40,126 nt of DNA from a bacterium (lineage in GTDB: Bacteria > Latescibacterota > Latescibacteria > Latescibacterales > Latescibacteraceae), in NCBI GenBank assembly GCA_021372535.1, contig JAJFUH010000107.1, positions 69,768 to 109,893 on the forward strand, written 5' to 3'. Positions within the stretch are counted from its first letter, which is position 1. Every line of letters starts with the position of its first letter. This document shows, piece by piece, positions 1 through 40,126 of the stretch. The notes beneath the pieces were generated by a model that was not told the origin of the DNA, made no database searches, and saw nothing but the letters and a program-made list of their open reading frames with translations. A program made the translations under genes and the position numbers.

Positions 1-2027
1 AAAAGGAACTCCATGCGATTCCATTCAGCAGTCCCAATGTCGGCGAGGCGATCCGTCACCTTCCGGGTGTGAATGTCGGGTTCGGGAACCGTAACATACC
101 CGCATGGGTTCATCTCAGGGGAGCAGGAATTTTTTCCAGCCGCACTCTCTATCTGGTGGATGAACTACCTTTGTTCCACCCGATGCTCAATATCGCCACC
201 CACCCGTCGAATATGAGCGGTGTGGAGGTTTTGCTTGGACCCTCGTCTTCACTCTACGGCCCGAATGCCGCTGGAGGCGCGCTGAATGTCAAATCAAAGT
301 CTGGAGTTAATAATCAAGGTGTAAATGTCAATATGGGGTTGGGATCGTTCGGAACAACACGGCCTTCTGTCTCGATTGGTAAACAAATCCGTAACTGGGA
401 TGTGTACGTATCTTTCGCTCAAGACAAATCAGATGGATGGAAGCTGTTTTCCTTAGATAAAGCGCGCTACTTACACCAAGCGCTCCTTGCACTGGAAAAA
501 ACCGGTGGTACCGGGTATTACAGCAGCGTATCCATTGATGACAACTCGTATACGAACAATTATACGTATGGGAGAGTGGGATATCATAATCCTGAAAAGG
601 GGTACGGTTTTACAGCGGGTCTCCATTATATGGGGATGGATTACTACCCCGGCGCAAAGAACAAGACGGACGATGAGAAACGTATGGTTGGTACCGGAAA
701 ACTATATACACCAATTTCGAACATTGGTTTTGCTACATTTCGGTTCGGGTACCAGGAGATCAGCTATGAAGGGGTGAAGAGCACGACGGGTATGATTTCG
801 GTAGCAGATTCGCTCATCAACGGCCGGTTCGTGTATGCGGAAAAAGACAAGAACAACAGCTATGTCTACGATCCGACCGTCACCCGGTCGAGCGATTCGA
901 AACAGACCCGCGTTCCGCTCGATTTTCAGACTGACTGGTTCTTCATCCCCAACAACATGCTCACCGCAGGGCTCGGATATATCAAGGACACCGCCGATCA
1001 GCAAACATACGGTGTCAGCAAAAACGTCGTAGCAACAACTCCGACTTCTGATACGGTGTATGATGTCCTGCAATCCTCGTTTTACCTTCAGGACCAGTAT
1101 AAGATGCTGAACAACCGTCTTGTTTTCCTTGCCGGTTTCCGTTATGATTCCTGGGAATACACGAATATTTACGATCTTACTTCCACCGACCAACATCCCG
1201 GTGATATTACAAAAAACACGAATACCTATCGCGCGGGAGTCAAATACTTACTCTCCAAACAGTTCTCCGTACGCGCTTCCGGAGGGACAGCGTTCTATCC
1301 GGGGATGGCATCCTTTTTCTTCAAGAACTCCCGTAGCGGATCGACCTGGTCCGAACCAAATCCTGATCTGAAGCCGGAACGCACAAAAATGGTGGATGCA
1401 GGTTTGGATTATACGGACCAAGCGCGTGGAATTCAGGCATCCATTACCCCGTACATCGGACGTATAAGCGATTTTATGACCTATCGTTACGACCAGCATC
1501 CCGACAGCGTGAACATCCAGATCGTCCGCCGGTATAACGCCGGCGCGGTGAACATCCGCGGAGTCGAACTCGGTTTCAGGCAGGCGGTCACTCGCGAAGT
1601 GAACTATTATGTGAACTATACGTATAACCACTCCCGTATCGACGATGCGGTTGATGATCCGACCACAAAAACCGTGGACGAACGTATCCAGCAGGGGAAA
1701 CAGCTGGCGAACGCCCCCGATCACTCCTTCAACTTCGGAATCACATACGACAAGCCGTCCCTGGTAGGTGCGACACTCTCGGGACGTTATGTTTCGGAAC
1801 GGTTTTATAACGATGAAATCCAGCGGAGGACCATCGATTATTTCAAGATGGACCCGTATTTCGTCATGGATGTGAAAATATGGAAAAACCTCACGTTCTC
1901 GTCGCATACGGTTACCGCATCACTCGGTGTGGACAATCTGTTCGACACCGATTATGATGGCGAATTTTATTACACACCCGCCGGGCGGTTCGTTCAGTTC
2001 ACGGTTGGATATCATTTGAATATGTAA
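1..2027 (+). CDS. TonB-dependent outer-membrane receptor, 5' end missing
   Basis: The frame is open from base 3 to the stop at 2025-2027 (674 codons), so the start lies upstream of the window. The visible protein begins inside the plug domain: a segment reading GEAIRHLPGVNV, then VLLGPSSSLYGPNAAGGALN, the usual plug pattern before the barrel. The rest alternates aromatic and polar residues as in a 22-strand barrel, with TonB receptor landmarks such as LKPERTKMVDAGLDY and, near the end, GVDNLFDTDY. The last residue is Met rather than the common terminal Phe. The protein should carry a scarce ligand across the outer membrane using TonB energy. The ABC importer starting 85 bp downstream on the same strand suggests they share a substrate. 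The ligand cannot be read from the sequence; a siderophore, metallophore or corrinoid-like compound is possible. Confidence 0.93.
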   Translation, partial: KELHAIPFSSPNVGEAIRHLPGVNVGFGNRNIPAWVHLRGAGIFSSRTLYLVDELPLFHPMLNIATHPSNMSGVEVLLGPSSSLYGPNAAGGALNVKSKSGVNNQGVNVNMGLGSFGTTRPSVSIGKQIRNWDVYVSFAQDKSDGWKLFSLDKARYLHQALLALEKTGGTGYYSSVSIDDNSYTNNYTYGRVGYHNPEKGYGFTAGLHYMGMDYYPGAKNKTDDEKRMVGTGKLYTPISNIGFATFRFGYQEISYEGVKSTTGMISVADSLINGRFVYAEKDKNNSYVYDPTVTRSSDSKQTRVPLDFQTDWFFIPNNMLTAGLGYIKDTADQQTYGVSKNVVATTPTSDTVYDVLQSSFYLQDQYKMLNNRLVFLAGFRYDSWEYTNIYDLTSTDQHPGDITKNTNTYRAGVKYLLSKQFSVRASGGTAFYPGMASFFFKNSRSGSTWSEPNPDLKPERTKMVDAGLDYTDQARGIQASITPYIGRISDFMTYRYDQHPDSVNIQIVRRYNAGAVNIRGVELGFRQAVTREVNYYVNYTYNHSRIDDAVDDPTTKTVDERIQQGKQLANAPDHSFNFGITYDKPSLVGATLSGRYVSERFYNDEIQRRTIDYFKMDPYFVMDVKIWKNLTFSSHTVTASLGVDNLFDTDYDGEFYYTPAGRFVQFTVGYHLNM

Positions 2028-2055
2028 CAGTGGTGCCATTCATTTTTCCGCACAG

Positions 2056-2095
2056 AAGCGGGACGGCTGGAAAAATCGGTCATCCCGCTTTGTTT
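2056..2095 (+). terminator. Possible terminator or attenuator after the TonB receptor
   Basis: A perfect 8-bp stem (AAGCGGGA at 2056-2063, TCCCGCTT at 2083-2090) with a 19-nt loop is followed by TGTTT. It lies between the receptor stop and the first permease start, so it may reduce read-through rather than end transcription. The T run is short, hence moderate confidence. Confidence 0.4.
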
Positions 2096-2111
2096 ACATG
2101 GATAGGAATCT

Positions 2112-3038
2112 ATGCTTTTCAGGCTTTTGACATCTTTTTTCTCCATCGGGATTCTGACTGTCGTTTCATTTCTGGCAATTGAACTTGCCCCGGGAGACCC
2201 GGCGGAACTGATTCTGGGGAATGTATCCACCACCGTTCCCCGTGAAACGGTGGATCATATCCGGGCGTTTTACCACTTCAACCGCCCGCCTCTGATACGT
2301 TACCTCGAATGGGTCGGAGATGTCTTCCGGGGAGACTGGGGATACTCTCTCAAGAGCGGAAGGAAAGTAACCGCCGAATTGCTGGACAGGCTCCCGACAA
2401 CCCTGAAACTTTCCTTCGGATCGATTGTCCTTGCGGTAATAACAGGGGTTATTGTCGGTACCCTGAGCGTATTTCATGAAAACAAACCGCTCGATCATGT
2501 AATCCGGTGTATAACTGTTTTTGTCCTTTCACTTCCCTCTTTTCTGATCGGACTCCTGCTCCTGTATGTTTTTTCTTTTCGCGTGAACTGGACGCCACTT
2601 TACGGTTCGGGAAATATAGGCGGTCTGATATTACCCGTTCTCGCTCTGGGCATTGCTCAAGGTCTTTACTATGCAAGGTTGCTCAGGAACTCACTCATCG
2701 AATCCATCCATCGCGAGTATTTTTTGGCAGCCCTTGCCAAGGGATTACATTATCGAAAAGCTGTCATTCATCATGCCCTGAGGAATGCAATAACACCTCT
2801 CGTTTCGGTTATAGGGCTGCGCTTTGCCGGTCTGCTTGGAGGTGTGGTGATTATCGAGACGATCTTTTCGCTGCCCGGAATCGGTAGTTATATATTCGAG
2901 GCCATCGCGAGCAGGGACTATACGGTGATTCAGGGATATGTAGTGTGTGTAGGAACAGCCGTAGTGACCATGAATCTTCTGGCGGATCTTGCCCTCCGGC
3001 TCATCGACCCGCGAACAACAAAATCAAGGATTCACTGA
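2112..3038 (+). CDS. ABC transporter permease, DppB/NikB type
   Basis: This 308-aa protein is one inner-membrane permease of a peptide/nickel/opine-class importer. It has an N-terminal membrane segment followed by LAPGDPAELI, which is typical of DppB/NikB/OppB proteins, then about five further hydrophobic spans. The EAA loop that contacts the ATPase is clear near residues 203-232 (EYFLAALAKGL, then RNAITPL). The length is normal for the family. An AGGAA element precedes the ATG. The next permease begins 3 bp after the stop, so the pair is co-translated. The family assignment is firm; the substrate is not known. Confidence 0.93.
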   Translation: MLFRLLTSFFSIGILTVVSFLAIELAPGDPAELILGNVSTTVPRETVDHIRAFYHFNRPPLIRYLEWVGDVFRGDWGYSLKSGRKVTAELLDRLPTTLKLSFGSIVLAVITGVIVGTLSVFHENKPLDHVIRCITVFVLSLPSFLIGLLLLYVFSFRVNWTPLYGSGNIGGLILPVLALGIAQGLYYARLLRNSLIESIHREYFLAALAKGLHYRKAVIHHALRNAITPLVSVIGLRFAGLLGGVVIIETIFSLPGIGSYIFEAIASRDYTVIQGYVVCVGTAVVTMNLLADLALRLIDPRTTKSRIH

Positions 3039-3041
3039 TAC

Positions 3042-3908
3042 ATGAATGCTTCGCTCGTTTCGGGAATTTTTATTCTCTTTTTCTTTCTGGCGGTCTGTGT
3101 CTTCGGTTTCGCGATTACGCCGTACCCTCCGTCCCTGACCGATTACGGGAATATCTTTCAAAATCCGTCCATCCACCATCTTTGCGGCACCGATCATCTC
3201 GGCAGGGATGTGCTGAGCCGTCTGCTCATCGGAACGAGAACGACCCTCGTCCTCGCGATCGGTATTGCGCTCATCAACATCCTCATCGCTCTGTTTGTTG
3301 GGTCTGCTTCCGGATTCTTCGGGGGAAAGCTCGACACGTTCATCATGCGGCTGGTGGACAGTCTTATCGCCTTGCCGGGCTTTCTTCTGGCAATCTGTTT
3401 TCTCGGCATATTCGGGGGAGGTGTAAAAAACCTTGTGGTGTTCCTCGTTCTTACCGGATGGGCGGGGCTGTCGAGAATAATCCGCAACGAGGTAATCGTC
3501 GTCAAGAACATGGATTTCATCATTTCCAACATTTCTCTCGGCTTCGGCACATTCCGAATCATCCGGAGACATATTCTTCCCCATATCATACCCTCGCTTC
3601 TCATCATTTTCATTATGACGATGACAGGAGAGTTGTTCTCTATCGTCTCATTGAGCTTCCTCGGTCTGGGTATTTCACCCCAGATACCCGAGTGGGGAGC
3701 CATTCTGAATGACGCTCGTCCGTATTTCCTGTCCTCACCCGGACTCCTCGTTTTCCCGACACTTTTCGTTTTTTTCGCGGTTCTCGGACTCCACTTTCTT
3801 GCCGACGGTGTACGGGAATACATGGACAGAAAAAAGATTCTCATCGAGATGGAAGAAAACGGCCGCTTGTTCCGTGTCGATGAAGCCCCCATCGGAGACT
3901 CCCAATGA
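3042..3908 (+). CDS. ABC transporter permease, DppC/NikC type
   Basis: This 288-aa second permease carries the DppC-family signature GTDHLGRDVLSRL near residues 47-59, several membrane spans and an EAA-like loop (ISNISLGFGTFRIIRRHILP). The segment SLSFLGLGISPQIPEWG is also characteristic of DppC/NikC C-terminal halves. It pairs with the upstream permease to form the channel. Its last codons overlap the start of the binding-protein gene in an ATGA arrangement, showing translational coupling. Confidence 0.93.
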   Translation: MNASLVSGIFILFFFLAVCVFGFAITPYPPSLTDYGNIFQNPSIHHLCGTDHLGRDVLSRLLIGTRTTLVLAIGIALINILIALFVGSASGFFGGKLDTFIMRLVDSLIALPGFLLAICFLGIFGGGVKNLVVFLVLTGWAGLSRIIRNEVIVVKNMDFIISNISLGFGTFRIIRRHILPHIIPSLLIIFIMTMTGELFSIVSLSFLGLGISPQIPEWGAILNDARPYFLSSPGLLVFPTLFVFFAVLGLHFLADGVREYMDRKKILIEMEENGRLFRVDEAPIGDSQ

Positions 3909-5416
3909 ACCTTCGCGTTCCTTGCGCCCTCGCCCTCGCGTTTCTCTGTGTCTTTGGAGCCTGTTCGCCTCATTCTGAAAAGGGGAACCGGCTCGTTATC
4001 GGCGTCGGCGGCTCGCTCAATCTGGGAACGAACAATCCCGTATACATCCAGAGGAACGCCAATGTCTGGGAAACGTTTTCCCGGCTTGACGATTCCTATA
4101 AACCGCAGCCGCTCCTCGCGGAATCATGGAGTTCCGGGGAGAACGGGACCGTGTGGACGATGCGTCTGCGCCGGGATGTCGTGTTTCATAACGGCGACTC
4201 ATTAGATGCCTCACTTGCCATTGCCAATATCCGCCGGTTCAAAGACCACCCCGAATTCGATTACTATGGTGTTTATACGTATCTCGATTCGATATATACT
4301 CAGGATAATTATACCATCATCCTTGCATTTTCACGTCCGTGCGTCGATCTCCCCAATAAAATAGGTCATTATTTCAGCGGGATTTTCAGCCCCGAATCGT
4401 TCGATGGCGAAGGGAAAATCTCCGCGCCCATAGGGTGCGGCCCCTATGAGTTCGTAAAAAGCGAAACGGGGAAATGCGACATGGTGAAGTCATTCGACCG
4501 TTATTTCGGCGGGAAACCCTATTTCGACACAGTCGAATTCCGGATCATCCCCGATCCCCTGGTACGAGTCATGGCGCTCATCCGGGGAGACATCGACATG
4601 ATCGCTCACCACGGCGGAGTTCTTCCCGAACACCTCAAACTCCTCCGGGGAAATTCAACTGTCGTTGTCGATTCCTGCGATATAGGGGTATCGCATTACC
4701 TCCTTTTCAACTGTGCGAGCGAGGCGTTCCGGGACCGTGAAAACAGGGTGGCGTTCTCGCTTCTTCTGAATCGGAAGGAGATGGTTGACTTGATCCTCCG
4801 GGGCAAGGGTATTCCCGCACACGATTATTTTGTCGGGTCGATCAGTACATGGGACAGGGCGCGATTCCCGGAAATACCCGACACATCCATGATCGCCTCC
4901 GCTTCCGCCATGTTCCGGAACAAACCGATCACCCTTGTTCTCGCGCAGGGCGACGTATCGAACTGGGGGTATAAACAGATAGCGGAATACCTGGCTGATT
5001 ATTACGGGAAACGGGGCATTGATATATCCATCGTTTCCCTTGAGGGGGGAGCCTGGCAGCGGGCGATACAGAAAGGCGATTATTCATTCACTCTCTATCC
5101 GCTGTCCATTCCGACGGGAACCCCGGAGCTCTTCATTCGCGCCCTGGCGTGCTCGCAGGGGCTCAAGGCCAGAAACACCGGCAACAGAACCCATTTTTCC
5201 TCGGCGGATGTCGATTCACTCGTGGAAAAAGCGGTAACAGCGCCATCGCTCGCACTCCGGGACAGCCTCTATAACCGGGTTCTTGACATCATGGCCCGCG
5301 AACAGCCTGTTGTGCCGTTGTACCATGAGCGGTATTATTATGCATATAAAAAGGGATTGAAGCACATCTCGCTCGATCCGTTTTTAAAACTCGATCTATC
5401 ACGCATATCACGGTGA
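3905..5416 (+). CDS. Extracytoplasmic solute-binding lipoprotein, SBP family 5
   Basis: The 503-aa protein starts with a short lipoprotein signal; the lipobox FGAC places the lipidated Cys at residue 20. The mature part follows SBP_bac_5 order: a lobe I start with LLAESWSSGENGTVWTMRL and VVFHNGDSLDA, a central AFSLLLNRKEMVDLILRG, and a C-terminal REQPVVPLYHERYYYAYKKG. This family delivers peptides, nickel complexes or opine metallophores to DppBC/NikBC permeases. The gene sits between permeases and ATPases instead of heading the operon. No residue pattern I can read fixes the ligand. It overlaps the upstream permease by 4 bp and the first ATPase follows 4 bp later. Confidence 0.92.
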   Translation: MNLRVPCALALAFLCVFGACSPHSEKGNRLVIGVGGSLNLGTNNPVYIQRNANVWETFSRLDDSYKPQPLLAESWSSGENGTVWTMRLRRDVVFHNGDSLDASLAIANIRRFKDHPEFDYYGVYTYLDSIYTQDNYTIILAFSRPCVDLPNKIGHYFSGIFSPESFDGEGKISAPIGCGPYEFVKSETGKCDMVKSFDRYFGGKPYFDTVEFRIIPDPLVRVMALIRGDIDMIAHHGGVLPEHLKLLRGNSTVVVDSCDIGVSHYLLFNCASEAFRDRENRVAFSLLLNRKEMVDLILRGKGIPAHDYFVGSISTWDRARFPEIPDTSMIASASAMFRNKPITLVLAQGDVSNWGYKQIAEYLADYYGKRGIDISIVSLEGGAWQRAIQKGDYSFTLYPLSIPTGTPELFIRALACSQGLKARNTGNRTHFSSADVDSLVEKAVTAPSLALRDSLYNRVLDIMAREQPVVPLYHERYYYAYKKGLKHISLDPFLKLDLSRISR

Positions 5417-5420
5417 ATGC

Positions 5421-6173
5421 ATGCTGGAAGTAACTGATCTTTCCGTTTCATTCGTAATGAAGAATGAAACTGTTCGGGCTGTCAGCTCGGTCTCCTTTGC
5501 TTTGGGGTATGGGGATAAAACGGCGGTAATTGGGGAAAGCGGGTGCGGAAAGACTGTGCTTGCCCTCGCAATGCTGAATCTGCTGCCTCAAACTGCCCGT
5601 GTCGACGGTTCGATCCGATTCAATGGAAAGGAACTCACTCTGGAATCCGAAGCAAGAACCGTGAGAGGCAGGGATATCGGCATGAGCTGGTCCAATGCCG
5701 AAAACTATTTCAATCCGATATATACGGTCGGAGAACAGATATCGGAAGCCTATCGTATTCATCACCCGTCAAGGAAAAAAGAGGCACGGGAGAAAACTCT
5801 CTCCCTGATGGAGAAATTGAATTTTCCACAGCCGGACAAGGTTTTCCGTTCCTACCCGCACCAGTTGAGCGGAGGGATGAACCAGCGCGCCATGATTGCC
5901 ATGAGCCTTATAAACGATCCCTCGCTGGTCATTATCGATGAGCCGACCCGGGGATTGGATGATCGCAACCGGGAAATGGTCATGGACACCATACATTCTC
6001 TGGGAAATATCTCGATTTTTCTCATCACCCATGATCTTTATCTTGCGGAACGTATTTCGAATTTCATCATGGTTATGCGGCAAGGGATCATCCTCGAAAC
6101 AGCAGCAAAAGAGGCGTTCTTTTCCTGCCCTCACCATCCGTACTCTATCGATTTGTTGCATTCTGTTCTATAA
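5421..6173 (+). CDS. ABC transporter ATP-binding protein, DppD/NikD type, with altered Q-loop
   Basis: This 250-aa ATPase has Walker A GESGCGKT (38-45), signature LSGGM (149-153), Walker B LVIIDE (169-174) and the switch His in ITHD (H204). The Q-loop region reads MSWSNAENYFNPIYTVGEQ where relatives usually have a FQDP-like motif before LNP; counting back from FNP puts Ser91 where the conserved Gln normally lies. The partner ATPase keeps its Gln. It should hydrolyse ATP at the inner face of the membrane to drive import. It is spaced 4 bp from the binding-protein gene and 24 bp from the second ATPase. The family is certain; the effect of the substitution is unknown. Confidence 0.92.
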   Translation: MLEVTDLSVSFVMKNETVRAVSSVSFALGYGDKTAVIGESGCGKTVLALAMLNLLPQTARVDGSIRFNGKELTLESEARTVRGRDIGMSWSNAENYFNPIYTVGEQISEAYRIHHPSRKKEAREKTLSLMEKLNFPQPDKVFRSYPHQLSGGMNQRAMIAMSLINDPSLVIIDEPTRGLDDRNREMVMDTIHSLGNISIFLITHDLYLAERISNFIMVMRQGIILETAAKEAFFSCPHHPYSIDLLHSVL

Positions 6174-6197
6174 AAAACGCTTAAACCGGCCGGAGCC

Positions 6198-6878
6198 ATG
6201 ACCGAACATCAGTGCATCATCGAGACCAGAAACCTCAGCGTTTTTCATTTTTCGGGCGCTGTACTCACCAAAAAACACTATGTGGTGAAGAATTTCACCA
6301 TGCATATTCATCACGGGGAAATCATCGGTCTGTCCGGCGAGAGCGGCTGCGGCAAGTCCACGCTCGGCAAGTCTATCCTCAATCTCATCCCGACCTGGGA
6401 GGGCGATATATACTGGAACGGTATAAATATCCGAAACAATGACCTTCGTCCGTACAGGCGCAATTACGGCTGGATGAGCCAGGAACCGTTTCTCATATTC
6501 AATCCGCGCCGTAAAATAATCGACTCGCTCGCGGAGACGCTCCTCGTTCATCATATGGCATATACCACCGATGAAACAATAACCGTTCTCGAACCTTTTC
6601 TGCGGAACATGTCCCTGGATAAAAATCTTCTCTCCCGGTATCCCTTCGAATTGAGCGGCGGACAGATACAGCGTCTCTCACTGTTGAGAGTTCTTTCCCT
6701 GCAACCCCGTTTCGTGGTGCTCGATGAACCTACATCATCGCTTGACCCCATCAGCCAGAAACAGATTGTCGAGCTTATCATGCACTACCATTCCGTCTTT
6801 AACATGGGCATCCTCTGGATATCTCATTCCGTCAGGTTTCTGGAGAAAAACGCTCATACCATTCATCGATTGGATTGA
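6198..6878 (+). CDS. ABC transporter ATP-binding protein, DppF/NikE type, short form
   Basis: The 226-aa protein carries Walker A GESGCGKS (47-54), an intact Q-loop (MSQEP, Gln95), signature LSGGQ (152-156), Walker B VVLDEP (Asp176, Glu177) and switch His210 in ISHS. It ends soon after the switch region and so lacks the C-terminal oligopeptide/dipeptide extension common in DppF/OppF proteins; this length fits NikE-like subunits. A GGAG ribosome site precedes the ATG. It is presumably the second half of a heterodimeric ATPase with the upstream gene. The methyltransferase start follows 3 bp after its stop. Confidence 0.92.
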   Translation: MTEHQCIIETRNLSVFHFSGAVLTKKHYVVKNFTMHIHHGEIIGLSGESGCGKSTLGKSILNLIPTWEGDIYWNGINIRNNDLRPYRRNYGWMSQEPFLIFNPRRKIIDSLAETLLVHHMAYTTDETITVLEPFLRNMSLDKNLLSRYPFELSGGQIQRLSLLRVLSLQPRFVVLDEPTSSLDPISQKQIVELIMHYHSVFNMGILWISHSVRFLEKNAHTIHRLD

Positions 6879-6881
6879 ACG

Positions 6882-7544
6882 ATGGATACCCTTTCGGCGA
6901 TACAGGCGATAAATCATGATTCGTATGGGAGAATTGCCTCTCTCTGGGATAGAACGGTCAAGGAGAACTACGATTTCGAATTGCATGAGCGATGCAGGAA
7001 CCTGTTCATCCGGCATCTGCCCGGAAAACGGATTCTTGAGGTGGGATGTGGCCTGGGATGGGACAGCCATTTTTTTTCGCTGGCCGGATACGATGTCACC
7101 GCCACCGATTTTCAGGAAGAATTCATTGCGCTGACCAAATCAAGGAATCCCGGTGTAAAGGCTCAGGTCATGGACATGACGATTCCGGCACACTTTCCCG
7201 AACCGTTTCATGGCATCTACGGATTCGCTTCTTTCCTCCATATTCCCCGCGAACAATCAGAAGAGACTTTAAAACGGCTGGCTGCCCTCCTGTGCGATAA
7301 CGGCGTCTTTTTTCTGCACCATGTCCGGTCGAACAAGGGGATCATTCGGTACACACAGCCCCGACTGCTCATCGATAATAATCCGGCGTACTGTTTTTGT
7401 CACTCTGAAGATGAAATGAAACAAATGCTTCTCAACGCAGGATTGTCTTCAATCCAGTTTACCGGATATTCGTCGGGGAAAAGCGGCGGTCTTTCTGAGG
7501 AATTGGGATTGTCTCCGTATCAGGTGCTATCCTTTAAAAAATAA
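6882..7544 (+). CDS. SAM-dependent class I methyltransferase
   Basis: This 220-aa cytoplasmic protein has the class I SAM-binding motif ILEVGCGLGWDS at residues 51-62, then VTATDFQEEFI, the acidic end of strand 2, and a YGFASFLHIPREQ segment at the motif IV position. It has no signal peptide or membrane span. Its start is 3 bp after the second ATPase stop, so it is the last gene of the importer operon. That placement suggests it modifies the imported molecule, or makes or recycles the ligand, but nothing in the sequence shows the acceptor. A stand-alone housekeeping methyltransferase cannot be excluded. Confidence 0.88.
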   Translation: MDTLSAIQAINHDSYGRIASLWDRTVKENYDFELHERCRNLFIRHLPGKRILEVGCGLGWDSHFFSLAGYDVTATDFQEEFIALTKSRNPGVKAQVMDMTIPAHFPEPFHGIYGFASFLHIPREQSEETLKRLAALLCDNGVFFLHHVRSNKGIIRYTQPRLLIDNNPAYCFCHSEDEMKQMLLNAGLSSIQFTGYSSGKSGGLSEELGLSPYQVLSFKK

Positions 7545-7635
7545 TCCGCTGCTGTTCCTGTATAAGTCGGTAATGGCAACTGAAACGATATGTATAATCC
7601 TTATTTTTATTCCAATCCGGAAAAGCGTGTTCGGT

Positions 7636-7670
7636 GTGGAGGTCGTCTGTTCAATCCCGACTATCTCCAC
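7636..7670. other. Hairpin between convergent genes
   Basis: GTGGAG (7636-7641) pairs with CTCCAC (7665-7670), and GTCG (7642-7645) with CGAC (7658-7661) across a 3-nt bulge. It lies in the 204-bp spacer between the convergent methyltransferase and CBM9/FGE-like genes, so a bidirectional stop is plausible. No T tract follows on either strand. Confidence 0.3.
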
Positions 7671-7748
7671 CAATGAAACAACAAGAACTGAGCAGTATTA
7701 TTCCGAATTCCCTGAATGTCCCCCAATAATTTGAAACCGACCCTGTCC

Positions 7749-9443
7749 TTACCGTGCATCCTTTGCGCATCTGAATCCGATCATCGCCGCCCAGCCGGAG
7801 TACCTCATCGCGCTTCTGTACGTGCTCCCGATGTTCGCCGGCGGGGTCACCCATGACCCTCCGCGCATGAGCTGCCTGCCTTCCGGCATTCCGGCGATTT
7901 TTTTGCCCCAGGGATATTCGGTCCAGTTTCCTTCGAGCACCTCCCATACATTGCCTGCCATGTCATACACTCCCTCGGGAGTTTTCCCCTTTTCGTACGA
8001 GCCGACCGGGGTCGTATGACCGACATGGTGGTCGAAATTCACCCGCTCCGGATTTGGCGGCTCATTCCCCCAGGGATAGAGACGGGCTTCTTTTCCCCGC
8101 GCGGCGATCTCCCATTCGTATTCCGTGGGAAGACGCTTTCCCGCCCATACCGCATACGCCTGCGCCGATTCTGGCCGCATATAGACGACAGGGTAGTATT
8201 CTTTCCCCGGAACGACACTATACTTCCCTTCGCCGTTTTTGACGATGCCGCAGAAGTCGGGATCCGCCATATCCTCCATGTAGTGGGTATCGTTCCCCCC
8301 TACGTTGAGAAACCGGGCATAATCGCCTGTGGTGACTTCGTAACGGTCGATGTAGAAATCTTCCACGGTGACGGTGCCTTTGGGAGAATCTTCGGGGTCG
8401 GTGTTGTCCGGGCCTATCGTATAGGTACCGCCTTTGATTTTGACCATGTCACCGACATTCGGCTTCCGTTTTGACAGGGGTGCTTCGGTGAATGGAAACG
8501 AGTTTTCGAGCTCCGGGTCTTTGGGATCGATGACCGTCCGGTCGGACAGGATAACACGTCCCCATGACTCGGGGACATGCATGTCGTAGGCGAGATTGGG
8601 TGTCCATGTCCAGTCCCAGCACGAGCCCTTGTGATCGAAATCCGTAATAGGCCATACATTGCGCGGCCATTGGTACTGAACACGGCTGAATCCGATTCTC
8701 ATGCATGTACCGTTCCGGCTGAGTTTTCCCCTGCTCATGTTTGTCTCGTCGAGCGATTTCCAGGGGATCGACACCTCGATCGTCCATCCCCGGTCGGTGT
8801 CGAGGGGATAGTTGATGCTCCCGTCCACACGTACCGCAGCGCGCAGTCCCTCGAGGTCCCAGGGCAGGCTGTACGGCCGGTTGTAAAAGTGCTGCGGCCA
8901 GCTCATGGGAAGACCGCCGCGGTGGAATTCCTTATGGAAAAACATGTCCCAGACCGTTCCCAGAATGTTGAATTCAAGCTCGATGTAATTCTGCGCATCG
9001 TCATCACTATCGATGAATATCTCGAAGTCGTTGTCGCCGCATACCACCGTATCGTTCTCCGCAATATGGCCGACAAGGTTCGGTTCTTCCAGTACGGCCG
9101 CAAAGTAAATGCGGTCGTTATCCCAGAGCATTTTCACCCGGGTTGCGAGAAACGGTTTCGTATAACCCCGCGTCGAAAGGATATGATCGAACCTGTTTGT
9201 CCATTCGGCGTTTGCCCAGCTCGTTTCATCCAGTGAGCCGTCGACGACAACAGGCCCGACCGCCCGGTAAATGACATACTGCCGCGGTTTGTGACGTTCC
9301 GGGATATAGGGCGCGGCGCTCGATGGGTATTTATAGTGAGGATCACGGTCGAAGTTGGCAGAATCCGCCGGATGAATGATGGTAATCATGAAAAATGAAA
9401 AAACAAGCGGAACCAGCGCTGAGACATGAAGACGATTATACAT
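7749..9443 (-). CDS. Secreted CBM9-like domain fused to formylglycine-generating-enzyme-like domain
   Basis: The 564-aa product begins with a signal peptide (about residues 1-29). Residues 60-300 look like a CBM9/DOMON-type beta-sandwich: VVVDGSLDETSWANAEW, VKMLWDNDRIYFAAVLEE, DNDFEIFIDSDDD and RGWTIEVSIPWKSL. Residues 334-562 form an FGE-sulfatase/SUMF1-like domain: KIKGGTYTIGP, YEVTTGDYARFLN, GKRLPTEYEWEIAARG, LYPWGN, VYDMAGNVWE, RGGSW and a terminal GFRC. The cysteine pair used by true FGE enzymes between RGGSW and GFRC is absent here (the stretch contains S, T, Y and R but no Cys), so sulfatase activation is unlikely. Such domains often bind ligands or act in other reactions. GGGAGA precedes the ATG. 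It may be co-transcribed with the SulP gene 122 bp upstream. Confidence 0.87.
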   Translation of the reverse strand: MYNRLHVSALVPLVFSFFMITIIHPADSANFDRDPHYKYPSSAAPYIPERHKPRQYVIYRAVGPVVVDGSLDETSWANAEWTNRFDHILSTRGYTKPFLATRVKMLWDNDRIYFAAVLEEPNLVGHIAENDTVVCGDNDFEIFIDSDDDAQNYIELEFNILGTVWDMFFHKEFHRGGLPMSWPQHFYNRPYSLPWDLEGLRAAVRVDGSINYPLDTDRGWTIEVSIPWKSLDETNMSRGKLSRNGTCMRIGFSRVQYQWPRNVWPITDFDHKGSCWDWTWTPNLAYDMHVPESWGRVILSDRTVIDPKDPELENSFPFTEAPLSKRKPNVGDMVKIKGGTYTIGPDNTDPEDSPKGTVTVEDFYIDRYEVTTGDYARFLNVGGNDTHYMEDMADPDFCGIVKNGEGKYSVVPGKEYYPVVYMRPESAQAYAVWAGKRLPTEYEWEIAARGKEARLYPWGNEPPNPERVNFDHHVGHTTPVGSYEKGKTPEGVYDMAGNVWEVLEGNWTEYPWGKKIAGMPEGRQLMRGGSWVTPPANIGSTYRSAMRYSGWAAMIGFRCAKDAR

Positions 9444-9484
9444 GACGGTCTCCCGGTATAATAAAAACCTGTGTTTGTGCCTGA

Positions 9485-9490
9485 TTATAG
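9485..9490 (-). promoter_or_regulatory. Possible -10 element for the CBM9/FGE-like gene
   Basis: On the minus strand the hexamer is a perfect TATAAT about 40 bp before the ATG at 9443. The matching -35 position (CCGTGG) is poor, so only the -10 is supported. If real, this gene could be transcribed independently of the SulP gene. Confidence 0.28.
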
Positions 9491-9565
9491 TAATTTACCT
9501 TATTTTCCACGGGAACTCTTCTCGTGCATAACATATTGATAATTCGAAATATTTTCTGTTTATGC

Positions 9566-11797
9566 TCACCGCTCTTCGAGTACCTGTAATTCGGTATCGG
9601 CCTGGCGGAGACGTTCGCCGATAGCAAGGGCAAGGCGGGCAAAGACCCGTACGCCCAAAGCTGCATCAGCCAGCGACTGTTCGTTGAACAGGGAGCGTGA
9701 GAGCACATAGAGATCGGTCGGAGTTTTTGCCTCGGCATCGGCTGAGCGGTGACCACGATCGAGAAAAGTGATTTCACCGAAAAAATCACCTCTGCCAAAA
9801 GTGGCGAGGTGATGGTATTTCCCCCCCTCGAGGGGCAGCAGAATCCGGACACTGCCGCGGCGGATAAAGTAAATCTCGTCTCCCTGGTCGCCGTGAGAGA
9901 AAATTCTCTGCCCCTGCGGGACAAAGAGTTCGTGCATGCAGGCGGCAAGCCCATCGAGCGTTCTGTCGTCTAACTCACGGAAAAGGTTGATGTCCCTGAC
10001 CTCAAGCAGTTGTTCCTCGTCCTTTGTCTTGACCCCCGCAGCTTCCAGAATCTGTTCCTCCATCCATTCAAGCGCGCCGTCGAGAGTATCGGAAATCATG
10101 ATACCGCCGCCTTTTCTGATGACGCCGAGCTCGGCCAGATAATGCTCGAAATCACGCTGATCGAGGAGGGCTGACGGCATACCGCTGAACAGAAGCTGCC
10201 CGTCGCGTTCCGAAAGCCGTACCTGCATCTGCTCGAAGAGGTGCGCTGCCGTGTAATCCATGGACTGAACACGGCGCATGTCGAGAAGGACAAAGCGCTT
10301 TGTCCTGAGGTCGGGTTCGAGCTGGGAATAGAGCTGGTCGGTGGTGCCGAAGAACAGATTGCCCTGGAGTTCGCAGAAAACCCCCTGATCGCCGTGCTGG
10401 ACGAGGACAGCACGTTCCGCGGCAAGACGACGGGTTTTCGAGGACATCTGGTTGAGGTATCTCTTACGGCGAATGACCGTTCCCCGTATCTGGTCACGGA
10501 TGAACAACAGGATCGCGAGAGCCACACCCACTCCGGAAGCGGCGATCAGATCGACTGTGACAGCGACAAGGATAACCCCGAGAATGATAGCGAAATCAAG
10601 CCGCCCGGCCGGGTAACGCAGCAGCCGGAACATGCTCCTGTCGAACATTCGCCATGCGATAATGAGCAGAATACCCGCCAGCGCGCCGATCGGTACCCAT
10701 GCGATCAGCCGGCTCAAAAGAAAGAGGGTCATGAGGACAAATACGCCCTCGATGACACCGGAGCGGGGAGTTCGTCCCCCGCTGGTCACGTTGACAAGCG
10801 TTGGCCCCATCGTTCCGGAGCCCGGCATGCCGCCGGCCAGGGATGATACAAGGTTCCCGATTCCCTGGCCCATGAGTTCCCTGTCCGAGTTGTGACGGCT
10901 TCGGGTCTGAAAATCGAGTACCACGCATGTCTTCAGGGTATCGATGGACAACAGCACTGAAAGGGTGAGCGCGGAAATGAATATGAGCCGGATGGATGCA
11001 AGGTGGACGGAAAACAGAGAGGTTACCTGTCCGGAAACAACGTTAAGAAGATTGCCGGAGGTCTGGATCGGCCCGATTATGAGGGGATTATCCTTGATAT
11101 CGAGCATACCCGAAGAAAGCGCGGCGAGAGCGAAATAGGCGACCATACCCCCCAGGAGGCCAAGGATTGTGGCAGGAACCTTTTTTGAAAGACGGGGGGC
11201 AATCACCATGACGGCCATGGTGAAAAGCCCGACAGCGAGACTCTGCCATGTCCAGAGTCCCGGCAAGAACAAACCGTGGAGAAGCGATGTTCCTTTTGGC
11301 AGGCCGAACAGTTTGGGAAGCTGGCCGAGGGCGATGAGGACTCCCACTCCGGAGAGATAGCCGCTGACTACCGGGTAGGGAATGAATTTTATCAGCCTGC
11401 CCCCGCCTATGACTCCGTAGAGAATCTGAAATCCGGCTGATATCACAGCGGTCAGCACCAGGAGCGAGGGAATGCTTGCCGGATCGAGCCCGTTTCCGGA
11501 TGTTTTGGAAAAAAGTTCCAGAGCCAGCGCGGAAAGGACAGCGGCCGCCGGTGCGCAGGGAGCGGATATAAGTCCCCCCGTCCGTCCGACCAGAGGCGCG
11601 ACAATACCGAGCACCGCCGCGCCGAGAATCCCGACAAGGGCGCCCTGTCCCGCATACTCCGGCCCGAGCACCGTATAGACGAGGACTCCGAAGGCGATGG
11701 AGGAGGGCAGCGCAACGAGCATTGCCGAAAGTCCGCCCCACAGATCATCGATCCACGAATGTGTTTCCTGCATGCCTTTACCGGTTTGAGCAGTCAT
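9566..11797 (-). CDS. SulP-family anion transporter with STAS and cyclic-nucleotide-binding domains
   Basis: The 743-aa protein has a SulP membrane domain (about 15-435), with ALPSSIAFGVLVYTVLGPEYA at the start, SGYLSGVGVLIALGQ in the middle and MPGSGTMGPTLVNVTSGG in the later half. A STAS domain follows (about 468-580; FVLLDMRRVQSMDYTAAHLFE), then a cyclic-nucleotide-binding domain (about 603-720) with the phosphate-binding cassette FGEITFLDRGHRSA, including the Arg. SulP proteins move sulfate, bicarbonate or related anions across the inner membrane. The CNB domain implies gating by cAMP or another small ligand. A GAGGTG site lies 5 bp before the ATG. The transported ion is unknown. The FGE-like gene downstream hints at a sulfate link, but this is only inference. 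Confidence 0.93.
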   Translation of the reverse strand: MTAQTGKGMQETHSWIDDLWGGLSAMLVALPSSIAFGVLVYTVLGPEYAGQGALVGILGAAVLGIVAPLVGRTGGLISAPCAPAAAVLSALALELFSKTSGNGLDPASIPSLLVLTAVISAGFQILYGVIGGGRLIKFIPYPVVSGYLSGVGVLIALGQLPKLFGLPKGTSLLHGLFLPGLWTWQSLAVGLFTMAVMVIAPRLSKKVPATILGLLGGMVAYFALAALSSGMLDIKDNPLIIGPIQTSGNLLNVVSGQVTSLFSVHLASIRLIFISALTLSVLLSIDTLKTCVVLDFQTRSRHNSDRELMGQGIGNLVSSLAGGMPGSGTMGPTLVNVTSGGRTPRSGVIEGVFVLMTLFLLSRLIAWVPIGALAGILLIIAWRMFDRSMFRLLRYPAGRLDFAIILGVILVAVTVDLIAASGVGVALAILLFIRDQIRGTVIRRKRYLNQMSSKTRRLAAERAVLVQHGDQGVFCELQGNLFFGTTDQLYSQLEPDLRTKRFVLLDMRRVQSMDYTAAHLFEQMQVRLSERDGQLLFSGMPSALLDQRDFEHYLAELGVIRKGGGIMISDTLDGALEWMEEQILEAAGVKTKDEEQLLEVRDINLFRELDDRTLDGLAACMHELFVPQGQRIFSHGDQGDEIYFIRRGSVRILLPLEGGKYHHLATFGRGDFFGEITFLDRGHRSADAEAKTPTDLYVLSRSLFNEQSLADAALGVRVFARLALAIGERLRQADTELQVLEER

Positions 11798-12260
11798 GAT
11801 ATCACCTCACGATGTCCCGGAAACAGTATGGAAACACCCATGATGGGCAAGAATATTTATGTTGATCTCTGTAAATATTCAGGAGCACTGTGGTTAAAAA
11901 ATTTCTGCGGCACACCCTATAAACTATAATGAAATGTTGCAAATGACAAGCATGATAATTGTATATGCTTCAGAGTGAAAATAATAAAACCCCCCCTGTT
12001 TGAATTATAATCTGAAAAATTTACGGGATTCAATAGACTGATGATTTATGCTGACAGAGTTTATTTACTCGATAATTCTTGAAAAATCCTTGGAATTTCG
12101 AAAAGTGTGATTATTCCCGTATAAGAAAAAATCCGGTTGTAATTCATGAAATTTTCATTTTATTAGTATTCAAAGCAATAAAATTATGTAATAATGTAAT
12201 TATAGTCATTGTATATGCACTGTATACTGCTTCCGTACCTGTAAACAAGGATTCCATTGT
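11798..12260. other. AT-rich divergent intergenic region
   Basis: This 463-bp spacer separates the divergent SulP and deacetylase genes. I see no credible gene. Promoters for both must lie here. A TATACT at 12223-12228 (plus) is a possible -10 for the deacetylase but has a weak -35 match (TTATAG). An 11-bp word ATTGTATATGC occurs twice (near 11958 and 12208). The stretch near 12030-12055 (ATTCAATAGACT and following) resembles a module of the dispersed repeat seen at 27931-27962. Confidence 0.5.
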
Positions 12261-13190
12261 ATGATCATGCTCTCGCGCAGAAAAGCTCTCATGGCGGCCA
12301 TGGCATGGGGAACCTGTTCAGTTGTGGGTTCGGCCGCTGCCCAGACAGCGGGTAGCGGCAAAAAGGAAACGAGCTATATCGCTGCCTACGACACCGAATC
12401 GCCGTCATGTCTTGAGGCCTGCAAAGCCATCGTCGCCGTACACAGGAAGTTACACATCCCGGCGACATTTTTCATTGTGGGAAAAACGCTCGAAGCCAAT
12501 TCCGCCGACTATCGTCAACTTCTAAATGATCCCCTTTTCGAGGTAGCATCGCATACCTATTCACACCGGATGCTGCGGGATAATCCCTTCTGCGGGTCAG
12601 AGATTCCCCTCAATGAAAAACGTACGGAGATTTTCAAGGGCAAGGAGGTAGTCGAACGGGTGTTCGGGAAACCCTGTACCGGACTTCGTCCGGGATGCGG
12701 ATTCGTCGACGGTTTCAGGGGAGCGAACGATGTGCTCGGTCTTGTACGCGAAGCGGGTTTCAAATATACGAGCAGCCTGCTCTGGGGGCCCGACTACTCG
12801 ATGCCTGCACTGATAACAGAACCGTTCACATACGCCCCGGATGGATACGCTGACCTGTGGGAACTGCCCGGTCATGGCTGGCACGAGAATCTGCTGAAAA
12901 ACAACAACAAGTTCGGTCCGAGCCGCATGACACTCTGGCCGTCCGCGATGCCTGAAGCCATCCCGCCGGGATTCGTGACCACACCGCAGGAGGAATTCGC
13001 GGTCAACAGGATTTTTATAGAAAAGGCCGCTTCCACGGGGGCGACATATCTCTCGTTCATCTGGCATCCCTGGTCGCTGTTCTCGTTCGATCCCGGTATG
13101 AAAATGCTCGAGCTGACATTTTCCCATGTCCGCAAGCTCGGATTGAAGCCGTGCACATATTCGGATATGTATGCCCGGTTATCGGGGTAA
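12261..13190 (+). CDS. Exported polysaccharide deacetylase (NodB/CE4 fold)
   Basis: The 309-aa protein has an N-terminal export signal with a twin arginine (LSRRKALMAAM, ending near AAAQT); Tat or Sec use is uncertain because the residue after RRK is Ala. NodB motifs follow: AAYDTES with Asp44 at motif 1, HIPATFFIVG, EVASHTYSH with the metal His98 and His102, LRPGCGF at motif 3 and YLSFIWHPW near the end. The first motif is YDTE where classical enzymes have TFDD, so one conserved Asp is replaced. Expected role: metal-dependent removal of acetyl groups from glycans outside the cytoplasm. AAGG lies 10 bp before the chosen ATG; a second ATG at 12267 is equally possible. Confidence 0.87.
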   Translation: MIMLSRRKALMAAMAWGTCSVVGSAAAQTAGSGKKETSYIAAYDTESPSCLEACKAIVAVHRKLHIPATFFIVGKTLEANSADYRQLLNDPLFEVASHTYSHRMLRDNPFCGSEIPLNEKRTEIFKGKEVVERVFGKPCTGLRPGCGFVDGFRGANDVLGLVREAGFKYTSSLLWGPDYSMPALITEPFTYAPDGYADLWELPGHGWHENLLKNNNKFGPSRMTLWPSAMPEAIPPGFVTTPQEEFAVNRIFIEKAASTGATYLSFIWHPWSLFSFDPGMKMLELTFSHVRKLGLKPCTYSDMYARLSG

Positions 13191-13349
13191 GCATGTCCGT
13201 TCCACGGTTACCTGCCGGTGAATAATGTGCCGGACACAGCAAGTTGTCATAACGGTAAGGATTATATTCCGGAGAACCATCCGGTCGAACAGACCATACG
13301 CAGTGTTGGGCAGATGATTATCGCATAAACCGTTCATCCTGAGGTGCAT

Positions 13350-16300
13350 ATGAGGACTGTGATATACCATTTCTGTTTCTTCTGTGTCGTTATGCTTTTT
13401 GCAGCCGCATTTCCCTGCAATGCGCAGGAAACTTACAACACATGGGATTTGACATCGTTCGGCGAGATGGCATCATGGCCGTCATCGGGCGATGTTCTCG
13501 GGGCGCCGGTTACAAACGCGAAACTCATCGAGGTTCCCCGGACTGCTGACAACGAGTGGAACATCGGAGCCTGGTGGCAGGAGGAGCGCGATGTTGTACG
13601 GATCGAGGTTACACACAGCGGCGCGGTAAACGAATCCCTCGCGAAAGCTGTCTCCGTCGAGTACTGGAACAGAACATGGCCCGGAGAACCGCCCCGCCTG
13701 CATACCATCGAAGACCGGGCGGACGATCCCTGGCAGGGCGAATGGACGAAAGCTGCTGTGAACTCTTCGATCAACGGGCGAACCATCGCATTCACCTTCA
13801 AACCCCTGACGACAGAGGAAAACGGGCGCGCCGGCAATCTTCCCGAAGCCGTCGTTTACCGCCGGACAATGAAAATCCGTCTTGTGTACACCATCAAACC
13901 TTCCGCCGTAACCGCATTCCATGTGTATTCCCCGACGAAGGAGAAAAAGGTATCATGCTCCATCGAGTTTCTCGGTGATACGACCGTGAACTCGCCGGTT
14001 GAGGGCTCCCTGGAGATTTTCAACGGCCGCATCGGAAAGGTTTCGGGATGGGGGCTCACCCGGGGCGATACGGTTGACCGCCCATCGGGGTGGAAACTGC
14101 GTCCCGAGGGCAAACCGAAAGGTATCCGGGCCGATATCATCACCGCATCACCCGATCTGCCGGGATCGAACGACCTGACCATTATGACTGTCAGGAGCTC
14201 GCGGGGGACATTCTCATTTCTTGTGGACGATCTCGATAAAGGCCCCATATATATACCGTTGTACGCCGTGTTCATAAAAAAGGCGGATGATGCGACTACT
14301 TTCGCCGGTTTTGGGGCTGTTCAGGGCCGCACTATACGCGATCAGCTCAGGGTCGAGCCCGAGCAGACTTACGACCGTGCGGTGGCCGAAATCCCTGTGC
14401 TTTCCGTATCCCTGCGCGAGGACGGCAGACGGCTGTATCTGCCTCTGGCGGCGGATGCGAGCTGGCAAAAGTTCGCATTCGAATGGGGCGGCGGTTTCTT
14501 CATGAGTAAACGGCAGACGAAGGCGAAAGGCGCCGAGCTTGCGCGCTTATCCTGGGACAGCGATGTGCTTCACTGGTATATCGGAACCGGAGAAAATCCC
14601 GTGTATATCCGTGATGATGACAAGTCCCGAATGTCCATTCTTGACGATTATCTCCCGGTGCCGGAAGTGATCTGGAGCCATGAGGGGCTGAATTTCCGCG
14701 AGGAAGCCTTCGTGACCCTGCTCGAAGGGCCGTTGTCGCCATATGACGCGGGACGAAGCGAACAGACGCCTGCCATTCTCATGATTGCCCTTTCTATCGA
14801 AAATCCAAAGGATACAGACGCGATAGCCCATGTCTGGCTCAAAGCCGATTCGCTTGCAAGCCCGGTAGTTCGGAACGGTTTCATCTGCGATTCCAGAAAC
14901 GGCGAAATCTTTCTCAGGGCCGGAGTAAAACTTCCTTCCGGCAATATCCTGCCCGACCAGACTGTAAGGGACAATGCCGTTCATCAGCCCGTTGAAATCC
15001 CTGCTCATCAGGCAGTGACCGTATACATTTCTGCGCCGTTTGCGGGCGATCTCACCATCCGTGACATCCCCCGTATCGCCGCACTCGATTACGGGGCCGA
15101 GCGTTTGCGGGTGACCGAATACTGGCGGACTGTGGTCAATGCCGGAACCGCTTATAATGTCCCCGAGCGGAAATTCAACGAAATGGCCCAGTCGGTTATC
15201 CCCCATATCAGGATAAGCACCTCGAAAGACCCGAAAAGCGGCCTCTTCATGGTTCCGGCGGCGAGCATGTCCTATGGCGTGTATTCGAACGAGTCTTCCT
15301 TCCAGACCCTTTTTCTCGACCGGATCGGCGACAGCGGAACGGCTGCCTCGTATCTGGAAACGTTCCTGAAGCTCCAGGGCACCGACCCTATGCCGGGGAC
15401 GTTCACAGGCGACCAGAGCGCTGTGTTCCACGGCGGCAGGGTCGATGAGACATACAATTATACCTCCGGCAGGTATAACCTCGACCACGGCACTGTCCTG
15501 TGGGCTATGGCTCAGCATTACCTTTTATCCCGTGACAGGGCATGGCTCGACCATGCGGCGCCCAATATGCTCAGGGCAGCCGACTGGATCATCGAACAGC
15601 GTAACCTGACAAAACTTCTCGATGGTCAGGGGAGACCGGTGCGTCACTACGGGCTTCTCCCGGCGGGAAGGCTTGAGGATAACGATGAATGGGGATTCTG
15701 GTTCGCGGTGAACGCCTATGCCTGGCTGGGCCTGCAGAGTACCGCCGATGTCTTCGGACAGACGGGCATTCCCGGAGCCGACCGCCTTGAAAAGGAGGCC
15801 GCCGACTATCTGAAGGATATCCGCACCGCAGTAAAGCGATCAAGCGAACTCGCCCCCGTGGCGCGCCTCCGAAACAATACTTATGTTCCGTTCGTGCCGT
15901 CCCATGTCTATCAGCGATTCCGGTATTTCGGTCCCATGCGGTCGAAATATTATGAACGGTACCGGCAGAACACCCTCCTGACATTCCGTCTTTCGGCGAC
16001 ACGGGAAGCCCTCTATGGCCCCATGATTCTCATCACGACCGGAATTCTTGAACCGCGCGATTCCCTGTCCGATGCGATACTCGATGACTGGGAGGACAAT
16101 ATCACGCTTTCAAGCTCGCTGGGACAGCACATCCACGGCGTGGTGGACGACGAGTACTGGTTCAGCCGCGGGGGCATGGTCTTCCAGCCCAATCTGCAGA
16201 ATCCCATCCAGGCGTACCTGCTGCGGAACGAAATCCCGGCGGCGATTCGCAATATCTATAATTCCATGGTCTCCTGTCTCTACCGGGATGTCAATGCCTT

Positions 16301-16733
16301 TACCGAGGAATACCGCCGATGGGGTGTCGGCAGCGGGCCCATGCACAAGATTCCGGATGAGGCCCGGTTCGTGAACCGTGTCTGCGACATGCTGGTCATG
16401 GAATCCGGCAATGAGCTTTGGATTGCGCCCGGCACGCCGAGACGATGGCTCGAACCCGGCAGGCCGATAGAACTGTATTCGGCCCAGACCATATTCGGGG
16501 AAGTCTCCTATGTCATGCAGCATGGTGGTAATCCCGGCACGGTCAGGGCGCATATTGAGCTTAAACCCGTGAAAACGCCGGGGAAAATTGTGCTGTTCGT
16601 CCGCGCGCCCTTCGGAAAACCGATGCGGTCGGTCACGGTGAATGGCAGGCAGTGGGAAGGCTTCGATACGGAGCGTGAAGCGGTCACTCTCGATCCTTCG
16701 GGTGGTGTTTTCGATGTTCTTGTATCGTATTGA
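13350..16733 (+). CDS. Large secreted six-hairpin glycosidase-like protein
   Basis: I take the ATG at 13350 (1127 aa) rather than the in-frame GTG at 13344, because CCTGAGG sits just before it at workable spacing. A Sec signal peptide ends near FPCNAQ. The first half looks like beta-rich domains with no motif I can name. From roughly residue 600 the pattern is that of an (alpha/alpha)6 glycosidase core: [56 protein letters not shown], then a short beta domain after [20 protein letters not shown]. This layout is shared by several GH families with acidic catalytic residues; candidates lie in EDNDEWGFW and VDDEYW, but I cannot assign a family. It heads the sugar-catabolic genes that follow. Confidence 0.75.
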
Positions 16734-16741
16734 TGCTCGTT

Positions 16742-16796
16742 CATGGTTTGGTTTATGGTCTATGGTCTATAGTTTATGGTTCATGGTTTGGTTTAT
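16742..16796. repeat. Heptamer tandem repeat bounded by 15-bp direct repeats
   Basis: CATGGTTTGGTTTAT occurs at 16742-16756 and again at 16782-16796. Between and through them runs a period-7 tract, from 16750: GGTTTAT, GGTCTAT, GGTCTAT, AGTTTAT, GGTTCAT. It fills the spacer between the glycosidase-like and enolase-superfamily genes. The downstream frame stays open through it, which is why a longer, unlikely N-terminus can be read. Confidence 0.85.
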
Positions 16797-16840
16797 TTAG
16801 TCGGGTATCGATGATTCATTTTTTCAAGGGAGCGCGCTGC

Positions 16841-17956
16841 ATGAAAATAACCGATGTTGAAACCATACTGCTCAGCCTGCCGGATATCGCCTGGCGCACG
16901 GATGGCAGCCAGGATACGGCAGTTGTGAAGGTCACCACCGACGAAGGAATCGTGGGTATCGGCGAGGTCGATTCCTCGCCGCGGGTGGTCAAGGCGATCA
17001 TAGAGGCGCCGAAATCCCATACGCTCTGCCGCGGTCTCAGGGACATCGTCATCGGCCAGGACCCCTTCAATATCCGGCAGATATGGGATAAAATGTACGA
17101 AGGATCGCTCTATTACGGCCGTCGCGGGGCGGTCATCCATGCAATGAGCGGCATCGACATCGCTCTGTGGGACATTCTGGGGAAAGCAACCGGTAAGCCG
17201 GTTCACACCCTTCTTGGAGGAAACTGCTGTCAGAACATCAGAGCCTATGCGAGCTCGTTGTTCGGCGATACCGTCAGTGAGACCGGCGATATGGCGAGAC
17301 GCTATGCAGACATGGGATTTACAGCCGTGAAGTTTGGCTGGGAACCGCTCGGAAGCGATCCGGACAACGATGTGGCGCTCGTGCGTGAGATTCGCCGTGC
17401 GGTCGGCACCGACAGAGATGTCATCATTGACGCTGGCCTGGTCTGGGATGCCAAAACCGCGATCATGATGGCCCGTCGGTTCGCCGATTATGACATCTAC
17501 TGGCTCGAGGAGCCGCTCCATCCTGATGATCTCGACGGGTACGCACGGTTGACCGGGGCCACCGAAGTCCGGATAGCCGCCGGTGAGGAGGAAAGCGAAC
17601 GCCACTCCTTTATCGAGCTCATGGATCGCGGGGGTATCGATGTGGTTCAGGTGGATGTGACCCGCTGCGGCGGATTGACCGAGGCTCTCCGCATTGCCGG
17701 TCTTGCACGGGACCGTCGTCGTCCGGTCGTGAACCATTCGTTCAAGACAGGCATCAATATTGCCGCTTCGCTCCATTTTCTTGCAGCGATTCCGAATTCC
17801 TTCATTTTCGAATACTGCGTGAGCCAGTCGCCTCTCAGGCACACGCTCACAAAACAGCGTTTCGAAGTCGTCGACGGCCGTGTATCGGTTCCCCAGGAAC
17901 CGGGGCTCGGTATCGAGCTCGATGAAACCGTCATCGCTCAGTACAGGGTTGCCTGA
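16841..17956 (+). CDS. Enolase-superfamily enzyme, likely sugar-acid dehydratase
   Basis: The start at 16841 is chosen because AAGGGAG (16826-16832) sits 8 bp upstream and the protein then begins [13 protein letters not shown], as in the mandelate racemase/muconate lactonizing family (371 aa). Metal ligands are visible: Asp197 (IIDAG), Glu223 or 224 (WLEEP) and Glu249 or 250 (AGEE). Lys164 in VKFGW lies on the catalytic second strand; the usual second Lys of a KxK pair is replaced by Gly166. Asp272 (VDVTRCGG) and His299 (NHSF) form the expected Asp-His dyad. This fits acid-sugar dehydratases that make 2-keto-3-deoxy acids. The substrate is unknown. The alcohol dehydrogenase starts 3 bp after its stop. 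Confidence 0.9.
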
Positions 17957-17958
17957 TC

Positions 17959-18978
17959 ATGAAACGGATTACCTGGACCGGGAACGACACGCTTGTCTAT
18001 ACCGAAGATGCCCCTCTTCCCGCACCACCGGGCAGAGAGGAAGTGCTCGTCAGGGTTACCGCTGTCGGACTCTGCGGTACCGACGTGCATATCGTCAGCG
18101 GCAGGACGCGGTTCACCGACCCGCCCCATGTGCTGGGGCACGAGATTGCCGGTGTAGTCGAAGAAACAGGCGACGCTGTGGAATGCCCGGCCGGAACACG
18201 GGTGACCATCGATTCCGTGGTGGGATGCGGTGAATGTGTGTTCTGCCACCGGGGAGCGACACAGTTCTGCCCCAATGGGTATGAAATCGGCCAGACGGTA
18301 ACCGGGGGAATGCAGGAGTTCATAACGGTTCCGGCGCGGAACGCGATTCCTGTTCCCGACGGTATCGGCGATGAGGTTGCCGCCATTCTCGATCCCGAAG
18401 TACTGGGCGCGCTGGTCAAGCCCGGAGTATGTGCAGGAGAGACTTTTCTGGTCATCGGCCCCGGTCCCGCGGGACTGATTGCCGTGCAGATCGGCAAAAT
18501 TCTGGGCGCCGGAACGACAATCCTCATGGGAACCCGTCCCGAACGTCTAAAGCTTGGCGCACAGCTCGGCGCCGATATCACTATCAACCCTGCTGTACAG
18601 AATCCCCGTGAAGTGGTGAATGATGTCACGAAAGGACGGGGCGCCGGTCTCGTGTTCGATGGAGCCGGGACATCTTCAAGCCTTGCATCGGCCCTCGATC
18701 TGGTATCGGTGCAGGGGCGTGTCGTGCTGTACGGTGTTCATGGCTCGCCGGTACCCACCGTGAATATCGATATAATCACACTGAAGGATTTAACCGTTTA
18801 CGGCGCTCTTTCGGATCGTGTAGGATGGGAACGTTTGTTTGGATGGCTCCTTGATGGCTCACTCGATCTCGCATCGATCATCACTCACCGGTTTCCGTTC
18901 AGCGAGGCTCAGCAGGCGTATGAATGTGTTCGTGACCGCCGCGACGGAGCTATTAAAGCGGTTCTTTTCCCGGCATGA
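17959..18978 (+). CDS. Zinc-dependent medium-chain alcohol/polyol dehydrogenase
   Basis: This 339-aa cytoplasmic protein belongs to the zinc MDR family of sorbitol, threonine and related dehydrogenases. Catalytic-zinc residues appear in GLCGTDVH (Cys39) and GHE (His61, Glu62). The structural-zinc loop has Cys90, Cys93, Cys96 and Cys104 in the normal spacing. The Rossmann motif is VIGPGPAGLIAVQ. It is coupled to the enolase-superfamily gene and is followed after 40 bp by the mutarotase-like gene. It probably oxidises a sugar or polyol in the same pathway as the putative dehydratase, using NAD(P). The specific substrate cannot be read. Confidence 0.92.
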   Translation: MKRITWTGNDTLVYTEDAPLPAPPGREEVLVRVTAVGLCGTDVHIVSGRTRFTDPPHVLGHEIAGVVEETGDAVECPAGTRVTIDSVVGCGECVFCHRGATQFCPNGYEIGQTVTGGMQEFITVPARNAIPVPDGIGDEVAAILDPEVLGALVKPGVCAGETFLVIGPGPAGLIAVQIGKILGAGTTILMGTRPERLKLGAQLGADITINPAVQNPREVVNDVTKGRGAGLVFDGAGTSSSLASALDLVSVQGRVVLYGVHGSPVPTVNIDIITLKDLTVYGALSDRVGWERLFGWLLDGSLDLASIITHRFPFSEAQQAYECVRDRRDGAIKAVLFPA

Positions 18979-19018
18979 TTTTCGGGACGTCGAGATTCAT
19001 CGGACAGGAAGGTGAAAC

Positions 19019-20017
19019 GTGGGACATATTATCGTTGAAACGGCATGGCAGTATCACGGATTGCAGGCAATCTGCATCGAGAATTCACTGTTGAGAATCG
19101 TAGTTCTCCCCGAGCTCGGCGGCAAGATATTCCGGCTCATCCATAAACCGTCCGATACCGGCATTCTCTGGCAGAATCCCCGTCTAATCCCGCGTCGGCT
19201 CCCCACAGGATCGCGGTTCGACGATCATTTTTACGGCGGATGGGACGAGCTCTTCCCCAATGACGAACCGACATCGGCAGCCGGTGAACCATACCCGGAT
19301 CACGGCGAGCTCTGGACGCTTCCCTGGCAGGCGGTAATAGAGGAAGAATCCGACGAGCAGGCGGTGCTGCACATGTGGTGTTACGGTTCGGTTACCACTG
19401 CCCGGCTGGATCGCTGGCTGACCGTAAAACGCGACAGCCCGTTGCTTACGTTCCGGTATGAACTTGTCAACATGAGCCATACCGGTCTCGATTTCCTCTG
19501 GAAACTTCACCCGGCGCTCAATATCTCCCCGTCGAGCCGTATCGATCTGCCGCCCTGTACGGTCATTCGGGGCGATCGGGAATTCAGCTTCTTGGTCGGG
19601 GAAGAACGCTTCCCCTGGCCGGTTTGCAGGGGAAAGGACGGTGACGACTGCGACCTGCGGTTCATGTTCGGCTCCGGGCGTCCGTTCAAAGAGTTTGTCT
19701 ACTGCATCGATTTGGAGAATGGCTGGTGCGCGATGACCGATTCTGAAAAGAGAGTGGGTTTCGGCATGCATTTTCCGAAGGAAATATTCACATCGGTCTG
19801 GCTGTTTATCACAGATGGCGGCTGGCGCGGTTATCGCACGGCCATTTTAGAACCCTGCACCGCCTATCCGTTTCTTCTCGACAAAGCCATCGAGCAGGGA
19901 ACCTGCGGTCATCTGAATCCCGGTGAAACGCTGAAATGCGAGGTTGAAGCCGTCGTATATGAGGGCCTCTCCGGTGTAAAAGGCATAGAATCCGGAGGAC
20001 AGGTCATCGGTATATGA
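19019..20017 (+). CDS. Aldose 1-epimerase-like (galactose mutarotase fold) protein
   Basis: The 332-aa protein uses a GTG start at 19019 preceded by AGGAAGGTG. No signal peptide is present. The N-terminal block (IVVLPELGGKIFRLIHK), the GGWDELFPND loop and the WKLHPALNIS segment with a conserved-looking His are typical of the beta-supersandwich found in mutarotases and DUF4432/DUF5107-like proteins. It could interconvert anomers of the sugar handled by neighbouring enzymes, or bind a sugar without catalysis. It follows the dehydrogenase by 40 bp and is probably the last gene of that transcription unit. The family is inferred by pattern, not by alignment. Confidence 0.72.
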   Translation: MGHIIVETAWQYHGLQAICIENSLLRIVVLPELGGKIFRLIHKPSDTGILWQNPRLIPRRLPTGSRFDDHFYGGWDELFPNDEPTSAAGEPYPDHGELWTLPWQAVIEEESDEQAVLHMWCYGSVTTARLDRWLTVKRDSPLLTFRYELVNMSHTGLDFLWKLHPALNISPSSRIDLPPCTVIRGDREFSFLVGEERFPWPVCRGKDGDDCDLRFMFGSGRPFKEFVYCIDLENGWCAMTDSEKRVGFGMHFPKEIFTSVWLFITDGGWRGYRTAILEPCTAYPFLLDKAIEQGTCGHLNPGETLKCEVEAVVYEGLSGVKGIESGGQVIGI

Positions 20018-20061
20018 AATACCGGTGATTGTTCCTGATCCGGCCTGTAAAAAATTATGTG

Positions 20062-20203
20062 GAACGCGGATTTTCGCGGATTTGTTTTATATCTTATTTT
20101 TATTGTGAAAGAATTATAATTACTAAAGATAGTATATACAATTTGTTATATCTATTTGTGCCTTTGTGTCTTTGTGGTTAAATATTTTTCATGAATGATC
20201 CGG
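20062..20203 (+). repeat. Dispersed intergenic repeat, diverged copy without the central palindrome
   Basis: The left module (AACGCGGATTTTCGCGGATT, about 20064-20083) and the right module starting TTGTGCCTTTGTGTCTTTG (about 20157-20203) match the ends of the composite repeat at 32189-32325. The middle is AT-rich and unrelated. It fills most of the 261-bp spacer before the SSS symporter. Confidence 0.65.
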
Positions 20204-20278
20204 GCTGAAAATCGGACTGTTTTCTGAAGACACAGTGCATCACCGGCATCCCGCATGAACGGCGAATGAGGGAATTAT

Positions 20279-21871
20279 ATGTTTGCAATCGGCGCCATGG
20301 ATTTTATCATCTTCGCGCTGTACATTGTCGCTGTGCTCCTTATCGGTTTTTTTGCGGGACGTAACAAGGGAGCACAGGCGGAGGGATTTTTTCTTGCCAG
20401 AGGGCGTCTTCCGTGGTACGCCGTCGGTTTCGCCATGGTTGCAACATCCATCAGCACCGAACAGTTCATCGGGGCTTCGGCAAAGGCATACGAAGTCGGT
20501 CTCGCGGTCATCCACTGGGAATGGGGAGTATTCCCCTCCTTCGCCCTGCTGATGGTCGTTTTCATGCCGCTCTATTTCCGGCGGCGCATCATGACCATCC
20601 CCGAGTACCTCGAACGAAGATTCAGCCCCCTTGCACGGTCTATCTTTTCGGCAATGACACTGGCGAGTTATTTCATCATCAATCTTGCAGGTGTGCTCTT
20701 TTCCGGCGGATACCTGATGCACCAGGTGTTTGGATTTCCGGTGGTTACTTGCATCTGGCTTCTGGCTGTATTGACCGGTCTATATACGGTCTATGGCGGC
20801 ATGTCGTCTGTGGCATGGACGGAAACACTTCAGAGCGTTCTGCTCATTGTCGGCGGGCTTTTCATCACGGTGACGGGATTGATGCACATCCCCGGCGGAT
20901 TCATGGAAGCGGTCGGCACCGGCGAACGTGCCCACCTGTTTCTGCCGATCGATCATCCCGAACTGCCCTGGACTGCTATCCTCGTCCTCATGTTCTCCAC
21001 GAATGTCTGGTATGCCTGCACCAACCAGTTCTATATCCAGATGTGTCTGGGTGCGAAAAACGAATGGAACGCCCGCATGGGAGTGGTATTCGCCACCTTC
21101 CTCGGTATTCTGCTGGGGCTGGCAATCGAGTTCACGGGCATCGTGGGATACCGTCTTGCGCAGATCGGCGCAATGCCCGTTCCACCCGAGCCGAATGCTG
21201 TCTATCCCTATCTTGTCCGTTACATGGTTCCCGCCGGATTACGTGGCATCGTATACGCCGGTGTTTTCGCGGCCATCATGTCCACTATCAGCGCCCTCGT
21301 TCATTCGATTGCGACTCTCTTCTCGATCGACTTTTACCGTGTGTACTTCAGGCCCGATGCCTCGGATCGCCACCTCGTGACCGTGGGCCGTGCAACCGGA
21401 GGTATTCTGCTTGCGGCTGCGGCGCTGTGGGCTCCGGTTGTCGGAACATTCCCCACCATTTTCGATTATTTCCAGCAGAGCTGGGCGGTCATGGCGGCGC
21501 CTTTCGCGGTGATATTTACAACCGGCGCGCTCTGGAAACGGGCGACAAACCGCGGGGCAATCGTGACCATGCTTCTCGGAATGGTGCTCATTCCTCTGAC
21601 ATTCTGGCTCGAAAAGCGGATTCTCCCCGGATTCAATTTTTTCAATCTCGTCGGCATCGAATTTTTCCTGCTGCTCGGAGTGATGATTGCCGTAAGCCTC
21701 TTTTCATCGACACCTGACAGCGAACAGGTGCGCACGGCTGTATGGACACGCGATCTTGCTAATCTCCCTCCCGAAGAATGTCCGAAACCCTATTCCTGGT
21801 ACAAAAATTTCTGGCTCTGGTGGGGAATATCCGTGGCATGTATGATTACGCTCTACATCATATTCTGGTAG
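20279..21871 (+). CDS. SSS-family sodium/solute symporter (SGLT-like)
   Basis: The 530-aa inner-membrane protein shows about 13-14 hydrophobic spans and the SSS signature pattern: SISTEQFIGASAKAYEVGL in the first repeat, YTVYGGMSSVAWTETLQ, and IVYAGVFAAIMSTISALVHS, where Ser/Thr residues form the sodium site. The QFIGAS and NQFYIQ segments resemble sugar-transporting members. GAGGGAA lies 5 bp before the ATG. Its position between mutarotase-like and Gfo/Idh genes points to uptake of a sugar or sugar acid released by the secreted glycosidases. The substrate is inference only. Confidence 0.93.
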   Translation: MFAIGAMDFIIFALYIVAVLLIGFFAGRNKGAQAEGFFLARGRLPWYAVGFAMVATSISTEQFIGASAKAYEVGLAVIHWEWGVFPSFALLMVVFMPLYFRRRIMTIPEYLERRFSPLARSIFSAMTLASYFIINLAGVLFSGGYLMHQVFGFPVVTCIWLLAVLTGLYTVYGGMSSVAWTETLQSVLLIVGGLFITVTGLMHIPGGFMEAVGTGERAHLFLPIDHPELPWTAILVLMFSTNVWYACTNQFYIQMCLGAKNEWNARMGVVFATFLGILLGLAIEFTGIVGYRLAQIGAMPVPPEPNAVYPYLVRYMVPAGLRGIVYAGVFAAIMSTISALVHSIATLFSIDFYRVYFRPDASDRHLVTVGRATGGILLAAAALWAPVVGTFPTIFDYFQQSWAVMAAPFAVIFTTGALWKRATNRGAIVTMLLGMVLIPLTFWLEKRILPGFNFFNLVGIEFFLLLGVMIAVSLFSSTPDSEQVRTAVWTRDLANLPPEECPKPYSWYKNFWLWWGISVACMITLYIIFW

Positions 21872-22031
21872 ATGTCTATTTTTGAATGATTTCCAGTAAG
21901 CCGTAGCTTCTTCGGATACGAAAAGCGTTTGGGATCGGTTATTTCAAAATATTCCGTGCAATTCTGTCTGCCGGATGAATCGAACCATTGGTTTTTATCA
22001 AACATAAACTGTCGGGGATCGGAGTTGCCAT

Positions 22032-23426
22032 ATGAATCGGAGAAACTTTGTCAAGTACATCGCTGCGGGGAGTCTGGCGACCGGGGCTGCGCCGCTGCTC
22101 TGGGGAAATCAGAAACAATGGCGGGGAGCCAATGACCGTATACGTGTCGCCGTTATCGGAATTCACGGGATGGGACAGAATCACATTCTGGAATACTCGA
22201 AACTCGAAAATGTGGAAGTTGCGGCTCTCTGTGATGTGGATGAAAACCTGTTTGAAGAGCGGATTAAGAAACTGTTTACCGATCGGGGATTGAAAAGACC
22301 GCAGACATATGGGGATATCCGTAAACTGCTCGAGGACAAGACCATCGATGCGGTTTCCGTTGTCACGCCCAATCACTGGCATGCGCTGGCTGCTATCTGG
22401 GCCATGCAGGCAGGGAAGCATGTGAGTGTCGAAAAACCGTGCTGTTACAACATTTTCGAGGGTAAAAAACTCGTCGAAGCCGCTCAAAAATACAAGATGG
22501 TCTGTCAGGACGGCGCCGAACAGCGAAGCAATCCCTGCGCCCGGACAGCGGTCGAGTTTTTACGAAAAGGCGGAATAGGCGAGGTCTATATGGCCAAGGG
22601 AATGTGCTATAAATGGCGTGATACCATCGGGAAATACCCCGATGGGCCAGTCGAACCATATACGAAAGAATACCTCGGTAAAGTCCATTACGATCTGTGG
22701 ATCGGCCCCGCTCCCGAACGGCCTTTCAACCGCAATCGGTTCCACTATAACTGGCATTGGAACTGGGAATACGGGAACGGGGATATCGGCAATCAGGGGC
22801 CTCATGAAATGGATATTGCGCGCTGGGGACTCGGGGTCACTCTGCCGACGAAAGTTACTTCCATGGGCGGCCATTTCATGTTTGACGATGCACAGAACAC
22901 GCCCAATGCCATTGTGGCGCTGTTCGAGTTTCCTTCCCAGGAAGGCGGCGGCGATAAAAAGAAAATGCTCCAGTTCGAGGTCCGTCACTGGAATACCAAC
23001 GACGAAGGCGATATCCGGAAGCAGGCAAACCAGAACAAGGATAACACACAGGGATATATGATGAGCGATGTGAATGTCATCGGGAACATTTTTTATGGGT
23101 CTGAAGGTTACATGGTCAAAACGGTCGACCGGTGGTGGACATTTATGGGGAAAAAACAGGAACCCGGTCCCTCCGGCGGCGGCATCGGCAATCATTACCA
23201 GAATTTCATCGATGCTGTTCGGGCAAACGATCCGGGTATTCTGACCGCGCCGATCATAGAAGGCTATCATACCTGTTCGCTCGTTCATCTTGCGAACACG
23301 TCCTACAGGCTGGGACGATCCCTGGTTTATGATCCGGTCAATGAACGCTATGTCGGTGACAAAGAAGCGGATGCGATGATGAGTCGTGATTATCGGAAGC
23401 CGTTTTATGTGCCCGATAAAGTGTAA
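22032..23426 (+). CDS. Tat-exported Gfo/Idh/MocA-family oxidoreductase
   Basis: The 464-aa protein starts MNRRNFVKYIAAGS, a good twin-arginine signal, so it is probably exported folded with its nucleotide bound. The Rossmann start is VAVIGIHGMGQNH (39-51), followed by ALCDVD, VVTPNHWHALAAIWAM and the family EKP motif in VSVEKPCC. The C-terminal domain carries DIGNQGPHEMDIARWGLG, the usual His-containing motif of bacterial members. Family members oxidise or epimerise sugars, and some (GH109-like) cleave glycosides by an NAD-dependent route. Here it likely acts on a sugar in the periplasm beside the SSS symporter and GH2 enzyme. The reaction cannot be fixed from sequence. Confidence 0.92.
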   Translation: MNRRNFVKYIAAGSLATGAAPLLWGNQKQWRGANDRIRVAVIGIHGMGQNHILEYSKLENVEVAALCDVDENLFEERIKKLFTDRGLKRPQTYGDIRKLLEDKTIDAVSVVTPNHWHALAAIWAMQAGKHVSVEKPCCYNIFEGKKLVEAAQKYKMVCQDGAEQRSNPCARTAVEFLRKGGIGEVYMAKGMCYKWRDTIGKYPDGPVEPYTKEYLGKVHYDLWIGPAPERPFNRNRFHYNWHWNWEYGNGDIGNQGPHEMDIARWGLGVTLPTKVTSMGGHFMFDDAQNTPNAIVALFEFPSQEGGGDKKKMLQFEVRHWNTNDEGDIRKQANQNKDNTQGYMMSDVNVIGNIFYGSEGYMVKTVDRWWTFMGKKQEPGPSGGGIGNHYQNFIDAVRANDPGILTAPIIEGYHTCSLVHLANTSYRLGRSLVYDPVNERYVGDKEADAMMSRDYRKPFYVPDKV

Positions 23427-23633
23427 GCAGTGCAGGGCGGTAAAGAATATTTACTATATTTATACTGGATAGCGTTTATAAAGACCTTTACGATTTACGA
23501 AGTACGGTTTTATCCCCGGGTAGATCGGGGATCGATTTTCTGATGACGCTCTAATTTCCATACTGAATTGTGGTGTAATATATTGATTATAAATAGATAT
23601 AGAACATAGACACCAATGGTTTTTTATCCCGTT

Positions 23634-23754
23634 GAAAAGCCCCCTGTTCACAACCGGTTTTCGGAAAAAGAATGGGTGCTGTCCGAGCGAGCCGAAGGCT
23701 CGTGAGTTCACACATTCCCGAAAAACGGGAAATGAACAGGGATAAAGGCTTTTC
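23634..23754. repeat. Long imperfect inverted repeat inside the 405-bp element
   Basis: Three paired blocks nest in order: GAAAAGCC (23634-23641) with GGCTTTTC (23747-23754), CCCTGTTCA (23642-23650) with TGAACAGGG (23733-23741), and CCGGTTTTCGG (23654-23664) with CCGAAAAACGG (23718-23728, one mismatch). The centre holds a separate small hairpin, CGAGCC-GAA-GGCTCG (23688-23702). This would form a branched cruciform or a structured RNA. Confidence 0.7.
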
Positions 23755-23773
23755 ACGGGCGCCTTTTCCTTGG

Positions 23774-23807
23774 GATACTTTCCTTTGGGCGCGCAAAGGA
23801 AAGTATC
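23774..23807. repeat. Perfect 14-bp-stem hairpin
   Basis: GATACTTTCCTTTG (23774-23787) and its exact complement (23794-23807) flank a 6-nt GGCGCG loop. No T run follows on the plus strand, so it does not look like a simple terminator. Confidence 0.8.
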
Positions 23808-23839
23808 ATATTATAAGGGATTCATATAATAGGGCGTGT

Positions 23840-23867
23840 TTGTTGGAGCCTGAAGAACCTCTATAAT
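23840..23867 (+). promoter_or_regulatory. Possible promoter for the GH2 gene inside the element's right end
   Basis: TTGTTG (23840-23845), 16-bp spacer, perfect TATAAT (23862-23867). Transcription would start near 23874, about 113 bp before the GH2 start. The -35 matches only the TTG half. Confidence 0.38.
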
Positions 23868-23986
23868 TCGTAAATCGTACTTCGTAAATCGTACATTATT
23901 TACATCGAAATGTAGCTCATAGAATTCACCTTCGTATGATTCTGCGCCAGAAAAAAATTTACGGAACATACTGAAAGGAAATTGCC

Positions 23987-25876
23987 ATGATGAGACGTTT
24001 GATTTCACCCGGTAACCGGATAATCACCGCTGGTGTCATTCTGCTGCTCCTGAACGTGCTCGCCGTGGGCTGCCGTAAACCGGCCGACACGAAAATTCCC
24101 GGTAAGCCGGCAAAACTTCTCTCTGTACGTAAAATCGTTGTTCTGAATGACAACTGGCATTTCCAGATCGATGTCAACGACATCGGTGAACAGGAACGCT
24201 GGTATGCCGGGGATTTCGACAGGAATGCATGGACTCCCGTAACCGTTCCGGGTGCATGGGATTGCTACGATGAGGCCCTGTGGGGTTACGAGGGCATCGG
24301 CTGGTACGCGACGACGATCGATCTGGGAGATTTCGATGCCGATAAGCGTACGGAGCTCATTTTCAACCGGGTCATGTATTACAGCAGGGTATGGATCGAC
24401 GGCGAATACATCGGTGAAAACATCGGCGGCTATCTTCCGTTCTCGTTCGATGTGACCGATCACCTTCAGCCCGGCAAAACCAGTACCCTTGTGCTCAGGG
24501 TAGACAACCGGCCGAGAATAGAATGGCTTCCCGCGGCGAAACGGATCGAATGGATGCAGTACGGCGGGATTCTGCAGCCGGTGAGGCTTGTCGGAACATC
24601 GAAAACCCGTATCGCCGATCTGGCGGTCACTGCGGTACCCGATAAAGGCGGCGCAAACGTTTCCTGTACCGTTGAGATTTCGAATACGGCCGACACGGAT
24701 AACGAGCTCGTCCTTTCCGTGGAAATCGAGGGTGTCACCGGTCAGGCGGACACCACCGTGAATGTTCACACCGGACCCGGCGAAACCACGAAAGTCCCCG
24801 TCGAAATCTCGATCGAAAAAGCCGAAGCATGGTCTCCCGATTCCCCGGTGTTGTATACCGTTACTGCCAGCCTGACACACAATGGGGACATCATCGACAC
24901 CGTTTCAGACCGGTTCGGGATAAGAGCCGTAACTACGAACGGCACCGATATTCTCCTCAACGGAATCCCTGTCACCATCAAGGGAGTCAACCGTTACGAC
25001 GATTACGACAGGATGGGCCCCGTTGTTCCCACGGATGTCTTACGCCGGGAGCTGAAACTCATGAAACAGGTCGGGATCAACACCATCCGCGTTCACTATC
25101 CCCAGTCGCCCGATCTGTTATCGCTGTACGACGAGTACGGATTCATGATGATAGAAGAAGTTCCGATCAACTGGTGGGGTCAGGACTGGTGGGGCAGGGA
25201 CGGGGTGAATCAGAGCCTCGAAATCCTCGATCAGGCGAAACCTGTGCTGAGAAAAATGGTCGCGCGCGACAAGAATCACCCCTGCGTTATCATCTGGAGC
25301 ATGGCGAACGAAAGTAAAACGAACAATGACATCGGTATAACCGTGATGCGTGAGCTGATCCGTCTGGCGAAGTCGCTCGACAAAACCCGTCTCGTCACGT
25401 TCGTTGCCAATGGGGATCCACGGGAACATCGCGCGTTCGATGAGGCGGATATCGTCTGTTTCAACAAGTACTATGGAATTTTCGAGGGCCAGTTATGCCG
25501 TCACACCGCCCAGATCGATTCGTTTGCATACCAGCCGACTGTCAATATCCTGACGCTCATGCGGAGCTATTTCGGTAATAAGCCGATCGTCATTACCGAA
25601 TTCGGCGCCCGCGGTATCAGAACCATTCACGGTGATGTCTACTATTCGGAAGATTTTCAGGCTGCCTATATATCGAGAATATGGGATGCGATCCGGAGTG
25701 TTCATGGGATTTCGGGAGGCGTGCTCTGGTGCTGGGCCGATTATTATCACCGCAGAGATTTCTTCGACTATGCTGTTTTCGGCCCCTATGGTGTCGTGAG
25801 CGTTGACCGCAAACCCAAGTTTTCGCTCGATACGCTTGCACGGATGTACGGAGGTACTTTATCCGATAAGAAATAA
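23987..25876 (+). CDS. Glycoside hydrolase family 2 lipoprotein
   Basis: The 629-aa protein has a lipoprotein signal with lipobox LAVGC (Cys29). Domains follow GH2 order: a sugar-binding jelly roll (about 50-205; WTPVTVPGAWDCYDEALWG, GYLPFSFDVTDHL), an immunoglobulin-like sandwich (about 206-315) and a TIM barrel from 316. The acid/base Glu442 lies in WSMANES and the nucleophile Glu538 in VITEFGARG, both in the expected contexts, so it should be active. It probably removes beta-linked galactosyl, glucuronyl or mannosyl residues at the membrane surface. AAAGGAAA precedes the ATG. It closes the plus-strand carbohydrate block and faces the convergent DoxX-fusion gene. Confidence 0.93.
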   Translation: MMRRLISPGNRIITAGVILLLLNVLAVGCRKPADTKIPGKPAKLLSVRKIVVLNDNWHFQIDVNDIGEQERWYAGDFDRNAWTPVTVPGAWDCYDEALWGYEGIGWYATTIDLGDFDADKRTELIFNRVMYYSRVWIDGEYIGENIGGYLPFSFDVTDHLQPGKTSTLVLRVDNRPRIEWLPAAKRIEWMQYGGILQPVRLVGTSKTRIADLAVTAVPDKGGANVSCTVEISNTADTDNELVLSVEIEGVTGQADTTVNVHTGPGETTKVPVEISIEKAEAWSPDSPVLYTVTASLTHNGDIIDTVSDRFGIRAVTTNGTDILLNGIPVTIKGVNRYDDYDRMGPVVPTDVLRRELKLMKQVGINTIRVHYPQSPDLLSLYDEYGFMMIEEVPINWWGQDWWGRDGVNQSLEILDQAKPVLRKMVARDKNHPCVIIWSMANESKTNNDIGITVMRELIRLAKSLDKTRLVTFVANGDPREHRAFDEADIVCFNKYYGIFEGQLCRHTAQIDSFAYQPTVNILTLMRSYFGNKPIVITEFGARGIRTIHGDVYYSEDFQAAYISRIWDAIRSVHGISGGVLWCWADYYHRRDFFDYAVFGPYGVVSVDRKPKFSLDTLARMYGGTLSDKK

Positions 25877-25984
25877 CACATCCGTCATGAGAGAAGTTCC
25901 GCCATTTGCGGACAGCTTTCATGGTCACAGAAATATCGGCAGCCGGGCTGTTCGATATATATGGTAATACTCGGATAAACATGC

Positions 25985-27565
25985 TCATGCATACCACGGG
26001 CGTTTACGGTCGAGCTTTCCGCCGAGCACCTCCATGGCGATGTTGACATCGTCCACGATCTGAAAGTCGTACATGCCCACACATATGAAGTCGGCGCCGC
26101 CGTCGAACGCATACTTGAATCCCTCTTTCGGCTCGATTGCGCCGGCAGCGAGAACCTTGAAAGCAATCCATGGCTGGCTGAGTGTCCCCATGAACTCGAT
26201 GGTCTCTTCCGGTTCGGTACACCAGAGATTGTCATGGTCTCCGAGTCCCTCTTTCGCTCCTTCGAGCCGGGCCGACCAGTAATCTGTCCGATGAAGCGTT
26301 TTTACCCAGAAATCCGGTATAACACCCTGTTCGACGCATTTTTTGACCGTATAGAGGTCATGCGCCCCGATACCGGCGGGGATGCCATTCTGACGGATGA
26401 GGTCGATCGCCTTCCCGACCGGCTCGACATTCCCCTCGCGGGCGTATTGGTCAGCGCTTGCGCCGTGCACATAACACGCGCTCGCGCCGAAATCGACACA
26501 CCGCTTCGCTCCCTCGATGATGTTGTCCGATGTGGTATTGGGTATGAATTTGATTTTGCCGATGCCACGGCGCCAGTATTCGTCCATGACACCCGACAGA
26601 ATCGGATTTGTGAGAAAGGCGTTGATTCCGCACTTCTCGGCAAGCATGAACGTTTCGAATATCTTCGCCTTGTGGTGGTATGCCTTGACGAGATTGGAGA
26701 CATAGAGGAGATCGCGGGCGTGGACGAAGCCGTTGATCAGGTTCCCGCCGAGGATGACGCGGCTCAGTCCGAGATTCTTGATTTGAGCCTGCGGAACCTT
26801 CTCTTTGAGGTTTTCCATGCTCGTGAAGCTGAAGGTCTTGGCTGTCGCGCGAGAGACCGCATCGGCCTGAAATTCCTTGAGGCGCTTCTCCTCGTAGCTC
26901 TCCCATCCGAGTTTCCTGAGCACTGCAATGATGAATATCCCGAGTACCGGGAATGTGGCGAGACTTTTGAAAAGCTCGCGGCGGCCGATTGAAGGGGGGG
27001 TATCATGGTTTTCGCCCGTCTGCTGCGACGCCTCTTTGGGGAGTGGTTGAGCGACCGAATCACCGGTGCGTTTTAATCGCAGATATGCAACATACCGGTC
27101 GAGCCCGAGGAATGTCCCGGTCGGAAAAAGCGCCACCACAATCAGAGCGATGAGTTCCACGAGGTTTTTATCAACGATCAGGTAGCTTCCCTCGGTTATA
27201 ACACCGTAATCCATGCCGATGAACGGAGGATTGGCGACATAGTACAGAAAAAGAAGGACAATGCCGAAAACGGCTGAGGGGCGGGTTAACAGACCGGCCA
27301 TGAGTCCCAGTCCGATGAGTGTGAGTCCCCAGATGTTGAGGAAATCGACTACGGAAAGGACGGAGGGTGTGTCAGCAATCCAGTGGAATATCGGGGAGAA
27401 TATCCACTTGGAAATGGCGAGAAATCCCTTGGATGTCCAGTCAGGGGTATAAATCTTGGCGACACCCTCGTAGAGAAAGTGCCATCCGACAGCCACGCGG
27501 AGCAGCGTGAGAGCGGAAAGCTGAATGAGGGTAACGGGTCGGTCCGGTTCGCTGCGAGGTATCAT
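25985..27565 (-). CDS. DoxX-family membrane domain fused via internal Tat-like segment to a barrel-like domain
   Basis: The 526-aa protein begins with a DoxX-type four-helix membrane domain (about 15-152; LRVAVGWHFLYEGVAKIY, LIGLGLMAGLLTRPSA). A polar linker leads to GRRELFK (194-200), a twin-arginine motif followed by a hydrophobic segment (201-217), as in Tat signals or anchors. Residues about 240-526 form a soluble alpha/beta domain that looks like a TIM barrel (LGLSRVILGGNLINGFVHARD, GINAFLTNP, YVHGAS, GIPAGIGAHDL, DFICVGMYDF). The expected topology puts the barrel in the periplasm, held by five helices. I do not recognise its enzyme activity; distant similarity to aldo/keto-reductase-like proteins is a guess. 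The ribosome site AAGGGG is 12 bp from the ATG. Confidence 0.82.
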   Translation of the reverse strand: MIPRSEPDRPVTLIQLSALTLLRVAVGWHFLYEGVAKIYTPDWTSKGFLAISKWIFSPIFHWIADTPSVLSVVDFLNIWGLTLIGLGLMAGLLTRPSAVFGIVLLFLYYVANPPFIGMDYGVITEGSYLIVDKNLVELIALIVVALFPTGTFLGLDRYVAYLRLKRTGDSVAQPLPKEASQQTGENHDTPPSIGRRELFKSLATFPVLGIFIIAVLRKLGWESYEEKRLKEFQADAVSRATAKTFSFTSMENLKEKVPQAQIKNLGLSRVILGGNLINGFVHARDLLYVSNLVKAYHHKAKIFETFMLAEKCGINAFLTNPILSGVMDEYWRRGIGKIKFIPNTTSDNIIEGAKRCVDFGASACYVHGASADQYAREGNVEPVGKAIDLIRQNGIPAGIGAHDLYTVKKCVEQGVIPDFWVKTLHRTDYWSARLEGAKEGLGDHDNLWCTEPEETIEFMGTLSQPWIAFKVLAAGAIEPKEGFKYAFDGGADFICVGMYDFQIVDDVNIAMEVLGGKLDRKRPWYA

Positions 27566-28067
27566 GATCTTGTTTTCCCCTTTCGAGCGGCTGAATCGAG
27601 TATTATGGGTTATAAGAACAGATCAATCATGAATCGGCAGAACTGCGAATGGTATTTTTTCACACGCCCGGTTATAATACATGCAGATATAGAATGTGTT
27701 TAATCTTTTCTTTATTTCTCCGTTGATTAAACAGTAACATCGGATAACCTCATGCTGAACTGGTTTCAGCATCGTTTTAAATCACTACGGGCACCTATAT
27801 TGCCCGTTCGATTGCAACCTGGTATTATATATTGTGCCTTGGTGCCTTTGTGGTGAAAAATCTTCATAAATAATCCGGATATTATTTTCACAAATTTATC
27901 ATAATTCTCCGTATTGTCAATGTTAATAAAAAATCCGTGTTCATCAGTAGTCTATTGAATCTTGAAAAGGTAAAAAAAGGGGGCCGCTTTCTGTTGTCGC
28001 GGGAAGCAGCCCCATTTCAGTTTGTATATACAGGCAGGATTACAAAATTCCTGTTGAGAGATAATGT
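27566..28067. other. Intergenic region with several dispersed repeat pieces
   Basis: The 502-bp spacer has no credible gene. It contains a small palindrome at 27752-27772 (ATGCTGAA-CTGGT-TTCAGCAT), a copy of the right module of the composite repeat at about 27832-27879 (TTGTGCCTTGGTGCCTTTG onwards), a degenerate, inverted left module at about 27931-27962, and a terminator for the deacetylase gene. The promoter of the DoxX-fusion gene should lie near 27600-27700; no strong match was seen. Confidence 0.6.
27971..28013 (-). terminator. Rho-independent terminator of the YdjC/ChbG-type gene
   Basis: Read on the minus strand, GGGGCTGCTT (28013-28004) pairs with AAGCGGCCCC (27989-27980) through ten pairs with one G-U, followed by C and seven T residues. 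It lies 55 bp past the stop codon at 28068. Confidence 0.8.
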
Positions 28068-28946
28068 CTACCGTTTCTTTTGTTCTTTCCATAAATCGGT
28101 ATAACTGACCAGCTTGATGCCTTTGGCCAGAATCATCGATTTAACCTCGATGCTGGTGAGGACCCCTAATTCAGCCGCACGGTGGGCGCCGACCCCGCCA
28201 TTGGTAAAGATGTGATCGGGCTGGGTATGAATGAGGGCATCCTGTTCCGGCGATTCTATTCCGATATGACAAACCCATAGCCATAATCCCGGTTTGAGCT
28301 CCTGAAGCATTTTTACTGCGGCATCTTTTTTCTGGGCTACCGGGACAGTATAGACACTGCCGGGACTTCCTTCACCAAGCTCGGACGATATGGGTACATT
28401 ATTTTCTTTTGCGATGGTTTTGATGACATTTTCGAGGCCCGGATAGTCGTTCAATTCCATATAATGGGTATCGACATACTGGACATTAATACCTTTTTTC
28501 TTTGCCAGAGCCACTTGTGCTCTCAGTTCCGCATCTATCTCTTCGATTTTGGGCTTATGCGCCCAGAGCACATCAGGTGATGTGTACAGAAATCCATCCT
28601 CGTCAACGATTGAGGATACCTTGTCATACGGGAGCACCGGGCGCCATCTGTATCCGCGCCATTCACCCACCAGCGCGAGATGAACGCCGGTACACCAGCC
28701 CGGGTTTTTCCTGCACAGCTCGGCTGCGCCTTCAAACCACGGCCCCGGAACGATGATTGCGCCGCTTGTCAGGACTCCCTCATTGAAAGCTTTCTCGAAG
28801 CCTGCAAGTGATCCCTGGGTCATGCCCATGTCATCGCCGCGAACGATGACCCTGATATCCTGGGCACCTGCCGTTTGCGGAATTACCCAAACAGCAATAC
28901 ATAAAACGCAGAGTACAGCAGCAGCTTTAAACACTGTCTCTTTCAT
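28068..28946 (-). CDS. Secreted YdjC/ChbG-family carbohydrate deacetylase
   Basis: The start at 28946 is chosen over the upstream in-frame ATG at 29096 because a strong AAGGAGG lies 9-10 bp before it and the protein then opens with a Sec signal (about 1-28, ending TAGAQ). The 292-aa product has the family motif VRGDDMGMTQ (Asp38, Asp39), GVHLALVGEW (His89) and YVDTHYME (His161), matching the metal-binding Asp and His residues of ChbG/HpnK-type deacetylases. It should remove N-acetyl or other acyl groups from sugars in the periplasm; most characterised relatives are cytoplasmic, so export is a difference. It is divergent from the esterase gene. Confidence 0.88.
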   Translation of the reverse strand: MKETVFKAAAVLCVLCIAVWVIPQTAGAQDIRVIVRGDDMGMTQGSLAGFEKAFNEGVLTSGAIIVPGPWFEGAAELCRKNPGWCTGVHLALVGEWRGYRWRPVLPYDKVSSIVDEDGFLYTSPDVLWAHKPKIEEIDAELRAQVALAKKKGINVQYVDTHYMELNDYPGLENVIKTIAKENNVPISSELGEGSPGSVYTVPVAQKKDAAVKMLQELKPGLWLWVCHIGIESPEQDALIHTQPDHIFTNGGVGAHRAAELGVLTSIEVKSMILAKGIKLVSYTDLWKEQKKR

Positions 28947-29070
28947 GACAGGGCTCCTCCTTTTGTGATTTTTTAAGTACTGGTTGCCTTGTTTAAATTT
29001 AAAATATATAATTATCTTATGCTGCGCTATAGTATTATTTGTATTTTTCTCATGATGTTTTCGGGTGCTG

Positions 29071-29096
29071 TTGATAATAAAATGACAGTTTATCAA
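29071..29096. promoter_or_regulatory. Operator-like inverted repeat in a divergent promoter region
   Basis: TTGATAA (29071-29077) and TTATCAA (29090-29096) form a 7-bp inverted repeat with 12 bp between, within the 217-bp spacer of two divergent secreted-enzyme genes. A shared regulator is possible; no promoter could be placed securely. Confidence 0.25.
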
Positions 29097-29163
29097 GTCG
29101 TTGGGGCGCTATGCAAAATGAGGCCGCTTCGATTCATTTTCATGGTTGTAAAAAAGGAAGCGA

Positions 29164-29958
29164 ATGATGATGTTCAGAACTCGTGCTGTTCTCTGTGCCG
29201 TGACTTGTGCATTGTTGCTTATGTTTTCAGGTATTGCCGCCGAAAATACTAAAAATACTGCGGGGCCGAATGAGAAATTGTATGTTTTCCTTCTTATCGG
29301 ACAATCCAATATGGCCGGGAGAGCCCCGATCGGGGACGAAGACAGGGCGCCCATCGAGCGGTGCTATCTGCTCAATGCCTCGGACGAGTGGGAAATCGCA
29401 TCGAATCCGCTCAACAGGTATTCACGGTACCGGAAAGAGATGAGCATGCAGAAACTCAATCCCGGTTATACCTTTGCAAAGAAAATTCTCCGCTCGGACC
29501 CGTCCATAACCGTGGGTCTCGTGGTCAACGCACGCGGTGGAACGAGCATCTCACAGTGGAGCAGAGGGGGACTTCTCTACTCTGAGGCGGTGAGACGGGT
29601 AAAAATCGCACAGAAGACCGGCGTGCTGAAGGGAATTCTCTGGCATCAGGGCGAAGCGGACTGTTCCGATCCACTGTACCTTGACAAGCTGAAGGTATTG
29701 ATCGGTAATTTCAGAGAGGACCTCGGGGCGCCAGACCTTCCCTTTATCGCCGGGCAGATAAACGGATCATGGCCGGTGAACGATCAGATTGCCAGACTCC
29801 CCCGTGAGGTTCCCTGTACCGGGTTTGCCTCATCCGAAGGATTGAATGTGCTCGATGACTGGCATTTCGACACCCCGGGCATGAGGATTTTCGGCGAACG
29901 CTATGCCGACGCGGTTCTGCCTTTTCTCGGGAAAAAACAGCAGAGGACCGTGAAATAA
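29164..29958 (+). CDS. Secreted SGNH-type carbohydrate esterase (sialate O-acetylesterase-like)
   Basis: The 264-aa protein has a signal peptide (about 1-26, FSGIAAE). LLIGQSNMAG places the nucleophile Ser48 in the GQSN motif of the sialate-O-acetylesterase/plant CE6-like group. GILWHQGEADC (158-167) is the second conserved block, and DDWHFD supplies the Asp/His pair (Asp231 or 232, His234) near the end. The complete triad suggests an active acetylxylan or sialate-type esterase. AAGGAAG precedes the ATG. Being next to the secreted deacetylase suggests a joint role in stripping acyl groups from glycans. Confidence 0.9.
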   Translation: MMMFRTRAVLCAVTCALLLMFSGIAAENTKNTAGPNEKLYVFLLIGQSNMAGRAPIGDEDRAPIERCYLLNASDEWEIASNPLNRYSRYRKEMSMQKLNPGYTFAKKILRSDPSITVGLVVNARGGTSISQWSRGGLLYSEAVRRVKIAQKTGVLKGILWHQGEADCSDPLYLDKLKVLIGNFREDLGAPDLPFIAGQINGSWPVNDQIARLPREVPCTGFASSEGLNVLDDWHFDTPGMRIFGERYADAVLPFLGKKQQRTVK

Positions 29959-30101
29959 AACCTTTGTAATCGAGGTCTGTGCAGAATAATAAGGTTCACA
30001 TGGGCCTGTGTCGTTTCTCAGCCTGGTTTTATCTGAAAATGCATCTGCTGTTTCATGTGCCAAAGCCCCGGCCTGGTGTCGGGAGTCCCCGTAACGCCGT
30101 C

Positions 30102-30125
30102 ATTCCCGAATCGCTGATAGGGAAT
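30102..30125. repeat. ATTCCC/GGGAAT interspersed palindrome
   Basis: ATTCCC (30102-30107) and GGGAAT (30120-30125) bracket 12 nt, then CC and five T residues. The word CGTCATTCCC...GGGAATCC resembles widely scattered bacterial palindromes. It may also serve as a weak terminator for the esterase gene, 144 bp past its stop. Confidence 0.35.
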
Positions 30126-30191
30126 CCTTTTTAAATGACTTGCAGGAATTTGGAATAAAACACATATGGTACATTGTCGGGAGGGATATCT

Positions 30192-32132
30192 TTGAAATAC
30201 CTGAACACAATCGATTATACGGTCATTCTGATCTATTTTTCGATACTTCTCGGTCTCGGTCTTGTGCTCAAAAAGATGGCGTCACGAAGCCTCGAAGATT
30301 ACTTTCTCGGAGGCAGAAAGCTCCCCTGGTGGGCGCTCGGTGTCTCGGGAATGGCGTCGTATCTCGATATGACCGGCACCATGATCATTACATCGTTTCT
30401 GTTCATGCTCGGTCCCCGGGGACTGTTCATAGAGTTCCGGGGCGGCGCTGTCCTGCCGCTCGCTTTCATGCTCGTCTGGATGGGGAAATGGCACAGGCGG
30501 TCACGGTGTATAACCGGCGCCGAGTGGATGATATTCAGGTTCGGCGAGGGTTTCGGCGGTCAGTTTGCCCGTCTTACCGCGGCATTGGCAGCGATACTGC
30601 TCACTGTCGGCATGCTGGCATACCTCGTGAAAGGTGCAGGGCTTTTTCTGTCCATGTTCCTGCCTTTTTCTCCGCTCGCCTGCTCGCTCATCATGATAGG
30701 TGTCGCAGCGTTGTATACCATGGCTTCTGGTTTTTACGGCGTTGTGTTCATCGATCTTTTTCAATCAATGATCATTCTTGTTGCGGTTGTTGCGATTTCG
30801 CTCATGGCGTTCCTAAAACCATACGATGTTCAGAGCCTCGCCGCACTGGCCCATAGTGTAACCGGCAGCGCCGAATGGACGAGTTCACGGCTGCAATGGT
30901 TTACATCCATGCCGCGGGGTTACGAAGCCTACCGTCACCTTGCGATGTTCGCGATGTTTTACTTCCTCCGCCAGATATTCGGTGGCATGTGCGCGGGGGA
31001 CGACCCCAAGTATTTCGGCGCCCGCAGCGACCGTGAATGCGGCACGCTGACCTTCATGTGGACATCCCTCATGATGTTCCGGTGGCCCATGATGATGGCG
31101 TTTGCGGTGCTCGGACTTTTTCTCGTGCAGAATCTGTTTCCCGACCAGGGGGTGCTGATTCAGGCCGCCGATCTCATCAAGAATCACCTCGGCGCAGTCG
31201 ACAAGAGCCGCTGGCCCGATGCTCTTGCCGGAATCATCAATGCTCCCGGCCATTATCCGGCGCTCGTCGCCGGTCTCTCCAATCTGCTGGGGGATGACTG
31301 GTCATCGAAACTCCAGCTTCTGAGTTTCGAGGGAACCGTCAATCCCGAGCGCATTCTTCCGGCTGTCATTCTCTATGACATACCGATGGGTTTCCGCGGG
31401 ATGATTCTTGTGGCGCTCATCGCTGCGGCTATGACCACATTCGATTCCACGGTCAACAGGACGACGGGTTTCTTCATCCGTGATATCTATCAGCGGTATA
31501 TGAGACCTTCAGCCCCGAACAGGGAAATGATCGTTGCAAGCTGGGTTTTCATTGTCGTTCTCGTTGCGGTCGGGTTTGCCCTCGGATACTCGACAAGAAG
31601 CATCAACGATATTTGGGGATGGATCAACATGAGTTTCGGAGCCGGTCTCCTTATCCCCAGTCTCATGCGGTTTTACTGGTGGCGTTACAACGGCGGAGGT
31701 TTTGCCCTCGGCACCGTTGTCGGGATGGTTTTTGCCGTTGCACAGCGTTTCATGTTTCCCGAGCTCGACGAGCGTCTTCAGTTTGCGCTCGTAAGTGTTG
31801 TATCGTTCGCCGGCGCCGTTGCCGGAACCTATTTGAGCAGGCCGACCGACCGGGCGATACTCGAAAACTTTTACCATAAAACCCGGCCGTTCGGTTTCTG
31901 GGGGCCGCTCAGGAAAAAAATGTCCCCTGATATCCGCGCCGGTATGGAACGGGAGCACCGCTACGATATCATCGCGCTTCCGTTTGTTCTTGGCTGGCAG
32001 ATCACGCTTTTCATGCTGCCAATGCAGCTCATAATTAAATCCTATGGGGCATTCCGGGTTACATTTGCTGTCTGGGCCGTATGCTTCGCAGGGATGTACC
32101 TGTTCTGGTACCGTAAGCTGCCGGAAGGATGA
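30192..32132 (+). CDS. SSS-family sodium/solute symporter, first tandem copy (TTG start)
   Basis: I place the start at TTG 30192: GGGAGGG lies about 6 bp upstream, and from there the protein (646 aa) aligns from its second residue with the next gene. The earlier TTG at 30174 adds six residues with no ribosome site. The protein has roughly 13-15 membrane spans, with the SSS pattern DYFLGGRKLPWWALGVSGMA, then YTMASGFYGVVFIDLFQS and ALIAAAMTTFDSTVNR at the sodium site. It should import a solute with Na+. Of the first 61 aligned residues after the start, 53 are identical to the downstream copy, showing a tandem duplication. The substrate is unknown. Confidence 0.92.
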   Translation: MKYLNTIDYTVILIYFSILLGLGLVLKKMASRSLEDYFLGGRKLPWWALGVSGMASYLDMTGTMIITSFLFMLGPRGLFIEFRGGAVLPLAFMLVWMGKWHRRSRCITGAEWMIFRFGEGFGGQFARLTAALAAILLTVGMLAYLVKGAGLFLSMFLPFSPLACSLIMIGVAALYTMASGFYGVVFIDLFQSMIILVAVVAISLMAFLKPYDVQSLAALAHSVTGSAEWTSSRLQWFTSMPRGYEAYRHLAMFAMFYFLRQIFGGMCAGDDPKYFGARSDRECGTLTFMWTSLMMFRWPMMMAFAVLGLFLVQNLFPDQGVLIQAADLIKNHLGAVDKSRWPDALAGIINAPGHYPALVAGLSNLLGDDWSSKLQLLSFEGTVNPERILPAVILYDIPMGFRGMILVALIAAAMTTFDSTVNRTTGFFIRDIYQRYMRPSAPNREMIVASWVFIVVLVAVGFALGYSTRSINDIWGWINMSFGAGLLIPSLMRFYWWRYNGGGFALGTVVGMVFAVAQRFMFPELDERLQFALVSVVSFAGAVAGTYLSRPTDRAILENFYHKTRPFGFWGPLRKKMSPDIRAGMEREHRYDIIALPFVLGWQITLFMLPMQLIIKSYGAFRVTFAVWAVCFAGMYLFWYRKLPEG

Positions 32133-32188
32133 TTTTATCCGTGATGCGGGTGAGTGAGAGAAAACGGAGATACCCGATAAGTTCTCAA

Positions 32189-32325
32189 GATTCGATAGAA
32201 CGCGGATTTACGCGGATTTGAGTTTAGTACCTTACCGATGTAACATTGCAGGGGTAATTCATGAATTACCCCTGCTCCGTGTCTCCGTGGTGAAATTTTT
32301 TATGAATATTTCCAGATAAATTCGG
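32189..32325 (+). repeat. Composite 137-bp dispersed repeat, copy 1
   Basis: Three modules occur in order: a GATTCGATAGAACGCGG left end with a repeated ACGCGGATT word, a perfect 28-bp palindrome at 32248-32275 (core GGGGTAATTCATGAATTACC), and a right end TCCGTGTCTCCGTGGTGAAA. The whole unit recurs in reverse at 37141-37277. It fills most of the 229-bp gap between the two symporter genes. Confidence 0.85.
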
Positions 32326-32361
32326 AATAGACACTAATCGTAAAATGTCAGGAGGATACCT

Positions 32362-34302
32362 ATGGAATACCTGAACACGATCGATTATACAGTCATGCTG
32401 ATCTATTTTGCCATTCTTATAGGTCTCGGCATGGTTCTTAAAAAGATGGCATCCCGAAGTCTCGAGGATTACTTCCTCGGCGGAAGGAGACTCCCCTGGT
32501 GGGCGCTCGGCGTTTCGGGCATGGCATCGTTTCTCGATATCACCGGCACCATGATCATCACATCCTTCCTGTTCATGCTCGGACCGCGGGGGCTTTTCAT
32601 CGAGTTCCGCGGCGGCGCGGTGCTTGTTCTGCCCTTCATGCTCCTGTGGACCGGGAAATGGCACCGTCGCTCCGGCTGTATAACGGGAGCCGAGTGGATG
32701 GTGTTCAGGTTCGGCGAGAGTATCAGCGGGCAGTTCGCCCGTATCGCCCGCGCCATTGCGGAAATACTTATCACCATCGGAATGCTCGCTTATCTGGTCA
32801 AAGGGGTCGGATTATTCCTTTCGATGTTTCTTCCTTTTTCTCCGCTTGTGTGTTCGATTATCATGATCAGTGTGGCCGCGATCTATACCATGGCATCGGG
32901 TTTTTACGGCGTTGTATTCACCGACATGTTTCAATCGTTCATTATTCTCACCGCAGTCATAGCTATTTCGATACTGGCGCTCATGAAAGCTTCCGATTCG
33001 CAGACTATTGCGCTTCTTGCACATGAAGTCACCGGGAATCCCGACTGGATGACATCACGGCTCCGGTGGTTTACTTCGATGCCGAAGGGTTATGAAGCCT
33101 ACAGTCATCTCGCCATGTTCGCCTTCTTTTACCTTCTGCGTAATATTATCGGCGGTGTGGGCTCGGGAGACGATCCGAAATTCTTCGGCGCGAAGAGCGA
33201 CCGCGAGTGCGGGAAACTCACCTTTTTCTGGACATGGCTCATGATGTTCCGCTGGCCGCTCATGATATCTTTTGTCGTGCTCGGTCTGTTCCTCGTCAAG
33301 GATCTTTTCCCGGATCAGGGGGTGCTTATCCAGGCAGCCGATCTCATCAAAAACCATTTCGGCGCAATTGACAAGAGCCGCTGGGCCGATGTGCTGTCCG
33401 GCGTTATCCATTATCCCGAACGGTATCCGGACCTCGTTTCGGGTCTTTCCAACATTCTTGGGCAGAACTGGACATCCAAACTTCAGCTTCTCAGTTACGA
33501 GGGAACCATTAATCCCGAACGTATTCTTCCTGCTGTCATCCTGTTCGATATTCCCATGGGATTTCGCGGGATGATCCTTATCGCGCTTATTGCGGCATGT
33601 ATGTCCACCTTCGATTCCACGGTCAATAAGACAGCGGGATTTTTCACCCGCGATATCTACCAGCGCTATCTCCGCCCCTCGGCATCAAACAGGGAGCTCA
33701 TAACGGCCAGCTGGGGATTCATTGTCATACTGGTCACCGCAGGCTACGTGATGGGCTATTCAACGAGGAGTATCAACGATATCTGGGGCTGGATTATCAT
33801 GAGCCTCGGCGGAGGGATGATCATACCCTTTATGCTGCGCCTGTACTGGTGGCGTTTCAACGGAGGCGGTTTCGCCATCGGCCTGATGGGAGGCATGCTC
33901 TGCTCTGTAATCCAGCGGTTCATGTTTCCCGATCTCGATGAACGTCTCCAGTTTACCATTATTACCTCTATCGGATTGATTTGTTCGATAATCGGTACCT
34001 ATATCAGCAAACCAACCGATCGAGCGGTTCTTGAGAATTTCTATAGGAAAACACGCCCCTTCGGATTATGGGGACCTCTGAAATCCATTCTTTCTTCAGG
34101 GGAACGGACCGCGATGGAACACGAGCACCGTTACGATATCATCGCGCTTCCTTTTGTGATGCTCTGGCAGATTACCCTGTTCCTGCTGCCTATGCAGCTT
34201 ATCATCAGGGCGTATGATTCGTTTTTGTGGACTTTGCCGGTGTTTATTCTGTCGCTTGCAGGAATCTATTTCTTCTGGTACAAAAAACTGCCAACAACCT
34301 GA
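32362..34302 (+). CDS. SSS-family sodium/solute symporter, second tandem copy
   Basis: This 646-aa symporter is the paralogue of the gene just upstream, with the same length and spans. It shares DYFLGGRRLPWWALGVSGMA, YTMASGFYGVVFTDMFQS and LIAACMSTFDSTVNK. It uses ATG with AGGAGG 7 bp before it, unlike the TTG of its twin, so the two may be made in different amounts. Substitutions are mostly conservative, but MTTFDS becomes MSTFDS at the likely sodium site and GGMCAGDD becomes GGVGSGDD in a central loop, so selectivity may differ. The substrate is unknown. A TonB receptor follows 359 bp later under its own promoter. Confidence 0.93.
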   Translation: MEYLNTIDYTVMLIYFAILIGLGMVLKKMASRSLEDYFLGGRRLPWWALGVSGMASFLDITGTMIITSFLFMLGPRGLFIEFRGGAVLVLPFMLLWTGKWHRRSGCITGAEWMVFRFGESISGQFARIARAIAEILITIGMLAYLVKGVGLFLSMFLPFSPLVCSIIMISVAAIYTMASGFYGVVFTDMFQSFIILTAVIAISILALMKASDSQTIALLAHEVTGNPDWMTSRLRWFTSMPKGYEAYSHLAMFAFFYLLRNIIGGVGSGDDPKFFGAKSDRECGKLTFFWTWLMMFRWPLMISFVVLGLFLVKDLFPDQGVLIQAADLIKNHFGAIDKSRWADVLSGVIHYPERYPDLVSGLSNILGQNWTSKLQLLSYEGTINPERILPAVILFDIPMGFRGMILIALIAACMSTFDSTVNKTAGFFTRDIYQRYLRPSASNRELITASWGFIVILVTAGYVMGYSTRSINDIWGWIIMSLGGGMIIPFMLRLYWWRFNGGGFAIGLMGGMLCSVIQRFMFPDLDERLQFTIITSIGLICSIIGTYISKPTDRAVLENFYRKTRPFGLWGPLKSILSSGERTAMEHEHRYDIIALPFVMLWQITLFLLPMQLIIRAYDSFLWTLPVFILSLAGIYFFWYKKLPTT

Positions 34303-34661
34303 AAACTGTTTAAAGTATACCGTTTCTGCGTAATAGGGTGCTCCGTTGATTATACTGTGGTTTCGCACGGTGTCATACCGGAATCGAACCGGCTTCGGCG
34401 CCGGGCAACGGCAAATAATACATGATATTATCGTTATTAAAATTTATATAAAAAAAATATATTGACAATAAATGTTAATATATATATTATATATCTATCA
34501 ACACATAATTGGAGCACTGGTAAAATATTAAAGATGACGTTATATTATATGTAAGTATATAAATAGTTTATATATAATATTATTGTGCCTTGTATTCGTT
34601 TACTCGTTTTCGGGGTGGTTTTTCCCACTGTCTCAAATCCCTTTATACACGGAGAAAAGAT
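34303..34661. other. Intergenic region before the second TonB receptor
   Basis: The 359-bp spacer has no gene. The first part holds a small GC-rich hairpin (CCGGC at 34389-34393, GCCGG at 34400-34404). From about 34430 it turns very AT-rich and contains a strong promoter. The last 30 bp carry the ribosome site GGAGAAAAG. Confidence 0.6.
34462..34490 (+). promoter_or_regulatory. Sigma-70-type promoter for the TonB receptor
   Basis: Perfect TTGACA (34462-34467), a 17-bp spacer and TATTAT (34485-34490), five of six to consensus, sit in AT-rich DNA. The start would be near 34497, giving a leader of about 165 nt. The long leader leaves room for regulation, but no riboswitch fold was recognised. 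Confidence 0.7.
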
Positions 34662-37130
34662 ATGTACAAACAGCATCTCAGGCTTTCCGGAATGTGCATG
34701 ATTGTATGGGTATTTGCCTCTTTCGTTTCTCATCATTCGCCTGCATGGGCAGACAAGACCGGCGGTATGATTTTCGGTACCATAACCGATCGCGCAAGCA
34801 ATTCTCCTCTTATCGGAGCCTCGGTACGAATTGAAAATACAAACATGGGCGGCATGGCGAACGAAAAGGGTGAATATACGCTCAAACAGGTTCCTCCCGG
34901 CACGTATAACCTCCGTTTTATGATGATAGGATATCAGCCGCTTGTGAAAACCAATGTTGTCGTGAGCCCTGACCGTGGCACCGAGATATCGGTGGGACTC
35001 GCGCTTTCGGCGGTGGAAGTCGAGGGTGTTACGGTTAAAGCGCAGGAATCCTATTTTGAAAAAGACCCCGAAGCCGAGGTATCGGGCAAGACAATGGATA
35101 CACAGGAAATCATCGATGCAGCAGGGGGAACCCTCGATGTTCAACGGGTTATCCAGGTAATGCCCTCGGTATCATCCGGCATCGACCAGATCAATGAGAT
35201 TGTCGTTCGCGGCGGTAATTTCAATGAGAACCTCACGGTTATGGACGGAATCGAGATACCCAATATCAATCATTTTTCCAATCAGAGCCTGGGCGGCGGC
35301 CCGATTTCCATGGTACGCTCGGAATTCATCAATGACGTGAGCTTTATGGCCGGCGCGTTTCCGGCGCGGTTCGGCGACAAGGCTTCATCCGTCCTCGATA
35401 TTTCACTCCGTAAGGGCAGCAGGGAAAGAATGCTCAAGAGTGTCGATCTGGGAATTGCGGGTTTCGGTGCCATGGCCGAGGGTCCGGCAGGAGATAACGG
35501 ATCGTATCTTGTTTCCGGCCGGGTGAGTTATCTCGATCTTATAGCCTCCAACTGGGAAACCGAGTCCATACCCCACTATTATAACATGCAGAGCAAGGTA
35601 TCCTGGGATTTCGGGATCCATACGGTCATGTGGAACACCCTCTTCGGCGCCGACCACATCAAAGGCGATAATGCGAAAGATTCGGATATGTATTCCGATG
35701 AGTTCACCTATTGGACGCAGAAAAGCGATCTTTTTGTCACCGGCCTTACGGTTAAGAGCGCTCTTTCACGGTCGCTGTACGGGCAACTGGTCGTTTCGCA
35801 TGTACAGAATAACTGGAACAATCGCGACTGGCTCCATGAAAAAAATGGTCTTCTCACCGACAGCAACGAGTCGACCGAATCCGAAAACACCCTGAAATAC
35901 GATCTGTCGTGGTTCTGGAGGAAGCAGGAAATTTCCGGGGGATTTTCCCTCAAGAATTGCAGGTTTAACGATGACATGTATCAAAAGCCCGATACGGTTT
36001 ATGTGTATGACTGGACTGACAGCGCGGCTGATCCCCGGTATGATTTCAAGATCAGGAATTCAGCCGGTGACGCGGATTCCATTTATACCATAAATCCCGA
36101 ATTGCATGGTAAAGAGCATGTCGATACCTACAAGACAGCCGCTTACGGACAGGTTCGTCTTGTTCCGGTGGAGCGCCTTACCCTGAGGCTGGGCGGGCGA
36201 TATGACAAATTCATCTACACAAAGGACAGCAGTTTTTCACCGCGGGCGGGTGTACGGTACCAGGTGACCGATAACTTCTTTCTCAACGGCGCATATGGCA
36301 AACACTATCAAAGCCCCGCATATGTAATGCTCATCGCCAGCAGCAATAACAGGAATCTTAAAAACTACCATACGGAACAGTTTGTTGCCGGCACCGAGTG
36401 GTTTCCGTTTCCCGAGATGAGAATCACGCTCGAAGCATACTCGAAGAAATACAGGGACATCCCCGTCCTCAAAGCCTTGACAAACGACAATCCCTTCGAT
36501 GACCCGTCGGATATGATCGATTACGGAGATATGGTCAACAAGGGAAAGGGACACTCGGAGGGTATCGAACTGTTCCTCCATCGCAAGATGACCACCTCTT
36601 ACATGTATCTCATTTCGTATTCATTGTACAGGTGCCGGTTCGACGATCCCCGGACGGGCGAGGAGCGTCCCGGAATGTTCGATCTCAAAAATATCGTGAC
36701 CCTGACCGGTTCAAAACAGTGGAATCTCATGAAAGCGAAATGGTATACCGACGGCATGCGCCCAAAGCTGTGGTATAAAACCCTGGCATGGCTTCTCCCG
36801 TTCGGGGACGAGGTCACTTTGTCCGCAAAATGGCGTTACAGCGGCGGCCGTCCTTACACAGAGCCTGTTTATGTCAGGCAATATCACGAATGGATCGTGC
36901 CCACCGACGAAAAAATCTATGACACGCGCCTCGGCGATTACCAGAGACTCGATATCCGTATCGACCGGCGGTACTTTTTCAATGACTGGAGTCTTGTCGT
37001 TTATTTTGACTTCTGGAATGTCTTCAACAGGAAAAATATATTTGATTATAACAGGAGCGAATACGGCGAGAAGGAACAGATCAACAATTTCGAGGCAATG
37101 CCCATGCTCGGTTTCAATTTCGAGTTTTAA
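34662..37130 (+). CDS. TonB-dependent receptor with N-terminal carboxypeptidase-regulatory-like domain
   Basis: The start at 34662 follows GGAGAAAAG and gives a clean signal peptide (1-30, HHSPAWA); a longer frame from 34590 adds 24 residues with no export logic. The 822-aa protein has a CarboxypepD-regulatory-like beta domain (about 31-115; GTITDRASNSPLIGASV, GEYTLKQVPPGTYNL), a plug (about 140-250; RVIQVMPSVSSGI, EIVVRGGNFNENLTVMDG) and a barrel ending in Phe. This architecture is common in Bacteroidota and relatives for glycan or metal-complex uptake. No SusD-like partner is nearby. The neighbouring SSS symporters could move the same ligand across the inner membrane, but this is inference. 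Confidence 0.94.
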   Translation: MYKQHLRLSGMCMIVWVFASFVSHHSPAWADKTGGMIFGTITDRASNSPLIGASVRIENTNMGGMANEKGEYTLKQVPPGTYNLRFMMIGYQPLVKTNVVVSPDRGTEISVGLALSAVEVEGVTVKAQESYFEKDPEAEVSGKTMDTQEIIDAAGGTLDVQRVIQVMPSVSSGIDQINEIVVRGGNFNENLTVMDGIEIPNINHFSNQSLGGGPISMVRSEFINDVSFMAGAFPARFGDKASSVLDISLRKGSRERMLKSVDLGIAGFGAMAEGPAGDNGSYLVSGRVSYLDLIASNWETESIPHYYNMQSKVSWDFGIHTVMWNTLFGADHIKGDNAKDSDMYSDEFTYWTQKSDLFVTGLTVKSALSRSLYGQLVVSHVQNNWNNRDWLHEKNGLLTDSNESTESENTLKYDLSWFWRKQEISGGFSLKNCRFNDDMYQKPDTVYVYDWTDSAADPRYDFKIRNSAGDADSIYTINPELHGKEHVDTYKTAAYGQVRLVPVERLTLRLGGRYDKFIYTKDSSFSPRAGVRYQVTDNFFLNGAYGKHYQSPAYVMLIASSNNRNLKNYHTEQFVAGTEWFPFPEMRITLEAYSKKYRDIPVLKALTNDNPFDDPSDMIDYGDMVNKGKGHSEGIELFLHRKMTTSYMYLISYSLYRCRFDDPRTGEERPGMFDLKNIVTLTGSKQWNLMKAKWYTDGMRPKLWYKTLAWLLPFGDEVTLSAKWRYSGGRPYTEPVYVRQYHEWIVPTDEKIYDTRLGDYQRLDIRIDRRYFFNDWSLVVYFDFWNVFNRKNIFDYNRSEYGEKEQINNFEAMPMLGFNFEF

Positions 37131-37140
37131 AAAGCAGTAA

Positions 37141-37277
37141 ATCGGATTTATCCGGAAATGTTTAAAAATAATTTCACCGCTGAGAAACGGAACAGGGGTA
37201 ATTCATGAATTACCCCTGCAATGATACATCGGTCAGATATGAAAAATAATCTGCGTTAATCAGCGTTCTGTAGAATC
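37141..37277 (-). repeat. Composite 137-bp dispersed repeat, copy 2 (inverted)
   Basis: On the minus strand this matches 32189-32325 end to end, roughly four bases in five by eye. The palindrome core at 37193-37218 is perfect over 26 bp. It lies between convergent genes (TonB receptor and DHH protein) and may also help end transcription. Confidence 0.85.
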
Positions 37278-37293
37278 GTGTGAACAGACCGGA

Positions 37294-38214
37294 TCAACCG
37301 TCCTTTTTCACCTTTTCGATAATCTGCTCGAGAATCTGTTTCCATTCGAGGACGGAAACCTGGCATGTGCCCACTTTTTCGTGTCCGCCGCCCTTGAATT
37401 CGAGCATGAGCTTCCCGACATTTGTCTTGCTCGTGCGGTTGAGGATGCTGTGGCCGACGGTGAAGACCACATTCTGGCTGATTTTGCCCCACATGACCCT
37501 GATTTCGATATTCTGCTGGGGAAAGAGCGCGTATATTACGAACCGGTTTCCGGCATATATCGGCTCTTCGTTCATGAGGTTTGTCACGATTGCGTTGCCG
37601 TATGTTTTGCTGCAGCGTTTGAGCATTTCCACATAGGGTTTCTGGTGTTTGTAATACAGGTCGACCCGTTCCTTGACATCCGGGAGCTGCAGTATCTCTT
37701 CCACTGTTTTCGTACGGCAGTACTGTATCATATTTTCCATCAGCTGGTAATTGCTGATTTTGAATTCCTTGAATCGGCCGAGCCCTGTCCGCGGGTCCAT
37801 GATGAACGAAAGCAGAATAAAGCCTTTCGGGCTTAATATCTCATCGCGGGCCAGGTTACCTGAGTCGCTCTTGTTGACCCCTTCCATGAGGGGCAGGAAG
37901 TGTTTTCCGAACGTCGCCTCGCCGCCGTAATACTCCCATATAACCTGGGCAGCACTGGGAGCTGGACGGGAGTCGCCTTCGAATTCGAGCTTGGCGATTT
38001 CAAGGCGTTCTTCTTCGCTTGCGTGATGATCGAACCAGAGTCCGCAGCCCGGAACATAGGGGATATTTGCCAGTACGTCATCAGTGGTCACTTTCACCCG
38101 TCCCGACTGAACATCTTTTGGATGTACAAACATATATTCGTCAACAATACCTTTTTCAACCAGAAGTACCGCACATGCCAATCCGTCGAAATCCGAACGA
38201 GTTAAAAGCCTCAT
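37294..38214 (-). CDS. DHH/DHHA1-family phosphoesterase
   Basis: The start at 38214 has AGGAGGTG 5 bp upstream; the ATG at 38238 lies before that site and is rejected. The 306-aa protein opens with RSDFDGLA (Asp8, Asp10), then FDHH (Asp62, His63, His64), the DHH metal site, and ends with a DHHA1 part containing GGGH at 275-278. Such proteins hydrolyse oligoribonucleotides, cyclic dinucleotide products, pAp or short polyphosphates. Which of these it uses is not evident. No membrane or signal segment is present. It has its own promoter 135 bp upstream and lies convergent with the TonB receptor gene. Confidence 0.9.
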   Translation of the reverse strand: MRLLTRSDFDGLACAVLLVEKGIVDEYMFVHPKDVQSGRVKVTTDDVLANIPYVPGCGLWFDHHASEEERLEIAKLEFEGDSRPAPSAAQVIWEYYGGEATFGKHFLPLMEGVNKSDSGNLARDEILSPKGFILLSFIMDPRTGLGRFKEFKISNYQLMENMIQYCRTKTVEEILQLPDVKERVDLYYKHQKPYVEMLKRCSKTYGNAIVTNLMNEEPIYAGNRFVIYALFPQQNIEIRVMWGKISQNVVFTVGHSILNRTSKTNVGKLMLEFKGGGHEKVGTCQVSVLEWKQILEQIIEKVKKDG

Positions 38215-38348
38215 CGAAGCACCTCCTGAAATCCCCAAGAGAATTTATTGTTTTTTATAAAACCATATTATTATCACAGAGTCATGCCTGCCATGGTTCT
38301 TCATGATCACTATCATGCCTGTTTCATATAAAATGCATGAATGATAAC

Positions 38349-38377
38349 AGTATAGGGAAATAAAGTGAAAACGTCAA
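38349..38377 (-). promoter_or_regulatory. Sigma-70-type promoter for the DHH gene
   Basis: On the minus strand: TTGACG (38377-38372), 17-bp spacer, TATACT (38354-38349), each five of six to consensus. The leader to 38214 would be about 130 nt and contains the 9-bp word TCATGCCTG (plus-strand reading) twice, at 38282-38290 and 38313-38321, 31 bp apart, a possible operator pair. Confidence 0.7.
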
Positions 38378-38463
38378 GAAAAACCATACTGTACGTGTGC
38401 GTATGGAAATTTCACCGCGCTGTCTGAACGTGTAATTGCGGTTTCAGAACGACTCTTCTGTCC

Positions 38464-39036
38464 TTACAGGCCGATATCTGCTGCAACTACGCGCATTCCC
38501 ATAATTACATCGGTAAACAGCCCGGTCAATTCGATACCGAGCATGTCCGCACCCTTCTGGATGACCTCGCGGTTTGCGCCCGCGGCAAATGAACGCTGTT
38601 TCCACTTCTTTTTGACAGAGCCCGACTCGAGGTCCATGACACTCTTCGAAGGCCGCACGAGCGCGCATGCGGTAACAAGCCCGGTAAGCTCGTCGATTGC
38701 GAACAGGACTTTTTCAAGGTCGGACAGGGGCTCCACCGGGGAGCATATTCCCCATCCGTGCGAAACGACAGCCCGGATATAATCCTCGGGCCAACCGTGC
38801 TCCCTGAGGATTTCTTCCGATTTCGTGCAGTGCTGTTCCGGGAACCGTTCATAGTCGATGTCGTGGACAAGCCCGATTATGCCCCATTTCTCCTCTTCGG
38901 CAGCATGCCCCATTTTCCGTGCCATATGACGCATGACCGCCTCGACAGCCTTTGCATGGTTGATGAGCGCTTCTTCCGCGTTATATGCATGGAGGAGTTC
39001 GAGCGCTTCATCACGTGTCGGTACATGTGTTTCCAT
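38464..39036 (-). CDS. HD-domain hydrolase-like protein
   Basis: I start at the ATG at 39036 (190 aa), where the protein reads METHVPTRDEALELL as related HD proteins do; upstream in-frame sequence is low-complexity Arg-rich and looks non-coding. The HD residues are His27 (INHAKAV), His58-Asp59 (LVHDIDYERFPEQH) and Asp115 (AIDELTGLV), which would bind a metal. Family members are phosphohydrolases, often on nucleotides. The ribosome site is weak (GGGG about 7 bp upstream). It follows the epimerase-family gene by 160 bp on the same strand. The substrate is unknown. Confidence 0.85.
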   Translation of the reverse strand: METHVPTRDEALELLHAYNAEEALINHAKAVEAVMRHMARKMGHAAEEEKWGIIGLVHDIDYERFPEQHCTKSEEILREHGWPEDYIRAVVSHGWGICSPVEPLSDLEKVLFAIDELTGLVTACALVRPSKSVMDLESGSVKKKWKQRSFAAGANREVIQKGADMLGIELTGLFTDVIMGMRVVAADIGL

Positions 39037-39171
39037 GATTGCCCCGTGTGAAGATGATTCATGATCGATTGTGAAGTTCCCGGTCGCGTACGCCGGGCGG
39101 CGGATTGTCCTTCTGCCCGGTATTCTCCTGAATCCTGTGCCCCATGCGGAGTGAAATGCACAATTTTGCGC

Positions 39172-39191
39172 GTGCTGCAACGTTGCAGCAC
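39172..39191. repeat. Perfect 20-bp palindrome
   Basis: GTGCTGCAAC (39172-39181) is followed directly by its reverse complement. It lies 5 bp past the stop codon of the epimerase-family gene and about 135 bp before the HD start. No T run follows, so a protein-binding site is as likely as a terminator. Confidence 0.5.
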
Positions 39192-39196
39192 TGAAC

Positions 39197-40126
39197 TCAT
39201 GTGTCGCAGAAATTCGAGACTTTCCCGCCCCGGTCGATCATATGCCCGATAATCTGCGGAGCGAAGAAGAGACGGCGCGGATGATGAAGCAATCCTTCCC
39301 GTATCTGACGCTCGGGATGGGCATATGAGACTTTGAACGCCTTGTCGTACCAGTACATCGCCCATGGCGCATGGGTATGTTCTATTGCCATGAGTGTAAA
39401 CACCATCGCATCATCGAGCGCTCCCCACGGCAGATATCCCACACTGTCCAATGTCGGTTTCGACTCGGGATTGGGCAGGGAAGCGAGGCCGCTTTCCTTA
39501 CCGTCGTCATACCAGCATTTTTCAAGAGTGCAGCGCCCCATTTCGAGCGCCTCCATGAACATCCGCTTGTGTCCCGTTCTCAACGCCTCGTCCATGCACA
39601 TCCATGCCGCCTGAATACTGTGCCATCCCGATACGACCCGGTGATGGTCGAACGGGTCGTCCCGGAACGGCTGGAACAGATCGTCGAGGTGCTCGAATGC
39701 CACGCCCAGTTCGGGGTGCCAGTGACGTTCGAGGATGTTACGCACGCACATACGGGCGATCATTTCAACACCGTAATCGTCTGTCTGACGGGCGAGCGGT
39801 GTAAGAGCGCCTAAAAAATGCTGCCATGTGCCGAGACGTTTGGTGCCCGGCTCATGACCGGCGCCGTGTCCGCCGAGGTGCTGATATTCGGGCGATACGA
39901 TGCGTTCGTTGACACCGTGCGCGGTTTCGATTGCAATGTCTCGGGCTTCCGTATCCCCGGTTGCCTCAAAGTATTCGCCGAGCGCCATGGCCACATACAT
40001 GTCGCCGTAAATGTTCTCCGATGGCCTGAGGGGTTTGCCCTCGCGGGTTACTTCCGAAATCCAGTAGCCGTCTTTGTCCCGGCAGTATTTGAAGATGAAA
40101 TCCTTCCCCTTGCGCGCTGCTTCAAG
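39197..40126 (-). CDS. N-acylglucosamine 2-epimerase (AGE) family protein, N-terminus missing
   Basis: The frame is open from the window edge at 40126 to the stop at 39197 (309 residues seen); the start lies beyond the window, and the Met at 40000 is internal. The visible part shows the AGE (alpha/alpha)6 pattern: RPSENIYGDMYVAMALGEYFEATGD split over the edge region, HLGGHGAGHEPGTKRLGTW, HHRVVSGWHSIQAAWM, and a C-terminal FFAPQIIGHMIDRGGK. His residues in GHEPG and DHHRVVSGWH sit where epimerase active-site histidines are expected. Members interconvert N-acylglucosamine and N-acylmannosamine, cellobiose epimers, or mannose and fructose. Specificity is unclear from this fragment. Confidence 0.88.
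   Translation of the reverse strand, partial: LEAARKGKDFIFKYCRDKDGYWISEVTREGKPLRPSENIYGDMYVAMALGEYFEATGDTEARDIAIETAHGVNERIVSPEYQHLGGHGAGHEPGTKRLGTWQHFLGALTPLARQTDDYGVEMIARMCVRNILERHWHPELGVAFEHLDDLFQPFRDDPFDHHRVVSGWHSIQAAWMCMDEALRTGHKRMFMEALEMGRCTLEKCWYDDGKESGLASLPNPESKPTLDSVGYLPWGALDDAMVFTLMAIEHTHAPWAMYWYDKAFKVSYAHPERQIREGLLHHPRRLFFAPQIIGHMIDRGGKVSNFCDT

Follow-up and report, generated by a model that had tools for sequence, protein, structure and literature searches.

The gene at positions 25985..27565 (minus strand) of the window analyzed here, a 40,126-nucleotide stretch of a Candidatus Latescibacterota genome, encodes a 526-residue protein (ATG start, stop codon at 25985-25987) that consists of a DoxX membrane domain, a linker, a twin-arginine (RR) anchor and a barrel of the aldo-keto reductase (AKR) fold. 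The explanation we favor, with a probability of roughly 0.7, is that this is a Sec-then-Tat membrane protein, with the barrel in the periplasm and DoxX as its partner. Sec would insert the four DoxX helices with both the N-terminus and the C-terminus of the domain inside, and the linker would keep the RR motif exposed to the cytoplasm. Sec would not complete the hydrophobic segment after the RR, which ends with K/R; this segment would act instead as an internal Tat signal-anchor that is not cleaved. The barrel would fold in the cytoplasm, be moved in the folded state to the periplasm by Tat, and stay tied to DoxX. In this view, the barrel is a divergent AKR-fold domain that has a conserved active-site set of its own and whose substrates are probably sugars or sugar derivatives, while DoxX is its probable partner in the membrane and might transfer electrons to quinone. 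The conservation of the RR, the Tat signals of stand-alone relatives and the existence of split pairs jointly lend good support to insertion by Sec followed by Tat, which would place the barrel in the periplasm. To our knowledge, few families are assembled by Sec and Tat jointly; the DoxX/barrel fusion is a new family inside this dual Sec/Tat class, to which it adds a widespread candidate.

The DoxX domain (residues 13-156, 27098..27529, minus strand) includes four predicted membrane helices, which in the AF2 model span residues 13-39, 67-90, 94-111 and 133-146. Residues 19-107 match the Pfam family PF07681 (DoxX) with 29.7 bits against a cut-off of 23.6 (E=1e-6), and each of the 80 aligned full-length fusions matches PF07681 at E<=0.1, with weak matches to PF04173 (DoxD) in 13 of them. 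The membrane domain shares PF07681 with the DoxD/DoxX family of thiosulfate:quinone oxidoreductase, but the match to the TQO_large_DoxD model is far below the cut-off (at best 15 bits, compared to 300, among the proteins scanned). The loop charges of the DoxX part agree with a topology in which both termini are inside, and the segment between TM4 and the RR contains, on average, 7.7 Lys and Arg residues in the fusion alignment. Most of this segment is a basic, variable linker (residues 157-194, 26984..27097, minus strand), which is predicted to be cytoplasmic and is K+R-rich, gappy and unconserved in the 80 homologues.

The twin-arginine pair, R195-R196 (26978..26983, minus strand), is part of the sequence GRRELFK (residues 194-200) and is followed by an uncharged hydrophobic stretch (201-216) and by R217-K218; residues 197-218 (26912..26977, minus strand) constitute the predicted anchor, TM5. 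R195 is present in 79 of the 80 fusions, with a single Lys exception, and both R196 and P206 are invariant. Despite the unconserved linker, the distance from the RR to the terminal K/R is identical in all 80 sequences, among which 70 are charge-free in the region of 201-216, 76 have K/R in position 217 and 78 in position 218. Arg accounts for 159 of the 160 residues at the RR positions, which exceeds chance; because the sequences are related, a nominal P value would exaggerate their independence. In the neighboring linker, Lys makes up 42% of the basic residues, so that positive charge alone is insufficient to explain an Arg-only pair. The architecture described in the initial annotation, namely, four DoxX helices, GRRELFK, a hydrophobic stretch and a soluble domain joined through an internal twin-arginine segment, is borne out by Pfam, AF2 and the alignment of homologues, and the loss of the Arg pair, which that annotation considered decisive against its reading, was looked for in the 80 fusions and not encountered. 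The sole case of KR replacing RR (SKRELVKNLAIVPVLGG, at about 4527-4600 of L071) provides a natural test of motif tolerance. The connector that leads to the barrel (residues 219-255, GWESYEEK...TFSF; 26801..26911, minus strand) belongs to the conserved exported form, and E225 and L229 within it are invariant in the 80 homologues. Tat profile models did not detect the internal RR; these short models are built for N-termini and also failed on the majority of the stand-alone signals examined. TatC is encoded in the same genome.

The relatives of the barrel that lack DoxX, about 36-58% identical to that of the window, mostly carry recognizable N-terminal Tat signals (about 20 proteins; for example, SRRTFVKGSLAGAALALGAGTGVAA in L163 and L177, and NRRSFVKG in L164). 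The stand-alone Tat-exported homologues that the initial annotation proposed to look for hence exist. The relatives that do not show such a signal are L170 and L186, in which none is clear, L192, which has a run of N, and L172 and L193, which are truncated. L163 and L177 are encoded in tandem on the same contig (G064). In a tree of 89 barrels, exported proteins, fused or with a Tat signal, were separated from a signal-less cytosolic-type clade with a support of 100/100; a distant Tat-signal sequence on a long branch, L165, grouped with the signal-less clade. This tree requires at least 4 changes of the fused state. L161, which is the same gene as L110 and has no DoxX, is nested among the fusions and bears the signal of a Tat lipoprotein; provided that the tree is correct, the barrel remained a Tat substrate upon the loss of DoxX. 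These natural variants (fused, stand-alone with a Tat signal, Tat lipoprotein and split) permit direct tests of the hand-over from Sec to Tat.

From the sequence data, Tat export of the barrel appears highly probable, and the two alternative topologies fare poorly. It is improbable that the RR does no more than set the topology by its positive charge, with Sec inserting helix 5 and exporting the barrel unfolded: such a scheme fits with the moderate hydrophobicity of TM5 and with the dual role of the RR, which is also a positive-inside signal in the model of Tat insertion given by Tooke et al. 2017 (PMC5449189), but it is at odds with the presence of Arg rather than Lys at the RR positions, with the stand-alone relatives bearing Tat and not Sec signals, and with the K/R residues directly after the helix, which, according to that article, disfavor Sec insertion. 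Even less credible is a cytoplasmic barrel preceded by a segment that does not cross the membrane. In its favor, the relatives in the outer clade have no signal, their sequences beginning with the barrel itself, and AF2 confidence is modest for residues 195-240; nevertheless, the lack of charges in residues 201-216 of most fusions, the full-support separation of the RR-bearing exported clade from the signal-less one, and the Tat lipoprotein within the exported clade all argue against it.

The predicted topology resembles that of the known dual Sec/Tat proteins, for which Tooke et al. (PMC5449189) name the actinobacterial Rieske proteins (Sco2149), the MoCo proteins (Sco3746), the MLMS-1 polyferredoxins and the YkuE-like metallophosphoesterases. 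As described there, such proteins share an even number of N-terminal helices, a conserved RR that immediately precedes a last helix followed by K/R, and a C-terminal globular domain; positive charges C-terminal to the last helix are described for the Sec/Tat hand-over, and counterparts encoded by separate genes are noted. All these features have parallels in the fusion. The analogy with Rieske proteins drawn in the initial annotation is apt, but the families of Sco3746 and polyferredoxin are closer, with five helices (four inserted by Sec, then the RR, helix 5 and the exported domain) and with separate-gene counterparts. The fusion differs from these proteins in that it combines DoxX with an AKR-fold barrel, rather than with heme/MoCo, Fe-S or metallophosphoesterase domains, and its dual insertion is predicted from sequence. 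The low hydrophobicity of the last helix, a further trait given there for dual Sec/Tat proteins, is not clearly seen in TM5, which is comparable to the DoxX helices on two scales. The fusion is not among the families named by Tooke et al. 2017 (PMC5449189), and DoxX is not mentioned in the sections of that article that were consulted.

The soluble domain (residues 256-526, 271 amino acids; 25988..26800, minus strand), predicted to be periplasmic, very probably adopts the aldo-keto reductase fold. The AF2 model contains 8 strands (pLDDT 93.9, pTM 0.92), and its best PDB matches in Foldseek are aldo-keto reductases, the nearest being L-galactose dehydrogenase (7svq) and PA4992 (4exb). The barrel profile matched the 17 AKRs of the same genome with P=1.3e-10; in the controls, another TIM-barrel family gave 6.7e-4 and reversed profiles gave 0.07-0.3. 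BKACE, IMPDH and ribulose-phosphate epimerase gave matches that were below the threshold or short, and AKR was preferred after the profile and fold tests. With the aldo-keto reductases (PF00248), the barrel shares the topology with an N-terminal hairpin, a collinear profile match and the fold match, but it is only about 14% identical to them, is predicted to be exported, has no match to PF00248 at the thresholds applied and, in the profile alignment, does not keep the Asp/Tyr/Lys/His catalytic tetrad, with L318 at the position of Asp, no Tyr, N/D343 at Lys and H/Q367 at His. Therefore, dehydrogenase chemistry cannot be assumed, and a nicotinamide cofactor is not implied, although a barrel with the AKR fold could hold a nucleotide. 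Scans against Pfam, NCBIfam and PHROGs yielded neither a family name for the barrel nor a recognized cofactor motif, so that a family without a Pfam or NCBIfam name is marked out. Several aldo-keto reductases of the same genome (L132-L139, L141-L144) begin with RR segments that resemble N-terminal Tat signals.

Active sites of barrel enzymes are located at the C-terminal ends of the strands, and in the model, most of the conserved polar residues appear to lie at or near these ends. Five residues, N275, H282, H402, K470 and D492, are invariant in both the exported and the cytosolic-type relatives, whereas the exported group is marked by R284, D285, Y288, K422, T423, H425 and a C-terminal RxRPW motif. 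The genes for cytosolic-type relatives adjoin those for RhaT (L043) and L-rhamnose mutarotase (L028, L044), and the locus in the window includes carbohydrate genes (GH2, YdjC and SASA); given these neighbors, the substrate of the barrel is probably a sugar or a sugar derivative. In L043 (500-2364), a stand-alone barrel of the cytosolic type is encoded by a gene that overlaps the 5' end of the one for RhaT, an L-rhamnose symporter, which suggests a single operon and a role in deoxysugar metabolism.

The closest unfused relatives of the DoxX domain shed some light on its possible role. In the same genome and in two relatives from Latescibacterota, an unfused DoxX gene directly precedes a gene for a Gfo/Idh/MocA protein with a Tat signal (L034:4757-6981, L036:4505-6731 and L037:1841-4083; the same arrangement is found in L217-L222), whereas in a fourth relative, L035, the unfused DoxX lacks such a neighbor. 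In a 247-genome sample of the phylum of L119 (Bacteroidota), all 6 unfused DoxX genes are directly followed by one for a Gfo/Idh-type protein with a Tat signal. Gfo/Idh domains were identified by Pfam in all four proteins scanned (L034, L036, L217 and L219), and the two scanned against NCBIfam showed some resemblance to glycoside 3-dehydrogenases of the BT_2158 type (136 and 115 bits, far below the NF058561 cut-off of 750). The gene that follows in L034 (3-keto-disaccharide hydrolase / xylose-isomerase-like) contains a 3-keto-disaccharide hydrolase domain. These BT_2158-like pairs are similar to the fusion in that they contain the closest unfused DoxX, an adjoining sugar-type enzyme with a Tat signal and, in L034, a homologous anchor (45% match to residues 192-229 of the window protein), but differ in consisting of two genes instead of one and in having the Rossmann Gfo/Idh fold instead of an AKR barrel. 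The pairs tie this DoxX subfamily to exported sugar-type enzymes, which provides a recurrent partner type for DoxX, a domain that is common but whose role is unclear.

The reading in the initial annotation, a membrane redox enzyme with dual Sec/Tat insertion of a cofactor-bearing barrel, is partly supported. The internal RR segment and the exported barrel are supported by the sequence, but the redox and cofactor parts are weakened by the absence of the AKR tetrad, and we regard a redox link through DoxX as plausible, though below an even chance. A contender that is likewise short of an even chance keeps the same topology while reducing DoxX to an anchor or scaffold for a non-redox barrel, of the epimerase, lyase or hydrolase type, that acts on a sugar or sugar acid. 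Besides the lost tetrad, this possibility accommodates the invariant His402 and Lys470 along with the other conserved polar residues, the RhaT and L-rhamnose mutarotase neighbors of the cytosolic relatives, and the stand-alone Tat barrels, for which no DoxX was detected in the flanks examined (about 1.5 kb). A mere anchor, however, sits uneasily with a DoxX part that is conserved rather than drifting and with the pairing of the nearest unfused DoxX with Tat-signal dehydrogenases. The most elaborate version of the redox reading, a one-chain periplasmic sugar redox enzyme in which a folded AKR-fold barrel with a trapped nicotinamide nucleotide would exchange electrons with quinone via DoxX, the same DoxX subfamily serving the split Tat-exported Gfo/Idh glycoside dehydrogenases, seems unlikely. 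Were DoxX to act on quinone in this manner, periplasmic enzymes that hold NAD(P) would be connected to the respiratory chain by an undescribed route. In the literature searched, there was no account of this architecture with respect to fusion, quinone or electron transfer, and DoxX appeared together with twin-arginine in a single paper, on copper resistance. Clustering of the neighbors over the fusion loci, apart from 12 loci at which the focal gene was missed by a simple ORF caller, revealed no conserved partner and no conserved redox partner gene.

The fusion, for which the initial annotation proposed a search, is found in many environmental bacterial phyla and is not peculiar to this organism. 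The best match comes from a relative in the same genus (G007, 76% identity), which has two copies; a second copy in the source genome is 66% identical. A search of GTDB contigs with the RR-barrel region as the query retrieved 202 relatives, the best 80 of which, nearly all DoxX fusions, come from Bacteroidota, Acidobacteriota, Planctomycetota, KSB1, Hydrogenedentota, Kiritimatiellota/Verrucomicrobia and others. The 80 aligned full-length fusions likewise cover the first five of these groups and others. In evenly drawn whole-genome samples, close relatives (E<=1e-40) were detected in 8 of 294 genomes from the phylum of L110, 1 of 296 from that of L119 and 8 of 247 from that of L073, which indicates a broad but patchy distribution. 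An isolated 51-residue frame in G006 (L038:4055-4192) aligns with no more than the final 46 residues of the fusion (74%) and could be a gene remnant or a contig join. Elsewhere in the window, two adjacent, closely similar long ORFs for membrane transporters (30174-32132 and 32362-34302), by eye resembling sodium/solute symporters, apparently result from a tandem duplication.
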